This document shows positions 1-64,000 of a DNA stretch of 64,000 nt, one piece after another. Position 1 is the first letter of the stretch; every line of letters starts with the position of its first letter. The stretch covers positions 124,001 through 188,000 of the forward strand of contig JAVYUU010000002.1 of NCBI GenBank assembly GCA_038728085.1. Direction: 5' to 3'. The stretch is from Candidatus Bathyarchaeia archaeon (lineage in GTDB: Archaea; Thermoproteota; Bathyarchaeia; Bathyarchaeales; Bathycorpusculaceae). A program made the translations under genes and the position numbers. The notes under the pieces are model-generated. The model saw only the letters and a program-made list of their open reading frames with translations. It did no database searches and had not been told where the DNA came from.

Positions 1-617
1 AGGCTTCTGTCCAAAATTATTACTCGAACATTTTGTTCGATGTCCGTGGCAAGCCTGTAAGCCAAATAATATTCAGCGAGGGTCATGATCCAGTTGGCGA
101 TGGTTGAATTGTTGATTATTGACTCTTCGGTTAGCGGCTTTCCGAGGCTGACCTCACCGGGCTGTGAAACCTCAAAGAAGGTTTGGTCCACGTCTGGAAT
201 TTCGTTGACGTAGATGGGCACTACGCTGGATATGCCGGCGCCGTGCTTGGCGGTTCGCTCATCATACTTGACCGTGGGCGGCTTATCCTCATGAAAAGTT
301 ATTGTCCCCGTTGAGGCGTAGGCGCCGCCAAAAAAGACCACAAGATCGAAGAGGGGACGTGAGTACATGGTGCCATCTATGCCCGCAAAACGCACAGAGG
401 AGGCCCCAAAAAACTCTTTTGCGGTTTCATACGCCTCCTTTGTGTTGAAGCCTATTCTGATCAAGTTTGAGAGGAGACTCTCATAGAAGTTTTTTAGGCA
501 GGAGAAGCGCTGCTCATAATCCAGAACCTGCATGGAAGCTCCGATTTTAAGCATGTTGCACGTCCGCTTTATGGCGTTGCTCAAGGGCGAAAGCTGCACC
601 AATTCCACCGCCAACAA
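1..617 (-). CDS. NurA-like nuclease domain protein (partial, C-terminus off window)
   Basis: An open frame of about 205 codons runs from TTG codons at 617/614 off the left edge. The translation contains RFAGIDGTMY (about residues 75-84) and, near the edge, VRVIILDRS. These resemble the two acidic motifs of the NurA nuclease domain, where aspartates bind Mn2+ and cleave DNA 5' to 3', usually with the HerA helicase at double-strand breaks. The frame is intact and has ordinary codon use. The first 60 residues are helical and could be a family-specific extension. Start choice is uncertain: TTG 617 or 614, GTG 608, or internal ATG codons. The gene is divergent from the acetyltransferase at 739. 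NurA is a family-level inference from two short motifs; HerA is not in view. Confidence 0.6.
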   Translation of the reverse strand, partial: MLAVELVQLSPLSNAIKRTCNMLKIGASMQVLDYEQRFSCLKNFYESLLSNLIRIGFNTKEAYETAKEFFGASSVRFAGIDGTMYSRPLFDLVVFFGGAYASTGTITFHEDKPPTVKYDERTAKHGAGISSVVPIYVNEIPDVDQTFFEVSQPGEVSLGKPLTEESIINNSTIANWIMTLAEYYLAYRLATDIEQNVRVIILDRS

Positions 618-681
618 TTAAACAGTAGGCTGGTAAAAACATTTTCAAGAATTCATTTGAAACGTCTTCTCCTCAGAATCT

Positions 682-688
682 TTTATAT
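682..688 (+). promoter_or_regulatory. TATA box for the acetyltransferase gene
   Basis: TTTATAT lies about 55 bases before the TTG at 739, which would put transcription start near 710. It is the only good archaeal TATA-like element in the divergent gap 618-738. Confidence 0.45.
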
Positions 689-738
689 TGCCTTTCAGCA
701 AAATCTAGCTTGAAACCACCAGCTGAAAAGGGTCTATT

Positions 739-1227
739 TTGAAACATAAACACGCCCGCAAAAGACAGGTTGAAATTGAAGTTAGGCAAATGACATTGGA
801 GGATTTACCAGAAGTTTGGCGATTAAGCGAAGAGGTCTTCACACCCGAAAAGCTTCAGTTCACCTACCGCACATGGAATATAAACGAGCTACTCTCGCTT
901 TTCCAAGAAGAACCAGAACTGTGCCTAGTGGCTGAAGACGTAAACTCAAAGAAGATTATTGGATTCGCCCTAGGCACAATCCTTAAACGTCCTTTCAGCC
1001 CATGGACCTACGGCTACTTCCTATGGATAGGCGTGAAAAAGATGAGGCGACGCCGAGGCATCGGCAAGAAACTTTACAGAGAACTAGAAAAACGCTTCAA
1101 GGAGAAGGGCGCCCGCATAGCCATAGTGGACGTTGAAGGAACAAATGTGGCTGGCATGCGATTCATGGAAAAGCTAGGCTTCAAGCGAAGCCAAACCTAC
1201 GTGTGGTACAGTAAACTCCTTGAATAG
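739..1227 (+). CDS. GNAT-family N-acetyltransferase
   Basis: A 162-residue protein of the GCN5-related acetyltransferase fold, which moves acetyl from acetyl-CoA to an amine. The pyrophosphate-binding motif A is visible as RRRRGIGKKLY (about residues 104-114, R-x-x-G-x-G). It is followed by the beta5/alpha4 region with DVEGTNVAGMRFMEKLGF, typical of RimI-like enzymes that acetylate protein N-termini. Start is TTG at 739; the first ATG in frame is too far inside (M18). The length fits the family. A second RimI-like gene is at 10174, and that one matches RimI/Ard1 better, so the substrate here cannot be named. Confidence 0.85.
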   Translation: MKHKHARKRQVEIEVRQMTLEDLPEVWRLSEEVFTPEKLQFTYRTWNINELLSLFQEEPELCLVAEDVNSKKIIGFALGTILKRPFSPWTYGYFLWIGVKKMRRRRGIGKKLYRELEKRFKEKGARIAIVDVEGTNVAGMRFMEKLGFKRSQTYVWYSKLLE

Positions 1228-1325
1228 GTATTTGCTAAAACTTATATGAAGGTTCCAAAAAAGCCTAAATAACCCTCAAGATACTGCAATTCATATCGTC
1301 TACTAAGGTGATATAGAGAGGTTCG

Positions 1326-2483
1326 TTGCAGAAAAAGGATTTTAAAGCCCTCGGTGTTGCCTCATGCATTTACTTCCTCTCCAGCAATTTAACAAGCATG
1401 TTCCTTCCAGTCTATTATTTAAGACTTGGATTGGGTGTAGGTGACATTGTTCTGCTTTTGCTGGCTACATTCATGATTATTGGGCTCTTGCCCATTACAT
1501 TGCTGATGTTTATCCGAAATTTCGAGTGTTTGATATGTTTTGGCGTTTTATTCACTATGATATTCTACACGCTGTTAATGTTTGTTAGAAATCCCGTTGT
1601 GCTGGGCATAGTCTACGGTCTAAGCATAGCCACTTTTTGGCCAAGCTTTAACCTACTCCAATTTAGGCTCAGCGAATCCAACATTAGGGCGCGCTCAGTA
1701 AGCCTCTTCTCCATAATAATTCCATCAGTCGCCAGCATAGTTGGCCCAGCAACCGGAGGTTTACTCATTGAGAAAATTGGTTTCACAGCAGTTTTTGGCT
1801 TCGCCGTAGCATTATACCTTGTTGCGTTGATCTTTTTCATGCGAGTGAGGTTTAGACGAGAAACTTTTGGTTTAACTGTTCCGCGAAGCAGAAAGCTCTC
1901 CATATTCTTCGCCACGTTTATAATTTTTGGAATGTGCGAAGCTTACTGGTTGGCTTATCCCCTCTTTGTTAATAGGATTTCTGAAACGGTTTCTAGAATG
2001 GGTTTCGTCCTAGCCCTAACAAGCTTAGTGGTCTCCGTCATAACCTTCTTGGTGAATTGGCTTTCAGACATTAAAATGCGACGGGCGGAATTCGCAATAA
2101 TGGGCGTGATGCTAAACGCCGCATGGTTCTTCCTCATAGGACATGCCACAGCACCCCAGCATATTGTATCTCTATCAGCCCTATCTGGTTTGGCAAGTGC
2201 CTTCACTATCTCATGGTTCGCCCACTACGGAGACTCCTTCAGCCGAGAACACTACGCAAGCATTCTAGTCCTGATGGAGGTGGGACTGATGACTGGAAGA
2301 CTACTCAATCTCGTGCCAACATACATCTTCATTTCAAGGGCGGATTATCAAAGCTACTTCACGCTTCTTGGAACACTCATTTTGTCGGTCATTCCATTCT
2401 TGGCTTACGGCAGGAGTAAGCGGAAGAATGCATATAGGCTATTGCTTACATGGAAAGCCCATTTCAAGCATGGTTCCATGTAA
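1326..2483 (+). CDS. MFS-type membrane transporter
   Basis: A 385-residue, strongly hydrophobic protein with about 11-12 predicted membrane spans arranged as two halves. The linker around residues 170-190 is basic (RVRFRRETFGL, RSRKLS). The N-terminal half has the MFS-like stretch SLFSIIIPSVASIVGPATGGLLIEK split across two helices, where GPATGG resembles the motif found in helix 5 of drug/H+ antiporters. Start is TTG 1326, preceded by GAGAGG at 1316-1321. A TATA-like element, ACTTATATGA, lies near 1240. The substrate is unknown; no neighbouring gene suggests one. Confidence 0.8.
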   Translation: MQKKDFKALGVASCIYFLSSNLTSMFLPVYYLRLGLGVGDIVLLLLATFMIIGLLPITLLMFIRNFECLICFGVLFTMIFYTLLMFVRNPVVLGIVYGLSIATFWPSFNLLQFRLSESNIRARSVSLFSIIIPSVASIVGPATGGLLIEKIGFTAVFGFAVALYLVALIFFMRVRFRRETFGLTVPRSRKLSIFFATFIIFGMCEAYWLAYPLFVNRISETVSRMGFVLALTSLVVSVITFLVNWLSDIKMRRAEFAIMGVMLNAAWFFLIGHATAPQHIVSLSALSGLASAFTISWFAHYGDSFSREHYASILVLMEVGLMTGRLLNLVPTYIFISRADYQSYFTLLGTLILSVIPFLAYGRSKRKNAYRLLLTWKAHFKHGSM

Positions 2484-2573
2484 AAAATGCTTCCATGCTC
2501 GAAATGAATGGAAAATTATTTATCTATCATCATGAGAAAACCATGGTTATCGAGGACGTTGGAGGAAAAGTTG

Positions 2574-2744
2574 ATGGCTAAATGTCCAAAGTGCGGAACC
2601 CAAGTTGCAAACCCGAGAAAGAAGTGGACCATGGCTGGGCGCCCAGACAAGTCCGGCAAGAGAATGCAGCTGGAAATAGGGCTTTTTGACTGCCCAAAAT
2701 GCAAGAAACCCTTCCGAGAAGTCCTAAGCAAGAAGAAGGTTTAG
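2574..2744 (+). CDS. small zinc-ribbon protein, Cren7-like (copy 1)
   Basis: A 56-residue basic protein. The start is ATG 2574 because a perfect Shine-Dalgarno GGAGG sits at 2561-2565; the open frame runs back to 2508 but without a ribosome site. Two CxxC pairs (CPKCGT at residues 4-9, CPKCKK near 38-43) predict one structural zinc. Between them lie a tryptophan (KKWTMAG), a Lys/Arg-rich strand, and EIGLFDCP ending in FREV. The pattern W, basic strand, IGLF, P, K, FR is the same as in the crenarchaeal chromatin protein Cren7 (an SH3-like beta barrel that binds and bends duplex DNA). Being a chromatin protein is inference. The second copy follows 30 bases downstream, so they are probably co-transcribed. 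Confidence 0.75.
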   Translation: MAKCPKCGTQVANPRKKWTMAGRPDKSGKRMQLEIGLFDCPKCKKPFREVLSKKKV

Positions 2745-2774
2745 GTAAATAAATCTACAGCGCGGGCTTCAACC

Positions 2775-2984
2775 ATGCCGAAAACAAGGCAAAACCTCTG
2801 CCCAGAATGCGGGACAGAAGTGAAGGACCCCTATAAAACGTGGGAGCTTATTGCGCCATTTCCAGACAAGAAAATGCGGATAACCATGACCGTCTTCGGC
2901 ATGTACGAATGCCCAAAATGCGGAAAGAAGTTCAAGGGTATAGTGAGCAAAGTCAAGCTGGGCGCCGAAGGAATAGAAATATAA
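2775..2984 (+). CDS. small zinc-ribbon protein, Cren7-like (copy 2)
   Basis: A 69-residue protein starting at ATG 2775. It is a diverged tandem paralogue of the preceding gene: CPECGTEVKDP, then KTWELIAPFPDKK, then TVFGMYECPKCGKKFKG. It keeps both CxxC pairs, the central Trp, the LAP-like turn found in Cren7 (LIAP here), and the Phe-Lys that replaces Cren7 Phe-Arg. It is longer at the C-terminus and less basic than copy 1. The pair may form two chromatin proteins or a DNA- or RNA-binding ribbon pair; no direct functional evidence is in the sequence. Confidence 0.7.
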   Translation: MPKTRQNLCPECGTEVKDPYKTWELIAPFPDKKMRITMTVFGMYECPKCGKKFKGIVSKVKLGAEGIEI

Positions 2985-3090
2985 CCAAAAACGTCTATCC
3001 TCCCCCTATTTATTTCATTTTTCAAGCGTTAAGTTTTAAAACATGAAGAAATAATTCACCAAGAATAACCCTCAAAAAGAAGGCACAAAA

Positions 3091-4041
3091 TTGGCATTTG
3101 AAACCCTTAGGAAACTCTGGAAAAACGAGTACTTCCAAACAGCCATAACGGTTGCATTACTCCTTCTCATAGTTTTAGGCGGCTACTATGGTGCACAAGC
3201 AGTTCTAGGCACACCATACCCAGCCTTGGCGGTGGCGTCTGGAAGCATGCTTCCAACACTAAACATAGGCGACCTCATAATAGTCCAAAAGATAGACCCA
3301 GCCCAAATAAAAGCTGACCCCTATGGTTTGACAGGCGACATTCTAGTTTACAGGAGGGGGGATGAACTTATAGTTCACAGAGCCGTTAAAGTGGAGGAGA
3401 GGGGAGATCTATACTATATTACAACCCGTGGAGACAACAGCGGCGTAAACGACCCTCCATGGCCATCCACAGCCCTCGTGGGCAAGGTGATAGCGAGAAT
3501 CCCCTATGTGGGGAATCTTCCACTGCTAATGCACTCCGAGAGAAACATGTACATCCTATTCCTGCTGGTTCTGGTGATCCTCATAGTCCTAATGCTGCCT
3601 TCGGGTCCAAGCGGTGAAGAAAAAGAGGGAGAAGAGAAAACTGCTGAAAAATCAGGGTTTAGTAAAATTAATTGGGGTCCAGTCTTTTATATCGTTGTTA
3701 ATGTTCTAATCGTAGGCCTCATAATCTTTAGCCTTTGGGGTTCATATACGTTCTGGCAGCCTGGTGCCAACCCACCATGGGCAACCATTCGGGGAATATA
3801 CGCTGACCTCCAGTATCATGAGGAATTTGGCAGAGCCCATCTTTCACAGGGCTTTCTGGCCTACAGAATCGATTGTGAGATAAGCAGTGGAATCCGCATT
3901 GGCGTTCAAACCTTTGCATGGTATCAATTCTTCGCTCTTATCTTAGTCTCCTTCAATCTTTGGAAACTATACAGCTTTTTGAAGTTGCGGAAGGCTAGAA
4001 GAGTAGAGCAAAACATGGCTTCTACAGCATTACACGTTTAA
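3091..4041 (+). CDS. signal peptidase I (archaeal/ER type) with extra C-terminal membrane region
   Basis: Membrane serine protease that removes signal peptides from exported proteins. An N-terminal anchor (about residues 18-36) is followed by the catalytic box ASGSMLPTL with the nucleophile Ser52. The second box DELIVHRAV has His96, which takes the place of the bacterial general-base Lys. The third box RGDNSGVND has Asp115 and Asp121. Ser-His-Asp is the archaeal/eukaryotic SPase arrangement. The catalytic part ends near residue 150. The remaining 165 residues hold three further membrane spans (about 153-170, 199-220, 275-295), which makes this enzyme longer than usual. Start TTG 3091. It overlaps the convergent PAP2 gene by 20 bases. 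Confidence 0.9.
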   Translation: MAFETLRKLWKNEYFQTAITVALLLLIVLGGYYGAQAVLGTPYPALAVASGSMLPTLNIGDLIIVQKIDPAQIKADPYGLTGDILVYRRGDELIVHRAVKVEERGDLYYITTRGDNSGVNDPPWPSTALVGKVIARIPYVGNLPLLMHSERNMYILFLLVLVILIVLMLPSGPSGEEKEGEEKTAEKSGFSKINWGPVFYIVVNVLIVGLIIFSLWGSYTFWQPGANPPWATIRGIYADLQYHEEFGRAHLSQGFLAYRIDCEISSGIRIGVQTFAWYQFFALILVSFNLWKLYSFLKLRKARRVEQNMASTALHV

Positions 4042-4969
4042 AGGAGAAGAGGTAAACTTGTTCACTTTTCTGGTATAATGGAAGCCCAGCCTTCTCCAAA
4101 CTATCCAGTATCGAGCTAGCTATGGAATCGCTGAAGGCAAAGATTCCCCTAAACAGATTTTCCTTCTTGCATGCTATTATGACGGCGACCGTTGCGTAGA
4201 CAATCCCGCCAATAACATCGATTACGTAGTGTTCGCCAAGGTAAACGGCGCTGAACCATATCACCGCTGGAAAAACGAAAATCGGCAGAGCCCTTCTCTT
4301 CCATGCCTTAAAGGCGAAGAGAGCAATGAGCCACGGATAAGCTGAGTGAAGGCTTGGAAAAGCCGCGAAAGGATTCACGCCAACATAGTCGTATATCGTT
4401 TGGAACACTGGAACCCCCAGGCGACGGTCCACTTGGAAGAGCACACGGGTGGCATTAACACCGTACCATGGTGGAGCAACGGGATAGACAAGAAACGTTA
4501 GCAGGGCGCTGTAAGTGCAGAAGGCAAAGGCAAGTGCGTATCTTTGATAGTATTCCGGTCTATATCGCCACAGAGCAAAGGCGAACACTGTTGGCGCTAT
4601 GAGGTGCACGGAGTAAAAAACCGTGCCCATGCAGTCCAGTATGGGCATTCTATATTGCTGAAGCACAAAAGTTGGGAGCGTTTTAAACATCCATAGATCT
4701 GCAGCTATAGGCTCGTGGACATGTATATACCTTGGAACAGAGTCAATAAGCCTATTCAAAGCCTCATAGGATAGGAAGGATATGATGAAAGGCGAAAAGG
4801 TTTTCAGGAAACGGTTACCCCTCCCAGTGTAGGAGGCATAAACAAACAGAAATAGAAACACCATTTCAGGTCCGGGAAAGATTCCATGAGTTAAGTAGTA
4901 TCCCAAGAGAACGGTTGCGAAAATGGCAGGCGGCACGAACAGGTAGTTTGGCCGACTGGGATTCTTCAA
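4022..4969 (-). CDS. PAP2-superfamily membrane phosphatase / inositol-phosphotransferase-like protein
   Basis: A 315-residue polytopic membrane protein. The PAP2 phosphatase motifs 2 and 3 are visible: AFPSLHSAYP (S-x-H) and YLGEHYVIDVIGG (G-E-H-Y-x-x-D). Motif 1 is poor, as in the AUR1/inositol phosphorylceramide synthase branch, which transfers a phospho-headgroup between lipids. An aromatic stretch, PVAPPWYGVN, is also typical of that branch. A role in archaeal polar-lipid headgroup metabolism is plausible but inferred. Start TTG 4969, preceded by GGTGAGGG. The gene is divergent from tbp and convergent with the signal peptidase gene. Confidence 0.8.
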   Translation of the reverse strand: MKNPSRPNYLFVPPAIFATVLLGYYLTHGIFPGPEMVFLFLFVYASYTGRGNRFLKTFSPFIISFLSYEALNRLIDSVPRYIHVHEPIAADLWMFKTLPTFVLQQYRMPILDCMGTVFYSVHLIAPTVFAFALWRYRPEYYQRYALAFAFCTYSALLTFLVYPVAPPWYGVNATRVLFQVDRRLGVPVFQTIYDYVGVNPFAAFPSLHSAYPWLIALFAFKAWKRRALPIFVFPAVIWFSAVYLGEHYVIDVIGGIVYATVAVIIACKKENLFRGIFAFSDSIASSILDSLEKAGLPLYQKSEQVYLFSFKRVML

Positions 4970-5070
4970 GCCCTCACCTTATGAAAGGGTTTGGTTTAGC
5001 GTTTATGGATTTAAAAGTTTCTGGAAAATCCCCCAGTTTCCATCAAGCGTCCAATGTTCAAACCTAAGGC

Positions 5071-5077
5071 TTTATAA
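5071..5077 (+). promoter_or_regulatory. TATA box of tbp
   Basis: TTTATAA about 40 bases before the tbp ATG, predicting a short leader (start near 5100). Confidence 0.55.
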
Positions 5078-5112
5078 AGGGTATTTAAGGACTTCATATG
5101 TAGTGGTGTTTC

Positions 5113-5673
5113 ATGCCTAAGGTTAAAGCCATAATAAACATAGAGAACGTTGTGGCCTCAGCAACCCTAAACCAGAAGGTGGACTTGAACGCTGTAGTTA
5201 AGAGCTATCCGGGCGTTGAGTATCGTCCAGAGCAGTTTCCAGGGCTTGTTTTCAGGCTTAAAAGGCCTAAAACGGCGACTTTGATTTTCAATTCTGGGAA
5301 AATGGTTTGCACCGGAGCCAAGTCTGAGAAGGAGGCTAAAAGGGCGGTTATGAAGGTTATCAAGGAGCTCAAGCGAGGCGGAATAATAATCATCAGCAAG
5401 CCTGAACTCAAAATCCAGAACATTGTAGCCTCCGCCAGCCTGGGCGGCATGATAGACCTAGAGAAGGCAGCCTACACCCTTGGAAAAACTATGTATGAGC
5501 CTGAACAGTTTCCGGGGCTAATTTACCGCATGGACAATCCGAAGGTGGTTATACTGCTCTTTGCTAGCGGCAAGCTTGTGTGCACTGGAGCCAAGAGGGA
5601 GCAGGACGTTTACGATGCGGTCCACAAGCTCCACGAAATTTTAGAGGAGAAGGGGCTAATATTCTACGAATAA
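5113..5673 (+). CDS. tbp: TATA-box-binding protein
   Basis: General transcription factor that binds the TATA box and bends it, recruiting TFB and RNA polymerase. The 186 residues consist of two direct repeats of about 90. Each starts with an I-x-N-(I)-V-A-S-A motif (IENVVASATL, IQNIVASASL) and continues with YEPEQFPGLIYR-type and SGKLVCTGAK-type segments. These contain the intercalating phenylalanines and the TATA-contacting Val/Thr residues. There is no acidic tail. Length and both repeats are complete. It has its own promoter and is convergent with pyrE; a T-run at 5696-5700 between them could end the transcript. Confidence 0.98.
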   Translation: MPKVKAIINIENVVASATLNQKVDLNAVVKSYPGVEYRPEQFPGLVFRLKRPKTATLIFNSGKMVCTGAKSEKEAKRAVMKVIKELKRGGIIIISKPELKIQNIVASASLGGMIDLEKAAYTLGKTMYEPEQFPGLIYRMDNPKVVILLFASGKLVCTGAKREQDVYDAVHKLHEILEEKGLIFYE

Positions 5674-5698
5674 ATTGACGCTAACTTCTAACGCCTTT

Positions 5699-6316
5699 TT
5701 ATCCCCTTTTAACCTGCTTCAAAATCGTCTTTAATTGCTCCTCGTTTATTGCGCCCGTTTCATAGAGCATGTTGGCCGCCTCGCTGATTTTGACAACGGC
5801 GTGGAGTCTAATCCCATTTTTGCGGAGTTTCTCCCCACCGCCCTCTTCTCTGTCTAGGAGAACCACCGCATCGTTTACGACACCGCCCTCAGCGATGACG
5901 GCTTTTGCAGCCCGTCTGAGGGACAACCCCGTTGTGATGAGGTCGTCAACCAGTAATACACGGTCGCCTGGAGCTAGGATGCCTTCAACCCTTCTTTGTC
6001 TTCCATGGAGGCGTACGCCTTTCCGAATGTATATGAAGGGCTTTTTTAGGTTGTAGGCGATGATGGTGGCGAAGGGCATGCCAGCCATCGGGGTTCCTGC
6101 AACTCTTTCAAAGTTTTCGATGCCTATTTCATCCTTCACGAAGCTTGTGTAGATGTCGCATATCCTCTTGAAGGCATCTGGGAAGCTTGGAACCACCCGG
6201 AGGTCTATATAGTAGGGGCTTATTTTTCCGCTGGTGAGCTTGAAGGTTCCAAATTGCAGTGCGCCGATTTTATTCAGTATTTTGCAGACTTCAGCCTTCA
6301 CGTTTTCCTGCTGCAT
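5699..6316 (-). CDS. pyrE: orotate phosphoribosyltransferase
   Basis: Joins orotate to PRPP to give OMP, the fifth step of UMP synthesis. The PRPP-binding motif VLLVDDLITTGLS (around residues 120-132) is intact. FKLTSGKISPYYIDLR near the N-terminus is the orotate-binding region characteristic of PyrE, and the flexible-loop Lys/Arg residues (YIRKGVRLHGR) are present. The 205-residue length is normal. Start ATG 6316. It lies 5 bases after the stop of the upstream hydrolase gene (6322-7014, same strand), so the two form an operon. Confidence 0.95.
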   Translation of the reverse strand: MQQENVKAEVCKILNKIGALQFGTFKLTSGKISPYYIDLRVVPSFPDAFKRICDIYTSFVKDEIGIENFERVAGTPMAGMPFATIIAYNLKKPFIYIRKGVRLHGRQRRVEGILAPGDRVLLVDDLITTGLSLRRAAKAVIAEGGVVNDAVVLLDREEGGGEKLRKNGIRLHAVVKISEAANMLYETGAINEEQLKTILKQVKRG

Positions 6317-6321
6317 TTAAG

Positions 6322-7014
6322 CTACACCTTTTTTGAAACTTGGTAAATTTTGCCTACCTCGGGGATGAGACATGTGGTTTTTGGCATTTCCCTCTTCAAG
6401 AGTTCTCCAAACTTTTTCAGATCGGCGCTTGAACCCGTGTGATAGGGAACCGCCACCTTGGGCTTTGTAAGCCTCGCTATTTCGAAACCCGTTTCTGGAG
6501 AGGCTCCCGGGGCAATTCCAACGGTGCAGAAGACGAGGTCGAATTTTTCCCTTTCCCCTATGGCAGCCATCTCCGGAAACGGGAGACTGTCCGCCGTGTG
6601 GAAAATTTTAACGCCATCCTCGCTTGTAATTATGTAGGATACAGGCGTAGACGCTGGCGGGTGATTGCATTTTTCAGCTTTAACGGAAACCCCGCCCACC
6701 TTAACCTCCAAGCCCGGTTGAACCTCGCTGAGCTTTTCTTGGGGGATAATGTTTCGCAGCCTTCTCGACGAGGTAGAATCAGCCACAACCATACACTGGG
6801 AGAGCTTGTGGATCTCTCCAACCAGTGAAGGGTCCAAGTGGTCATAGTGTTCATGGGTTATGAGCACGGCGTCCACATTCTGGAAAATTTTAGCCTTAAC
6901 ATCAACAGGGTCCACGACAAGGGTTTTCGACGGAGTTTTTATGGTGACTCCGGCGTAGCGGTTAAACCAGACAAACATTATCTCATTTTTTCCAGGGGTT
7001 TTTACAATAGCCAT
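6322..7014 (-). CDS. metallo-beta-lactamase-fold metal-dependent hydrolase (UlaG-like)
   Basis: A 230-residue single-domain hydrolase. The H-x-E-H-x-D-H-like metal motif is seen as THEHYDHLD (about residues 54-62), and later ligands as CNHPP, FHTADS and PYHTG. The pattern fits the UlaG/COG2220 branch, whose members are lactonases or phosphodiesterases acting on diverse substrates. The first gene of a two-gene unit with pyrE, which hints at but does not prove a link to nucleotide metabolism. ATG 7014 is the natural start. Confidence 0.85.
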   Translation of the reverse strand: MAIVKTPGKNEIMFVWFNRYAGVTIKTPSKTLVVDPVDVKAKIFQNVDAVLITHEHYDHLDPSLVGEIHKLSQCMVVADSTSSRRLRNIIPQEKLSEVQPGLEVKVGGVSVKAEKCNHPPASTPVSYIITSEDGVKIFHTADSLPFPEMAAIGEREKFDLVFCTVGIAPGASPETGFEIARLTKPKVAVPYHTGSSADLKKFGELLKREMPKTTCLIPEVGKIYQVSKKV

Positions 7015-7133
7015 ATGGGTTCCTCGCGTCCATATTTAATGGTGGCTATTCCTTAAAGAGCTTATGCTCCATGGACTTGGCTAAAACTTAATAGTTTTGG
7101 CATGTTATTTTCTCGGAAAGCTGGTGCAGATAG

Positions 7134-8783
7134 ATGAGGGCTGATGAAATTTTTGAGAGGATTGTGAACGAGTATTTGGAAAGGTTTTTGGAGAAGAACC
7201 CAGACTTCGCCACCTACCTTGGACTTCACGAACCATACGACTACATGCTCCCAAAAGGCTCCACGGAGAGGCTTATTGAAAACCTTCAGCTTATGGAGGA
7301 GTTGCTTAAACAACTCAGCGAGAAAGTGAAGCGTGAAGAGTTAAGCTTCGATCGCCAGATAGACTGGGAGGTTTTGGAGAAGGTCTATGAGCGCTGGAAG
7401 TTCGACTTCTACGAGAGACGCATACATGAGTTAAACCCGGATGTTTCAGAAGAGCTTGGCAGCCTAATCTTCATAATGTTCGCAAGAGACTATGCACCGC
7501 TGGAAAAAAGGCTGGACGCCATCGCCGCAAGAATAGAGAAGATGCCAAAATACTTGGAGGAGTTTCGCTCAAGATTCGAGAAATCGCGACCAGTGAAACT
7601 TTGGACGCAACTTGCCATAGAAAAAACCCAGAACATGATGGGCTTGTTTACTTTCATATTGCAAGCCATTAGGGGAAGGGTTTCAGACAAAGTTTATGAA
7701 AGACTTCAGAGGGCTGTGGAAAACCTTCAGCCAGCATTAAAGGTGCATCTGGAGTGGCTGCACAGCCTGCTCGACAAGACAATTGAGGAATGGGCTCTTG
7801 GACGGGAAAAATTCGAAAAGCTGCTCCAGCTCCGCGAGTTAGGCTTGAGTTCGGAGGAGATCCTCCAGCTTGGCGTGAAATACCTCAATGAGCTTAAAGC
7901 TGAGAGGGAAAAGCTTGCGAACCAGCTGGCTCCAGGGGAACCTGTCGAAAAGGTTTTGGAATTGATAGAGAGTAAGGCGCCTAAAACCTTTGAGGAGGCT
8001 CTTGAATACACAAGGCGGGTTATGGATGAGGCAAGACGCTTTGTCCAAGAAAAGGGAATTGCAACAGTCTATCCCGAAGACGTTCTGCTCGTAGAGGAAA
8101 CGCCAGCTTTTATGGCGCCGGTTTTACCTTTCGCCGCCCTAATGATGCCGGCAAAATACGACAAGCCCCAGATAGGCATATACTTGGTGACAAGACCCAA
8201 GGATCCGACGAACCTTGGAAAGCATTTAAACTATCCTTCAATAAGGAACACGGCGGTGCACGAGGCGTTTCCAGGTCACTTTTTGCAGGGAGCTATTTCA
8301 AATCGTGGAAGTGTTGTCCGCCTTTTAATTGATGGAGCGGAAACCGTTGAGGGTTGGGCTCACTACTGCGAGGAGCTTATGCAGGAGAAAGGCTTCATAA
8401 CGGATCTTGAAACACGTCTCATACAAGTTAATGATATGATCTGGAGGGCTGTGCGCATAATTGTGGATGTCAAGCTTTCAAGGGGTGAAATGACCTTCGA
8501 GGAGGCTGTTGAAATGCTTATGAAGGAAGCCGGAATGTCCAGAGAAGCCGCTGTGGCAGAGGTGAATCGCTACACCCAGACACCGGGATATCCGCTCTCT
8601 TACCTTCTCGGAAAACACTTAATCCTAAAGCTTAGGGAAGAGGTTAAACAAAAGATGGGCGACAAATTTGACGAAAAATTCTTCCACGATACAATATTGG
8701 CGAACGGCTACCTACCAATATCCCTGCTCCGCAAAATCTTCAACCACAAAATAAGCGAGCTTCAATGTCGGTCAAAGATTTAA
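7134..8783 (+). CDS. DUF885-family zinc metallopeptidase-like protein
   Basis: A 549-residue mostly helical protein. The diagnostic motif is HEAFPGH (His376, Glu377, His382), a gluzincin-like HExxxGH site. Downstream, EGWAHYCEELM supplies the third-ligand Glu. The family has members annotated as dipeptidyl-peptidase-like hydrolases, but the substrate of the archaeal branch is unknown. No signal peptide is seen, so it is probably cytoplasmic. Start ATG 7134. It is divergent from the UlaG-like gene and in line with the LarA-like gene 43 bases downstream, which has its own TATA-like element near 8803. Confidence 0.85.
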   Translation: MRADEIFERIVNEYLERFLEKNPDFATYLGLHEPYDYMLPKGSTERLIENLQLMEELLKQLSEKVKREELSFDRQIDWEVLEKVYERWKFDFYERRIHELNPDVSEELGSLIFIMFARDYAPLEKRLDAIAARIEKMPKYLEEFRSRFEKSRPVKLWTQLAIEKTQNMMGLFTFILQAIRGRVSDKVYERLQRAVENLQPALKVHLEWLHSLLDKTIEEWALGREKFEKLLQLRELGLSSEEILQLGVKYLNELKAEREKLANQLAPGEPVEKVLELIESKAPKTFEEALEYTRRVMDEARRFVQEKGIATVYPEDVLLVEETPAFMAPVLPFAALMMPAKYDKPQIGIYLVTRPKDPTNLGKHLNYPSIRNTAVHEAFPGHFLQGAISNRGSVVRLLIDGAETVEGWAHYCEELMQEKGFITDLETRLIQVNDMIWRAVRIIVDVKLSRGEMTFEEAVEMLMKEAGMSREAAVAEVNRYTQTPGYPLSYLLGKHLILKLREEVKQKMGDKFDEKFFHDTILANGYLPISLLRKIFNHKISELQCRSKI

Positions 8784-8826
8784 AATAGTGGGAAACCCAA
8801 GCGTTTATAGCCGCCAGTGATGTCGA

Positions 8827-10110
8827 ATGGTTGAAGTTTGGCTTCCTTATGGAAAGACTGAAGTGTGCTTGAGGGTTCCTACCAGAAACTTTCTGGGGTC
8901 TGTTGAGCCGAAAGAGAAGCCCAGCCTATCGGATGTCAAAGGCGAAGTTGAAAGGGCCCTTAAAGAGCCCATAGGCTCCCAGAGGCTTTGCGAGGCAGCT
9001 AAAGCCGGGGACAAGGCGGTCATAGTCCTTGACGGCGACACGTCTATGACCGTGGGTCGTGCCTTGGTGCCTCCAATTCTTGACGAGTTGAATGGTGCAG
9101 GGGTTAGGGATGAGGACATAACCCTCATTCTTGGATGGGGTGTGAATGGAGGTTTTGCTGGAGATGCCTCTGCATTTTTGGGCGAAAACTTGGCTAGGCG
9201 GGTTAAGGTGGTGAGCCATGATCTCAAGGCTTCTGATTTCGTTTATGTTGGCGCAACAAAGGGTGGGACGAAGGTTTATTTGAACCGCATTTTCGCAGAG
9301 GCTGACCTTAAAATTCTGGCGGGCGTCATCAATCCCCATCCTTTTATGGGTTATGTTGGTGGGAGAAGTGGTGTTTTGCCCGGGGTTGCCAGCGAGGAGA
9401 CAGTGAAGGCTAATCACGCCATGCTCCTGCATTCGAATGCTGGAGCCGGTGTTCTGGAGGGGAATCCCGTTCACGAGGACGCGGTTGAGGCTGCGAGGAT
9501 AGCGAAGGTGGATTTTACCTTGAATGTTGTGGTTAACGTTAAAGGCGAAGTTGTGAAAGCCTTTGCGGGAGACTTGGAGAAAGCCTTCTACGAAGGGGTT
9601 AGGCTTTTTAATGAAATGTACCGGGTGGCCGTTGATCGAAGAGCAGACGTGGTTGTTGTAAGCGCCGGTGGATATCCGGCGGACATCAACCTCGCCCGGG
9701 CATGGGTAAGCGTTGACAATGTTTCAGAGATTGCTAAGCGGGGCGGCGTGGTGGTTCTGGTTGCCGAGTGCACGGAGGGCTATGGAAATCAAGCCTTTTA
9801 CAAGTGGATGGTTAAGTTTAAGGATTTGAAGGCTGTTGAGAGGGAGATTAAACGCAACTTCGTTTGGGGCGGCCACAGTGCCTACCAATTGATGAGGGCT
9901 CTGCAGAAAAACCAGATAATCCTAGTCTCCATTCTGCCGGACTATTATGCCGTGAACGTTTTTAGGTTGAAGACTGCGCGGACCGTGAATGAGGCTCTAA
10001 ACCAAGCCTTCCGAACGGTGGGAGAAAACGCTAAGGTCTGGGCTGTGCCCTATGGAAATTACACTCTCCCAGAGGTCGGGACGGTTGGGCAGTCTGAACA
10101 GCAGCCATGA
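8827..10110 (+). CDS. LarA/DUF2088-family protein lacking key catalytic residues
   Basis: A 427-residue relative of nickel-pincer lactate racemase LarA. The family core is clear: HPFMGYVGGR (His171 to Arg180), LPGVASEETVKANH (His197), and the N-terminal VIVLDGDTS. However, the LarA lysine that carries the nickel-pincer cofactor, ten residues after the first His, is Ser181 here. The GTH motif is GVN (Asn107), and the D-x-TR motif has no Arg. It may therefore be a non-racemase member using another cofactor, or only substrate-binding. No larB, larC or larE lies nearby. Start ATG 8827. Confidence 0.85.
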   Translation: MVEVWLPYGKTEVCLRVPTRNFLGSVEPKEKPSLSDVKGEVERALKEPIGSQRLCEAAKAGDKAVIVLDGDTSMTVGRALVPPILDELNGAGVRDEDITLILGWGVNGGFAGDASAFLGENLARRVKVVSHDLKASDFVYVGATKGGTKVYLNRIFAEADLKILAGVINPHPFMGYVGGRSGVLPGVASEETVKANHAMLLHSNAGAGVLEGNPVHEDAVEAARIAKVDFTLNVVVNVKGEVVKAFAGDLEKAFYEGVRLFNEMYRVAVDRRADVVVVSAGGYPADINLARAWVSVDNVSEIAKRGGVVVLVAECTEGYGNQAFYKWMVKFKDLKAVEREIKRNFVWGGHSAYQLMRALQKNQIILVSILPDYYAVNVFRLKTARTVNEALNQAFRTVGENAKVWAVPYGNYTLPEVGTVGQSEQQP

Positions 10111-10173
10111 GAAAACCTTTAAAGTACAGTTGTAGACTAGACTAGCCTCGAACAAGCGTATGGTGGAAAACGC

Positions 10174-10650
10174 TTGCAGCAAGCCTTCACCCTCAGAAAG
10201 TTTACGCCGAAGGACCTACAGCGGGTCATGTACATAAACCGCGTTTGCCTCCCAGAAAACTACGGCGACTACTTCTTCATGGATCTATACAACCGTTTCC
10301 CGGAAACCTTCATAGTGGCTGAAGTGGACGGTGAAATAGTGGGCTATGTCATGTGCCGCATAGAGCTGGGCTTCTCCGACTTCAGCCTCAGCGGTTTCAT
10401 AAAAAAGGGCCACATTGTCTCCATAGCAGTCATGCCGGAGCACCGCCGGAAAGGCATAGGCTACGCCTTAGTGTCCAAGGCTCTGGAGGGGATGCGCCTA
10501 TACAATGCCAAACAAGCCTTCCTAGAAGTGAGGGTTTCAAACATGCCTGCCATAAGCCTCTACAAGAAGCTGGGCTTCAGAATAGTGAGAACCATCAGCG
10601 GCTACTACGCGGACGGTGAAGACGCCTACGTGATGAGCCGGGAACTCTAA
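10174..10650 (+). CDS. rimI: RimI/Ard1-type protein N-alpha-acetyltransferase
   Basis: GNAT enzyme that acetylates protein N-termini, matching archaeal Ard1 (NAA10-like). The acetyl-CoA motif is EHRRKGIGYALV (about residues 89-100). It is preceded by HIVSIAVMP and followed by EVRVSNMPAISLYKKLGF and YYADGEDAYVM, the C-terminal signature shared by RimI and Ard1. The 158-residue length is normal. Start TTG 10174; a CTTTAAAG TATA-like element is at 10116-10123. It is convergent with the membrane cassette (stop to stop 4 bases). Confidence 0.9.
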   Translation: MQQAFTLRKFTPKDLQRVMYINRVCLPENYGDYFFMDLYNRFPETFIVAEVDGEIVGYVMCRIELGFSDFSLSGFIKKGHIVSIAVMPEHRRKGIGYALVSKALEGMRLYNAKQAFLEVRVSNMPAISLYKKLGFRIVRTISGYYADGEDAYVMSREL

Positions 10651-10654
10651 AGGA

Positions 10655-11107
10655 CTAGGGGTTGAGGGTTAACTCCGCCTTTTCACCCATATATTTTATG
10701 GCTTGAAGCATGGACTTTGCAAGGCTTAGAAGGCTGAGCAATATAGCCGCCATAAGAAAAAGGCGAAGGTCAACGGTTAAAGCCACACCCATATACTCCA
10801 AGTTTAGGATTCCACCCTGAAGCGCCAGCGTTAGATAGCCGATAACGAAAAACGCCCTCGCCACATTAAAGAAGTGCTGAAAAACTGTGCCGGAGACAAG
10901 GTCTCCAAAAACCCCCAGCAGAATGTAGACTATGACAAAATTTTCAGCAATCTGCTGCAAACCCGGAACATAACTTTCAAATTGGGCGGAAAAGCTCCAA
11001 ACAAAAAGGTACAGCAGATAAGTGATGAAGCTTTTAGCCAGCGCCTTCACAGCCTTAAAAATTAAGCTTCTTGCGGGTCTTTTGGGTCTTTCATTCTCCT
11101 CAACCAT
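10655..11107 (-). CDS. cassette protein C, copy 1: four-span membrane protein
   Basis: A 150-residue protein with about four membrane spans and a basic N-terminus (ERPKRPARS). It aligns over its whole length with the protein at 60339-60779. Shared positions include GT-x-x-QH, RAFF-x-x-x-YL, GG-x-L, G-x-A-x-TV and MLQA near the C-terminus. It is the third gene of a three-gene unit; its ATG at 11107 overlaps the end of gene B by 8 bases, implying translational coupling. I recognise no known family. The conserved QH and R within the membrane region are candidates for functional residues. Confidence 0.8.
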   Translation of the reverse strand: MVEENERPKRPARSLIFKAVKALAKSFITYLLYLFVWSFSAQFESYVPGLQQIAENFVIVYILLGVFGDLVSGTVFQHFFNVARAFFVIGYLTLALQGGILNLEYMGVALTVDLRLFLMAAILLSLLSLAKSMLQAIKYMGEKAELTLNP

Positions 11108-11879
11108 GGGGGATCACCAAGGGCCCGTAAGAGAAAAATGATGTTGAGAAATAAACTTCAAAGAAGCCCTTCCCAGCGATTTCAGAAGCATAGACATAAA
11201 GCATAACAGAGCCCCTATACATGGCCCCTTGGGGCGCCACTATTGTGGAGTTGCCTTGGCCGACGCATACGCCTTCGCTGTTGTACATGTGAAGGCTTAT
11301 TTCGCCGTTAATTTCGAGGGATGCATGATTCTCGAAGCTTATGGGCACTGACACCATGATGTGGGTGAGGTTTAGCGGCTCAAAGGTTGGCTGCTCTAGA
11401 TGAAAGTTGTAGAAGGGGGCGCCCCATGGAACAGAAAAGTTTGAAGAAGCTTTAACGGGGATAGCATCAGCTAGCTTCATGCTGATTAGGGCGGCCACCA
11501 CAAAGCTTGAGTCATTGAATAGGTAATAGGCGCCTTTCTCCATTAGGATTTCAACACTAAAGGTTAAGTTGTGGAGAGCAACAATTCTGTCGCCTCTCTT
11601 TATGAGGGGTATAAATGTGGAGCCCTCCGTAATCCTTGTGCCGTTTAAGTCCGCAACTCTTGTCGTCAGGTTAAATTCTCCCAAACTGTAGAAGCCTTCA
11701 TTTTCAATTTTTATTGGAATGGAGACCACAACGCATCCATCTGGAGTTAGGCTTAACTGGGGGTTTTCAAGGCTTAAATGCAAGTCTTTCACCGAGTAGG
11801 CTGCTGAAGCGAAAAAGGCCACCAGAAGAACCCAGAAAAAGGCTGACACCACACTTACCATGCGAATTGAAACGTCCAT
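11100..11879 (-). CDS. cassette protein B, copy 1: membrane-anchored protein with two beta-sandwich-like repeats
   Basis: 259 residues. An N-terminal hydrophobic anchor (about residues 8-28) is followed by an extracellular region of mostly beta prediction. It holds two similar units of the form V-x-x-P-I-x-I-x-N-x-(G/A), the first near residue 50 (IPIKIENEGF) and the second near 172 (VPISFENHA). This resembles LEA14/CARDB-like beta sandwiches. A WGAPF motif lies between them (about residue 148). The protein aligns with 60776-61543, including WGAPF. Probably anchored and facing outward. Start ATG 11879; 39 bases after gene A. Function unknown. Confidence 0.8.
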   Translation of the reverse strand: MDVSIRMVSVVSAFFWVLLVAFFASAAYSVKDLHLSLENPQLSLTPDGCVVVSIPIKIENEGFYSLGEFNLTTRVADLNGTRITEGSTFIPLIKRGDRIVALHNLTFSVEILMEKGAYYLFNDSSFVVAALISMKLADAIPVKASSNFSVPWGAPFYNFHLEQPTFEPLNLTHIMVSVPISFENHASLEINGEISLHMYNSEGVCVGQGNSTIVAPQGAMYRGSVMLYVYASEIAGKGFFEVYFSTSFFSYGPLVIPHG

Positions 11880-11918
11880 AAAAACCCTCTTTTGAGACTA
11901 GATGTGCCCTTTGCATCA

Positions 11919-12338
11919 TCAACCAGTCTTTTGAACCTGCTGCTCCGGTGGGAAAACGATAACTTCGGGTTCCATTTTTTGCTCCTTCCTGGCTGGAACA
12001 GCGGCTTTTTGCTGCTGTTGCTGTGTTGCCGCCACGGTCCTTGCGGGGACAACTGTGACCTCTGTTTTTGGCGCGTGGACTAGGATTGTTACACCCCTTA
12101 TGGTTATTAGTGAGCCAACCCAGCCCATAACTCCGAGGTACATTAGGCGTATGCATGTGGCGATTAGGGGGGCTAGGGCTGCACCAAAGGTTTGTGCAAA
12201 GTCCTCTGAGCTTGCTATTGGGAGGCTTTGGGTTAGGAAGCCGTAAGCGCTTATGAATGTGAAAACTAGAAGGCCGACGCCTATGCCAAGTACAATCATG
12301 CCTGAAAAGGTTATCTTCTCCCTTAAGCTTTTAAACAT
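11919..12338 (-). CDS. cassette protein A, copy 1: two-span membrane protein with Gln-rich tail
   Basis: 139 residues with two membrane spans (about 15-35 and 62-92). The second contains YLGVMGWVGSLITIRG, which matches FLGVMGWTGSIATMRG in the protein at 61568-61879. The two copies share the LGVMGW-x-GS-x-x-T-x-RG signature. Copy 1 has an extra C-terminal tail of about 45 residues, low-complexity and rich in Gln, Pro and charged residues, absent from copy 2. Start ATG 12338 with GAGGGAAA just upstream; a TATA-like AATATTAAAG is near 12370. First gene of the A-B-C unit. No known family recognised. Confidence 0.8.
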   Translation of the reverse strand: MFKSLREKITFSGMIVLGIGVGLLVFTFISAYGFLTQSLPIASSEDFAQTFGAALAPLIATCIRLMYLGVMGWVGSLITIRGVTILVHAPKTEVTVVPARTVAATQQQQQKAAVPARKEQKMEPEVIVFPPEQQVQKTG

Positions 12339-12451
12339 GACTTTCCCTCGCTCTGGTCTTTCTGAGGCTTTAATATTAAGGGTTCTGCAACAAAAAACAG
12401 AATTTCGGCTCTTTATCGGAAATTAGGCTGAAAAATTAGAAAAACGGAGGT

Positions 12452-13057
12452 TTAGGGTTGTAGGCCAAGCTTCTCGTATATCTTTTTCCTGTTTTCTTCA
12501 ACGTTTTTGGCCACATCCAAGTAGAGGTTATTGCCATGAGAGTCTATGGCCACTGTCAGTGGGCCGAAGTTTTCAACCTCGAATATCCATAGGGCTTCGG
12601 GTGTTCCAAGGTCAAGCCACTCAACGCCTCGAACACTTTTAATAGCTTTGGCCGCCAGTATGGCGGCTCCACCAGTGAAGGCGCCGTAAACCGCTCCATA
12701 CTTCGCCATAGCTTCCGTTGTCCTTTTACCCATGCCTCCCTTGCCGATCACAACGCGGACCTTGAAGTTCTTGATTAACTCATCTTCGAAGAGGTCCATG
12801 CGGGTGCTTGTTGTTGGACCAGCCGCCACAGCCACCCATTTGTCGCCTTCCTTGGCAACCACGGGGCCACAGTGAAAAACGGCTAGCCCTTCAAGGTTTA
12901 TTGGCAGAGGCTTCCCCTCTTTTAGGTATTCTAGGGCCCGCCGGTGGGCTTGATCTCTGGCGGTGACAATGGTTCCAGTTATGTAAATGACATCGTTAAC
13001 CTTCAGCTTGCGGATTTCCTCTTCAGATATGGGTGTTTTTAGATGATATACGGGCAT
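12452..13057 (-). CDS. class I fumarate hydratase, beta subunit
   Basis: C-terminal (beta) subunit of the two-subunit [4Fe-4S] fumarase/tartrate dehydratase family, which interconverts fumarate and L-malate. Family features in the 201 residues are DVIYITGTIVTARDQAHRR near the N-terminus, AVFHCGPV, GPTTSTRMD and VVIGKGGM. The related L(+)-tartrate dehydratase beta subunit cannot be wholly excluded. Start ATG 13057 has a strong ribosome site (GAGGTGAAAGGG). Lies 12 bases after the alpha-subunit gene in the same operon. Confidence 0.92.
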   Translation of the reverse strand: MPVYHLKTPISEEEIRKLKVNDVIYITGTIVTARDQAHRRALEYLKEGKPLPINLEGLAVFHCGPVVAKEGDKWVAVAAGPTTSTRMDLFEDELIKNFKVRVVIGKGGMGKRTTEAMAKYGAVYGAFTGGAAILAAKAIKSVRGVEWLDLGTPEALWIFEVENFGPLTVAIDSHGNNLYLDVAKNVEENRKKIYEKLGLQP

Positions 13058-13069
13058 AACCCTTTCACC

Positions 13070-13951
13070 TCAAGCCTTCCCCTTATAGGTTAAATATTCA
13101 ACGGTTCCATCGGCATGAATCCTTGCAGCGGCTCTTCTCGCAGCCCAACAATTGAAGGCCACAGCCGCTGGGAAGGACGCTGGATGCCTATAGGCATATT
13201 CCACATGCACGCCTAGAACAGTCGTTTTGCCCCCAAGCCCCATGGGGCCTATCCCAGTCATGTTAGCCGCCTCATAAAGCTCTCTTTCGAGCTTCGCTAT
13301 CTCAGGGTTTGGGTTAGACTGGTTTAGAGGCCTCAAGAGCGCCTTCTTGGCAAGCTTCATGGCGACGTCTGCCCCGCCGCCCATAGCAACCCCAACAACT
13401 GTGGGCGGACAGGGCTGAGCGCCCGCCCTTATAATGGACTCAATCACAAACTTTTTCAAGCCATTTATTCCCTCCCCGGGCACAAGCATGCCCGTTAAGC
13501 AAACGTTTTCGGAGCCCCCTCCTTTCGGCATAACTGTTATCTCCAACGTGTCGCCAGGCACTATTTCCCAGTTTATGTAGGGTATGAAGCGTCCAGTGTT
13601 GTCTCCGCTGTTTTTCTGGGTGAAAGGGTCAACGGCATTAGGCCTCAACGGAATCTCCTTTGTGGCTCTTCTAGTGGCGTTTACAAGGGCACTCTCGATC
13701 TTGTCAAGGCCCCTTACCTCGGCGCCGGCTACAACATAAAAGAGTATTGTGCCTGTGTCCTGGCATATTGGGGCTTGGTATTTCTCTGCGAGGTCTATGT
13801 TTTCAAGAATTGCCTTAAGCTGGGTTTTTCCAGCCTCGCTTGTCTCCTCCTCATAAGCCCTTTTCAAGGCCTGTTTAACGTCCTCCGGAAGATATATAAC
13901 CGCTTGTTTAATGAGGTTAAAAGCCGCATTTTCAACAATTTCGGGTTTCAA
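13070..13951 (-). CDS. class I fumarate hydratase, alpha subunit
   Basis: Catalytic iron-sulfur subunit (293 residues). Cysteines expected to bind the [4Fe-4S] cluster are visible in QAPICQDTGT (about residue 60), SENVCLTGM, and QPCPPTVVGVAMGG. Together with the beta subunit it would hydrate fumarate in a full or partial citric-acid pathway. The start is TTG 13951; there is no better ATG. The cluster makes the enzyme oxygen-sensitive, consistent with an anaerobe. Confidence 0.93.
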   Translation of the reverse strand: MKPEIVENAAFNLIKQAVIYLPEDVKQALKRAYEEETSEAGKTQLKAILENIDLAEKYQAPICQDTGTILFYVVAGAEVRGLDKIESALVNATRRATKEIPLRPNAVDPFTQKNSGDNTGRFIPYINWEIVPGDTLEITVMPKGGGSENVCLTGMLVPGEGINGLKKFVIESIIRAGAQPCPPTVVGVAMGGGADVAMKLAKKALLRPLNQSNPNPEIAKLERELYEAANMTGIGPMGLGGKTTVLGVHVEYAYRHPASFPAAVAFNCWAARRAAARIHADGTVEYLTYKGKA

Positions 13952-14063
13952 AGGTTTTCCCTCAACAAGTACTCGAAAACTCTTGTTTAACGCATGGTTT
14001 AAAAAAGTTTCCAGTCACTTTAATCCATCTCTCCATGGAATTAAACGCCAAGTTTCTCGTTTG

Positions 14064-14072
14064 CTTTAAATA
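14064..14072 (+). promoter_or_regulatory. TATA box of radA
   Basis: CTTTAAATA about 35 bases before the ATG at 14104; the gene also has the ribosome site GGGGAAA close to the start. Confidence 0.5.
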
Positions 14073-14103
14073 CTGCCTAGATTAACTGTCTCGTGGGGAA
14101 ATT

Positions 14104-15111
14104 ATGTCCATAGAGGAGGAAGAGAGCCTAACAAAACAGCGATATGAAAGCCTTGAAGACCTTCCAGGCGTGGGTCCATCCACAGCCCAAAAGCTTAGAG
14201 AACTGGGGTTCCATACAATTGAAGCCCTCGCCATGGCCACTGTTCGAGAGCTGGAGCCAGCCGGCATAAGCGAGAAAAAGGCTCAAGCCATAATTAACGC
14301 CGCCCGCGCTTCAATGGGCATATCGTTTATCCGTGCAGATGAACTTTTAAGGATGAGGCAGAACGTTTTAAGGCTTACAACTGGGAGCAAAGCCCTGGAC
14401 AGGCTTTTAGATGGAGGTTTGGAAACCCAAACCATAACGGAGTTTTATGGCGAATATGGAAGCGGAAAAAGCCAAATATGCCACCAGCTCTGTGTAAACG
14501 TGCAGCTCCCACCTGAAAGGGGAGGCCTCAACGGCGCCGCTCTCTACATAGACACGGAAAACACCTTTAGAACCGAACGTATAGTGCAGATGGCGAAGCA
14601 TCTCGGCCTCGACCCGGACAGGGTCGTGAAGAACATTATTTATGCCGAAGCCTACACATCGGACCACCAAATGTTCCTTTTGGAGAACGCTGACAAAGTA
14701 ATCAAGGAGAACAACGTCAAACTAATAATAATTGACTCCCTGACGGCACACTTTAGAAGCGAATACCTTGGAAGGGAAATGCTTGCCCTCAGACAGCAAA
14801 AACTGAACAAGCACATGCACAAACTCATACGACTGGCAAGGGCCTTTAACGCCGTAGCCGTCGTAACGAATCAGGTGATGGCAAAGCCCGACGTCTTCTT
14901 CGGAGACGCCATTCACCCTGTTGGAGGGCACATAGTAGGCCACACAAGCCACACACGCATATACCTCAGAAAAACAGCCCACGGCCCAATCAGAATAGCT
15001 AGACTGGTTTCAAGTCCCTACTTGCCAGAGGGCGAGGAAGTATTCAAAATCACGGAGAACGGTATAGAAGACGTCACTGAAGAGGATAGGGCCAAGGCGA
15101 GTGGACGCTGA
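14104..15111 (+). CDS. radA: RadA recombinase
   Basis: Archaeal RecA/Rad51 homologue that forms filaments on single-stranded DNA and drives strand exchange. An N-terminal helix-hairpin-helix domain ([17 protein letters not shown], residues 20-36) precedes the ATPase core. Walker A is GEYGSGKSQ (about residues 118-126) and Walker B is [11 protein letters not shown]. The DNA-binding loop L2 region is [20 protein letters not shown]. Length of 335 residues is usual. It shares an operon with the gene at 15113. Confidence 0.98.
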
Positions 15112-15112
15112 A

Positions 15113-15544
15113 ATGCCGGTGCCATCAGCCCTTGTCACGCGTTTTTTCCAGCTTATCCTCAACAAACAGTTCACTGAAGCTGAGAGGGAATTGGAGAGGC
15201 TTAAACAGAAGATGCATAAGACGGAGTGGAATAGGGGCTATTTCAGGGCTTTATATGGAATGCTTCTCGTTAGAAAGTCCAACAGCGATCCCTACGCTTT
15301 CTTTGCAAAACTTGATTTAAACGATAAGGAGGCCCTTCAAGCCTATAGGCGGGAATTTCTGGAACACGTGAAAAACAAGCTTCACGGCGATTTTGACAGA
15401 GGCTTCTTCGCAGCTTGGGCTGACTTCACGAGGGTGGCAAGCAAAATAAACATTAATGAAGCCCAAACCGATGGGACGGAGGGAAAACCGAGGTCTTCCG
15501 AGGGCGAGGAAGGACAAGCAACCATTGACGAGTTCATTGAATAA
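15113..15544 (+). CDS. conserved protein downstream of radA (unknown function)
   Basis: A 143-residue (from ATG 15113) mainly helical protein. The middle has TEWNRGYFRALYGMLL and the C-terminus an acidic tail ending in TIDEFIE. A GTG at 15101 in the same frame overlaps the end of radA by 11 bases and gives 147 residues; ATG 15113 lies 1 base after the radA stop and is equally plausible. I do not recognise a named family. Tight coupling to radA suggests a DNA repair role, by inference only. Acidic C-terminal tails ending in a hydrophobic-acidic peptide often mediate protein contacts. Confidence 0.8.
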   Translation: MPVPSALVTRFFQLILNKQFTEAERELERLKQKMHKTEWNRGYFRALYGMLLVRKSNSDPYAFFAKLDLNDKEALQAYRREFLEHVKNKLHGDFDRGFFAAWADFTRVASKININEAQTDGTEGKPRSSEGEEGQATIDEFIE

Positions 15545-15549
15545 GCCTT

Positions 15550-15843
15550 TCACATGTTTATGATTATGGTGTATAGGAGCACCCAGAAAACAAGCCATGA
15601 CAAAATGTAGATGCCGATGCCCGTTGTGAAGATTTTTTGGGGTTTATCCACCTTCCACAAAAGTTTAGGCTTAACCGCATAGTAGGATAACATGTAGACG
15701 ATAAACGCTAAGGCTATACCCGTTGTCAGAACGCGGAATCCATCACCAATGATGTTCGTTGCCATGGCATAACCGATACATATTAAAGCCGCCACTATGC
15801 CGAGGGCAAATCTAAGCCAATACAGGGCCTCAAGAGGTTTCAT
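15550..15843 (-). CDS. small membrane protein (unknown)
   Basis: 97 residues from ATG 15843, with about four hydrophobic spans. The open frame extends to GTG 15861, but that codon falls in a TATA-like CTTATAAG (15861-15868 on the opposite strand reading), so the transcript probably starts close to 15843 and the ATG there is nearly leaderless. No family recognised. Convergent with the radA partner gene (stop to stop 5 bases). Confidence 0.65.
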   Translation of the reverse strand: MKPLEALYWLRFALGIVAALICIGYAMATNIIGDGFRVLTTGIALAFIVYMLSYYAVKPKLLWKVDKPQKIFTTGIGIYILSWLVFWVLLYTIIINM

Positions 15844-15949
15844 AATTTTCCACTTCTGCACTTATAAGGGACATCGAATTTAAAGTTGACTATCAAGTTT
15901 TAGCCATAATCCGATATTCTTATAAGGGAGAACTGCATTCTTAAGAAAG

Positions 15950-16081
15950 GTTTTGGATGATGTGCCGGAGCCCTATGCATGCCGTGCCATCCGCTAAACA
16001 CATTGGCATTAGCATAGGGTATCTCCGGTGAAGGAAACGCGTTTTATGTTCCCCTTGTGTTTCCGCGTTTCCCGAGGGAGG
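15950..16081 (+). ncRNA. structured leader or small RNA with two strong hairpins
   Basis: Hairpin 1: CCGGAG (15965-15970) pairs with 16023-16028, CCCTATGC (15971-15978) with 16012-16019, and ATGCC (15979-15983) with 16005-16009. This gives a 19-pair stem with only a 3-base bulge and a 2-base bulge on one side. Hairpin 2: GGAAACGCG (16033-16041) pairs perfectly with 16064-16072. GGGAGG (16076-16081) follows, 8 bases before an ATG. A TATA-like TTCTTATAAG lies at 15917-15926, predicting a transcript start near 15950. It could be a cis-acting regulator of the phosphoesterase gene or an independent small RNA. It matches no riboswitch class I can recall (checked by eye against TPP, cobalamin, fluoride and SAM consensus features). 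Confidence 0.55.
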
Positions 16082-16089
16082 TTTTAATC

Positions 16090-16206
16090 ATGAAAGAGGG
16101 GAAGGATGCCGCCGTTATGCATCTAAAATCCGCTGAAAAGGTTTGGGGGAGGGTTAAGGTTGCTGTTAGTGCATATTTCGGATCTCCACTGTGGTCCAAA
16201 GTTTAA
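16090..16206 (+). CDS. possible 38-residue leader ORF
   Basis: ATG 16090 has a good ribosome site (GGGAGG at 16076-16081, spacing 8). The 38-codon frame ends at 16206, overlapping the phosphoesterase start (16160) in another frame. The phosphoesterase's own ribosome site (GGGGGAGGG, 16145-16153) lies inside it. This layout suits translational coupling or attenuation, but no homologue is recognised. Confidence 0.35.
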   Translation: MKEGKDAAVMHLKSAEKVWGRVKVAVSAYFGSPLWSKV

Positions 16207-16903
16207 GGAGGAAGCCCTCTTAGAGGCTATTGACGAAATAAACGATTTAGGACCGGACGCTGTGGTTGTGACTGGTGACTTGACAGAGGACGGATTAATA
16301 AACGAGTTTAGAGAGGCGAAACGCTATTTGTCGCTCATAAAGTGTAGGCATTTAATAGTTGGAAGTGGAAACCATGATGCTAGGACAACTGGATATCTTC
16401 TGTTCCCAAAGTTTTTCGGCAACCCCTCATCCTTCACCATGATGGACAACGTGGCAATTATAATGTTGAACTCGTCGAGACCGGACAGGGATGACGGTGA
16501 AATAGGCTATAATCAGGGTTTATGGATGAGGAGTCAGCTTGAAAACTGCAGGGAAGCCTTTAAGATAGTGGCTTTGCATCACCACTTGATTCCGGTGCCG
16601 GACACGGGCATGGAGCGAAACATAGTCTCCGATGCAGGGGACCTCCTCTGGACGCTGATGAGATATGGCGTTAACCTTGTCCTGTGCGGGCACCGCCATA
16701 GACCATGGACGTGGACCCTTGGCAACCTCACAGTGATCCACGCTGGAACCGTTTCAACGGATAGACTGCGAGGCTTCTATCAAAACACCTACAACATCAT
16801 ACAAATTGATGGAGAAAAAGTTTCGGCAAGCTTAAAGGTTGTAGGCGGGCAGGAATGCATCCTAGATCAAGGCTCCATAGAGGCTGTTAGCTCCCTAATC
16901 TAG
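16160..16903 (+). CDS. calcineurin-like metallophosphoesterase
   Basis: A 247-residue phosphoesterase of the CpdA-like group. All metal motifs are present: HISDLHCGP (D-x-H, residues 4-12), VTGDLTEDG (GD), VGSGNHDAR (GNHD), VALHHHLIP, and LCGHRHRPW (GH-x-H). It probably acts on phosphodiesters such as cyclic nucleotides, but the substrate cannot be set from sequence. TTG 16160 is the first possible start after an in-frame stop at 16124. It sits behind an unusually structured leader and a small ORF. Confidence 0.88.
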   Translation: MLLVHISDLHCGPKFKEEALLEAIDEINDLGPDAVVVTGDLTEDGLINEFREAKRYLSLIKCRHLIVGSGNHDARTTGYLLFPKFFGNPSSFTMMDNVAIIMLNSSRPDRDDGEIGYNQGLWMRSQLENCREAFKIVALHHHLIPVPDTGMERNIVSDAGDLLWTLMRYGVNLVLCGHRHRPWTWTLGNLTVIHAGTVSTDRLRGFYQNTYNIIQIDGEKVSASLKVVGGQECILDQGSIEAVSSLI

Positions 16904-16969
16904 CGCTTTAGATGGCTATTTATACATAAACAACCCTAAAATTCCCAGACTATAGCCAAGTGGTGAGGG

Positions 16970-19021
16970 TTGCAGAGGGAAGAATTCAGAAGTTTTGATT
17001 TGGCAGCTGTCCTCCGCGAGCTTAGGGAAGCCATTTTGAACGCTAGGGTGAGCAACATTTACCAGCTGAACGGGGCAACCCTGCTTTTTAAGCTACGGCG
17101 AGGTGAGAAAATTTACAGTCTCATCTTGGAGGCTGGAAAACGCCTAAACCTAACAGCCTATGCTCCGGAGAAGCCCCTGCATCCGCCGGCTTTCTGCATG
17201 GCTTTGAGGAAGTACCTTCGAAACAGCACATTAACCAACATTGAGCAGCACAAGTTTGAGCGTATAGCCATCCTATCCTTCACAGGCAAGGCTGGCAACT
17301 TCAAACTCGTCGTTGAGCTCTTTGGAGAAGGCAACATAATCCTAGTGGACAGCGAAAACAGGATTGTGCAAGCCTTAAGGTATAAGCGAATGCGGGATCG
17401 GAACATACTACGCGGTGAAACCTTCGCCTTTCCACCTCCAAGCGGGCAGAATCCCCTAGAAATGGATTCCCAAGCTTTCGTTGAGGGCTTGAGGGCTTTT
17501 GGAGAGATGGAGATTGTCCGGGCTCTTGCCCGTTTTCTGGGCATAGGAGGCTTATACGCCGAGGAAATCCTCTTAAGGCTTGGATTGGACAAAACAACAC
17601 CCTGCAACAGCCTAAACGCTTCTCAAGTAGAGGAAATCTACAAGTGCCTTGAAGGATTGATTCGCCAAGTTTTAGAGGGGAAACTTGAACCATGCATAGT
17701 TTTCGACGAGAAGGGCGGGCCTCTGGACGTTGCCCCCTTAAGGCTTAAACGCTATGAGGGACTGAAGCATCAATTCTACAGCAGCTTTAACGAAGCCCTA
17801 GACGAATTCTACGCAAGAGTCAAGGCTTTGAGGAAAACTGAAAACCAAATGGTAGGCGAGAACCTAAGGCGGGAAATTGAAAGGCTGAGGAGGGTTTTAG
17901 CTGAGCAGGAAAAAGCCCTCATGGAAGCAGAGCAGAAAGCTGAAAAATATAGGCAGATCGGCGACCTAATATACGCTCATTCTGGAGAGCTTCAATCATT
18001 ATTGAACAGGCTTTGGGAAGAGAAAAGGCTTGGAGCGGAATGGGAGAACATAACCTCGAAAATTTTAGCCGAGAAAAAAGCTGGCTTAAAGCCATCCACA
18101 TTTTTTGAATCCCTCGATAAGCAGCGGCTCATTTTAAACGTTTGCATTGAAAACTTGTCCTTCAGTCTGGGCTTGCGGAAAGACTTGTTTGCTAATGCCG
18201 CCGAATACTATGAGAAGGCTAAGGCTGCAAGGCATAAAGTGGAGGGCGCAAGGGCGGCGCTGGAAGAAACCAGAAGGAAGCTTCTGGAGGTGGAAGCCAA
18301 ACTTAAGGAGGTTGAGCTGGAGGCGCTTGCAGCCCCCCTCAGGGTTGAAGAGGAGCTTGCCAAACGCAAAGTAAGACAGAAGCGCTGGTTCGAGAAGTTC
18401 AAGTGGTTTATAACTTCCGACGGCTTCCTCGTCGTGGCCGGCAAAGATGCGGCAAGCAATGAAGTCCTGATAAAAAAGTATACGGCTCCAGAGGACTTGG
18501 TTTTCCATGCAGATGTGACGGGTGCCCCCTTCGTCGTCGTGAAAACGGAGGGTAAAACGCCAAGTGAACAGTGCCTCCGTGAAGCTGCAGAGTTTGCGGC
18601 TGCCCACTCGAGGGGCTGGCGGGAGGGCTTCGCATCCATAGACGTTTACTGGGTTAAGCCAAACCAATTGAGCAAGGCTGGAGGCTCAGGCGAGTATGTT
18701 CCCCGGGGGGCCTTTGTTATTCATGGGAGTAGGAACTGGCTGAGGGGCACCCCATTGCGAATAGCCGTGGGCGTCGTCTTCGATCCAGAAACCGGGGAGC
18801 CGACATTCATAGGCGGGGCTGCTGAAGCCGTCAAATCCAAAACAAGCATTTACGCCATTCTAGTGCCAGGAGAAGAGGAAGGAAAAACCCTCCTAACCAG
18901 GGTTTTGAGGACGCTAACAGAGAAAACGCCTAAGGACCAGCGGGAAAAATTGTTGAAGGCTAATCCCGAAGCCTTACGGGAGTTTATCCCCTACACTAGG
19001 GGCAGAGTTCTTCAAGAATAA
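16970..19021 (+). CDS. rqcH: RqcH/NEMF-type ribosome quality control protein (NFACT)
   Basis: 683 residues. The order is an NFACT-N domain (starting FRSFDLAAVLRELREAI), helix-hairpin-helix region (about 165-235), a coiled coil (about 270-460), and the NFACT-R/DUF814 domain (KWFITSDGFLVVAGKDA, about 475 onward, with DLVFHADVTGAPFVVVK). In bacteria and eukaryotes, the family binds 60S/50S subunits with stalled peptidyl-tRNA and adds Ala or other tails. The protein ends near the NFACT-R boundary, the length typical of archaeal members. Start TTG 16970 with GGTGAGGG immediately before; TATA-like TATTTATAC at about 16917. Convergent with the 16S rRNA gene. Confidence 0.93.
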   Translation: MQREEFRSFDLAAVLRELREAILNARVSNIYQLNGATLLFKLRRGEKIYSLILEAGKRLNLTAYAPEKPLHPPAFCMALRKYLRNSTLTNIEQHKFERIAILSFTGKAGNFKLVVELFGEGNIILVDSENRIVQALRYKRMRDRNILRGETFAFPPPSGQNPLEMDSQAFVEGLRAFGEMEIVRALARFLGIGGLYAEEILLRLGLDKTTPCNSLNASQVEEIYKCLEGLIRQVLEGKLEPCIVFDEKGGPLDVAPLRLKRYEGLKHQFYSSFNEALDEFYARVKALRKTENQMVGENLRREIERLRRVLAEQEKALMEAEQKAEKYRQIGDLIYAHSGELQSLLNRLWEEKRLGAEWENITSKILAEKKAGLKPSTFFESLDKQRLILNVCIENLSFSLGLRKDLFANAAEYYEKAKAARHKVEGARAALEETRRKLLEVEAKLKEVELEALAAPLRVEEELAKRKVRQKRWFEKFKWFITSDGFLVVAGKDAASNEVLIKKYTAPEDLVFHADVTGAPFVVVKTEGKTPSEQCLREAAEFAAAHSRGWREGFASIDVYWVKPNQLSKAGGSGEYVPRGAFVIHGSRNWLRGTPLRIAVGVVFDPETGEPTFIGGAAEAVKSKTSIYAILVPGEEEGKTLLTRVLRTLTEKTPKDQREKLLKANPEALREFIPYTRGRVLQE

Positions 19022-19044
19022 CGGCGTAAAGGTAGTCTAAGGGC

Positions 19045-19093
19045 TTGGCTATGTGGTCTCCGTCGCCATTCTCCTCCAGTCGGCTTTTCGGCC
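19045..19093 (-). other. 3' arm of the 16S rRNA processing stem
   Basis: Just outside the 16S 3' end, 19045-19056 is exactly complementary to 20673-20684 (12 bases). Bases 19075-19093 are complementary to 20640-20658 with one mismatch in 19. Together they would close a long helix around the 16S precursor, like the bulge-helix-bulge processing stems of archaeal pre-rRNA. Confidence 0.8.
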
Positions 19094-19103
19094 TCATGGC
19101 ATA

Positions 19104-20596
<1,493 letters not shown>

Positions 20597-20639
20597 TTAG
20601 GCGATCCGGCTGATCGCCGGATACGCTTATTGGGCTTAC

Positions 20640-20684
20640 GGCCGCAAAGCCGACTGGATTTGGAGGGGAGATCCACATAGCCAA
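20640..20684 (-). other. 5' arm of the 16S rRNA processing stem
   Basis: Complementary to 19045-19093 (see that entry); lies about 45-90 bases upstream of the mature 16S 5' end. Confidence 0.8.
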
Positions 20685-20832
20685 AGCCCATTTCAGACCT
20701 AACAGGTAACTGTCAGGTCCACATTTTTGTGCCCGCAAGTGGAGGCCAACCGTCCTCATCCCTTTTGGCGGTTAAACGCCTTTATGGTTGGGGTTGGGCC
20801 GCCGCCGGAAATGCGGGCAACTTTGTTCAGCA

Positions 20833-20863
20833 AGATAGATTGCTCTATCTCAGCGGATATAAA
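20833..20863 (-). promoter_or_regulatory. 16S rRNA promoter with an inverted repeat downstream of the TATA box
   Basis: On the minus strand, TTTATATC (20863-20856) is a good TATA box and predicts a transcription start near 20832. AGATAGA (20833-20839) and TCTATCT (20844-20850) form a perfect 7-base inverted repeat between the box and the predicted start, the place where a repressor would block polymerase. The leader 20597-20832 contains the processing arm and no gene. Confidence 0.5.
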
Positions 20864-20924
20864 TGTTTCTGCACACCTTAATATACATTCTTGTTTTGGA
20901 TTCTGGAATTGCAGTTCAAGGCTT

Positions 20925-21401
20925 TTATGTTTTCCACAGGGTTCTTCTCAGCGCATCCGCCCTGTAAATGGCCGCGAAGGGGCTTGACGATGCTCTGCCA
21001 TGCTTTTCAATGGCTTCTACAAGATCCTTAAGCGTGCCGGGCTTCCATGAAATTTGGGGGTTTACAACGACTATCAGCGTTCCATAGGCTTTGTTTACTC
21101 CCGTTTTTAAGGCTTGATTTTCGCCTAGTCTGGCTGTATGCCTAACCACCTTGCCGCTGATTTGAGGCCACCTTCGCCTACACTCCTTTATGGTTGCCCA
21201 AGCCATTTCATAGGTGTGGTCGCTGCTTCCATCATCCACCACGATGACCTCGCAGAATCCCATGTATCCGGCTGCACTCTCAAATATGCTAGTCAAGCAT
21301 TTGGGAATCTGCCTATCACAATTGTAGGCTGGAACTATTATGGAGACCGCAGGCTTAGAAATGCTTTTCAGCCGAGCCTGCACGCTTTCTCCTTCCACCA
21401 A
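20925..21401 (-). CDS. truncated or degenerate family 2 glycosyltransferase
   Basis: 158 residues matching only the N-terminal GT-A nucleotide-binding half of GT2 enzymes: VSIIVPAYNC, VIVVDDGSSDHT, and LGENQALKTGVNKAYG. The metal-binding D-x-D that should follow (usually about 10 residues after the A-x-G) is replaced by VNPQ. The acceptor-binding half is missing; the frame stops soon after. It is therefore probably inactive as a transferase, a decaying gene, or repurposed. Start TTG 21401 or the next GTG. Located just upstream of the 16S promoter, on the same strand. Confidence 0.7.
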   Translation of the reverse strand: MVEGESVQARLKSISKPAVSIIVPAYNCDRQIPKCLTSIFESAAGYMGFCEVIVVDDGSSDHTYEMAWATIKECRRRWPQISGKVVRHTARLGENQALKTGVNKAYGTLIVVVNPQISWKPGTLKDLVEAIEKHGRASSSPFAAIYRADALRRTLWKT

Positions 21402-21565
21402 ACCGATTAAGGCATCTTGAAATAAAGCAAGTATTCCGCTTGGAGAATATTCTTATGAAATAAACACTGAAGGTGGCACAGCTATTGATATAGATTGGGC
21501 GTTTAGAAGGCTTAAATAAGGCTTACAACAGTTTCAGAATTCTTAGGAAATGGAGAAAAGCATCC

Positions 21566-22396
21566 ATGGAAGATCTTTCGCGATACTACGCCCTCCTTAA
21601 GGATCCAACTAGGCGAAGGATCATTGAGATTTTGGGCAGTCAAGAGAAAATAGGATTTAAAGAGCTCCGTGAAAAGTTGGGTGTCGGCGTTGGCACCGTC
21701 TACTATCATTTGGACATGCTCTCGGAGTTTATTGAGCAGGATAAGCAGCGCAAGTATAGGCTGAACGCGAAGGGACAAATGCTATATAGAGTCTTGAAGG
21801 ATGGAAATGTTCCGGCAAGCCTTGCAATAAGCGAGACACTAAGCCATCGGACGATCAAGTGGCTTTTTCTGTCTCCCATATTTGCATTGACTGTAAAGCC
21901 GCATAGGTTTTTGCCAGTCTCCGCCGCCATATTGGTTTTAGGAGCCCTCGGAGCATCCATGATTAAGCTTGAACCCGCCCTATTCTTCTACTTTGAGGGG
22001 TCCACCCGCAGTCCCGCAAACATAGCTGTGCTTTTCATCTTCAATTGGATAGGCTTGTTCCTGTTCGCGGAGGTTTTAGCCATAGCCCTTTTCAGGCGGG
22101 TTGGAAATGACCTGCAATTTTTCACGTGCATGGGGCTGGCGGCGCTTCCCCTAGCTATTTATCCCTACATGTATTTAGCTGTTCCAATGGTTTTGGAAGC
22201 CCTAGCCATAAGTTGGCAGCTTGCGAAAACCATTAGAGACGCAATACTAGTGGTTTTGCAGGTTTGGAGCATACTGCTGGTTTCAGCGGCAGTCTGCCAT
22301 GGAAAAGGCTTGAGGCTGGACAAGGGCATAATCATAAGCCTAACAGCCACGTACCTAAACATAGCCGTCCTATTCATGCTTGGAAAACTCGCCTAG
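21566..22396 (+). CDS. membrane protein with N-terminal winged-helix domain
   Basis: 276 residues. Residues 1-85 are an ArsR-like winged helix: ALLKDPTRRRIIEILG, then FKELREKLGVGVGTVYYHLDML as the recognition helix region, and a short wing (DKQRKYRLNAKG). The rest has about five membrane spans. Such proteins are probable membrane-tethered transcription regulators that sense something at the membrane; the signal is unknown. Start ATG 21566. TATA-like GCTTAAATA at about 21509. Divergent from the truncated glycosyltransferase. Confidence 0.85.
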   Translation: MEDLSRYYALLKDPTRRRIIEILGSQEKIGFKELREKLGVGVGTVYYHLDMLSEFIEQDKQRKYRLNAKGQMLYRVLKDGNVPASLAISETLSHRTIKWLFLSPIFALTVKPHRFLPVSAAILVLGALGASMIKLEPALFFYFEGSTRSPANIAVLFIFNWIGLFLFAEVLAIALFRRVGNDLQFFTCMGLAALPLAIYPYMYLAVPMVLEALAISWQLAKTIRDAILVVLQVWSILLVSAAVCHGKGLRLDKGIIISLTATYLNIAVLFMLGKLA

Positions 22397-22560
22397 TAAA
22401 CAATACGACACTAACTTTACAGTTCTCCATAAGCAACAAAGCGCCTCTAGAAGGAAGGGGCTAGAGAAAATAAGCTGAAAATAAACGCCATTTTCCCAGC
22501 CAAACTATAGAAAAAGCAGCATACTTACGGCTGTTTTGAAAGCGCAACCATGACACGGCG

Positions 22561-22584
22561 GAAGTTCTAGAAATCTAGAACTTC
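22561..22584. repeat. perfect inverted repeat (11 + 2 + 11)
   Basis: GAAGTTCTAGA (22561-22571), spacer AA, then TCTAGAACTTC (22574-22584). It lies 77 bases before the start of the surface-protein gene and about 34 bases before its TATA-like element. It could be an operator or a hairpin in the gap 22397-22661, which otherwise holds no gene. Confidence 0.8.
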
Positions 22585-22661
22585 TGATAGGCGGAGTTCG
22601 AGTTTTTTGGAAGCGATTTTCTTAAAAGCCAGTTTAACGTAGTCTATTTCGGTGAAAAAGC

Positions 22662-24026
22662 ATGAAAAACACAAGAAAAACAATATTGGCTTCGATTTTA
22701 GCCTTGCTTCTAGTCGCGCCAGCGCTCGCCGCCCTAAGCCCAACAGCAAACGCTGAAGACTCCGTGGAGGAAGTTCAAAGCTTACCAGTTAAGGAAGGAC
22801 TTTGGGAACCGGTATGGTACAAGTTTGAGACTCCGTTGATAACGTTGATCTTCCCAGCAAGAGGCACAAAGCCCATGTTCCTGTGGTGGTACACAAACGA
22901 TAACAGCACAATATATGTAGTCAAGTTTAAGGGAGTCATTGAATACCTCGCCATTGACAAGCCATACTATAGGCATCGCTTCCATGCAAACAACGCCACA
23001 ATAAACGCGACATTATGGAAAGACCGCATCGAACCAGCCCTGCGACAAAGGTACACGTACGGCGGAATGATGTATCGCCAAGCGGTAAACGAATTCATAG
23101 ACCTTCTGTTTAGACTACACAGAGCCTATCTGCCCTTCAGCGCCTGCAACTGGACGCTGTCCGGACCAGTATTTGTTGAGGAGAAAGGTTACTGGTCCTT
23201 CAACTTCACACTAACAACGGTTTACGGCCATCCAAATCTGAAGTTTGCAGAGAACAATATTGAGATTAGATGTCGATTCTACAATGCCACAACCACCGAA
23301 ACACCAGACCCCGCCAATCCAGATTACAATTATACTGTTGCAGCGGGACAGTTGAAATTTGACTTTGTCGTAAAGAATTGGCAATGGAACATTGACAAGA
23401 TCAACGGCTTCCTCAGAAAGTGGGGTCTCGAAATACCGGAAAGCAGAACAGGCTTAGCTCTATGGATCAACATGGCTTCGATAAAGCTTGAAGATTTAAA
23501 ATGCGCCGAGAACGAGGTGCGTTATCAGGCGGAGCATCAGATTGAGACAGCGTCCCAGATGCGGGAAGCCATCGTTAACGGTGAACGCTACGCGGTAGAC
23601 AAAAATGAGACAAGCCAAGATGAGAATCCAGTACAAGCCACACTGCAGCTTAGGGAAAGGTTCAGGGAACGCATAAGGCTGCACTTTGCCCGCGGCGAAA
23701 AAGATGTTCCAGTGGGCTTCTTGGAGTTTGTTCCATGGGCTAGACTGCTAAACCCAGACGGCACAACCCACAAGTATGTGAATGTTACGGCGTCCTACAT
23801 TGCTGCTGGCGGCCATTTGAGGCTGTTCATCTGCTACCCATATTTTGGAAACTACACGTTGGAGCATGACCCAACCATAGGCTTAACATCAGCCCCAACA
23901 ATCCCAGAGCTGGTAACTCCGAAACTGCTAATATGGATCTTGGTTGGCGCCACTGTGATTATCGGCGTGGCTGTTGCCGCTGTAAAGCTTCTCAAGAAGC
24001 CTGTCAACATCCTGGCTGTCAAGTAG
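22662..24026 (+). CDS. large predicted surface protein with signal peptide and C-terminal anchor
   Basis: 454 residues. The N-terminal signal peptide has a basic start (MKNTRKT), a hydrophobic core and a likely cleavage after SPTANA (residue 31). The C-terminus has one membrane span (about 426-446) and a short basic tail (KLLKK). The exposed part is rich in Trp, Tyr and Asn-x-Ser/Thr sites (possible N-glycosylation), suggesting an extracellular protein. I recognise no domain. Start ATG 22662, with CTTAAAAG at about 22620 as a promoter candidate. Probably cell-surface or S-layer associated (inference from topology). Confidence 0.85.
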   Translation: MKNTRKTILASILALLLVAPALAALSPTANAEDSVEEVQSLPVKEGLWEPVWYKFETPLITLIFPARGTKPMFLWWYTNDNSTIYVVKFKGVIEYLAIDKPYYRHRFHANNATINATLWKDRIEPALRQRYTYGGMMYRQAVNEFIDLLFRLHRAYLPFSACNWTLSGPVFVEEKGYWSFNFTLTTVYGHPNLKFAENNIEIRCRFYNATTTETPDPANPDYNYTVAAGQLKFDFVVKNWQWNIDKINGFLRKWGLEIPESRTGLALWINMASIKLEDLKCAENEVRYQAEHQIETASQMREAIVNGERYAVDKNETSQDENPVQATLQLRERFRERIRLHFARGEKDVPVGFLEFVPWARLLNPDGTTHKYVNVTASYIAAGGHLRLFICYPYFGNYTLEHDPTIGLTSAPTIPELVTPKLLIWILVGATVIIGVAVAAVKLLKKPVNILAVK

Positions 24027-24080
24027 GCTCCTCTCTTCTTTTTCTATTTGTTTTTGATGTATTCTGTGGTGGAAGTAAAA

Positions 24081-24088
24081 GTTTATAT
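24081..24088 (+). promoter_or_regulatory. TATA box for the small gene at 24120
   Basis: GTTTATAT places the start of transcription at about 24108, which supports ATG 24120 rather than ATG 24048 as the true start. Confidence 0.5.
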
Positions 24089-24119
24089 GGTGTATCGCTA
24101 CGTAATATTTGGGATTCAA

Positions 24120-24266
24120 ATGAACTTGAGGGGAGAAGACGACGAAATCCGCTGGCAAGTTGTAAAAGCCATGCTGGACGAATTTCCAAAACTGAGGGAA
24201 AAAGTCAAAGAATATTTGGAGAAGCAGCCAAAACAGAAAAGCAAAACTCCAAAGTTTGGATGTTAA
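24120..24266 (+). CDS. small charged protein (48 residues)
   Basis: A short, helical, very charged protein (about 35 percent Lys, Arg, Glu, Asp) with EIRWQVVKAMLDEFPKLRE, then a basic C-terminal tail ending in Cys. The frame extends up to ATG 24048, but a TATA box at 24081-24088 favours ATG 24120. No known family. Its 3' end overlaps that of the convergent wHTH gene by 4 bases. Confidence 0.5.
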   Translation: MNLRGEDDEIRWQVVKAMLDEFPKLREKVKEYLEKQPKQKSKTPKFGC

Positions 24267-24745
24267 GTATGGTTTTTCTTTAACAGGTGGGCTGGCGGAA
24301 CCTTAACGTTGTTTTTCCCGTTTCCGTTGTCGGATTTTAGAAGATCGGTTATTTCGCGGTAGCGTTGGAGAAACTCCAAGCCCTTTGACGTCGCCTTATA
24401 GATTTCCTTGTCGTTTTCGATCCTCTTTTCGATGAGGCTCACCCTCTCCATGAACTTCAAGTAATCGTTAAGCTGTGTGAAACTCAAATTCGCCCGGTAC
24501 ATGATTTGGGTTTTTAAAACACCATCTCTGGCTATTTCCAGAATCTCCGCAATTATGTAGAGCTTGTCTCGCCTTTTCGGCTGGGGGTTGGGGCCCCAAA
24601 CGTTCATTTCCACAATTTTCCTCTCAATAATGAATTCATGATAGGAAAACGCGTGGCGTATTTTAAGCGGTGTTTCTGCAGGCCCACTATTACTGCTCTC
24701 GTAATATTTTCTAGAAGAATCCTCTATTCCATGCTTCAGAGACAA
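24263..24745 (-). CDS. archaeal winged-helix DNA-binding protein (HTH_45-like)
   Basis: The 160-residue frame contains one archaeal winged-helix domain: RRDKLYIIAEILEIARDGVLKTQIM, then LSFTQLNDYLKFMERVSLI. It is followed by wing residues and KGLEFLQRYREI. This is the compact archaeal regulator family often called HTH_45. The N-terminal 46 residues do not belong to the domain; an ATG at 24607 (before NVWGPNPQPKRRDK) could be the true start. Targets are unknown. Divergent from the phosphodiesterase at 24791. Confidence 0.8.
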   Translation of the reverse strand: MSLKHGIEDSSRKYYESSNSGPAETPLKIRHAFSYHEFIIERKIVEMNVWGPNPQPKRRDKLYIIAEILEIARDGVLKTQIMYRANLSFTQLNDYLKFMERVSLIEKRIENDKEIYKATSKGLEFLQRYREITDLLKSDNGNGKNNVKVPPAHLLKKNHT

Positions 24746-24790
24746 TTTTATCTACATTGAATGTGGAAAACCTAAGAGGAGGTGTATAAG

Positions 24791-25291
24791 ATGCTTGTGG
24801 GTTTAATGTCTGACACCCATGACTGCTTGTCCATGGTGGAGAAGGCCATAAAAAAGCTCAATGAGGAAAAAGTGGAGCTTGTGCTTCATGCTGGGGATTA
24901 TGTGGCACCCTTTGTCATTCCAAGGTTTCGGGATTTAAGGGCGAAGTTGATTGGCGTCTTCGGCAACAATGATGGGGACAGGGAACTCCTGAAGAAGCGG
25001 TTTAGCGAAAATTCTATGCTTGAGCTTCATGGGAACTTTGCGGAGATAAAGGTGTGCAACATTAAGATTGCGTTGCTGCACGGCAGCGAGGAGGAGCTTT
25101 TGAAGGCTCTGATTGAAGGTGAAGCCTTCGACGTGGTTGTTCATGGGCACACACATAGGGCGGAGGTTTACCGCAAAGGAAAAACTTTGGTAGTTAATCC
25201 CGGAGAGGTTTGCGGATACTTGACGGGAAAATCCACAATCGCCCTTCTGGACACGGATAGACTCGAAGCAAGAATCCTAAACTTAATCTAG
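24791..25291 (+). CDS. YfcE/MJ0936-type phosphodiesterase
   Basis: A 166-residue calcineurin-fold phosphodiesterase: MSDTHDC (D-x-H), HAGDYV (GD), VFGNNDGD (GNND), LLHGSEEE and VHGHTHRAEV (GHTH). The small, single-domain MJ0936/YfcE type hydrolyses phosphodiesters in vitro with Mn2+ or Ni2+. Start is ATG 24791 because GGAGGTG at 24778-24784 has ideal spacing; the GTG at 24782 lies inside that ribosome site. Convergent with moaA (4-base overlap). Confidence 0.92.
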   Translation: MLVGLMSDTHDCLSMVEKAIKKLNEEKVELVLHAGDYVAPFVIPRFRDLRAKLIGVFGNNDGDRELLKKRFSENSMLELHGNFAEIKVCNIKIALLHGSEEELLKALIEGEAFDVVVHGHTHRAEVYRKGKTLVVNPGEVCGYLTGKSTIALLDTDRLEARILNLI

Positions 25292-26220
25292 GCTTGCACA
25301 CGGCAGTATGGCTCCCTAATCTGATTAGCTAGCTTGAAAAGGGCGGACAGCTCTTCATCCGTGGCTCCATTACGCATGGGCGTCAAAACATCCACAGTAT
25401 TATCATTTCTCATGAGGCATGGCTTAAGTTTCCCATCGCTTGTGATCCTTAGGCGGGTGCAGTGCATGCAGAACTCCGTGTTTTCAATGGGATGAACAAC
25501 CTCCACCTTTAAGTCTGGAAGATAGTATATGCAGCGGTTTTGCATGTAATGTCTAACCTCAATTTTTAGGGCTTTCTGCCTAAGCATATCCTCATACTCA
25601 TCCAAGGGCTTATGGTAAGCCTCATAGTACTCGCGGCTTATATTCACAGGCTCAAGCTCGACAAGCTGCAAAACGGCGCCTGTTTCCCTTGCAAAATCCA
25701 TCATCTCCGGCACATGTGAATCATTTACGCCCTTTAAAATGAGCATGTTCAACTTTACGGGGTTTAATCCAGCCTCGACAGCCGCTCTAACCCCTCTTAA
25801 AACGTTTTCCAGTCTGCCTCCCGTTAGCTTACAGTAGGTTTCTCCGTCTATTGTTGGAAGGTTTATATTCACCCGTTTCAAGCCGCTTGCCCGCAGTTCT
25901 TTGGCTAATGGCTCAAGCAGTGTCCCATTAGTCGTCATGGAAAGCTCCTCCAAGCCCTCTATAGAGGCTATGCCGCGGACAATCTGCACAATATCCCTAC
26001 GCATGAGAGGCTCTCCGCCAGTAAGCTTAACCCTTGAAATGCCAAGGTTGACGGCTATTCTGGCTAGGCGCACAATCTCCTCGGCGGTCATTTCCACGCT
26101 ATTTTCCGCAGACTTGTCTTCGCCCTCGGCATGACAGAAACTGCAGTGCAAATTGCATGGCTTCGTTAAGACTATTCGAAGGTTAAGAAGCGGACGCCCA
26201 TAGCGGTCAACAAGCACCAT
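25288..26220 (-). CDS. moaA: GTP 3',8-cyclase (molybdopterin/tungstopterin synthesis)
   Basis: Radical-SAM enzyme that begins pterin cofactor synthesis from GTP. The N-terminal cluster motif is CNLHCSFC (C-x3-C-x2-C), followed by KLTGGEPLMRRD. The second cluster motif is CMHCTRLRITSDGKLKPC near the C-terminus (C-x2-C-x13-C). The protein ends without the usual GG tail (CRVQA). The 310-residue length is normal for archaea. Third gene of moaC-moaB-moaA: moaA begins 2 bases after moaB stops. Confidence 0.95.
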   Translation of the reverse strand: MVLVDRYGRPLLNLRIVLTKPCNLHCSFCHAEGEDKSAENSVEMTAEEIVRLARIAVNLGISRVKLTGGEPLMRRDIVQIVRGIASIEGLEELSMTTNGTLLEPLAKELRASGLKRVNINLPTIDGETYCKLTGGRLENVLRGVRAAVEAGLNPVKLNMLILKGVNDSHVPEMMDFARETGAVLQLVELEPVNISREYYEAYHKPLDEYEDMLRQKALKIEVRHYMQNRCIYYLPDLKVEVVHPIENTEFCMHCTRLRITSDGKLKPCLMRNDNTVDVLTPMRNGATDEELSALFKLANQIREPYCRVQA

Positions 26221-26222
26221 CG

Positions 26223-26753
26223 TTATTCCCGTGCATGCTTAACGATGTGTGCGGCTTCCGGCAATATAAGTTTTTCAAGGCAAAGTTTAACGGCATCCGG
26301 TGAGCCGGGTATGCAGAAGAAGGCTTTGCCTTTGGCTATTCCGGCGAGGGCGCGGGAGAGGATGGCGGCTGAACCGATTTTCTCATAGCTTAAAAGTCTG
26401 AAGAGTTCCCCAAAGCCGGGCAACGTCTTCTCCATGAAGGGTGAGACTGTTTCGATGGTTATGTCTGTGGGGGTTATGCCTGTCCCGCCACAGAATATGG
26501 CGATGTCTACGCTGGGTTCTTCCAAGGCTCTTTTAATGCCTTCCTCTATTGCTTGTTTGTCGTCGGGTATGATTTCGCGGAGAACAACCGAATAACCATG
26601 GCCTTTCACCATTCTCTCTATTAGGTCGCCTGATTCGTCCCGGATTTTTTCGCCTCGTTTTAGCTGGTTGTAGCGGGATGTGCTGCATATGAAGATGGCG
26701 AAACCCAGTTTTTTGGGGGCTTCAGCCTTATGCCTAAGCGTGCTCTCGCTCAT
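26223..26753 (-). CDS. moaB: molybdopterin adenylyltransferase
   Basis: 176 residues. MoaB/MogA fold with the motifs FCGGTGITPTDITIE and a C-terminal CIPGSPDAVKLCLEKL. It adenylylates molybdopterin before metal insertion (in archaea usually for tungsten enzymes). Its ATG overlaps the end of moaC by 4 bases, a coupled translation signal. The N-terminal extension is short. Confidence 0.95.
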   Translation of the reverse strand: MSESTLRHKAEAPKKLGFAIFICSTSRYNQLKRGEKIRDESGDLIERMVKGHGYSVVLREIIPDDKQAIEEGIKRALEEPSVDIAIFCGGTGITPTDITIETVSPFMEKTLPGFGELFRLLSYEKIGSAAILSRALAGIAKGKAFFCIPGSPDAVKLCLEKLILPEAAHIVKHARE

Positions 26754-27196
26754 TTGGACTGTGCTTCCTTAATCTTTTTCACGACGCGGATTCCCTCAAT
26801 AACCGTTGTGGGATATTGCCCCTCAGCATCCTTCTCATATTGTTTAACCATGTCCCAAATGGTTAGGAGGCTTACGGCTGTAGAAACCAGAGCCTCCATT
26901 TCAACACCAGTCTGCGCCTCAGTCCTCACGGTGGATGAAACTTGCACCGTGGTGTCGCCAACTATCTCAACGTCCACCTTGACGTTTGTTAGGGGCAGAG
27001 GGTGGCAGAAGGGGATTAGTATGCTTGTCTCCTTTGCGGCTAGGATTCCAGCAATTTTCGCAGTGTAGATTGGATCGCCCTTTTCAACTTTTCCATCCCG
27101 AATCAGTTTTATGGTTTCTGGTTTAAGCCTAATCTTGCCCGTGGCTGTTGCCTCGCGGAAAACCTTTGGCTTTCCAGTTATGTCCACCATTGCCAT
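26750..27196 (-). CDS. moaC: cyclic pyranopterin monophosphate synthase
   Basis: Converts the MoaA product to cPMP. Family motifs are MVDITGKPKVFREATATGKI at the N-terminus, IPFCHPLPLTNV (His-Pro-Leu) and TGVEMEALVSTAVSLLTIWDMVK, which carry the active-site Lys/His/Asp. The 148-residue length is normal. A TATA-like TTTAAGG sits about 25-30 bases before ATG 27196, so moaCBA likely has its own promoter. moaD, moaE and moeA are not in the window. Confidence 0.95.
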   Translation of the reverse strand: MAMVDITGKPKVFREATATGKIRLKPETIKLIRDGKVEKGDPIYTAKIAGILAAKETSILIPFCHPLPLTNVKVDVEIVGDTTVQVSSTVRTEAQTGVEMEALVSTAVSLLTIWDMVKQYEKDAEGQYPTTVIEGIRVVKKIKEAQSK

Positions 27197-27235
27197 GAGA
27201 ATCCCTGCTTCAGCACAACCTTAAATGTTAGCCGA

Positions 27236-27511
27236 TTAATTAACATTCTTGGAGGTTCCCCACGATTCTATGAGCATTTTTACAGTCCTAGCCTTTTCGG
27301 AAGCCTCGTTAAGCCTGTAGAGGTGGATTCTCCCAAACCTTTTGTGCTGGAGGATTCCAGCCTCCTCCAGGACCTTCAGGTGATGTTTGACGGTTTTATG
27401 GTTGGCATCCAACTTTCTGGCAATCTCGGAAACGTTAAGCTCCCTCACGTGGGACAGAATTTTCAGAATTTTTAGGCGAAGCCTGTTTCCAAGAACATCC
27501 TCAATTTCCAT
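27236..27511 (-). CDS. ArsR-like winged-helix transcription regulator
   Basis: A 91-residue stand-alone winged helix: NRLRLKILKILSH, LNVSEIARKLDANHKTVKHHLKVLEE (recognition helix) and KRFGRIHLYRL (wing). No metal-binding cysteines. It lies between cdc6 and moaC on the same strand, separated by 31 and 39 bases, and could regulate either. Start ATG 27511. Confidence 0.88.
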   Translation of the reverse strand: MEIEDVLGNRLRLKILKILSHVRELNVSEIARKLDANHKTVKHHLKVLEEAGILQHKRFGRIHLYRLNEASEKARTVKMLIESWGTSKNVN

Positions 27512-27542
27512 GGGTTGACCTCTGCGTACACGTTTTTAAGTT

Positions 27543-28763
27543 TTAGACCGTATGGTTTTCCTTGTTTTTCGCTTTTCTCTCCCCCTCGAGGATTGTGGAC
27601 AATTCCTTTTCCAGTTCGTTGGTAGATGCCCCTGGAAGATAAATGAATGTTGTTCTGCCCCGTTGTCCAGCCGTTGAAACGCTTTTCCTTATTATTCCCA
27701 TGGCCGACAGCGTCTGAAGGTACTTCCACAATTGGGTGTGAGTGTGGGGTTCCACCTCAAACTCTTCGCAGGCGATGGCGTATGCCCGCTCAGCCTCTGT
27801 TAGGGTTGCATAGGCTCTGTCCGTGTTCTCCTTAAAGAACCTTGCCAAGCCTAATAGGAAGAGTTTCTCATGGAAGCTTAGGGAGGCAAGCTCGCTTTTC
27901 CTTACAAGGGCGAATATGCTGGAAACAGCCTTCCTAACGCATTCAGGTGTGACAACATCAAGGTCTTCGGCATCGGCGTATTTTCCAGCCCTCCAGAGGA
28001 GTTCTATGGCGAAGCGGGCGTTTCCACCCTCGGATTCGGCGAGCTCGGCGATAAGGTCCACGGTGTCCTCTAAAACTGTTGATGGCTTAAAAGCCAGCTG
28101 GACCCTGTCGTTTATTATGTCAACAAGCTGCTCCTTGGAGTATTTCTCCAACCTTATTATGTTGGATTGGAGGGTGCTCCGAGCGCTTGGATCTAGGCTT
28201 TCGAGGATTTTTATGTTTTTCAGAATGCATATTAGCGATAAGCGTTGAGGCTTGTCAATTCTTGCCTCCTGCAGTCGAGTGAGTTTATAGACTGGTTCCG
28301 CGCCTTCCCTTTCAATTAAGCTTTCAAACTCGTCTAGGGTTAAGATTACATAGGCGTTTTCCTCATCTAAAACTTGCAGGAGAATGTTTAGGAGTTCCTC
28401 CGCCGAGAAGCCCCTCTTTGGAAAGCCCGGATGGAAGAAGGATACGGCATGATGGAGTATGAGGAAGAGACTTCCCCTGTACTGGCGGCAATTCACATGA
28501 ACATAGTTCAGGTTTATACCCCGCTGTTTGGCTTGCTCAACAATGTCGACTCCGAAACGCTGGGACAACGCAGTTTTACCCGTGCCAACGTCGCCAACGA
28601 TTAGGACTCTCTGAGTCATCCTCCACGGAGATGTTAAGGCGAAATTGAAGAACTCCCGTAGAAGACGCATCTCAGCGTCCCTGTGGAGAAGTCTCCTTGG
28701 GACATAGCTTATGTCAAGCTTCGACTCGTCCATGAACACGCTTCGACGCATTAACACCCTCAA
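27543..28763 (-). CDS. cdc6: Orc1/Cdc6-family replication initiator
   Basis: About 400 residues. AAA+ ATPase with Walker A GDVGTGKTALS (about residue 57), Walker B VILTLDEFE, a sensor 2-like GGNARFAIELL, and a C-terminal winged helix (about 300-390, TQLWKYLQTLSAMGIIRK). Family members bind origin recognition boxes and load MCM. The start could be TTG 28763 or ATG 28751; the latter has GAGGG just upstream. A second Orc/Cdc6 is not in the window. Upstream (28764-28874) there are two weak ORB-like elements; see findings. Confidence 0.93.
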   Translation of the reverse strand: MRVLMRRSVFMDESKLDISYVPRRLLHRDAEMRLLREFFNFALTSPWRMTQRVLIVGDVGTGKTALSQRFGVDIVEQAKQRGINLNYVHVNCRQYRGSLFLILHHAVSFFHPGFPKRGFSAEELLNILLQVLDEENAYVILTLDEFESLIEREGAEPVYKLTRLQEARIDKPQRLSLICILKNIKILESLDPSARSTLQSNIIRLEKYSKEQLVDIINDRVQLAFKPSTVLEDTVDLIAELAESEGGNARFAIELLWRAGKYADAEDLDVVTPECVRKAVSSIFALVRKSELASLSFHEKLFLLGLARFFKENTDRAYATLTEAERAYAIACEEFEVEPHTHTQLWKYLQTLSAMGIIRKSVSTAGQRGRTTFIYLPGASTNELEKELSTILEGERKAKNKENHTV

Positions 28764-28874
28764 GCCTCAAAAAGAAGTAGGTTTAAACCTCTGTTATGCT
28801 TTTCCCTCAAAGTTTTCCACCGCGCTTCCAGAACACAAAATTTTTAAGCGTGGCTTCGTAATTTTGTTGGCAAA

Positions 28875-29435
28875 ATGATACCAAAGTACTTCTTCCTAAC
28901 AAAAGGAGTTGGAAAGCATAAAGACCAACTGCAGTCCTTCGAGCTAGCCCTGCGAAACGCGGGTATCCAGCACTGCAACCTCGTGAACGTTTCAAGCATA
29001 ATCCCGCCAGGATGCAAGCTAATCCCAAAAGAGAAAGGACTAAAAATGCTTAGGCCAGGCGAAATAACCTTCGTCGTCCTAGCGAAAAACCAGACTAATG
29101 AGCCGCATAGGCTTATCGCCGCCTCCATCGGAGTGGCCATCCCCTCTGGCAAGAACAATTATGGCTATTTGTCGGAGCATCACTCTTTTGGGCAGACGGA
29201 TGAGGTGGCTGGAGATTATGCTGAAGATTTGGCGGCGACTATGCTTGCCACAACCATGGGCATACCCTTTGACCCGCAAACCGCCTGGGACGAGCGGAAA
29301 CAGCTATTCAGAGCTAGCGGACTCATAATTAAAACCACGAACATAACGCAGTCAGCCACCGGCGACAAGAATGGATTGTGGACAACGGTTATCGCCGCAG
29401 CTGTCTTCATACCTGACAGAAGAGGACGTATATAG
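28875..29435 (+). CDS. pdaD: pyruvoyl-dependent arginine decarboxylase
   Basis: Converts arginine to agmatine for polyamine synthesis. Self-cleaves at the serine in [10 protein letters not shown] (about residues 43-52) to make the pyruvoyl group. Further PdaD motifs are [14 protein letters not shown] and [10 protein letters not shown]. The 186-residue length is normal. Crenarchaea instead use an AdoMetDC-derived arginine decarboxylase, so this methanogen-type enzyme helps place the genome. A TATA-like TTTTTAAG (about 28841) precedes the ATG at 28875. T5 at 29461-29465 follows the stop. Confidence 0.95.
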
Positions 29436-29516
29436 CAACTGCAACTCCATAACCGCGCCCTTTTTATCCAAAAAGATATAGCCTATTAGCTCTAAAATCA
29501 GAAGCTGCCAGGTTAG

Positions 29517-31117
<1,601 letters not shown>

Positions 31118-33220
31118 ATGTTGGGGTTAACGCCGCCTATACGCATACCCCGTGGGGAACTCTCGAAAATCGGGGAGCTTTTTGATAGGGAATGGCTTAT
31201 AACTAACGGTTTAGGCGGATACGCCTCCTCCACGGTTTTGGGCGTAAACACGAGGAAGTATCATGGAATTCTTGTGGCGGCTTTTCATCCGCCGAGAAAA
31301 CGGGTGGTCTGCATAACCAAGCTTGATGAGGAACTGAAGATTGGGAACATGTTTTATCCGCTTTACGCCAACGAGTTTCAAGGGGGAATCTATCCCAGCG
31401 GCTTCCACTTCCTAGAAGAGTTCTCGCTTTCTCCCATTCCAGTCTATGTTTACGCCTTGCAGAACGTGAGGGTTTCAAAAACCATCTTTATGCCTTATGG
31501 AAGGAACGCCGTAATAACCCTGTATAATGTTGAAAACCAGAATCCATTGGACGTTGAGGTTAATGTTTTCCCGATTTTGGCGTGCAGACACTTCCACACT
31601 GTTGTAGATAGGTGGTGGAATCCTCCGGGATTTAGCCAGAAACCCCAAGGCGACAAGGTAAAGATAAACGTTGAGGCGCCAAGGGCAACGGTGATTGTGA
31701 AGGCGGTTAATGGCGTCTACAGTCAGTCTGAAAAGTGGCTGGAGAAAGTTTATTACCGCGAGGAATATGCCCGGGGAGAAAGCCACTTGGACGATTGGTT
31801 CCAGCCCGGCTTCTTCACATTCAAGGTTAAGGGGAAAAAACATGAAAAATTTGCCCTAATTGCTGTTGCAGGTGAGAATGAGACAGCAGTGGAGGAAGCC
31901 GCGGACAAGCTGCCTTCAACAGTTTATGATGTTGAAGGCTTGTTTGAGACTGAGGTGAGACGCCGCGAGCAGCTGCTCCTAAAGTTTTATGAGGAGCACG
32001 GCGGCTTAGAGGCAAGGGACTGGCTTAGCTGGCTTGTGCTTGCAACAGAAGCCTTCATAGTCGAAGCCCTAGAAGGGGCTGGGAGAGCTGGAAGGTCTGT
32101 GGTGGCTGGCTACCACTGGTTTGAAGACTGGGGCAGAGATGCTTTCATAGCTTTACCCGGCTTGACGCTTATAACGGGACGCTTTGAAGATGCCCGACGG
32201 ATTTTCCTGACGTTTATCGGGCAGTCGGCTGCTGGTTTAATTCCAAATTTTGTTTCAGACCGGGATCTAAAGCCAGACTACAATTGTGTGGATGCCACCT
32301 TATGGTTTGTGAACGCTGTTCTCCAGTACTTGAAGTACACTGGCGACTTCGCCTTTGTGGAGAAAAATCTCTGGGAGACGATGAAGGTGTTTGTGGAAAA
32401 TCTTGTTAGGGGCTTGTATGCTGACATGCGGGTGGATGATGATGGGCTTATTCTGCATGGTTCACGGATGACTTGGATGGACACCATGGTTGATGGAAAA
32501 CCCATCACGCCTAGGGAGGGCAAAGCTGTTGAGGTTCAGGCATTGTGGTATAATGCCCTAAAAACCTTTGAGCTTTTAGCCAAAAAATTTAGGGAGAAAG
32601 ATGCTGCTGAGAGGTTTGCGGTTTTAGCCGAAAAAGCAAGGGCAAGCTTCAACAGGAAATTCTGGAATCCAGACAAAAGCTGCCTTTTCGATGTTGTGGA
32701 CGGGCGTGATAATGGCGATCCCTCCATTAGACCCAACCAGGTTATCGCTGTTTCTCTAGATTTCACCATGCTGGATGAGGTGAAAGCCAAAAGCATTGTG
32801 GAGGTTGTGCGCCGCGAGCTTTTAACGCCTTATGGTTTGAGAACCCTTGCTAGAGGCGATCCCAGATACATCGGCGTTTATCATGGCGACAGAAGAAGCC
32901 GAGACTTGGCGTATCACAATGGCACGGTTTGGCCATGGCTTCTTGGACCATTTACAACAGCCTTTCTTAGGGTTGAGGGTTATGGTGGGTACATGCGTGA
33001 GTATGCCTTCAAAAAGTTTCTTGCACCGCTTTTCACGGAGCAGATTTACAGGGCTGGGCTTGGCAGCATAAGCGAAATCTTTGATGGTGATCCGCCGCAT
33101 GCTCCGAGGGGCTGCATAGCTCAAGCGTGGAGTGTGGCTGAACCCTTGAGGGCTTACGTGGAGGACGTTATGCTTGTTAGACCTAAATATGAGCGGGAGG
33201 TTCTTGCGGTTTTAGGGTGA
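31118..33220 (+). CDS. glycogen debranching enzyme-like amylo-alpha-1,6-glucosidase
   Basis: 700 residues: an N-terminal GDE_N domain with EWLITNGLGGYASSTV and TRKYHGILV, then an (alpha/alpha)6 barrel with YHWFEDWGRDAFIALPGL (catalytic acid region), GLIPNF, and SISEIFDGDPP. It releases alpha-1,6-branch glucose from glycogen or starch-like polymers. ATG 31118 begins directly after the DUF89 stop (31117), so the three genes tpiA-DUF89-GDE form one tight operon. Convergent overlap with galT of 9 bases. Confidence 0.95.
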   Translation: MLGLTPPIRIPRGELSKIGELFDREWLITNGLGGYASSTVLGVNTRKYHGILVAAFHPPRKRVVCITKLDEELKIGNMFYPLYANEFQGGIYPSGFHFLEEFSLSPIPVYVYALQNVRVSKTIFMPYGRNAVITLYNVENQNPLDVEVNVFPILACRHFHTVVDRWWNPPGFSQKPQGDKVKINVEAPRATVIVKAVNGVYSQSEKWLEKVYYREEYARGESHLDDWFQPGFFTFKVKGKKHEKFALIAVAGENETAVEEAADKLPSTVYDVEGLFETEVRRREQLLLKFYEEHGGLEARDWLSWLVLATEAFIVEALEGAGRAGRSVVAGYHWFEDWGRDAFIALPGLTLITGRFEDARRIFLTFIGQSAAGLIPNFVSDRDLKPDYNCVDATLWFVNAVLQYLKYTGDFAFVEKNLWETMKVFVENLVRGLYADMRVDDDGLILHGSRMTWMDTMVDGKPITPREGKAVEVQALWYNALKTFELLAKKFREKDAAERFAVLAEKARASFNRKFWNPDKSCLFDVVDGRDNGDPSIRPNQVIAVSLDFTMLDEVKAKSIVEVVRRELLTPYGLRTLARGDPRYIGVYHGDRRSRDLAYHNGTVWPWLLGPFTTAFLRVEGYGGYMREYAFKKFLAPLFTEQIYRAGLGSISEIFDGDPPHAPRGCIAQAWSVAEPLRAYVEDVMLVRPKYEREVLAVLG

Positions 33221-34264
33221 TATGGCTTTTCTGAGGCTTTCTGCGGCGTTTTCCGGCGAAACCGTGTTTATGTAGATGCCCGTGCTTTTTTCGAATCCCG
33301 CCCATATAGCCAGTTTCGGGTAAACCTCCAGATGCCAGTGGTAGTATTGGCGGGTTTTCTCGTCTAGGCTTAAGTGGAAGCCATAATTGTATGGGGGATC
33401 ATTCAAGAGGCTTTTCAATGCGCTGAAGCACGTCTTCAAGATTTTTGCAAGGTTTAGCTTCTCGTTTTCGGTGATTTTAAGAGGCGTGTGCATGTGCCTT
33501 TTTGGGAATATCCAGAACTCCATGGGGTTGGCGCTTGCCCACGGTGCAAAAGCCACAAAGTCTTGGTTTTCGGTGATGAAGCGGGGGCTTTCCCGCTCAC
33601 GCTTGATAATGTTGCAGAAGATGCATTCGCCTTTCTCTCGCCAAAATCTTTCGCTGGCTTGCAGTTCTTCCTCAACAATTTTTGGCACGAAGGGGGTTGC
33701 GATTATCTGGCTGTGGGCGTGGGAAAGCGACGCACCTGCCTCTAGGCCGTGGTTGCGGAAAATGGACACGTAGCGGACATAGGGCTTCGAAGCCAGTTCG
33801 ACAAGCCTATCCAAATAGGCGTTCACAACGTGCAAGAGCTGTGGGATGCTGGCGTCGGATGGATGCTCGTCATGGTTTGGCGACTCCACCAAAACCTCAT
33901 GATGCCCAAAGGCCGGAGCCAAATCACCGCCTTCAGCAATTTCCCATTTGTCAGCCTTCTCTTGTGGTGGAGTAAAAGCCGGATAAAGATTTGGAAAACA
34001 GCGGATAACCCAGCCCTTATGCCTAAAACCATCCTCGTCTTTCACCTTTTCAATTTTTCCGCCAGCCTCTATGTAGGCTAGCACAGCCGGAGGAGTCAAA
34101 TGCTCGTTTCCCGGACAAAAAGGGCAAACGCCAACCTTGGCTTGAGGTTTCTCTTTCTTGGCAAAGTCTGTCGGGCGGCGACCACGCTCAATGGCGATAA
34201 CCACCCAACGATCAAGAAGATAGTCCTTGCGAAGTTCGTTGTGAGGCATGCCATACAACTCCAA
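33212..34264 (-). CDS. galT: galactose-1-phosphate uridylyltransferase
   Basis: 350 residues, HIT superfamily. Zinc-site pair FCPGNE (near residue 50) and the nucleophile motif HAHSQIIATPF (H-x-H at about 180). A second metal pair CIFCNII lies near 213. Transfers UMP between UDP-glucose and galactose-1-phosphate; in some archaea similar proteins act as nucleotidyltransferases with other sugars. Start ATG 34264. Convergent with the debranching enzyme. Upstream 34265-34506 holds no gene that I can see. Confidence 0.92.
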   Translation of the reverse strand: MELYGMPHNELRKDYLLDRWVVIAIERGRRPTDFAKKEKPQAKVGVCPFCPGNEHLTPPAVLAYIEAGGKIEKVKDEDGFRHKGWVIRCFPNLYPAFTPPQEKADKWEIAEGGDLAPAFGHHEVLVESPNHDEHPSDASIPQLLHVVNAYLDRLVELASKPYVRYVSIFRNHGLEAGASLSHAHSQIIATPFVPKIVEEELQASERFWREKGECIFCNIIKRERESPRFITENQDFVAFAPWASANPMEFWIFPKRHMHTPLKITENEKLNLAKILKTCFSALKSLLNDPPYNYGFHLSLDEKTRQYYHWHLEVYPKLAIWAGFEKSTGIYINTVSPENAAESLRKAISP

Positions 34265-34506
34265 CAGACATTAAAATATTCGCCAACAACATTTAGCATT
34301 TTTCCAAACATGTTTAGCCTGTCACGAACCAATAGCATCTAGCCCCTCTCAAGATTTTCAGCATAAAAAGACTGGAAAACGGAAGCGTGGCACAGCTTAT
34401 TTTCTATACCTCTCCACGTTCTAGGTAACAAATCCAAAACTAAAATAGGTTCATTGAACTGAAAGAGATTTTCTATAAAGATTGTGGGCTGTTACCCTTG
34501 TGTTCG

Positions 34507-35268
34507 TTACCGCCTATACACGATTATCCCCGACCTTCTTTCAAACTTGAATAATAAGTAGGCGCTTGTCAGCATAAGAGCAAAGGAAAGGACGATAATG
34601 AATACCGACATTGCTGTCCTTGTCAAACTAGGTGTAAATTCAAAGGGTTTGCTAGAAAATAATCCAAATTGATAAAACAATCCAAACATCATTAGAAAAA
34701 TTCCAAACATAAACAATACCCCAGAGAGAATCTTTAATCCAAAAAGTCCTCTATCTGAGGTCGTGTGAATGTCAAGTTTGTCAAAGATTATATATCCAGT
34801 CCAAACACCAATTCCAACAGCGAATAGATAAATTGCATACTTCAACGGTTCTGGAACGCTGTTGTAAAAAGATACCGGATCGTTTCCCTCTGCCAAATAA
34901 ATGAAAACCAATGCAATCCAAAACATTGGAAACCAGAACTTAAATGATGTCAAAAATCTATTTTGCTTCAAGACAGTTTCAAGACGCAAGTGCGACTTGC
35001 TACCTTTCTTTTCATGATTGGGGATGGGTGCTGTAGCTTCTTTCCTAACAAAATGAAAATCTCCCTCAGACGCTAATTCGCTAACCCTCTCATTAGCACG
35101 AGCCATAATTTCCTTTTTAACCTGCCATCCTCCCAAAGGTGTTCGAGGTGGTAGGTTTGGGCAGTTATGATTCTCTGGAAGTCTATGCTCTAAACAGAAA
35201 TATCTCCCACAAAATTTACATTCAAAAGGAAGATCTACCTCTTTACCACACGTTTCGCATTTAGGCAT
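34507..35268 (-). CDS. AN1-type zinc-finger membrane protein
   Basis: 253 residues. The N-terminal 35 residues form an AN1 zinc finger: MPKCETCGKEVDLPFECKFCGRYFC, continuing with LEHRLPENHNCP (Cys/His pattern C-x2-C ... C-x2-C-x4-C-x2-H-x5-H-x-C). A basic linker with one helical stretch follows. The C-terminal half has four membrane spans. The combination of an AN1 finger with a membrane domain is found in archaea, where it has been linked by name only to proteolysis and stress. The gene is more A+T-rich than its neighbours, which may hint at transfer. Start ATG 35268. Confidence 0.85.
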   Translation of the reverse strand: MPKCETCGKEVDLPFECKFCGRYFCLEHRLPENHNCPNLPPRTPLGGWQVKKEIMARANERVSELASEGDFHFVRKEATAPIPNHEKKGSKSHLRLETVLKQNRFLTSFKFWFPMFWIALVFIYLAEGNDPVSFYNSVPEPLKYAIYLFAVGIGVWTGYIIFDKLDIHTTSDRGLFGLKILSGVLFMFGIFLMMFGLFYQFGLFSSKPFEFTPSLTRTAMSVFIIVLSFALMLTSAYLLFKFERRSGIIVYRR

Positions 35269-35411
35269 CTCCCATCAAAATTAGTTATCCTAATTGGTTT
35301 AAGTAAATTTTGTGGTCTATGTTAGTCTACTTGCGTCTGCGCGGCTGTGGTTGGTAATAAAACAGAGGCAAATGTTGGATGGATTTGGGATTTTAACAAG
35401 AAGGGTCACCC

Positions 35412-36926
35412 CTAGATTTTCAGTTTTCTAATTATTTGTTTGTAGGTTTTTGTGCTTTTTCTTGCGGTTCGCTTTTTTGTTTGGAGGTTTACGGCGTATA
35501 ATCCGAACTTCATTTTGAAGCCCTTAGCCCACTCGTAGTTGTCTGTTAAAGCCCAATGGAAATAGCCCCTCACATCCAGCTTTTCCTCTTTAACGGCTTT
35601 TTCCAAAACTGCGATGTGATTTTCCAAGAATTTTGGTCTAAGCTTGTCTTCGGCGTCTGCCAAGCCGTTCTCCGTCACGTAAAGCGGTTTGCCATATTTC
35701 GCCATAGCCTTTAATGCTTCAAACAGCCCGTCTGGATAGATTTCCCAACCCATGTCCGACGTGGGGTTTCCAGAGGCGGACACGCTGTTGGGCTGGCATC
35801 CAAAACCATAGCCGGGCACGATGTCTGGAACGGCTGGGATTCTGGCGAAAAGCCTAGCCAACAAGTTGCGTTTTCCATGAATGACAAACCGCGTATAATA
35901 GTTTACGCCAAGCCAGTCTAGGCGTTGCCCCAAATAGCCTTTAACTTCGCCTTTCTCCCCAACGCCGTTAAAGTTTTCGTCCAGCCAGCCCTCAGCCGCC
36001 GCCCTTGGGAAAAACTGGTTATGCAAGCCGTCCATAAACCGCGCTGCCTCCACGTCAGGCTCTTCGCGGGCGTTTAATGGATGGGCTGGAATAACATTGT
36101 GGATTAAGCCAACCCAAGCCGAGGCTGGGCTGTCGCTGTCCGCCCTAACAGTGTCAAACTTTTTGATGAGGTCGCAGGCGCGGGCATGAGCCACAGCCAA
36201 GTTCCGCGCAGCCCGTTTGACGGCTCTGAAGCCGCCCACGCCCGGCGGAAACCCAGACTCCGGAATCATGTAGCCAGCCTCACACACAGCCATAGGCTCG
36301 TTGAAAGTCGCCCAATAATCGACTAAGTCGCCAAGGCGCCAAGCCACATAAGCCGCATACTTGGCAAACTCAACCACGGTGGTTTCGTCAAGCCACCCTC
36401 TCGGACCTTTCCTGAGCCCTGTAGCCCGCACCACAAGTGGATCGTGAACCCACAATGGAAGCGTGAAATGGTTTAGGCAGACGAAAACCTTGAACCCTTT
36501 CGCCCTCAAATCCCCGATAATACGCCTATAATGGTTCAGCGCATCCTTATCCGCCAATCCATCCAGCTCCTCGAGGGTTTTGTCGTCTACCGCTACGCTT
36601 GCAATGTTGCCATCCGAAGCCCTTTCAACGCCAACACCAACGGCAACAGTGCTTTTGGGAAAGATTCTGCTCCACTCTAAGCCAATCCTATAGGCGTTTA
36701 AGCCAAGCCTCCTCGCAAGCTCATGATCCTTGGCATATAAACTCCAATAGTTTACGCCGTTTTCTGGAAAGTCGCCGCTAACAATGCCCCGCCTAATGTT
36801 TTCGGCGTCGTGCACCCAAACAAACCAGTCCGTATTGGCGTCCACGCCTTTACCTGACGGATAACCCATCTCAAATTGGAATCCGCTGGCGGAGACACCC
36901 CACAAAAACTCGCCATTCAAACCCAA
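35412..36926 (-). CDS. family 1 glycoside hydrolase (beta-glycosidase)
   Basis: 504 residues, matching Sulfolobus-type LacS/BgaS. The acid/base Glu is in ATFNEPMAV (about residue 207) and the nucleophile Glu in LYVTENGLAD (about residue 405). Other GH1 signatures are FLWGVSASGFQFEMG at the N-terminus, GLEWSRIFP, VCLNHFTLPLW, and HWALTDNYEW near the end. Cleaves beta-linked glucosides/galactosides from the non-reducing end. No signal peptide. Start TTG 36926, only about 30 bases from the SRP RNA 3' end, so its promoter would have to lie inside the SRP gene or it is read through from it. Confidence 0.96.
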   Translation of the reverse strand: MGLNGEFLWGVSASGFQFEMGYPSGKGVDANTDWFVWVHDAENIRRGIVSGDFPENGVNYWSLYAKDHELARRLGLNAYRIGLEWSRIFPKSTVAVGVGVERASDGNIASVAVDDKTLEELDGLADKDALNHYRRIIGDLRAKGFKVFVCLNHFTLPLWVHDPLVVRATGLRKGPRGWLDETTVVEFAKYAAYVAWRLGDLVDYWATFNEPMAVCEAGYMIPESGFPPGVGGFRAVKRAARNLAVAHARACDLIKKFDTVRADSDSPASAWVGLIHNVIPAHPLNAREEPDVEAARFMDGLHNQFFPRAAAEGWLDENFNGVGEKGEVKGYLGQRLDWLGVNYYTRFVIHGKRNLLARLFARIPAVPDIVPGYGFGCQPNSVSASGNPTSDMGWEIYPDGLFEALKAMAKYGKPLYVTENGLADAEDKLRPKFLENHIAVLEKAVKEEKLDVRGYFHWALTDNYEWAKGFKMKFGLYAVNLQTKKRTARKSTKTYKQIIRKLKI

Positions 36927-36954
36927 ACACTTTCACTCCATCCGCCCAAAAGCG

Positions 36955-37273
36955 GCGGTGGGTCACTGAGGTTCGACGCCCAGAATCCACCCACCCCCTC
37001 AAACCCTACACTCGCACCCGCACCCCCTTGAGCGCCGAACGTCCAGGCTTAGGTTGCTCCCTCCCGGGCCTAGCCAGGTTCACCCGGCAAACGCCGTGGC
37101 AAGCCTCCCTACGGAGGCCGCCCGGCGACCGTCGACCCCAAGGGACGGATGGTCACCGCTTCGGAAGAGAGGGGGGTTGGGCGGCCACAGGCGCCTCAGC
37201 CTCAGCTTTCGGCCCGTCATATAGGGGGTTTACGGTACAGGGGACCCCTAGCCCCCCGCCTAAGACCCACCGC
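36955..37273 (-). ncRNA. ffs: signal recognition particle RNA (7S RNA)
   Basis: About 318 bases. The terminal helix is GGUGGGUC (complement of 37264-37271) pairing with GACCCACC (complement of 36957-36964). The SRP54-binding helix 8, complement of about 37041-37085, contains GUGAACCUGG, then CCCGGGAGGGAGCAA. This is the conserved GNRA-capped hairpin with the GGAGCA asymmetric loop. The 5' Alu domain has GGGGUCCCCUGUACC followed by GUAAACCCCC. The tetraloop is GGGA rather than the usual GGAA. It forms the scaffold of SRP19/SRP54 for co-translational protein export. Confidence 0.96.
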
Positions 37274-37298
37274 CAAAAGAAAATGGGACGACAAAAAC

Positions 37299-37305
37299 TA
37301 TAAAA
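37299..37305 (-). promoter_or_regulatory. TATA box of the SRP RNA gene
   Basis: TTTTATA read on the minus strand, about 28 bases before the predicted SRP 5' end at 37272. It sits just beyond the cutA stop codon. Confidence 0.6.
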
Positions 37306-37307
37306 CT

Positions 37308-37628
37308 TTACCCTAGGCTTTCATCGAGCCACTTCAAGTAGTCTTTTGAGCCTTCCGTGACTGGCAGTGCGATTATTTCTGGGATTTGATAGCTGTGGAG
37401 GGCTTTCACTCTCTCACATATTCTGTCGAAAAGGGCCTTTTGTGTTTTCATTATGACCAAGTGTTCTCGGGCTGTGTCGATTTTGCCCTGCCACCAGAAA
37501 AGCGAGTGCACTGGGCTGATTATGTTGGCGCATGCGATTAGCCGCTCTTCCAGCAGTGTTTTGGCGATTTTTTCCGCTTCGTCTTTGCTGGATGCGGTCA
37601 TGAGCACGATTATGTATTGGTTTTTCAT
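37308..37628 (-). CDS. cutA: CutA1-type divalent-ion tolerance protein
   Basis: 106 residues from ATG 37628: MKNQYIIVLMTASSKDEAEK, then ERLIACANIISPVHSLFWWQGKI and ALHSYQIPEIIALPV are diagnostic of the small trimeric ferredoxin-like CutA family, implicated in copper or other metal tolerance. The frame is open upstream to 37892 but that part overlaps the ABC permease gene and does not look like coding sequence. Starts 11 bases after the permease stop, so it is the last gene in an ABC operon. Confidence 0.93.
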   Translation of the reverse strand: MKNQYIIVLMTASSKDEAEKIAKTLLEERLIACANIISPVHSLFWWQGKIDTAREHLVIMKTQKALFDRICERVKALHSYQIPEIIALPVTEGSKDYLKWLDESLG

Positions 37629-37639
37629 GGTTTTCGCCT

Positions 37640-38455
37640 TTAAGCTGTTCTGATTTCTTCTATGCTTATCCCCCTCATTTTTCTTAATAGGATGATGTTG
37701 AGCGCCATGAGAATTATTGACCATACTATGAGGGATGCAAGCGCCATGTTCACGTCGACTAGTGGGCGGTTGTTCTGCACCATCGAGGTTAGGTTGCCCG
37801 TTGGAGGAGCTTTTCCGGAAAAGTAGTAGTAGCATGTTGAAACTATGCAGTTGAATGGAGACACGTAGGCTAGGTTTCCGAAGTCTACCCATAACGCCGC
37901 GTAGGCTGTGAAGGCAAATATGAGTGGCAAAAAGAAAATGAAGGACGACGACTTTGGCGACCTCAAAACAACAACCACGGCGTTCAGGAAGAAAGCCAGT
38001 GCATAAATGAACACCGCACCCAAAAGTATGCTGAAAAGGAGCCCGACAGGGTTAACCGGCAATATGGTGAATCCAAATTTGGCATGAAACACGCCTACCA
38101 CAGATAGGAACATTACTGCGGAAATAGTTAACAGGACGATTAAGGCTGATACAAAGTTCTCAATTAGGAAGCGCGCAGGCGAAAGCCTCGTGTACTTTGT
38201 GACATAGCGTATTGACTTCGACCCGTACAGGAGCGTTGACGCTATGGTTATGGCTGCTCCAGACAAAGAAAGCATCAGAAGGTTTCCGTAGGCTGAAGCC
38301 ATGTAAAGCCTTACAGCCTCCTCCATTTGAGGGAGATATGCTCCAAAGACGTATGCCCACATAAAAACCCAGAACTCGATGAATAGGATTGACCAAAAAA
38401 TTAGATACGAGTTTGTTAGGAGATGTTTGGCGTTCATCCAAAGATACTTTGTCAA
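37640..38455 (-). CDS. ABC transporter permease
   Basis: 271 residues with six predicted membrane spans, no substrate-binding lobes, of the ABC-2-like class (N-terminal span at about residues 15-35, a long loop, then five spans). Partner of the ATPase gene at 38452 with a 4-base overlap, so together they make an exporter. Substrate unknown; cutA downstream hints at a metal or stress function, but this is weak. Start TTG 38455 or ATG 38437. Confidence 0.85.
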   Translation of the reverse strand: MTKYLWMNAKHLLTNSYLIFWSILFIEFWVFMWAYVFGAYLPQMEEAVRLYMASAYGNLLMLSLSGAAITIASTLLYGSKSIRYVTKYTRLSPARFLIENFVSALIVLLTISAVMFLSVVGVFHAKFGFTILPVNPVGLLFSILLGAVFIYALAFFLNAVVVVLRSPKSSSFIFFLPLIFAFTAYAALWVDFGNLAYVSPFNCIVSTCYYYFSGKAPPTGNLTSMVQNNRPLVDVNMALASLIVWSIILMALNIILLRKMRGISIEEIRTA

Positions 38456-39258
38456 GCCTTCGGCCCCTCCGCTATCTCGTATATTTTGTCCAAGTTTTCA
38501 AGACTTGTTAGCAGCTTGCCCCTGCCTTTACCCTTGACTAGGTTTATGTCTCTTCCAGAAAGCCTAAGCCTTAACAGGGCGTCAGGCTCTTCAACCATGG
38601 ATATTCTTGCATTCAAAAGGTCCCTAACCATTAGTGGCCCATGAAGGGTTCCTTCAAACATTAGGAAGGCTTCCCAGTCTTGCAGGTTTTTCAGCAGCCA
38701 TGTTTCATGGGTATTTATGAGAACCACGCCATCATACTCGTTTAGGTAGTTAACCATTCTCCCCTTGCGGGCTGGGTCAAGCTCCTCGAAGGGTTCATCA
38801 AGCAACACATGCCTAGCCTTCATTGCCAGTGCAAGCGCCGTGCAAAATATTTTTGCCTGTCCAGAGGATAGCTCGCTAAGTTTCCTCTTTTTTAGGAAGT
38901 CGGCGGTTATGCCAAAATCCTCTATTATTTTGAGGGTGAGCTGGGGGTCTCCTTCGGCTAGGTCTGTGTACAGCCTTATAAGGTCGAAGGCTTTAACGTC
39001 TATAAGCGAATAAATTTCTTGGAAGTTTGCTGAAACAACGCCTTTTGTGGCGTAGATTTCCTCGACGGGCTTACCGTCTATCAGGATTTTTCCAGACGTT
39101 ATGTTTGTTAAGCCGCATACCGCCCTAAAAAGGGTGGTTTTGCCAGAACCGTTAGGCCCCAAAATTAGGGATTTGCCCTTGAAGGTTCCGTTAACTCCTT
39201 TTAGGACTGGTTCTTGGCGCCGCTTATATGTGACATAAAGATTTTGGCAGACTATCAT
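38452..39258 (-). CDS. ABC transporter ATP-binding protein
   Basis: 268 residues with Walker A GPNGSGKTT (about residues 34-42), signature LSSGQAK (S-G-Q in place of SGG), Walker B HVLLDEPFEELD and a switch His in NTHETW. The Q-loop is ANFQEIYS. Typical of ABC-2 exporters. Start ATG 39258. The gene is divergent from phosphofructokinase 1 over 39259-39374. Confidence 0.92.
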   Translation of the reverse strand: MIVCQNLYVTYKRRQEPVLKGVNGTFKGKSLILGPNGSGKTTLFRAVCGLTNITSGKILIDGKPVEEIYATKGVVSANFQEIYSLIDVKAFDLIRLYTDLAEGDPQLTLKIIEDFGITADFLKKRKLSELSSGQAKIFCTALALAMKARHVLLDEPFEELDPARKGRMVNYLNEYDGVVLINTHETWLLKNLQDWEAFLMFEGTLHGPLMVRDLLNARISMVEEPDALLRLRLSGRDINLVKGKGRGKLLTSLENLDKIYEIAEGPKA

Positions 39259-39374
39259 CTTCGGACAACACTTTCCAGTTTAACCGTACAATACTTAAGG
39301 TTTTTGCAAAACCTTTTACAGACCGTAAAACCACCATTTTAACGTCGGCACTATTCAGCATTCTTGGATGGTGT

Positions 39375-40343
39375 GTGCAAATGAAAACTGTAGGCGTGGT
39401 TACAAGTGGCGGCGACGCGCCGGGCATGAATGCGGCTATAAGGGCGGTTACACGTTTGGCTTATGCTAGCGGCTTCCAGGTTTTGGGTTTTGAGCGGGGC
39501 TGGGAAGGCTTAATACGGAACCGTTTTAGGCGTTTGGATCCGCGCTCCGTGGGCGGCATAATCCAGACTGGCGGCACAGTTCTTTTGACTTCCCGGTGTC
39601 CAGAATTTAAAACGCCCGAAGGCATTAGAAAAGCTGCTCAAAACTTGGCAGTTAACAATGTGGATGGACTTGTGGTTATTGGTGGCGACGGCTCTTTCCG
39701 GGGTGCCTTAGAGCTTAGCCGTGAAGCAGACACGCTTATTGTTGGGGTGCCAGCCACCATAGACAACGACGTTTATGGCACAGACGAAACCATAGGGTTT
39801 GACACGGCTGTGAACACGGCGGTGGTGGAAATAGACAAAATCCGTGATACGGCGGTATCCCACGAAAGAGTCTTCGTCGTGGAAGTCATGGGCCGCAAAC
39901 GGGGTTTTCTGGCTTTGGCTGTGGGCTTAACCGTCGGCGCCGAAGTAATCCTCGTGCCAGAAGTACCCGTAAACATGGAAGAAGTCTACAAAACCATAAG
40001 GGAGAACGCCGCCAAGGGCAAGCGATCCGGCATAATTGTGGCGGCTGAAGGCGTAGGCGACACAAGAAAAATAGCTAAAGACATAGAGGAAAACACTGGC
40101 GCAGAAGTCCGCCTAAGCATTGTCGGCTATGCGCAAAGAGGCGGAAGCCCAACAGCCAGAAGCCGCCTACTGGCAAACCTATTCGCAGAAGAAGCCGTAC
40201 GCCTGATAACACAAGGCGTTGGAAACCGCGTGGTCGCCTTGCAGAAAGGCACAATCACAAACATAAGCCTACAAGAATCATGCAAAAACCAAAAACAATT
40301 AGACACGAGACTTTTGGAGCTAGCGAAAACACTAGCAACATAA
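39375..40343 (+). CDS. 6-phosphofructokinase, ATP-type signature
   Basis: 322 residues, PfkA fold. The key positions are GGDGS (residues 103-107; Gly at the Escherichia coli 104 site) and PATIDND (126-132; Ala at the 124 site). The 124-site small residue and 104-site Gly leave room for the gamma-phosphate of ATP. The catalytic base region is TIDND with Asp130. Phosphorylates fructose 6-phosphate. A second family member with the opposite signature is at 43509. Start ATG 39375 or 39381. Confidence 0.92.
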   Translation: MQMKTVGVVTSGGDAPGMNAAIRAVTRLAYASGFQVLGFERGWEGLIRNRFRRLDPRSVGGIIQTGGTVLLTSRCPEFKTPEGIRKAAQNLAVNNVDGLVVIGGDGSFRGALELSREADTLIVGVPATIDNDVYGTDETIGFDTAVNTAVVEIDKIRDTAVSHERVFVVEVMGRKRGFLALAVGLTVGAEVILVPEVPVNMEEVYKTIRENAAKGKRSGIIVAAEGVGDTRKIAKDIEENTGAEVRLSIVGYAQRGGSPTARSRLLANLFAEEAVRLITQGVGNRVVALQKGTITNISLQESCKNQKQLDTRLLELAKTLAT

Positions 40344-40449
40344 CACGCTTAAAAGCTCAACATTGAGAAAGTGCAGAAAAATCTTATGAATTAGCGTGTA
40401 TCCGTAGAATGGTTGAGCCCAGCCTTGGAGGTTATTCGGCAAGAAATGG

Positions 40450-43443
40450 ATGGTGTGTATGTTGGCGATTCAGAATTTGAAAGAGTCGAGCGTTGGCGAA
40501 GGTTTAGGCTGGGCTCTGCCAAGCGCTGAAGAAGTTTTAACTTTGCCTGTTGAGGAGCTTTTTTCACGCTTAAAAACTTCATTGAATGGACTTTCCTCCG
40601 AGGAAGCGAAGAGGCGTCTCGAATTTTTCGGCTATAACGAGCTTGTTAGGAGAAAAAGGAGAGCAGTTATCATTGATTTTCTTTCTCATTTCAAAAGTCC
40701 GTTAGTAATAATTCTTCTTATCGCTGGGCTAATTTCCGGCTTTTTCGGAGAAGTTGTGAACATGGCGATTATATTTGTTATAGTAATGTTCAGCGTGGTT
40801 TTAGACTTTTATCAAGAATCTAAGGCTGAAAGGGCAGCAGAAATGCTGAAGCAGAGAGTGGCGACGACAGCCACAGTTTTGAGGGACGGAGTCAAAAAGG
40901 AGGTTGGACTCGCAGAAATAGTTCCCGGAGACATCATATTTCTTTCAGCAGGCGACATCGTGCCTGCAGATGCTCGCGTCATAAGTGCAAAGGACTTGTT
41001 CGTGAACCAGTCCGCGTTGACTGGTGAATCTTTCCCCGTAGAAAAAACTGGCTTGCCGCTGAAAACTTTCGACCCTTCGATAACGGAGTGGAGCAACTAT
41101 CTTTTTATGGGCACCTCCGTTGTGAGCGGGACTGCAACCGCCGTTGTCGTGAAAACAGGCAGCCATACAGAGTATGGAAAAATTGCGAAGAGGCTTGTGG
41201 AGAGGGAGGCTGAAACGGAGTTTCAAAGGGGTATTCGAAGTTTTGGTTATATGATAATGCAGGTGACTTTTCTACTTGTTCTTTTTGTGTTTTTCATTAA
41301 CGCGCTTTACATGAGAAGCGTGCTTGACTCGCTTCTTTTCGCTGTGGCTTTGGCTGTGGGCTTGACGCCGGAGCTTCTGCCGATGATAATTTCGGTGAAT
41401 CTTTCCAAGGGGGCGGTGTCGATGGCTAAGAAGGGTGTCATAGTCAAGCGATTAGCAGCCATACAAAATTTTGGAAGCATGGATGTTCTATGCACGGACA
41501 AAACTGGAACTTTGACGGAAAACAGGATAAAGCTTGTCCTGCACGTGGACCTTGACGGTAACGAAAGCGATAAGGTTCTGCTTTATTCCTACCTTAACAG
41601 CTATCACCAGACTGGAATTAAAAGCCCCCTCGATGAGGCCATACTAAGATTTAGGGACGTGGATGTTAAGGGTTATAGGAAAGTTGATGAGGTTCCTTTT
41701 GACTTTGTCCGTAAACGTCTCTCCGTGGTTGTCGAGTATCAGAATCAACGGTTTATGATCACTAAAGGTGCTCCAGAAGAGATTGCTAAGATATGCTCCT
41801 ATTACGAGGTTGGAGAGGTTATAGCTGACATAACGGATGAGGTGCGCAGAAAAATAGAGGAAAAATATGTTGAGCTTAGCTCTGAGGGCTACAGGGTTTT
41901 AGCCGTAGCCTACAAGCGTTTAAGAGAGAACAAACCCATTTACACAGCAGGCGACGAAACGGAAATGGTTTTTTTGGGCTTCATAGCCTTCCTTGACCCG
42001 CCGAAAGAAACGGCGAAAGAAGCTCTGCAGCTTCTGAAAAACGCCGGCATAGAGTTGAAAATTCTCACAGGCGACAATGAACTGGTAACAAGAAAGGTTT
42101 GTGAGTATCTAGGCTTCGAAATAAAGGGGGTTGTAACTGGAAGCGAAATTGCCCAGATGCATGATGACGCCCTTGCAAGAGTCGTCGAGGAAGCCAACGT
42201 TTTTTGTAGGGTTACACCAGCCCAGAAGGACAGAATAATAAACGCTTTAAAGAACAATGGGCATGTTGTTGGGTTTTTGGGAGATGGAATAAACGATGCG
42301 CCTTCATTGAAGACGGCGGATGTCGGCATATCTGTGGATAACGCTGTTGACGTTGCAAAGGAATCCGCTGACATAATTCTTTTGCAGAATGATTTACGAG
42401 TGCTTCATGACGGTGTTCTGGAGGGCAGGAAAACCTTCGGCAACACGATGAAGTATATCATGATGGGTGTGAGTTCAAACTTCGGAAACATGTTCAGCGT
42501 AGCTGGAGCATCATTGTTTCTGCCCTTTCTGCCGATGCAACCCATACAAATACTGCTCAACAATCTTCTCTACGACTTTTCCCAGTCGACAATACCTACA
42601 GACGAGGTTGACCAAGAATACATTGAGAAGCCCAAAAGGTGGGACATACACTTTATTAGGCGTTTTATGGTGTGCCTTGGACCTGTCAGTTCCCTCTTCG
42701 ACTTCCTAACATTCTTTATAATGCTTTTCGTCTTTAATGCGCATGAGCCGCTGTTCCAAACCGCTTGGTTCATTGAATCCCTAACCTCGCAGACCCTTGT
42801 AATTTTTGCCATTAGAACAAAGAGGTCGCCTTTCTGGAGGAGCAAGCCTAGCCGACTTTTGCTTTTCAGCAGCATTTCGATAATAGCTTTCGCGCTGATA
42901 ATTCCCTATACCCCGTTGGGAGAAATTTTCAGATTTGTAAAGCCTCCATCAACCTTCTACATAGCGTTGGCTGCAATTCTCGGTGCCTATATAGCCCTAG
43001 TCGAGATTGTCAAAAGCTGGTTTTACAAGAGGTATGGCTACCGCCTAGAACAAACTCTAATCCCGCCTAAGAAGATGGGGATATACCTCACCAAAACTGC
43101 AAAGCTCACCCAAAATATTATAGCCGTCATCTGTCTGCGTCCAGAAGACGAAATAACCGTTGACTCCCTCCTAGAAGACCTAGAAAGAAATTTAGGACAC
43201 CCGCTTGATCACCACCAAGTAGGCCACACAATCCAACACTTGAAACGCGCAGGGCTCATAAGCTTCGAGTGGCGTCAAAGAAAAATAAAACGGGAAAAAC
43301 CACTAAAAGAATATGTGACAAAACAGTTAATGACCAGCGAACTATGGCCAAAAATAGCTCAAGACTGGCATAAAATCAGCATAATCATCAAAGAAAAACA
43401 CGGAAAAGTAAACCAAGAATACCAAGAATTTCTAAGTTTATAA
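40450..43443 (+). CDS. P3B-type Mg2+-transporting ATPase (MgtA-like) with a C-terminal winged-helix extension
   Basis: 997 residues. The P-type ATPase core has the A-domain motif SALTGESFP, phosphorylation motif CTDKTGTLTEN (Asp350), the N-domain KGAPEE, and GDGINDAPSLK. The region NMFSVAGASLFLPFLPMQPIQ and EKPKRWD match MgtA and exclude the calcium and copper classes. MgtA imports Mg2+ using ATP. Family members are about 900 residues; here residues ~885-997 add a soluble domain with predicted wHTH (see findings). Start ATG 40450, 40459 also possible. Confidence 0.93.
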   Translation: MVCMLAIQNLKESSVGEGLGWALPSAEEVLTLPVEELFSRLKTSLNGLSSEEAKRRLEFFGYNELVRRKRRAVIIDFLSHFKSPLVIILLIAGLISGFFGEVVNMAIIFVIVMFSVVLDFYQESKAERAAEMLKQRVATTATVLRDGVKKEVGLAEIVPGDIIFLSAGDIVPADARVISAKDLFVNQSALTGESFPVEKTGLPLKTFDPSITEWSNYLFMGTSVVSGTATAVVVKTGSHTEYGKIAKRLVEREAETEFQRGIRSFGYMIMQVTFLLVLFVFFINALYMRSVLDSLLFAVALAVGLTPELLPMIISVNLSKGAVSMAKKGVIVKRLAAIQNFGSMDVLCTDKTGTLTENRIKLVLHVDLDGNESDKVLLYSYLNSYHQTGIKSPLDEAILRFRDVDVKGYRKVDEVPFDFVRKRLSVVVEYQNQRFMITKGAPEEIAKICSYYEVGEVIADITDEVRRKIEEKYVELSSEGYRVLAVAYKRLRENKPIYTAGDETEMVFLGFIAFLDPPKETAKEALQLLKNAGIELKILTGDNELVTRKVCEYLGFEIKGVVTGSEIAQMHDDALARVVEEANVFCRVTPAQKDRIINALKNNGHVVGFLGDGINDAPSLKTADVGISVDNAVDVAKESADIILLQNDLRVLHDGVLEGRKTFGNTMKYIMMGVSSNFGNMFSVAGASLFLPFLPMQPIQILLNNLLYDFSQSTIPTDEVDQEYIEKPKRWDIHFIRRFMVCLGPVSSLFDFLTFFIMLFVFNAHEPLFQTAWFIESLTSQTLVIFAIRTKRSPFWRSKPSRLLLFSSISIIAFALIIPYTPLGEIFRFVKPPSTFYIALAAILGAYIALVEIVKSWFYKRYGYRLEQTLIPPKKMGIYLTKTAKLTQNIIAVICLRPEDEITVDSLLEDLERNLGHPLDHHQVGHTIQHLKRAGLISFEWRQRKIKREKPLKEYVTKQLMTSELWPKIAQDWHKISIIIKEKHGKVNQEYQEFLSL

Positions 43444-43508
43444 GGGCCTCAGAATAGGCTACAGTGTGCAATCCTTCTATGTTTTCCGTTATTGTCGATG
43501 AAACATGT

Positions 43509-44537
43509 TTAGCCGAAGAATGTGGTGGCTATGTTGTAGAGTTCTAGGTCTACGGTTTTTCTTTTGCCCACCACGTCTTTTAGGGGCACTGGGACTATGC
43601 GGTTTCCTTGGAGGGCTGGCATGTAGCCAAACTTTCCTTCGTGGGCGTAGTCTATGGCTGCTACGCCGTATCTGGTGGCTAGTATGCGGTCGAAGGCTGT
43701 TGGCGAACCGCCCCGCTGCAAATGCCCCAACACGACCACGCGGGTTTCTATGCCTGTGCGCTGTTCTATCTCCTTAGCCAAATAGTAGCCGACTCCGCCT
43801 AGGCTTATGTGGCCGAACTCGTCTATGCGTTCGCTGTAAACGATTTCTTTGCCGCCTTTTGGTTTAGCGCCTTCCGCCACCACGATGAGGCTGAAGTTTC
43901 TGCCCCGCCTCTGCCGGCTTCGAATATACTCGCAGACCTCTTCTATATCAAAGGGCTTTTCTGGAATTAGTATGGCGTCGGCTCCGCCAGCCAATCCAGC
44001 GTATAAGGCAATATGCCCCGTATAGCGGCCCATGACTTCTAGGACTATGACGCGGTTGTGGGCTTCAGCCGTGCTATGCAGCCGGTCAAGGGCTTCCGTG
44101 GCTATGGAAACAGCCGTGTGAAACCCAAAAGTGTAGTCTGTTCCGACTAGGTCATTGTCGATTGTTTTAGGAACACCTACACATTTGAGTCCGTAATCCG
44201 CCATCTTGTGGGCAACGCTTAAAGTGTCGTCTCCGCCTATGGCGATAACCGCGTCCAAACCAGCCTTCTGGGCGTTTTCCATCATCTGTTCTGGCCCCTT
44301 CTCTCGCTTGAAGGGGTTGGTTCTCGAAGTGCCGAGGATGGAGCCGCCACGGGGCAGTATTCCAGCCACAGCGTTTAGGTCTAATGGCATGAAGTTGCCT
44401 TCTAGGAGCCCACGCCACCCATCCTTTATTCCTATTATCTCGTCGCTGTAGGTTTGGATTCCACGTCTTACAACAGCCCTTATAACGGCGTTTATGCCTG
44501 GAGCGTCGCCGCCCCCACTTAAAACGCCAACCTTCAT
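43509..44537 (-). CDS. phosphofructokinase, PPi-type signature
   Basis: 342 residues, PfkA fold starting at ATG 44537 (MKVGVLSGGGDAPG). The open frame continues to 44603, but that extension lacks homology. Diagnostic sites: GGDDT (residues 101-105) with Asp104, and PKTIDND (123-129) with Lys124. Both are the residues used by pyrophosphate-dependent enzymes. It therefore probably uses PPi rather than ATP and is reversible. Begins 19 bases after the class II aldolase gene stop, so fba-pfk is an operon. Confidence 0.93.
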   Translation of the reverse strand: MKVGVLSGGGDAPGINAVIRAVVRRGIQTYSDEIIGIKDGWRGLLEGNFMPLDLNAVAGILPRGGSILGTSRTNPFKREKGPEQMMENAQKAGLDAVIAIGGDDTLSVAHKMADYGLKCVGVPKTIDNDLVGTDYTFGFHTAVSIATEALDRLHSTAEAHNRVIVLEVMGRYTGHIALYAGLAGGADAILIPEKPFDIEEVCEYIRSRQRRGRNFSLIVVAEGAKPKGGKEIVYSERIDEFGHISLGGVGYYLAKEIEQRTGIETRVVVLGHLQRGGSPTAFDRILATRYGVAAIDYAHEGKFGYMPALQGNRIVPVPLKDVVGKRKTVDLELYNIATTFFG

Positions 44538-44556
44538 TCCGCCACCATCCCCACCA

Positions 44557-45474
44557 TTACGCTTTTCCAGAACTTCCAAACAGGCGCATCTTAGCCTTAA
44601 CAACCTCCTTCATGGCCTCCTTCGCCGGACCAAGAATCTTTCTCGGATCAAACTCTTTTGGCGAATTAGCCAGAACCTCACGGACCGTGGCGGTAAACGC
44701 CAACCGCAAGTCCGTGTCAATGTTTATCTTTGTTATGCCAAGCATAATTGCCCTTCTAATATGATCTTCGGGAATACCCTTGGCGCCTGTGAGCTCCGCC
44801 CCATATTTTATGGCCTTCTCTATTATCCATTGGGGGACGCTGGAGGCGCCGTGCAACACCAGCGGCACGTTAACTCTCTCGCGGATAAGCCTAAGCCTCT
44901 CAAAGTCCAGTTGAGGTTCACCCTTAAACTTGTAGGCGCCATGAGAAGTTCCAATAGAAACGGCTAGGGCATCCACACCTGTCCGCTTGACGAACTCCTC
45001 AGCCTCCATGGGGTCTGTTAGGACTGCCTTCCGCTCCTCAACAGTTTTTTCTTCAACGCCAGCAAGCCTTCCAAGCTCACCCTCAACTGAAACTCCCCGT
45101 GCATGGGCAAGCTCAACCACCCGCCTCGTCAAGGCAACGTTCTCCTCGAAGGGCAAATGCGAACCATCAATCATGACGGACGTGAAGCCCGCATCCAAAC
45201 ACTTTTGGACCGTCTCAACATCTTCGCCGTGATCAAGGTGAAGCGACATGGGCACCGGAGAACCCTCAGCCGCCATCCTAACAAGCCCAGCCAAATACCT
45301 CAAACCAGCATACCTTATAGCGCCCGGCGTAACCGCCACAATCACAGGCGAATGCTCCTCAACCGCAGCCTCCACAACAGCCAACAAACCCTCAAGATTT
45401 TGAATATTGAAGGCGCCTACCGCATAGCCTCCCCGCCTAGCAGCCAACAACAACTCCCTATTCGACACAAGCAT
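44557..45474 (-). CDS. fba: class II fructose-bisphosphate aldolase
   Basis: 305 residues. Zn2+-dependent aldolase: Zn-binding His in SLHLDHGED, Asp/His in VMIDGSHLPFEENV, Glu in EGELG, His in GTSHGAYK and HGASSVP. Interconverts FBP with GAP and DHAP. Archaea mostly use class I (DhnA-type) or the bifunctional FBP aldolase/phosphatase, so this bacterial type is notable. Start ATG 45474, with its own TATA box at 45509-45517. Followed by the PPi-type PFK, the partner that makes its substrate. Confidence 0.95.
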   Translation of the reverse strand: MLVSNRELLLAARRGGYAVGAFNIQNLEGLLAVVEAAVEEHSPVIVAVTPGAIRYAGLRYLAGLVRMAAEGSPVPMSLHLDHGEDVETVQKCLDAGFTSVMIDGSHLPFEENVALTRRVVELAHARGVSVEGELGRLAGVEEKTVEERKAVLTDPMEAEEFVKRTGVDALAVSIGTSHGAYKFKGEPQLDFERLRLIRERVNVPLVLHGASSVPQWIIEKAIKYGAELTGAKGIPEDHIRRAIMLGITKINIDTDLRLAFTATVREVLANSPKEFDPRKILGPAKEAMKEVVKAKMRLFGSSGKA

Positions 45475-45508
45475 GCAATTTCACTTCCACTGAATATTTA
45501 CCAAGAGC

Positions 45509-45517
45509 ATATAAAAT
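45509..45517 (-). promoter_or_regulatory. TATA box of fba
   Basis: ATTTTATAT on the minus strand, predicting a transcription start near 45485, about 10 bases before the ATG. Confidence 0.6.
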
Positions 45518-45564
45518 GTTTACATAGCCGAAATCCATAGCAAAAATCGAATTCAAAAATACAT

Positions 45565-45700
45565 CCTCATGTCCACGGACTTGCCCACGGGCCGGCGAAA
45601 GGAGGGTTTCCGAGGGGAGAAAGGAGAGAAGGGAGATTCAAAAACCGCAATTTCGCCGAACCCGTTTTGGGCTCTCCAGATTCCTCCTTGAGTAGAAAAG
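45565..45700 (-). ncRNA. candidate small RNA, structured and with its own promoter
   Basis: On the minus strand TTTTATATTA (45727-45718) is a strong TATA box, predicting a start near 45698. The RNA that would follow begins with CTTTTCTACTCAAGGAGGA and can form TCCTCC/GGAGGA and GAGAGCCC/GGG helices. It ends around two tandem near-palindromes. fba has its own promoter further on, so this is not merely its leader. No coding frame stands out in 45475-45832. It could be an ncRNA or a regulatory region; no family recognised. Confidence 0.35.
45571..45592. repeat. tandem GYCCACGGRC elements
   Basis: GTCCACGGAC (45571-45580) and GCCCACGGGC (45583-45592) are near-palindromic decamers with centres 12 bases apart, about 55-75 bases upstream of the fba TATA box. 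The spacing is close to one helical turn, as expected for operator sites of a dimeric regulator. Confidence 0.5.
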
Positions 45701-45832
45701 GAGGAGGACAAGCGTTAATATAAAAGTTTTACGGTGCAACTTGATGATTAAAAATGAGGATGGCTGCAATTCATTCCATACAAAGCGGGTGATTGGGGAA
45801 AACCGCCGCCATCTATGGAGGATGGAAAAAGG

Positions 45833-46060
45833 CTACTCTGTTTCAAGCTTATAGAAAACCTTCATGCCCCTAAGAGTTTCATGAACCTTGTTGGCAAGCT
45901 GAAGAACCTCCATCAAATCAACCTTCCTGCCCCAATCGTAAACATGGTCATGATAACCCCTCAAAGGCTCAAAACCCATAGAACGAAGCTTTTCAACAAC
46001 CTCCATGGGAGTCGCGCCCTCACTATAAAACCATATAGTCAAATAGGTCTTCACACCCAT
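45833..46060 (-). CDS. small conserved ferredoxin-fold-like protein (75 residues)
   Basis: Start ATG 46060 is preceded by GGTG; the frame is open further upstream but into the tRNA-His gene. Features: KTYLTIWFYSEGATPMEVVEKL, then SMGFEPLRGYHDHVYDWG, and alternating strand and helix. The pattern of an alpha/beta sandwich with a conserved YDWG suggests a small ligand- or metal-binding protein. I do not recognise its function. Separate from pfk/fba and in the same direction as tRNA-His's opposite strand. Confidence 0.7.
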   Translation of the reverse strand: MGVKTYLTIWFYSEGATPMEVVEKLRSMGFEPLRGYHDHVYDWGRKVDLMEVLQLANKVHETLRGMKVFYKLETE

Positions 46061-46211
46061 CACCTTTCCCAATAAAGGACAAAAAGCAAAATTAAACAAT
46101 TTCGGTACCACCCCTCCGCCATAGGCACCGAAAACCCAACCCCACAAAAGCCAGAAAACGTAAATAAGCATCAACCCTAAGACTTTAGCAGAAAAACCGC
46201 AATCCCAACGT

Positions 46212-46288
46212 GGCCGAGGTGAGGTAGCCTGGAAGCCTACGGGCCTGTGGAGCCCGGCGCCCGGGTTCAAATCCCGGCCTCGGCCCCA
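46212..46288 (+). tRNA. tRNA-His (GTG)
   Basis: Acceptor GCCGAGG (46213-46219) pairs with CCTCGGC; D stem AGGT/GCCT, anticodon stem CGGGC/GCCCG around loop CTGTGGA (anticodon GTG), T arm CCGGG-TTCAAAT-CCCGG. Discriminator C73 and an encoded CCA (46286-46288). The base at 46212 is G, the G-1 required by HisRS, so it is encoded opposite C73. No intron. Confidence 0.96.
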
Positions 46289-46304
46289 TAATTTTTGTTG
46301 CTTG

Positions 46305-47252
46305 TTAAGTGATAAGTTGGATTATTATGAGGGCGGTGATCAGAATGGCCAGTGCCTTGAAGGCTTTGTTGTTGAATTTTTGGGCTTCTTCGACTTTTTT
46401 GGCGTCTACGAGTTTCATTATGTAGACTGATACGGATAGGTTGTAGAGGAATATGGCGTATACGGAGATCATCATTCTATCAGCCATTGTCAGGTAGCCT
46501 ATTGGGGGTATGCCGCTGAGCAGTGAGAGGTGGAAGGCGGATGCCGCCATTAGGGTTGAAACGGCTAGACCTATTCTTTGGCCGAAGTTTTGCGGGGAGA
46601 TGAAGAATGTTAGCAGGGATATTGTCGTTATAACTGATATTGGAAGGACGCTTTTAACGAAGGCTGAGAGCATGGGTCGCCTAAGGTATAGGATGAAGAT
46701 AAACCTTGAATAGGCTTCGTTGCCGTAGGAGTGCTCCATAACGGTTTGCTCGAAGCCTCCTATTTCCCAGCCGGCAACGTTGACTGTTTCGTCTATGGCT
46801 GTTTCCGAGTCTGGCTTAAAGATGAGGTGGGATGCGTTGAGGTTTTTGTGTTCAAGTTCAATGGTGAGGGTGTGGGTTTCAAATGGGTAGCGGGTGAAGT
46901 CGAAGGTTTTTACAAATTCCCCTCTTATGCGATATTCGATGCGGCCTTCTTCCTCGGCGACTATTTCCGGTGTTCGTGTAGGTGCACCATTGACAATCTC
47001 GAAGGCCTTCACAGTATTCGAGTCGATTTCGGATGGGTTAAATTTGAACCACAGGTAAAAGTCTAGGCGGTAGTTGCTGGCGGCCAAATCGATCTTCTCA
47101 ACATTTACAAGCCAGACACCCACGTAGACTTCTGTGGGCTTCGAAACAGTCAATGTTTGCTGGGCTAAGGCTTTCCCAAAGGACAGCAGCGTAAAGACGA
47201 AGACTAAAAGTAAAGCGGTTATAACCAAACCTTTTAGCTGCATAACTTTCAC
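46305..47252 (-). CDS. pentameric ligand-gated ion channel (Pro-loop/Cys-loop receptor) homologue
   Basis: 315 residues. Signal peptide about 1-30, then a beta-rich ligand-binding domain: VYVGVWLVNVEKIDL, DFYLWFKFNPSE and the Pro-loop FDFTRYPFETHTL (117-129) without the bracketing cysteines. Four helices follow: TM1 about 197-217 with Pro204, TM2 226-246 (RIGLAVSTLMAA), the M2-M3 loop PPIGYLTMADRMM, TM3 256-279, TM4 296-313. This architecture is that of GLIC and ELIC. The channel would be a membrane pentamer; ligand unknown. Start GTG 47252, or ATG 47243 with GGTGA upstream. TATA-like ATTTAAAT about 47285. Confidence 0.88.
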   Translation of the reverse strand: MKVMQLKGLVITALLLVFVFTLLSFGKALAQQTLTVSKPTEVYVGVWLVNVEKIDLAASNYRLDFYLWFKFNPSEIDSNTVKAFEIVNGAPTRTPEIVAEEEGRIEYRIRGEFVKTFDFTRYPFETHTLTIELEHKNLNASHLIFKPDSETAIDETVNVAGWEIGGFEQTVMEHSYGNEAYSRFIFILYLRRPMLSAFVKSVLPISVITTISLLTFFISPQNFGQRIGLAVSTLMAASAFHLSLLSGIPPIGYLTMADRMMISVYAIFLYNLSVSVYIMKLVDAKKVEEAQKFNNKAFKALAILITALIIIQLIT

Positions 47253-47299
47253 CGAGAGTTTTCGCCTCTAAAAGACTCAACTATTTAAATTTTGTCAGC

Positions 47300-48346
47300 C
47301 TAGCCGCTGCGAATAGATGACTCAGAAGCCTTCACAGCGTTAACAGTCCTCCTTAAAAGCAGTTGGGCAGCCTCCTGATTCGGCCATCCGCCAAGTCCAC
47401 AGTCCGGGCCTGTGAAAGCTAGCCTTTCTCCGAATTTTGCCCTTGCTTTTTCAAGGCGCCTTCTAATGGTTTCCTCGTCCTCCACCATCTGCCAGGCTTG
47501 CGGTTTCCTTACGCCTTTCTCATAAAGCTCCGCTAGGATGGCGTCTACGTCTGTTCGAGCTATGCCGACTCGAATGTGCTTATCCGCCCTTTCCAGCATA
47601 TCCTTTGATAAAGCCTCCAGATTTCTCGGGGAAGCAGCGTACTCCACTGAAACCACATCCAAGTTTTTAACTTCCAAGAGCTCAACCACCCTTGATGTGG
47701 AGTGAACGTGAATCTGCTTTACCGCCCCGCTGAAGCTGAAGGCTTTCTCAAAAACTTCTAGGACTAGGTCCCTATCAGCCGCTACGTCATGAAAGCCGAA
47801 ACTAGGCTCGTCCAGGGAAACCATTTCGGTTCTAACATACTTGTTGTTTAAGAGGGAATTAGCAGCGAACCTCCGCACCGTCTCGGCAAACATCAACAGA
47901 ATATCCCGGTAAGCGGCGGTTCCAACCAATGCAAGGTAAAGCTCAAAAGGACCCGTCACGCATACGCGGAGGGCAATTCTCGCTATGCCAAGCTCCTCGC
48001 ATAGCTGTTTGGCTTCGCTTCTGATAACAGAGACTTCCGGGATAACTGCGGCCTTCTCGTCAACAATATATGTGCCTTTTTCCATGGCTTTATGGATAAC
48101 CTCTGTAAACTGGCGGCGAATATCATAGTGCTGGGGGTAATTGACAACGTCTAAGCCGGCCTCGCACTTCAGTCTAAACGAAGCCCTAACCACGACATAG
48201 AAATTCCTAAAGAGAAAATTGTCCTCGGCTATGTTTCTGCCATCAGCCGCCCATTCCCTAGCCACGGCATAAGCTTTCTCAAAGTCTCTACGCTCCACAG
48301 ATGGGGGCAGTGGAAAACTTCCAATGTCGTCGACAAGCACACGCAT
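47300..48346 (-). CDS. core methionine synthase-like protein (MetE C-domain family)
   Basis: 348 residues from ATG 48346, which lies about 25 bases downstream of a TATA box (ATTATAAAG, 48369-48377 complement), so it is leaderless. The UROD/MetE barrel family is seen in LDEPSFGFHD (near residue 170), KQIHVHSTS, and FTGPDCGLGGWPN at the C-terminus. In methionine synthases zinc is held by His, Cys, Glu and Cys; here the C-x-D segment GPDCGL is present while the usual H-x-C is HVH. A methyl transfer role on homocysteine or another thiol is inferred. The N-terminal frame beyond ATG is untranslated extension. Confidence 0.8.
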   Translation of the reverse strand: MRVLVDDIGSFPLPPSVERRDFEKAYAVAREWAADGRNIAEDNFLFRNFYVVVRASFRLKCEAGLDVVNYPQHYDIRRQFTEVIHKAMEKGTYIVDEKAAVIPEVSVIRSEAKQLCEELGIARIALRVCVTGPFELYLALVGTAAYRDILLMFAETVRRFAANSLLNNKYVRTEMVSLDEPSFGFHDVAADRDLVLEVFEKAFSFSGAVKQIHVHSTSRVVELLEVKNLDVVSVEYAASPRNLEALSKDMLERADKHIRVGIARTDVDAILAELYEKGVRKPQAWQMVEDEETIRRRLEKARAKFGERLAFTGPDCGLGGWPNQEAAQLLLRRTVNAVKASESSIRSG

Positions 48347-48368
48347 GACGAAGACTATTTCGCCAAAA

Positions 48369-48421
48369 ATTATAAAGCTACCTTTAAAGTCGGTGAATGG
48401 ACACGTAAAGCCTATATAAGC
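48369..48421. promoter_or_regulatory. divergent promoter pair for the MetE-like gene and htpX
   Basis: Minus strand CTTTATAAT (about 48377-48369) for the MetE-like gene (leaderless at 48346) and plus strand CTATATAAG (48412-48420) for htpX, about 40 bases apart. Confidence 0.55.
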
Positions 48422-48451
48422 GGCTCCGTTGTTGAACACGTGAGGGTTAAC

Positions 48452-49414
48452 ATGTCAGGCCTCTGGAAGCTCCGCCTTTCAATGGTGGCAGCCCTAGCCA
48501 TAATAATCACCCTATCGACACTTGTCTTAGCCGTCATCCTAAGCCTCCTCCAGGTGGGTTTAATCTACATTGGTATAATCGTGGTGGCCTTCAACATCCT
48601 GCAGTGGCTTGTGTCCCCATACATAATAGATGCCATATACCGCGTGAGGGAGATCCCAGAAAGCGAGAATCCAAGGCTTCATGCCATCATAGACAATTTG
48701 AGCAGAAAAAGCGGCATTAAAAAGCCGAAGCTTATGCTGGCGCGCATTCCCATTCCAAACGCCTTCGCATACGGTTCACCCATAGCTGGAAGCCGCGTTG
48801 CCGTCACAGAGGGATTGCTGAAAACCCTAAATGAGGGTGAAGTGGAAGCGGTTATAGGCCATGAGCTTGGACACTTGAAGCACCGCGACGTCCAAGTCAT
48901 GATGATTGTATCGCTTCTTCCAGCTATATTCTATTACGTGGGCTACTCGCTAGTGATATCCTCCATGTACAGCAGGAGACAGAGGGAAGAGGGCGGCGGA
49001 ACAGCGATCCTGGGCATGGGCCTAGTTGCCTTCTCAATGTTCCTAACATACGTCTGCGTTTCCTTCTTAAGCCGTGTCCGCGAGTACTATGCTGACAGAC
49101 ACAGCGCCACCATTGTGGAAAACGGTGCCCAAAAGCTTTCACTGGCCTTGGCAAAGATTGTGAACGCCGCTAAAAACTTGAGAATGGCTAGGAGGGACGT
49201 GCAACACTTAAACGCCTTCAAAGCCCTGTTCATAGCGGATCCCGATAGGGCGGAGGTAGAATCGCTGATGCTTTCAGCCATAACCCCCAGTGACCAGAAA
49301 CTCGTAGAGGAAATTTTGTCTCAAAAGCTGACGTGGGTTGACAGGCTAAACGAGATATTCTCAACGCATCCCCATGTAGTCAAGAGAATTAAGGCTCTGC
49401 AAGAGCTCAGCTGA
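48452..49414 (+). CDS. htpX: HtpX-like M48 membrane zinc protease
   Basis: About 320 residues. Zinc motif HELGHLKHRD (H-E-x-x-H) and the later Glu in YYADRHSA (third ligand). Four membrane spans: two at the N-terminus (about 10-60) and two mid-protein. Removes misfolded membrane proteins in stress. Start: ATG 48452 preceded by GTGAGGG; GTG 48440 is a leaderless alternative given the TATA box at 48412. Confidence 0.93.
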   Translation: MSGLWKLRLSMVAALAIIITLSTLVLAVILSLLQVGLIYIGIIVVAFNILQWLVSPYIIDAIYRVREIPESENPRLHAIIDNLSRKSGIKKPKLMLARIPIPNAFAYGSPIAGSRVAVTEGLLKTLNEGEVEAVIGHELGHLKHRDVQVMMIVSLLPAIFYYVGYSLVISSMYSRRQREEGGGTAILGMGLVAFSMFLTYVCVSFLSRVREYYADRHSATIVENGAQKLSLALAKIVNAAKNLRMARRDVQHLNAFKALFIADPDRAEVESLMLSAITPSDQKLVEEILSQKLTWVDRLNEIFSTHPHVVKRIKALQELS

Positions 49415-49486
49415 AAAACCCGATTTTTACGAGAAATTCCTTAAATAACCAAATGACAACTACTAAATGTTCCACGGGGCGATTCC

Positions 49487-50182
49487 ATGAAGTTGACCTC
49501 CCAGATAATCGCAGAAGCCGCCAAAGAAAATAGAAAATACCTAATGGAGAATGAGGCGAAAACCATATGCATGGAGTATGGCATACCCGTGACGAAGTTT
49601 AAACTCGCCAAAAGCGAGGCTGAAGCCGTTAAAGCCGCAGAGGAGATAGGCTTCCCCGTTGTTTTAAAGATAGTTTCGCCGGACATAATCCACAAGTCAG
49701 ACGTCGGCGGGGTCATGTTAAACCTGAAGGACGTCAGGGAGGTTAAAGCCGCCTACAGGCAGATAATGGAAAACGTCAAGAAACACAAGGGAGACGCGAA
49801 AATAGTCGGCGTAATAGTTCAGGAAATGGCTCAGCCATCCACAGAGGTCATAGTTGGCGCCATAAAAGATCCCCAGTTCGGCCCAACTTTAATGTTCGGC
49901 CTCGGCGGAGTCTTCGTGGAGGTTTTGAAGGACGTCACCTTCAGAATAGCGCCAATAACCGAGGAGGAAGCCCGTGAAATGATCACCGAGATTAAGGCTT
50001 ACCCCCTGCTTAAGGGTTATAGAAACCTGCCACCCGCCGACATAGGAGCAATAGCCAAGATTTTAGTTAATACCTCCAAGCTTGTGATGGAGCATCCGGA
50101 AATAAGGGAGCTTGACCTTAACCCAATCATGGTTTACGAGAAGGGCGCAAAAACCGTGGATGCAAGGATCATCCTTGAATAG
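49487..50182 (+). CDS. acdB: acetyl-CoA/acyl-CoA synthetase (ADP-forming), beta subunit
   Basis: 231 residues, ATP-grasp fold, the same length as Pyrococcus ACD beta. Family sequences: ENEAKTICMEYGIPVTKFKL, FPVVLKIVSPDIIHKSDVGGV, and LDLNPIMVYEKGAKTVDARI. It makes ATP and acetate from acetyl-CoA with an alpha subunit that is not in the window. TATA CTTAAATAA at about 49440. Overlaps the next gene's start. Confidence 0.92.
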   Translation: MKLTSQIIAEAAKENRKYLMENEAKTICMEYGIPVTKFKLAKSEAEAVKAAEEIGFPVVLKIVSPDIIHKSDVGGVMLNLKDVREVKAAYRQIMENVKKHKGDAKIVGVIVQEMAQPSTEVIVGAIKDPQFGPTLMFGLGGVFVEVLKDVTFRIAPITEEEAREMITEIKAYPLLKGYRNLPPADIGAIAKILVNTSKLVMEHPEIRELDLNPIMVYEKGAKTVDARIILE

Positions 50183-50942
50183 CCTTGAAGACCTAGCTAG
50201 AAACGAGATTTTCTCAAGAACGTCAATCCCCCATGGGGCGAGCTTCTTTGTAAGGCTTGACGGGTGGAAATTCAGGAAACTCTCAGAGGCCATTGGTGCT
50301 GAGAAACCCTTTGATGAAAGAATTGCAAAATGCCTGGTTCACTCGGGCAGGATGCTATTCGAAAAGGGGTTCAATCCAGCCCTACTTTACACGGTAAGCG
50401 ATGAGTTAAACATCCTATTCATGAATTGGACGCCATTCCATGGGAGGATAGAGAAAATAGACTCAATAATGCCCAGCCTAGTTTCAGCAGCCTTCACCCT
50501 GCACCTCCAAAGCTTTTTTGGGAAAGCAGCCGCAGCGGCCTTCGACTCAAGGATCATTATAACGGCAAACGAAGACAGCGTAATCAAGTATTTGGCTTGG
50601 AGGCAAATCAACGCTTGGAGAAATCACAACAACGCCTATGCCTACAATCTTTTCAGGAAAATGGGCTACAAACCACGGGAAATAGCCAGAAAATTGAAGG
50701 GGCTAAAAACGGAAGAGATCCACGAAATCCTATTTAGGCATGGAATAAACTTGGCTGAAACGCCGCCATGGCAGAGAAGGGGGATCCTTCTATACAAGGA
50801 ACCCGTCCACAGGAAGGTTGGAGGGAGAGAAGTGATCCGATGGAAACTTAAGGAGAATTGGGACTTGCCGCTCTTCACGAGGGAAGAGGGAACGAAATTA
50901 ATCCAGAAAATTCTCGAATGGATGAAGCAAAGGAGAGACTAA
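50160..50942 (+). CDS. thg1: tRNA(His) guanylyltransferase / Thg1-like protein
   Basis: About 260 residues. Thg1 motifs: FFVRLDGWKFRKLSE (Asp34, first metal Asp), KPFDERIAKCL, YTVSDELNILF (Ser80-Asp81-Glu82), and WRQINAWRNHNNAYAYNL with FRKMGYKPREIARKLKG. Thg1-family enzymes add nucleotides to the 5' end of tRNA in the 3'-5' direction. Archaeal Thg1-like proteins repair 5'-truncated tRNAs. Start: the frame opens at 50112 within acdB; ATG 50160 gives a natural N-terminus, TTG 50175 is possible. See the tRNA-His entry: G-1 is already encoded. Confidence 0.92.
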   Translation: MQGSSLNSLEDLARNEIFSRTSIPHGASFFVRLDGWKFRKLSEAIGAEKPFDERIAKCLVHSGRMLFEKGFNPALLYTVSDELNILFMNWTPFHGRIEKIDSIMPSLVSAAFTLHLQSFFGKAAAAAFDSRIIITANEDSVIKYLAWRQINAWRNHNNAYAYNLFRKMGYKPREIARKLKGLKTEEIHEILFRHGINLAETPPWQRRGILLYKEPVHRKVGGREVIRWKLKENWDLPLFTREEGTKLIQKILEWMKQRRD

Positions 50943-50943
50943 A

Positions 50944-51810
50944 TTGTCGAGTCATGAGAGACTAAAGAAGGTTGAAGAGCTTAACCAAAAGCTGCTGATT
51001 TTAAAGGAACAGAAGAGGAGATTGGATGCAGAAGCAGGGGAATTGGCTGAAAAAAGGAGTAGGTTGAACAGCGAATCCAAACGCCTAAAAAACGAGGCAA
51101 TAGAGCTCAAAAAGCTTAGGGATGCAGCAAATGCTGAGGTTAAAAAGCTGAAGGAGCAGAAAGCCCAAATAAGGATGGAAATAGCCCAGAAAGTCAAGGA
51201 GCTCAAAAGCCTACAAAGCGAAATCAAAAGTTTGACGGCAAGAAAACCCTCAAAAAGCGCTAGCACCCTCCAAAAGGAAATCGAAGCCGTAGAATGGAAG
51301 ATTCAGACAACCCCTTTAAGCCTTCAAGAGGAGAAGCAGCTCGTCGAAAAAGTCAAACAACTGGAAGCCCAGCTGAACATTCATAGAAGGATTGAACAGT
51401 TAAGCCTGAAAAGGCTTGAGCTGACAGCGGAACTCAAAGCCCTTGAGGCAAGGGTCAAAAGCATAAACGAGAAAATCATGAGTGAAGCTGGAAAGAGCCA
51501 GGCAATTCACGAAGAAATGATCAAAAAGCTTGAAGAGGCGAAAAAGCTTAAGGCCGAAGCTGAAAGCGTTCATAGGCTTTTTCTACAAGTGAAAGAGAAG
51601 ACTTCGCCGATTAAAGAAGAAATGGAGAGAATAGTCGAGGAGATAAGGCGGCAAAAAGAGGAGATAGCCCTAGCGGAGGCGGAGGAACGGAGAAAAAGCG
51701 AGGAAAGTCTCCTAGAAAACATTGCAAAGCAGGCGTTAGAGAAGCTTAAGCGCGGCGAAAAGCTGACATGGGAAGAATTCAGAATATTAGCGGAGAAAGG
51801 TTTAGCATAA
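50944..51810 (+). CDS. archaeal coiled-coil protein (COG1340-like)
   Basis: 288 residues, almost entirely coiled coil, with a break at IEAVEWKIQTTPLSLQEE, a sequence that marks the COG1340 archaeal family. It ends with an LTWEEFRILAEKGLA helix. Family is of unknown function; segments resemble SMC-like coiled coils but there is no ATPase. Start TTG 50944 right after the Thg1 stop, so co-transcribed with it. Confidence 0.85.
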   Translation: MSSHERLKKVEELNQKLLILKEQKRRLDAEAGELAEKRSRLNSESKRLKNEAIELKKLRDAANAEVKKLKEQKAQIRMEIAQKVKELKSLQSEIKSLTARKPSKSASTLQKEIEAVEWKIQTTPLSLQEEKQLVEKVKQLEAQLNIHRRIEQLSLKRLELTAELKALEARVKSINEKIMSEAGKSQAIHEEMIKKLEEAKKLKAEAESVHRLFLQVKEKTSPIKEEMERIVEEIRRQKEEIALAEAEERRKSEESLLENIAKQALEKLKRGEKLTWEEFRILAEKGLA

Positions 51811-51854
51811 AATTAAAGTAGTCTCGTCCATTTATTGATTGGGAACAGAGAAAG

Positions 51855-53024
51855 ATGAAGGAGAAAGCCGAGGAGAAAAGGATTCTTATTCTATGCGTTG
51901 ACAGGGACGGGGATCTGGGCGCAAAGACGGAAATTAAGACACCGTTGATTGGTAGGGAGCAAAATCTCAACGCCGCTGTGGCTTTGGCGCTGAAGGATCC
52001 AGAGGAATCCGATGCAAACGCCATGTTTGAGGCTGTGCGCCTCTATGACCGCCTCGTCGGCGAAGCAAAACCGGAAGAAGTTTTTGAAATAGCCACTATA
52101 TCAGGGTCGGAGTTAGGCGGTGTCGGCGCCGACAGAAAAATTGTGGCGGAGCTGAGCGATGTTTTGAAGGCTTTTCCTGCAAGCGAAGTGATTCTGGTTA
52201 CTGATGGCTATTCAGATGAGGCTGTTTTACCCCTAATAGAGTCCAGGGTGCCTGTTTCCTCTGTTAGAAGGGTTGTTGTGAAGCACAGTGAATCCATCGA
52301 GGAAACGGCGGCTCTATTCACGAGATACCTCAAAATGATTCTGGAGAACCCCCGCTACTCCCGCATAGCGCTTGGGCTTCCAGGCATGCTTTTCCTAATT
52401 TTGGGCATACTTGCCATTTTTGGCTTGGTTCACTATTATTTGATGGCTTTTGTGATTGTTCTTGGAGCTTACATGTTTGTAAAGGGTTTTGGTGTTGATA
52501 AGCTGGTGAGGAGACTTTATGTTTGGGTGAAAGAGTACTCGCCTCCGCCTCTACCCGTGCAGATTTCAGCCTTCTCCACCCTTGCAGGTCTTCTATGCAT
52601 GGGGATAGGCGTATATCTAGGCTTGGATGCTGTAACTGGTTCAGGTTTGGATTTTTCTAACTGGTTAGGTGTTTTACCCCAAGCCACGGGCATTTTTATC
52701 ATGAACTCTAAGGATCTCATGGTTATAGGCGTGTGTTTGGCTTTAACTGGGAGGGCTATACGCTGGTACTTTGAGAGGGATGCCCGTCTTCTGCGTAACG
52801 CTGCCCTCATAGTTCTGATTGGATGGAGTAGGCAAATTCTTGAAGCCGCCTCGGGCATCCTAATTAACCCAAAAGTTGGCTATGAAGTGCTGATTTTCTC
52901 CATTGTGATCGGCATCTTGATAAGCATAGCCTCAATCCTTGTAATCCTCGTAATCCACAGGTCAGCCAGAGGATTCTTCAAGAAAACAGCAGCGGGGGAG
53001 CAAAAGGAGTTTGAGGAAAGCTAG
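51855..53024 (+). CDS. DUF373-family membrane protein
   Basis: 389 residues. The N-terminal cytoplasmic half (about 1-170) has ILCVDRDGDLGAKT, PEESDANAMFEA, and GSELGGVGADRK, the DUF373 signature. Five or six membrane spans follow. DUF373 is widespread in archaea and uncharacterised; the DRD and DAN elements suggest a nucleotide-like or metal-binding site. Start ATG 51855. Its last bases overlap the MTA phosphorylase start. Confidence 0.9.
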   Translation: MKEKAEEKRILILCVDRDGDLGAKTEIKTPLIGREQNLNAAVALALKDPEESDANAMFEAVRLYDRLVGEAKPEEVFEIATISGSELGGVGADRKIVAELSDVLKAFPASEVILVTDGYSDEAVLPLIESRVPVSSVRRVVVKHSESIEETAALFTRYLKMILENPRYSRIALGLPGMLFLILGILAIFGLVHYYLMAFVIVLGAYMFVKGFGVDKLVRRLYVWVKEYSPPPLPVQISAFSTLAGLLCMGIGVYLGLDAVTGSGLDFSNWLGVLPQATGIFIMNSKDLMVIGVCLALTGRAIRWYFERDARLLRNAALIVLIGWSRQILEAASGILINPKVGYEVLIFSIVIGILISIASILVILVIHRSARGFFKKTAAGEQKEFEES

Positions 53025-53799
53025 AATCGCAGTGATAGGCGGAACAGGCTTCGAGAAGCTGTTCGCAAGCTTGGAAAAAATTGTGGCTGGAACGCCGTAT
53101 GGCATCCCCCCACCAATATTCATGGGAGAGATAAACGACAAGAACGTTGTCTTCCTCCCAAGACACGGTCCAGAACACACGGTGCCACCTCACAAGGTAA
53201 ACTATAGAGCCAACATCTATGCGCTGCACCAGCTTGGAGTTGAAAGGATTCTGGCGGTAAATGCCGTCGGCGCCATAAACAGGGATTTCAAGCCCGGCGA
53301 TATTGTTGTCCCCCACGACTTCGCCGACTTCACAAAACAGAGACCCATGACCTTTTACGATGGACCGCCTGTCACCCACGTTGACTTGTCCCAGCCATAC
53401 TGTCCAGAATTGCGTGAAAAGTTAATCCATTGTGCTGAAGGGCTTGGTTTGAAGGTGTGGAATCGCGCTGTGCTTGTTTGCACTGAGGGACCCCGTTTTG
53501 AAACTCCGGCGGAGATTGAAATGTTTAGGAGGCTTGGCTTCGACATTGTTGGCATGACGGGGGTTCCGGAGGCGGTTTTGGCCAGAGAGTTAGAAATCTG
53601 TTATGCAGCGGTCTGTTTTGTCTCGAACATGGCTGCCGGCATGCAGGAGCACCTAACGCCTAAGGAGGTTTATGAAGTGTCCATGAAGGTTCAGCCGAAG
53701 ATTGAGCAACTTTTAATTGAAACCATTAAGGCTTTACCAGCGGAGCGCGAAGGCAAATGCCCATGCGCAAAAGCCTTGAAGAATGCGAGGATTAAGTGA
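53011..53799 (+). CDS. mtnP: S-methyl-5'-thioadenosine phosphorylase
   Basis: 262 residues. PNP-superfamily type: IGGTGFEKL, RHGPEHTVPPHKVNYRANI, GAINRDFKPGD, CTEGPRFETPAEI, and GMTGVPEAVLARE. Splits MTA (a by-product of polyamine synthesis) into adenine and methylthioribose-1-P. The DUF373 stop is within its first codons (TTG 53011), and uppS overlaps its end by 4 bases. Consistent with pdaD, which feeds polyamine synthesis elsewhere in the window. Confidence 0.95.
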   Translation: MRKARIAVIGGTGFEKLFASLEKIVAGTPYGIPPPIFMGEINDKNVVFLPRHGPEHTVPPHKVNYRANIYALHQLGVERILAVNAVGAINRDFKPGDIVVPHDFADFTKQRPMTFYDGPPVTHVDLSQPYCPELREKLIHCAEGLGLKVWNRAVLVCTEGPRFETPAEIEMFRRLGFDIVGMTGVPEAVLARELEICYAAVCFVSNMAAGMQEHLTPKEVYEVSMKVQPKIEQLLIETIKALPAEREGKCPCAKALKNARIK

Positions 53800-54581
53800 T
53801 GCTTAAGACGCTTCTCTCGGTTATAGGCGCCTACAAACTTTACGAGAAGTGGTTATGGCACCAGGTGAAAAACCACGAGAAGCCGGAGCACATAGCGATA
53901 ATTTTGGATGGAAACAGAAGATGGGCTTCGGAGAAGGATCTCCCACCATGGCTCGGCCACAAGGAAGGCGCCGAGAAGGTCGAACAACTCCTAGATTGGT
54001 GCCTGAAACTCAACGTCAAATCCATAACACTTTACGCCTTTTCGACGGAAAACTTCCGCCGCCCAAAAAGGGAAGTTGAGGAAATAATGAGGCTTGCCGC
54101 CGAAAAGCTCCAGAAGATTTTGAGGGATGAGAGAATCCACAAAAACAGGGTGCGCGTAAAAGTGATCGGCAGGAAGCACTTGCTCCCCGAAGACCTCCAG
54201 AAACTCATTGATGAAGTGGAACAAGCCACCCAAAACTATGACAAGCACTTTTTAAACATCGCCTTCGCCTATGGCGGAAGAGCTGAAATAGTGGACGCAG
54301 CGAGGAAAATCGCTGAAAAAGTGCAAAGGGAAGGGTTGAAGCCAGAAGATGTCGACGAAGAACTCTTTGAGAGGTTCCTGTACACGTCGCACCTGCCAAA
54401 ACAGGACCCGGACTTGATTATCAGGACCTCGGGCGAGGAGCGATTAAGCGGCTTCCTCCTTTGGCAGTCAGCCTACAGCGAACTCTGCTTCCTAGATGTA
54501 TATTGGCCAGATTTCCGTTTCATTGACTTGCTGAGGGCTGTGCGCACATTCCAAAAGCGTAAGAGGCGATTTGGCGCCTAG
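53796..54581 (+). CDS. uppS: polyprenyl diphosphate synthase (cis-prenyltransferase)
   Basis: 261 residues. IILDGNRRWASEKDLP has the catalytic Asp, and LYAFSTENFRRP, FAYGGRAEIVDA, and DLIIRTSGEERLSGF are UppS motifs. Makes the C55-60-like isoprenoid carrier (dolichol-like) used for protein glycosylation. Start GTG 53796 or ATG 53799; both overlap mtnP. Convergent with ychF. Confidence 0.95.
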   Translation: MMLKTLLSVIGAYKLYEKWLWHQVKNHEKPEHIAIILDGNRRWASEKDLPPWLGHKEGAEKVEQLLDWCLKLNVKSITLYAFSTENFRRPKREVEEIMRLAAEKLQKILRDERIHKNRVRVKVIGRKHLLPEDLQKLIDEVEQATQNYDKHFLNIAFAYGGRAEIVDAARKIAEKVQREGLKPEDVDEELFERFLYTSHLPKQDPDLIIRTSGEERLSGFLLWQSAYSELCFLDVYWPDFRFIDLLRAVRTFQKRKRRFGA

Positions 54582-54586
54582 CCATT

Positions 54587-55804
54587 TCAGGCTCTTTTCT
54601 TGGCGCTAACTATTGAGATCACGTCCCTATCCTTAAGGATGTAGTCTTCGCCAACCCTTTTGCGTTCTCTAGCCTCAACAGCATAGATGAAGCTTTCGCC
54701 GAGCTCAGTATGGATTAGGTAGGCGAGTTCTCGGGCTGTTGTTCCATGGGGCACCAGATAGGCGTCCGGCAGAACCCGCCCATGATGGTCGGACATGTGC
54801 TCCAAATCCTCCACGGGATAAACCACAATCATGTTCAGGAGCTTGAAGTAGGCCATGTTTATTGCATCCTGAACCCCTGTAGAGCCATATTTGAGCAGAA
54901 TCTTTTCTCTTATGGTTTCCAGCGCTTTAAGCTGGCTTTCAGTAAGCTTTTCGGGATGGTTTATTTTGAAGTTGCAGTCTCCAGGCCTATAGTCTATAAA
55001 TTTTTTCTCGGCGGCTCTTCGAAGGGCAAGTTCCGCCTCGGCGCAGCATGGCACCACAATGTAATTTAGCTTCTTGAGCCTTTCAAGGTTTTCCTCGGCC
55101 GGAGGCACATCAATCTTGTTTGCAGCTATAAGCATGGGCTTGGCAATACGCCTTAACGTGTCGATAAAACGGAGGAAATCCTCCTCACTCCAAGATGTGG
55201 GCTTTTCAGCGTTTAGCCCCGTCCGCCTTATAGCCTCAAAAATGTGGACTCTTCTGATGGCTAGGCCGCTGAGCCTCTCCTCGAGAATCGATAGGAGATC
55301 TTTGGCTTCAGATTCAGCGGTCCTAGCGATCTTAGGCCAGTCCCTCTTTAGGATGCTGGCCATCCACATGGTTAACTCCCGCTCTAGAAACTTCACATCC
55401 TCCACCGGGTCGTGCTCGCCGGGCTTGCATATTCTCCCCTCAGAATCCGTTCCGCCAGAGGCATCTACAACATGGATGAGCACATCAGCCTTTCTAATCT
55501 CGTCTAAAAACTGGTTGCCCAGACCTCTGCCCTGCCAGGCGTCTGGCACGAGCCCCGCGCAGTCTATAAACTCCACGGGGATAAGCCTAACACCGTCGAG
55601 GCATAGGGAGTTCACAGGGTTATCTTGGACTCCAAACTCCCTACAGACACAAGGCGTTCTCACATAGCCAACTCCACGGTTAGGCTTAATGGTTGTGAAG
55701 GGATAATTCGCTATCTCAGCGGGAGCCAGCGTCGCAGCACTGAAAAACGTGGATTTTCCAACGTTGGGCTTCCCAACTATCCCAAGGAGCCTGGAATATG
55801 GCAT
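54587..55804 (-). CDS. ychF: YchF-type GTP/ATP-binding protein
   Basis: 405 residues of the Obg-related YchF/OLA1 family. G1 is GKPNVGKSTFF, G3 is DCAGLV, and a G4-like motif is AANKIDVPP. A TGS domain closes the protein (LPDAYLVPHG ... ILKDRDVISI). Ribosome-associated; bacterial YchF prefers ATP. Start ATG 55804; the gap to the transglutaminase gene (same strand) is 27 bases. Confidence 0.95.
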   Translation of the reverse strand: MPYSRLLGIVGKPNVGKSTFFSAATLAPAEIANYPFTTIKPNRGVGYVRTPCVCREFGVQDNPVNSLCLDGVRLIPVEFIDCAGLVPDAWQGRGLGNQFLDEIRKADVLIHVVDASGGTDSEGRICKPGEHDPVEDVKFLERELTMWMASILKRDWPKIARTAESEAKDLLSILEERLSGLAIRRVHIFEAIRRTGLNAEKPTSWSEEDFLRFIDTLRRIAKPMLIAANKIDVPPAEENLERLKKLNYIVVPCCAEAELALRRAAEKKFIDYRPGDCNFKINHPEKLTESQLKALETIREKILLKYGSTGVQDAINMAYFKLLNMIVVYPVEDLEHMSDHHGRVLPDAYLVPHGTTARELAYLIHTELGESFIYAVEARERKRVGEDYILKDRDVISIVSAKKRA

Positions 55805-55831
55805 TAAACCACACGCTTCATTTCAAAATGG

Positions 55832-57181
55832 TCATTGAACATTATATGAGTTATGCTGCTGAAGAGAACGTGAACAGCGCCTTACGAGAGATACAAAAAT
55901 CGCAGCCAGAATCAAGCTTATGCCAATGTAAAGGATAAAGGTCTTGACAACAACGATCCAAGCGCACTTCAACGCCTCATCAGCCTTATCAAGGGCCTTG
56001 AAGGCTTCGTTTAGGGCTGTTTTTGAGCCTGTCTCCCAAGAATCCACAGCCCTTTGAATGCAAATCTTGCTCTCCAAAACTTTCAATTCAACCGCTTCAA
56101 CCTCCGATGGGAATAAAATCTTGCCGCCTAAAATTTTTCCAAGCAAAACTCCAAGCTCCACCGGCTTTATTCTCTGAACAGCTTGGGAAATCGCCTCAAC
56201 AAATTGACCATCAGGAAATCCGCCCACAGACATTGGCGACAATCGAACTGATTGTTTATCCTTGGGCTTCTTGCCGGCCGTCTGGTTGAAAAGGTAGTTG
56301 GCGTATGGTATTTCGGGTATACTCTGAATAGAGCTTAAATGCCTATGATCTATTTGACCGAACATGCGCCAAGCCGCATCAACGGGTATCCACCCATAAT
56401 CTTCAAGGTAGTATTCAGCCCACATGTGCCCATCCTCCACTACGCCGCTATCGTGGTGAAAGGCGAAACCGGCTTGGATGCGGGCAGGTATCCCAGCAGC
56501 CCTGCACAAGGCCACGAAGAGGTATGAGTACTCGGAGCAGTCGCCTACGCCGTTCTCCAGCGCCCAGAGGGCGCCTTTCTCCTCCTTCTGAACCTCATAC
56601 TTCAGATGTTCAACCACAAAATTGTAGATCAACAGGGCTTTCACATGGGAGTTTGCTTCTCCACCGACTATTTCACGGGCAGCATTAACAATTTTGGGAT
56701 TATCTGACTCGATGAGTTGCTCCGGCTGGGTGTATCGCTTATACAACTCGGATTCTACATTGTACTCCACAAGCCTACTAGCATTTATCGTGTACTTGAC
56801 GCTGAAGGATAGAATGAGATATGTCAGCTCCACGTTGAAGGCGGCTTCCGGATTTATTGTTATGTCGCTCCAGTACAGGTAAATGTTTCCGGAATCATAA
56901 TTCAGAAGGGTTGGACCATGAAACATGCCGCCACTCGCTGAAACACTGCGGAGCACGGCATAGTGACGACCCGTCTGGTTTTTAACAAGCGGAACTATCA
57001 GTTTACCACCCCTTATTGGAGTTTGCCAAGGATTTGTTATCTGAATTGTATGCTTGAGTTCTCCAACAAAGACACCTTCAACCTCATACTTCAGAAAATC
57101 ATTGGAGCTTGAAAAGACTAATTGAAGGATTAAGCATGCAACGGCTAAAGCCACCGCAACGGCTAGGAGTTGACTTTTCAT
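55832..57181 (-). CDS. transglutaminase-like surface protein
   Basis: 449 residues: signal anchor at residues 4-24, a beta-rich domain to about 150, then a transglutaminase core with Cys215 (GVGDCSEYSY), His252 (GHMWAEYY), and Asp268 (WIPVDAAW). The C-terminal end has a membrane span (about 412-435) and a basic tail. Such proteins are cysteine peptidases or cross-linkers outside the cell. Start ATG 57181. Divergent from the E1 alpha gene; they share a TATA-like region (ATATAAAAG, 57210). Confidence 0.9.
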   Translation of the reverse strand: MKSQLLAVAVALAVACLILQLVFSSSNDFLKYEVEGVFVGELKHTIQITNPWQTPIRGGKLIVPLVKNQTGRHYAVLRSVSASGGMFHGPTLLNYDSGNIYLYWSDITINPEAAFNVELTYLILSFSVKYTINASRLVEYNVESELYKRYTQPEQLIESDNPKIVNAAREIVGGEANSHVKALLIYNFVVEHLKYEVQKEEKGALWALENGVGDCSEYSYLFVALCRAAGIPARIQAGFAFHHDSGVVEDGHMWAEYYLEDYGWIPVDAAWRMFGQIDHRHLSSIQSIPEIPYANYLFNQTAGKKPKDKQSVRLSPMSVGGFPDGQFVEAISQAVQRIKPVELGVLLGKILGGKILFPSEVEAVELKVLESKICIQRAVDSWETGSKTALNEAFKALDKADEALKCAWIVVVKTFILYIGISLILAAIFVSLVRRCSRSLQQHNSYNVQ

Positions 57182-57246
57182 ACGCTCCCTCTAGACAAGT
57201 TTGATGGAATAATATAAAAGCATCTAAGCCATAAAGAAGGTTAAAC

Positions 57247-58239
57247 TTGTGGAACATGGTGGTGATGGCAACGTCTACTATTGACATTTCCAAGGAAAAG
57301 CTTATTGAAATGTATAGGATGATGGTTAAAATCCGCCTCTTCGAGGATAAGGTTTTCGAGTTATACGCCCAGAATCTTGTTCCCGGAACAATACACCTCT
57401 ACACTGGGCAAGAGGCTGTTGCAGTCGGCGTTTGCAGCGCCTTGAGGAAAGATGACTACATAACAAGCACCCATAGGGGGCACGGCCACTGCATAGCAAA
57501 GGGTGCAGACGTTAAACGGGTTATGGCTGAAATCTTGGGGAAGAAAACTGGCTACTGCAAGGGTAAGGGCGGATCCATGCACATTGCCGACTTCAGCATA
57601 GGCATGCTCGGCGCAACAGCCGTTGTAGGCGCAGGTATACCCATAGCCGCCGGAGCCGGCTTATCCATAAAGCTTCGGGGAACAGATCAGGTTGTGGCAT
57701 GTTTCTTCGGCGACGGAGCCTCAAATCAGGGGACATTCCACGAGGGCATCAACATGGCGGCTATATGGAGCCTTCCAGTCATATTTGTCTGCGAGAATAA
57801 CCTGTACGCCATGGGAACCCGTGTTTCAATGGTTATGCTGATAGAAAACATCGCCGACAGAGCCGCCGCCTATGGGATTCCAGGGGTTGTTGTTGATGGA
57901 AATGATGTCCTAGCCGTTTATGAAGCCACACTTAGGGCGGCGGAGAGGGCGAGGAGGGGTGAAGGGCCAACCCTCATCGAATGTAAGACTTATAGGCATA
58001 GGGGGCACTCCCGTGTGGACCCAGCCAAATACAGGCCTAAAGAAGAGGTTGAGGCTTGGCTTGCCAGAGACCCTATAAAACGGTTCAGGGAGAAACTTTT
58101 GGGGTTGAATGTTTTAACAGAAGCGGAAATCCAGCAGATTGACAGGGAGGTGGCTGCTGAAATCGATGAAGCTGTTCGATATGCCATGGAGAGCCCCTAC
58201 CCCGCACCAGAGGAAGCCTTGGAAGACGTTTACGCATGA
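57247..58239 (+). CDS. 2-oxoacid dehydrogenase E1 component, alpha subunit
   Basis: 330 residues. Thiamine diphosphate-dependent: the ThDP motif is GDGASNQGTFHEGINMAAI (G-D-G ... N), and HLYTGQEAVAVG, THRGHGHCIAKG, and YRHRGHSRVDP are conserved E1-alpha sites. Members include pyruvate, branched-chain oxoacid and acetoin dehydrogenases; this length suits the acetoin type (AcoA) as well as the pyruvate type. TTG 57247 or ATG 57265. Fifteen bases before the beta subunit gene. Confidence 0.93.
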   Translation: MWNMVVMATSTIDISKEKLIEMYRMMVKIRLFEDKVFELYAQNLVPGTIHLYTGQEAVAVGVCSALRKDDYITSTHRGHGHCIAKGADVKRVMAEILGKKTGYCKGKGGSMHIADFSIGMLGATAVVGAGIPIAAGAGLSIKLRGTDQVVACFFGDGASNQGTFHEGINMAAIWSLPVIFVCENNLYAMGTRVSMVMLIENIADRAAAYGIPGVVVDGNDVLAVYEATLRAAERARRGEGPTLIECKTYRHRGHSRVDPAKYRPKEEVEAWLARDPIKRFREKLLGLNVLTEAEIQQIDREVAAEIDEAVRYAMESPYPAPEEALEDVYA

Positions 58240-58254
58240 AGGGGCGAGACAGCC

Positions 58255-59229
58255 ATGAGAAGGATAACCTATCGGGAAGCGTTGCGTGAAGCCTTAAGAG
58301 AGGAAATGCGAAGGGACCCCACTGTTTTCCTTTTAGGCGAGGACATTGGCAGATACTGGGGTGGAGCCTTCAAGGTGACGGAGGGCTTAGCTGAAGAGTT
58401 CGGCGACGAGCGGGTTCGAGACACACCGATATCCGAGTCCGCCATAATTGGCGTGGCTGTGGGCGCAGCCATAACTGGAATGCGGCCCGTAGCCGAGATA
58501 ATGTTTGGAGATTTAACCGCCCTAGCCATGGATCAGATAGCCAACCAAGCGGCGAAGCTTCGATATATGTTTGGCGGACAGGCAAAGGTGCCTCTTGTGA
58601 TTAGGACTCCCTTCGGCGGTGGCGTGAACATTGCGGCACATCATTCACAATGCCTAGAAGCTTGGTTTATGCATGTTCCAGGATTGTATGTGGCTGTTCC
58701 ATCAACGCCCTACGATGCGAAGGGCTTGCTGAAAAGCGCCATCCGTGGAAACAACCCGGTAATCTTCTGCGAACACAAATTGCTCTACCCCATTGAGGGA
58801 GAAGTTCCGGAGGAGGATTATACGATACCCTTCGGCGTGGCTGACATTAAAAGGGAGGGGGAAGACGTCACTGTTGTGGCAACCCTTTACATGGTTCACA
58901 AGGCACTGAAGGCTGCTGAAATCCTAGCCAGAGAGGGAATAAGCGTTGAAGTGGTTGACCCGAGAACTCTAACGCCCTTAGACAAGAAGACGATAATAAA
59001 CTCGGTTAAGAAAACGGGTAGGCTTGTCGTCGTCAGCGAGGACTGCAAAACAGCAGGGGTAACTGCTGAAATAGCCGCCATTGTGGCTGAGGAAGCCATA
59101 GACTATCTGGATGCGCCTATTAAACGGGTTGCTGAGCCTGACACGCCCATACCCTTCAGTCCACCGTTAGAACAGTACGTGATTCCAGACGAGAAGGCGA
59201 TAATCAGGGCTGTTAAGGAGATAGTTTAA
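58255..59229 (+). CDS. 2-oxoacid dehydrogenase E1 component, beta subunit
   Basis: 324 residues. ITYREALREALREEMRRDP, LLGEDIGRYWGGAFKVT, RVRDTPISESAIIGVAVG and EIMFGDLTALAMDQIANQ are E1-beta motifs. Forms the alpha2beta2 E1. The E2 gene starts immediately after its stop (59230). Confidence 0.95.
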   Translation: MRRITYREALREALREEMRRDPTVFLLGEDIGRYWGGAFKVTEGLAEEFGDERVRDTPISESAIIGVAVGAAITGMRPVAEIMFGDLTALAMDQIANQAAKLRYMFGGQAKVPLVIRTPFGGGVNIAAHHSQCLEAWFMHVPGLYVAVPSTPYDAKGLLKSAIRGNNPVIFCEHKLLYPIEGEVPEEDYTIPFGVADIKREGEDVTVVATLYMVHKALKAAEILAREGISVEVVDPRTLTPLDKKTIINSVKKTGRLVVVSEDCKTAGVTAEIAAIVAEEAIDYLDAPIKRVAEPDTPIPFSPPLEQYVIPDEKAIIRAVKEIV

Positions 59230-60336
59230 ATGGTTACGAAGGTTGTTATGCCTAAACTCAGCTTGACAATGAGGACTGGCAGCATTGGCAGATGGTATAA
59301 ACGGGAAGGCGAAACCGTTGAAAAAGGTGAGCCAATAGTTGAGATTATTTCGGAGAAAGCCACCTATGACCTGGAGGCGCCCGCCTCAGGCATACTGCGA
59401 AAAATCCTCGTAAAAGAGGGAGAAGAAGCCCCCGTAGACGCGGTCATAGCCATAATAACCGCCCCAGACGAGCAGATTCCAACGGAGGAACTGGCAGTAA
59501 AGGCTCCGGAGGAAGCCGCCGAAATTAGAGAGCGGATTCCTGCCTCTCCAGCGGCGAAACGTTTGGCAAGGGAATATGGAATAGACTTATCCCTTGTCAA
59601 GGGCACGGGACCGGGAGGACGAATCGTCGAGGAGGATGTGAAGCGCTTTATTGAAGAGTCTAAGGGGATCATGCCCAAAGTCAAGGAGGTTATACCGTTA
59701 AGCGGTTATAAGAAAACCACGGCAGAGAGGGTTTCAGCAAGCTTTAGGACCGCCCCCCACAGCACGGTGTTTATGAGCGTTGACTTTTCAAGAGCCATAG
59801 AGCTTCATGAAAAGCTAAAGGTGTCCTATACAGCCATAATCGTGGCGGCTGTCGCCAAGGCTTTAACCGAAAATCCCATAATGAACTCGACGATGGATGG
59901 GGACAAAATCAAGGTTTTTGAGGACGTAAACGTGGGCGTGGCGGTGGCTACAGACCGCGGTCTAGTGGTTCCGGTGATCCGCAACGCTGACAAGAAGTCC
60001 CTGAAGGAAATAGACGAAATCCTAAACGATTTGGTGAAGAAAGCAAGAGAAGGTAGACTCGGAAGGGAAGAGGTTAGCGGTGGAACCTTCACAGTTTCAA
60101 ACCTAGGCATGTATGATGTAGAATTCTTCACGCCTATAATCAATCCGCCTGAAGCAGCCATTCTAGGCGTTGGGAAAATCTTTGAAAAGCCAGTGATGCA
60201 GTCTGATGGGAAAGTAGCGTTCAAACAGACTGTTATGCTAAGCCTCTCTTATGATCATCGAATAGTGGACGGGGCGCCCGCAGCAGTATTCCTCCAAAAA
60301 GTGAAGTGGCACTTGGAAAACCCCAGCTTTTTGTAA
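59230..60336 (+). CDS. 2-oxoacid dehydrogenase E2 (dihydrolipoyl acyltransferase)
   Basis: 368 residues. One lipoyl domain with Lys43 (IISEKATYDLE), a peripheral subunit-binding domain (PAAKRLAREYGIDLSLVKG, about 115-150), and the catalytic domain with YDHRIVDGAP (His343, Asp347). Transfers the acyl group to CoA. E3 (lipoamide dehydrogenase) and lipoate synthesis genes are not in the window. Convergent with membrane cassette copy 2 (2 bases apart). Confidence 0.95.
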   Translation: MVTKVVMPKLSLTMRTGSIGRWYKREGETVEKGEPIVEIISEKATYDLEAPASGILRKILVKEGEEAPVDAVIAIITAPDEQIPTEELAVKAPEEAAEIRERIPASPAAKRLAREYGIDLSLVKGTGPGGRIVEEDVKRFIEESKGIMPKVKEVIPLSGYKKTTAERVSASFRTAPHSTVFMSVDFSRAIELHEKLKVSYTAIIVAAVAKALTENPIMNSTMDGDKIKVFEDVNVGVAVATDRGLVVPVIRNADKKSLKEIDEILNDLVKKAREGRLGREEVSGGTFTVSNLGMYDVEFFTPIINPPEAAILGVGKIFEKPVMQSDGKVAFKQTVMLSLSYDHRIVDGAPAAVFLQKVKWHLENPSFL

Positions 60337-60338
60337 TT

Positions 60339-60779
60339 TTAGTCCTTTGGACTTTTAGCCGCAAACTCCAGTGCCTGAAGCATTCCCCAAGCAATCTCAA
60401 GAAGATTTATCATGATCATTAGGGCAAGTAGGGGTACAAATTCAACGGTGAAGGCCAAACCCTCAAGGTTTATGGTTAGGACTCCGCCGTGGGTTGCGTA
60501 TGCCAAGTATACTATCAAGAAGAAGGCTCGAATGATCACTAGGATGTGCTGGTATATTGTGCCCTCGGCAAGTGCCATAGCGAAAGTGAAAAACAGTAAA
60601 CCGCCAGCTAAAACCGAAAAGAGCTTGAAGTACTCCGGAAAACTCGCCAAAAGCATGGAAGTTAAAAACCACACTATAAGCCAGAAAACTGCATAGGCAG
60701 CTGTTTTAAGAAGGGCTTTGGCAACCCTTAAGCCAAGCCTTCGACGGTTTAAGCCATGTTGAAGTTCAAACTCGCTCAT
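60339..60779 (-). CDS. cassette protein C, copy 2: four-span membrane protein
   Basis: 146 residues, four membrane spans, basic N-terminus (LNRRRLGLRVAK). It pairs with 10655-11107 through shared positions such as GT-x-x-QH, RAFF-x-x-x-YL, GG-x-L, TV and MLQA. ATG 60779 overlaps the end of gene B by 4 bases, the same coupling as in copy 1. Confidence 0.8.
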   Translation of the reverse strand: MSEFELQHGLNRRRLGLRVAKALLKTAAYAVFWLIVWFLTSMLLASFPEYFKLFSVLAGGLLFFTFAMALAEGTIYQHILVIIRAFFLIVYLAYATHGGVLTINLEGLAFTVEFVPLLALMIMINLLEIAWGMLQALEFAAKSPKD

Positions 60780-61543
60780 AACCGGATCATCCTCTCAAAA
60801 ACCTCTAAATCAGCAAAAAATAGCCGGACATAGATGTCGCCAGTCATCTTTGACGGGTCAACCGCCACCTCAACAAATTCCATAAAAGATACGCCATAGG
60901 GAACATTCAAATCCATCGATGTCATGCCAACGGTTTCGCCTGCAGAATTGAATATGCCTACCGTGAGGAAACCACTTATTGAGAAAAAGGCATGATTGTT
61001 GAAGCTTATGTAAAAAGAGAGGACGTGACCTGTACTGTTATAGGTTTCACCATACACAGTTAAATTGTGGAAGGGTGCACCCCATTGGGTGGGAAAGACG
61101 CGGGCTATGCTGAAGGCGATGAGGTGAGCCACCTGGAAGCGGAGGGTCGCATTCACATTTAAATTTGCATCCTTTGTCAGGAGAGTTCGATCTTTTTGGA
61201 AGATTTCCCTGAAATTTGTTGTGAAAGTGCAGCTGGCGTTAACCATTTGTCCAGCCGGGATTTCGGGCAGGCTTGCTAACATGTCAGCGATGGCGACGTT
61301 TTCCTTCCATATCCTTATCTTTACGTTCGCCTCTGTAATGTCGTAGAAGCCCGTGTTGTTTATGTAGACGGGCATTGTTATGGATATATTTCCGTTGGAA
61401 AACGTGAAGGTGGGTTCTTGAACGCCGAGGTTTCTTCCCTCAGCCAATTTAAGCAGGGAAAGGGCAGCCGAGAATGGCAGGGTTAAAGTGATAATCCATA
61501 GGAGGATTATTATCCATCCAAGAGCCTTAATGGTTAACCGCAA
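60776..61543 (-). CDS. cassette protein B, copy 2: membrane-anchored, two beta-sandwich-like repeats
   Basis: 255 residues. N-terminal anchor (about 8-28), then an external beta-rich region with MPVYINNTGFY (about 55) and FYISFNNHAFF (about 181) marking two repeats. WGAPFHN is at the same place as WGAPFYN in copy 1. Several N-x-S/T sites. Start TTG 61543. 24 bases after gene A. Unknown function; likely an outward-facing component of a membrane complex with A and C. Confidence 0.8.
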   Translation of the reverse strand: MRLTIKALGWIIILLWIITLTLPFSAALSLLKLAEGRNLGVQEPTFTFSNGNISITMPVYINNTGFYDITEANVKIRIWKENVAIADMLASLPEIPAGQMVNASCTFTTNFREIFQKDRTLLTKDANLNVNATLRFQVAHLIAFSIARVFPTQWGAPFHNLTVYGETYNSTGHVLSFYISFNNHAFFSISGFLTVGIFNSAGETVGMTSMDLNVPYGVSFMEFVEVAVDPSKMTGDIYVRLFFADLEVFERMIRL

Positions 61544-61567
61544 GTCCTGCCCACCGCAAAGCCATGC

Positions 61568-61879
61568 CTAAGCTTTTTCCGCCGGCTTCTCCCCGGTTCT
61601 CACTGTCTGCGCTGCTGATTTGAATTCCTTGTAGAGCTGTATGCCCCTCATGGTTGCAATGGAGCCCGTCCAGCCCATAACTCCAAGGAACATCACCTTT
61701 ATGACGGCTTCAGCTATGGGTCCAAGGATTTCCCCAAGGGCTTTTGAAAGATCTAGGCTTGTTGAAAGGCTGACGACCGAAGTGAGCATGAGGAAGGCCA
61801 TGACGAAGGTGAAAATCAGCAACAGCAAGCCAACCACTATTAGAATGTAGGCCACCAGTTCCGGTCTCTCAATTTTCAT
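61568..61879 (-). CDS. cassette protein A, copy 2: two-span membrane protein
   Basis: 103 residues, two membrane spans (about 8-32 and 57-80), the second with the LGVMGW-x-GS motif of copy 1. The C-terminal tail is short (KSAAQTVRTGEKPAEKA). Start ATG 61879. Its promoter is the TATA-like element at 61924-61934, shared back-to-back with the dehydrogenase gene. Confidence 0.8.
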   Translation of the reverse strand: MKIERPELVAYILIVVGLLLLIFTFVMAFLMLTSVVSLSTSLDLSKALGEILGPIAEAVIKVMFLGVMGWTGSIATMRGIQLYKEFKSAAQTVRTGEKPAEKA

Positions 61880-61923
61880 TTATCAAAGCACCAACCATTT
61901 TTATGGCTCAATTCTTCTGCGAG

Positions 61924-61934
61924 GTTATATAAAA
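61924..61934. promoter_or_regulatory. shared symmetrical TATA element
   Basis: GTTATATAAAA reads as a TATA box on both strands. It would serve cassette gene A (start 61879, minus) and the dehydrogenase at 61994 (plus). Confidence 0.5.
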
Positions 61935-61993
61935 GCTATATGCAAACATGCGGAAACCATAAGCGTCAAAGCCTAAAACCGGGGGAGAGATGC

Positions 61994-63022
61994 GTGAAAG
62001 CAGCCGTTTACTATAGTCAAAGAGACATAAGGGTGGAGGAGGTTCCAACTCCGAAAATAGGGCGAGACGAAGTTCTGGTGGAGATGAGAGCATGCGGTAT
62101 ATGCGGCTCGGACCTAATGGACTGGTACTTGAAAAATCGGGCGCCGCTGGTTCTTGGACACGAGCCAACCGGCGTGATAGTTGAGAAGGGCGATGATGTT
62201 GAAGGCTTCGACATTGGCGACAGAGTCTTCGTCCACCATCACGTGGCATGCTTGAAATGCCACTACTGCCAGCGGGGAGACTTCACCCTTTGCGAGCAAT
62301 TCCACAGGACAAATATTGTTCCGGGCGGGTTTGCGGAATACTTCAAGGTTCCAGCTCCAAACCTAAAACTGGACACGCTTAAGATTCCGGAAAATCTATC
62401 CTTCGAGGAGGCAACCCTCATAGAGCCGGTTGGATGCTGCATAAGAGCATTGAGGAAATGCGGAATCCAGAGCGGCGACACCGTGGCGATCATAGGCGCC
62501 GGGGCAACAGGCATAATTCACGTAGCCTTGTCGAAGATTTTCGGCGCCGAAAAGGTTATTGCATGCGATTTTGTTGAGCCTCGCCTTGAATATGCTGAAA
62601 GGTTCGGCGCGGACGTGGTGATCAACCCACAAAAAACAAGCCTAACCCGCGTGGTTATGGATGAAACCAGTGGCAGGGGCGTGGACTTGGCTGTTGTAAC
62701 CGCGCCAAGCCTAGAAGCCTATAAGGCGGGTGTGGGCATACTCCGAAAGGGTGGAAAACTCTGCGTCTTTGCGCCTACGAGCCCCGGAGAATTTCTGGAG
62801 TTAAGCCCGAAAGAGCTCTTCTTCAATGAGTTGCAGATAATACCGTCTTATTCAACCTCGCATATCGAAACGAGGGAATCCCTAGAGTTGATTAAGACTG
62901 GAAAGTTGAGGGCTAGAGACTTGATTACACACCGCTTTCCCCTAGAAGAGGCTGCCAAAGCCTTTAAAACAGCCTTAGAGGATAAAAGAAGCCTAAAGGT
63001 TGTCGTGCTTGGTAAGGTGTAG
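61994..63022 (+). CDS. zinc-dependent alcohol dehydrogenase (MDR family)
   Basis: 343 residues from GTG 61994, which has the ribosome site GGGGGAGAG; the frame continues upstream to 61940 with no motifs. Catalytic zinc: CGICGSD (Cys) and GHEPTG. Structural zinc: CLKCHYCQRGDFTLC (four Cys). NAD(P) motif GAGATGIIHV. Fits the sorbitol/butanediol/threonine dehydrogenase branch; substrate unknown. Immediately followed by a second member. Confidence 0.92.
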   Translation: MKAAVYYSQRDIRVEEVPTPKIGRDEVLVEMRACGICGSDLMDWYLKNRAPLVLGHEPTGVIVEKGDDVEGFDIGDRVFVHHHVACLKCHYCQRGDFTLCEQFHRTNIVPGGFAEYFKVPAPNLKLDTLKIPENLSFEEATLIEPVGCCIRALRKCGIQSGDTVAIIGAGATGIIHVALSKIFGAEKVIACDFVEPRLEYAERFGADVVINPQKTSLTRVVMDETSGRGVDLAVVTAPSLEAYKAGVGILRKGGKLCVFAPTSPGEFLELSPKELFFNELQIIPSYSTSHIETRESLELIKTGKLRARDLITHRFPLEEAAKAFKTALEDKRSLKVVVLGKV

Positions 63023-63025
63023 CGG

Positions 63026-64000
63026 ATGAAGGCTGCTATGCTTTATGGGATAAGGGACCTCCGAGTGGAGGATGTTGAGACGCCAAGGGTTGGAGCTGGC
63101 GAAGTTCTTGTTAGGGTTAGAGCCGCTACAACATGCGGCACAGACCTCAAAATTTTCCAGAGAGGCTACGTGGAGCGAGTGATAAAGCTTCCAACAGTTT
63201 TTGGCCATGAATGGGCTGGCGACGTGGTTGGAGTTGGCGAAGGCCTAGATTGGCCAAGAAAAGGCATGCGAGTTCGCGCCGGAAACAGTGCACCGTGCCT
63301 GCGGTGCTTCATGTGCCAGAAGGGCAAGTACAACCTCTGCGAGAACATGACTTGGCTTTGGGGCGCCTACGCCGAATACATAAAGGTTCCAGCCCACATG
63401 GTCCGCGTGAACATGCAGGAAATCCCATCGAATGTATCCTACGAGGAGGCAGCAATCACCGAGCCTCTGGCCTGCGTGCTCCACGGAATTGAGGAAGTTG
63501 GGGTTGGGCTGGGCGACTCGATAGCGATAATAGGCGCAGGCCCTATAGGGCTTCTTCATCTCTTGACAGCCAAGAAAGTGGGAGCTGAAAAAGTTATCAT
63601 AGTGGATCTTGTGGAGGAAAGGTTAAACTTCGCTAAAAAACTCGGAGCTGATGAAACAGTAAACGCTGCAAGGGAAAATGTAGAAGAGAGAATTAAACAA
63701 TTAACCAATGGATATGGAGCGGACATAGTTATCGAAGCCATAGGCAGACCGGAAACGTGGGAACAAGCCATAAAACTTGTGCGGAAAGGTGGAAAGGTCC
63801 TAGAGTTCGGCGGCTGCCCGCCCGGAACAGAGGTACGGGTCAACACGGAGCTTCTACATTATGGAGAAGTCACGGTTATGGGAACTTTCCATGCAACGCC
63901 CTTGCATTTCAGGAAAGCTCTAAACCTTATAGCTTCAAGAACCATAAACGTGGCGCCCCTAATCACGCGGAAGATGCCCCTAGAGAGGATTAAGGAAGCT
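63026..64000 (+). CDS. zinc-dependent alcohol dehydrogenase (partial, C-terminus off window)
   Basis: Open from ATG 63026 to the window edge (325 codons), 3 bases after the preceding dehydrogenase stop. It has CGTDLK (catalytic Cys), GHEWAG, structural zinc CLRCFMCQKGKYNLC, and cofactor motif GAGPIGLLHL. A diverged tandem duplicate of 61994-63022. It probably ends within 20-25 codons of the edge. Confidence 0.9.
   Translation, partial: MKAAMLYGIRDLRVEDVETPRVGAGEVLVRVRAATTCGTDLKIFQRGYVERVIKLPTVFGHEWAGDVVGVGEGLDWPRKGMRVRAGNSAPCLRCFMCQKGKYNLCENMTWLWGAYAEYIKVPAHMVRVNMQEIPSNVSYEEAAITEPLACVLHGIEEVGVGLGDSIAIIGAGPIGLLHLLTAKKVGAEKVIIVDLVEERLNFAKKLGADETVNAARENVEERIKQLTNGYGADIVIEAIGRPETWEQAIKLVRKGGKVLEFGGCPPGTEVRVNTELLHYGEVTVMGTFHATPLHFRKALNLIASRTINVAPLITRKMPLERIKEA

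Follow-up and report, generated by a model that had tools for sequence, protein, structure and literature searches.

A predicted pentameric ligand-gated ion channel with a neutral pore filter in a member of Candidatus Bathyarchaeota

Gene locus and protein architecture

Inspection of the window, i.e., the whole 64,000-nucleotide stretch of DNA analyzed here, revealed a gene for a predicted pentameric ligand-gated ion channel (pLGIC). The respective open reading frame on the minus strand encodes 315 amino acids from a GTG codon, is free of internal stops, and occupies positions 46305 to 47252, exactly as the preliminary description had it. Only the start was refined: ATG 47243 is likelier to be used than GTG 47252, since the GTG overlaps a Shine-Dalgarno-like GGTGA and since this element and a TATA-like box further upstream have counterparts in three relatives (L022 to L024), which carry a TTAAATA-like sequence at the equivalent place and retain GGTG ahead of the start. 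Residue numbers throughout follow the 315-amino-acid numbering counted from GTG 47252. The following features were assigned:

46305..47243, minus strand: pLGIC (Pro-loop receptor) gene, 312 amino acids from ATG 47243; GTG 47252 would add three codons
47282..47289, minus strand: TATA-like box TTTAAATA, 39 to 46 nt 5' of ATG 47243
47249..47253, minus strand: Shine-Dalgarno-like GGTGA preceding ATG 47243
47163..47243, minus strand: signal peptide MQLKGLVITALLLVFVFTLLSFGKALA, residues 4 to 30, assigned by inspection (AlphaFold helix 2 to 32)
46677..47162, minus strand: extracellular beta-sandwich, the ligand-domain equivalent, residues 31 to 192 (profile, AlphaFold, Foldseek)
46878..46889, minus strand: Pro-loop YPFE, residues 122 to 125, with E where D is usual
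46599..46673, minus strand: M1 helix, residues 194 to 218, with kink proline P204 and with R192 just before it
46518..46586, minus strand: M2 pore helix, residues 223 to 245
46575..46583, minus strand: filter residues G-2' Q-1' R0', residues 224 to 226, without an acidic ring
46488..46517, minus strand: M2-M3 loop SGIPPIGYLT, residues 246 to 255, with conserved P249
46404..46487, minus strand: M3 helix, residues 256 to 283 (AlphaFold)
46311..46394, minus strand: M4 helix, residues 287 to 314, following M3 after a short linker without an intracellular domain (AlphaFold)

The signal peptide, beta domain, and four helices that had been read from the sequence all reappear in an AlphaFold model of the monomer, which has moderate confidence (pLDDT of 73.5, pTM of 0.53, TM-score of about 0.59) and in which a signal helix and a beta-sandwich precede the four helices. 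The motifs named alongside them were also found, namely FDFTRYPFETHTL at residues 117 to 129, P204, and PPIGYLTMADRMM at residues 249 to 261. The whole protein contains no cysteine, and the Cys-loop cysteine pair is therefore absent. Thus, the assignment to the Pro-loop receptors holds for the predicted protein, while, strictly speaking, it is not a Cys-loop receptor.

The gene appears to be monocistronic with a promoter-like site of its own. No operon partner is kept across the wider locus set, but only among the closest relatives. Neighboring genes for a methionine-synthase-like protein, an M48 protease, and a DUF373 protein were rejected as partners, being common to three close relatives only. 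An ABC-ATPase cluster recurs at seven loci in varying distance and orientation and was judged an artifact of a common family. The methionine-synthase-like protein (47300 to 48439, minus strand), encoded upstream of the channel gene, is divergent and scores 251 bits, where the cut-off is 387.

Elsewhere in the window, a tRNA-His gene (46213 to 46288, plus strand) and a Thg1-family (tRNA-His guanylyltransferase) gene (50112 to 50942, plus strand) are 4 kb apart. As a G is encoded at position 46212, directly before the tRNA, G-1 addition may not be needed. Furthermore, a class II fructose-bisphosphate aldolase gene has two phosphofructokinase-like genes in its vicinity (39375 to 40343, plus strand; 43509 to 44603 and 44557 to 45474, both minus strand). 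The second of the pair has a Pfam PFK match and the first was judged by its similar sequence; together with the class II aldolase, they form an unusual glycolytic set for an archaeon.

Superfamily membership, distribution, and evolution

Pfam searches with the single sequence matched Neur_chan_memb (E = 3.9e-5) and Neur_chan_LBD (E = 0.0033), both under the curated cut-offs, and TIGR00860 was matched under its cut-off at E = 9.7e-18. A phmmer search of solved structures found GLIC at E = 4.2e-14, and a profile of the 37-row family aligned with GLIC at E = 2.5e-32, covering GLIC residues 13 to 306. Foldseek, queried with the AlphaFold monomer, returned GLIC, GlyR alpha2, GABA-A, and sTeLIC with a probability of 1.00 and TM-scores of about 0.5 to 0.6 (E = 3.9e-18). 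AlphaFold, Foldseek, and the profile agree on a ligand domain built as a beta-sandwich with four transmembrane helices after it, as is characteristic of the superfamily. Since the matches extend over both the ligand and the membrane domains, the proposed homology withstood the structural and profile search that had been set as its refuting test.

The signature residues most conserved across the superfamily (Table 1 of PMC4795631) are present as Y122, P123, E125, W162, R192, P204, and P249. The F/Y-P-x-D motif of the beta6-beta7 loop, with its invariant proline, reads YPFE at residues 122 to 125, D-to-E being a listed 3% substitution (PMC4795631). The beta9 aromatic residue W162, R192 ahead of M1, P204 in M1, and P249 in the M2-M3 loop each occur in 37/37 aligned rows. 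M2 has R226 at 0' and Met at 9', where 19 of the 37 rows have Leu; a basic residue at 0' and Leu (or Phe) at 9' are majority, non-universal features of the superfamily. Judged by sequence and modeled fold, the protein is a genuine pLGIC relative and kin of the animal neurotransmitter-receptor channels, with predicted channel activity.

The host genome (1.43 Mb, 97.7% complete) encodes a reverse gyrase (1,330 bits), an enzyme that in Bathyarchaeia has been reported only from thermal families (PMC8407382), and the host is probably heat-loving. The archaeal origin of the sequence fits its 12 named relatives (54 to 84% identity), which all belong to Candidatus Bathyarchaeota. The gene is present in 29 of 91 genomes of the host's family, with broken copies in others, in 37 of 257 genomes of the class, and in 36 of 398 genomes sampled from the phylum. 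Fourteen phylum members bearing more distant pLGIC copies carry archaeal AmoA and are on that account classed as ammonia oxidizers, matching the Thaumarchaeota clade described previously (PMC4795631). Pfam Neur_chan_LBD was discarded as a survey tool; it had zero matches in the 398 genomes, known carriers included, so that its absence is uninformative.

The description of such receptors as rare in archaea stands only in relative terms: apart from the 37 class genomes, they were reported from Methanosarcina in 2004 (PMC549065) and from 10 further archaeal genera, Thaumarchaeota included, in 2016 (PMC4795631). A search for "Bathyarch-" together with "ligand-gated ion channel" gave no report in the open-access literature, subscription journals and protein databases being outside its scope. 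What is new is the lineage, the kind of protein being already known.

A tree of 49 rows places the window sequence within a group of 24 rows (support of 83/94). Nested inside this group are copies from two genomes outside the class and without AmoA, G304 (L062/L076) and G421 (L063/L077), with sister groupings supported at 98/93 and 100/99; the contigs bearing them measure 266 and 435 kb. These nested, well-supported positions indicate lateral transfer as the probable origin of both sets of copies, leaving mis-binning a small residual chance. G330, which belongs to the same genus as G421, has only a decayed copy (L064), which together with the nested copies points to probable transfer and loss. 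Candidate sources were rejected: no phage match and no relative among viral contigs was found, and plasmids yielded only bacterial pLGICs of about 25% identity. GLIC and the Azospirillum and Streptomyces proteins sit on very long branches of the tree, and a placement among bacterial pLGICs is not claimed.

Some Bathyarchaeota possess another group of pLGICs, which is far more divergent and has a longer M1-M2 linker (L020, L074, L075, L099, and L100). The three members compared (L020, L074, and L075) are 22 to 24% identical to the window protein. One genome (G029) carries both kinds. In two Bathyarchaeota pLGICs from different genera (L015/L048/L090 in G004 and L031/L049/L087 in G163), YQFE replaces YPFE, so that they lack the proline described as the one residue conserved without exception in the superfamily (PMC4795631). 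Sequencing error is unlikely, since the YQFE pair forms one supported clade (100/96).

For close orthologues, dN/dS values of 0.045 to 0.13 were obtained (NG86), with dS near or at saturation, and point to strong purifying selection. The overall pattern is that of a functional gene that is dispensable and movable.

Pore filter, gating, and proposed function

Examination of the pore-lining M2 residues, as had been recommended, identified the filter as G-2' Q-1' R0'. Across the alignment of 37 archaeal rows, position -2' is G, A, S, or T and position -1' is Q, M, A, P, L, S, or I; an acidic residue at either position occurs in 0/37 rows (G224 and Q225 in the window protein), and R0' is kept in 36/37. 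The literature distinguishes a cation motif E-[RK] from an anion motif A-[RK] (PMC549065), and Q at -1' is of neither type. The anion motif P-A-R (-2' to 0') is also absent, G-Q-R having only R0' in common with it, and the predicted filter is neither cation type nor classic anion type. The best M2 matches were nAChR alpha7 (cation) as well as GABA-A and GlyR (anion). As nAChR alpha7 and GABA-A score alike, overall M2 likeness does not discriminate, and only the filter residues were used for selectivity. Because the filter is neutral at -2'/-1' and has R at 0', we lean, from the filter alone, toward a pore that is permeable to anions or weakly selective.

Anion-permeable prokaryotic pores were predicted from sequence in 2004 (PMC549065), and the neutral filter offers a direct test case. 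Tentatively, and at somewhat below even odds, the archaeal pLGICs of this branch may be anion-permeable, with a Q-R filter replacing P-A-R outside the animal Cys-loop clade. If true, an anion-type pore exists in prokaryotes beyond that clade.

The protein could instead be a pLGIC that selects for cations, as GLIC and ELIC do, its selectivity being set by acidic residues outside -2'/-1', in the vestibule or the lateral portals. Such a channel would conform to the prokaryotic channels described in the cited literature, which are classed as cation channels, and to the nearest solved sequences, GLIC and sTeLIC. However, every known cation-selective pLGIC is reported to have acidic rings at -2'/-1' (PMC9897478), and their absence from every archaeal row makes cation selectivity unlikely, albeit with an appreciable chance.

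Candidate residues for mutagenesis in the ligand domain are D64, N88, and E134, present in 37/37 rows, and H174 and Y176, present in 34/37. In the profile alignment, E26, E35, and H235 of GLIC, which we take to be its proton-sensing residues, correspond to N50, S59, and A237, and its E222 to G224. As the three proton-sensing residues are not conserved at the aligned positions, GLIC-type proton gating is unlikely.

Jointly, the best explanation is a Bathyarchaeota pLGIC that is anion-permeable or weakly selective, is not proton-gated in the manner of GLIC, and acts as a solute-triggered conductance, to which we assign a probability of about 0.62. Five copies would assemble in the cell membrane as one channel whose beta-sandwich domains face outside; pentamer assembly and gating are taken from homology here, because the structural model is a monomer of moderate confidence. 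A small extracellular solute would bind between subunits, contact of the Pro-loop and R192 with the M2-M3 loop would relay the signal to the pore, and a hydrophobic gate at M2 9'-16' would open. The pore, neutral at -2'/-1' and with arginine at 0', would most likely pass anions or be weakly selective, in which it would differ from GLIC and ELIC, both cation-selective. To the cell, the channel would probably serve as a solute-triggered conductance that it can afford to lose.

A receptor with a pLGIC fold might also signal by ligand binding without conducting ions. This would agree with the loss of the superfamily's only invariant proline in two relatives and with the state of knowledge in 2016, when not one pLGIC from a unicellular organism had a recognized biological role (PMC4795631). 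Yet conservation is among the highest in the M2-M3 loop and at M2 6' (S/T), 9' (mostly M/L), and 16' (L), as would be expected of a working pore, and a non-conducting receptor is quite improbable. Still further down stands a sensor channel of a chemotaxis pathway, proposed in 2004 for prokaryotic members (PMC549065). CheW was found in 9 of 29 pLGIC-bearing versus 7 of 62 pLGIC-free genomes of the family (Fisher P = 0.036, without correction for kinship or completeness), but 20 of the 29 carriers have none, and its absence from the window's own 97.7% complete genome makes the link very improbable for this host. Finally, a chance likeness of an unrelated membrane protein, to which the Pfam scores under the cut-offs might point, is refuted by the profile match over both domains, the Foldseek probability, the signature residues, and the 54 to 84% identical orthologues in many genomes with dN/dS of about 0.05 to 0.1.

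Fast synaptic transmission relies on pLGICs as its receptors. With its good conservation and a host that encodes reverse gyrase, the archaeal family lends itself to structure determination and electrophysiology.

Comparison with known systems

The window protein shares with GLIC, the proton-gated pLGIC of Gloeobacter violaceus, the two-domain architecture, the short M3-M4 linker, and the lack of Cys-loop cysteines, whereas identity is only about 20% and E26, E35, H235, and the filter residue E222 of GLIC are not conserved. The Thaumarchaeota clade (Jaiteh et al. 2016, PMC4795631) is likewise archaeal and single-domain, with a similar M2 stretch around R0'; homologues 36 to 42% identical to the window protein lie in AmoA-positive genomes. 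It differs in forming separate tree branches, in having A, S, P, or Q at -1' where the window family has mainly Q, and in AmoA, which is absent from the window's genome. The Methanosarcina proteins (Tasneem et al. 2004, PMC549065), compared by description only, are archaeal pLGICs as well, but one form is fused to MCP-N and Cache sensor domains, while the window protein consists of signal peptide, ligand domain, and channel only. sTeLIC, DeCLIC, and ELIC are bacterial pLGICs of the same fold, sTeLIC being the best PDB sequence match for the M1-M3 segment (E = 2.2e-7). In contrast to the window protein, DeCLIC carries an additional N-terminal domain and two rings of acidic residues, and ELIC has E-1'. 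Compared with the animal GlyR and GABA-A receptors, the window protein is without the Cys-loop cysteines, Pro at -2', and the intracellular domain, but it has the fold, the neutral -1', and R0' in common with them, and its M2 resembles that of GABA-A beta3.
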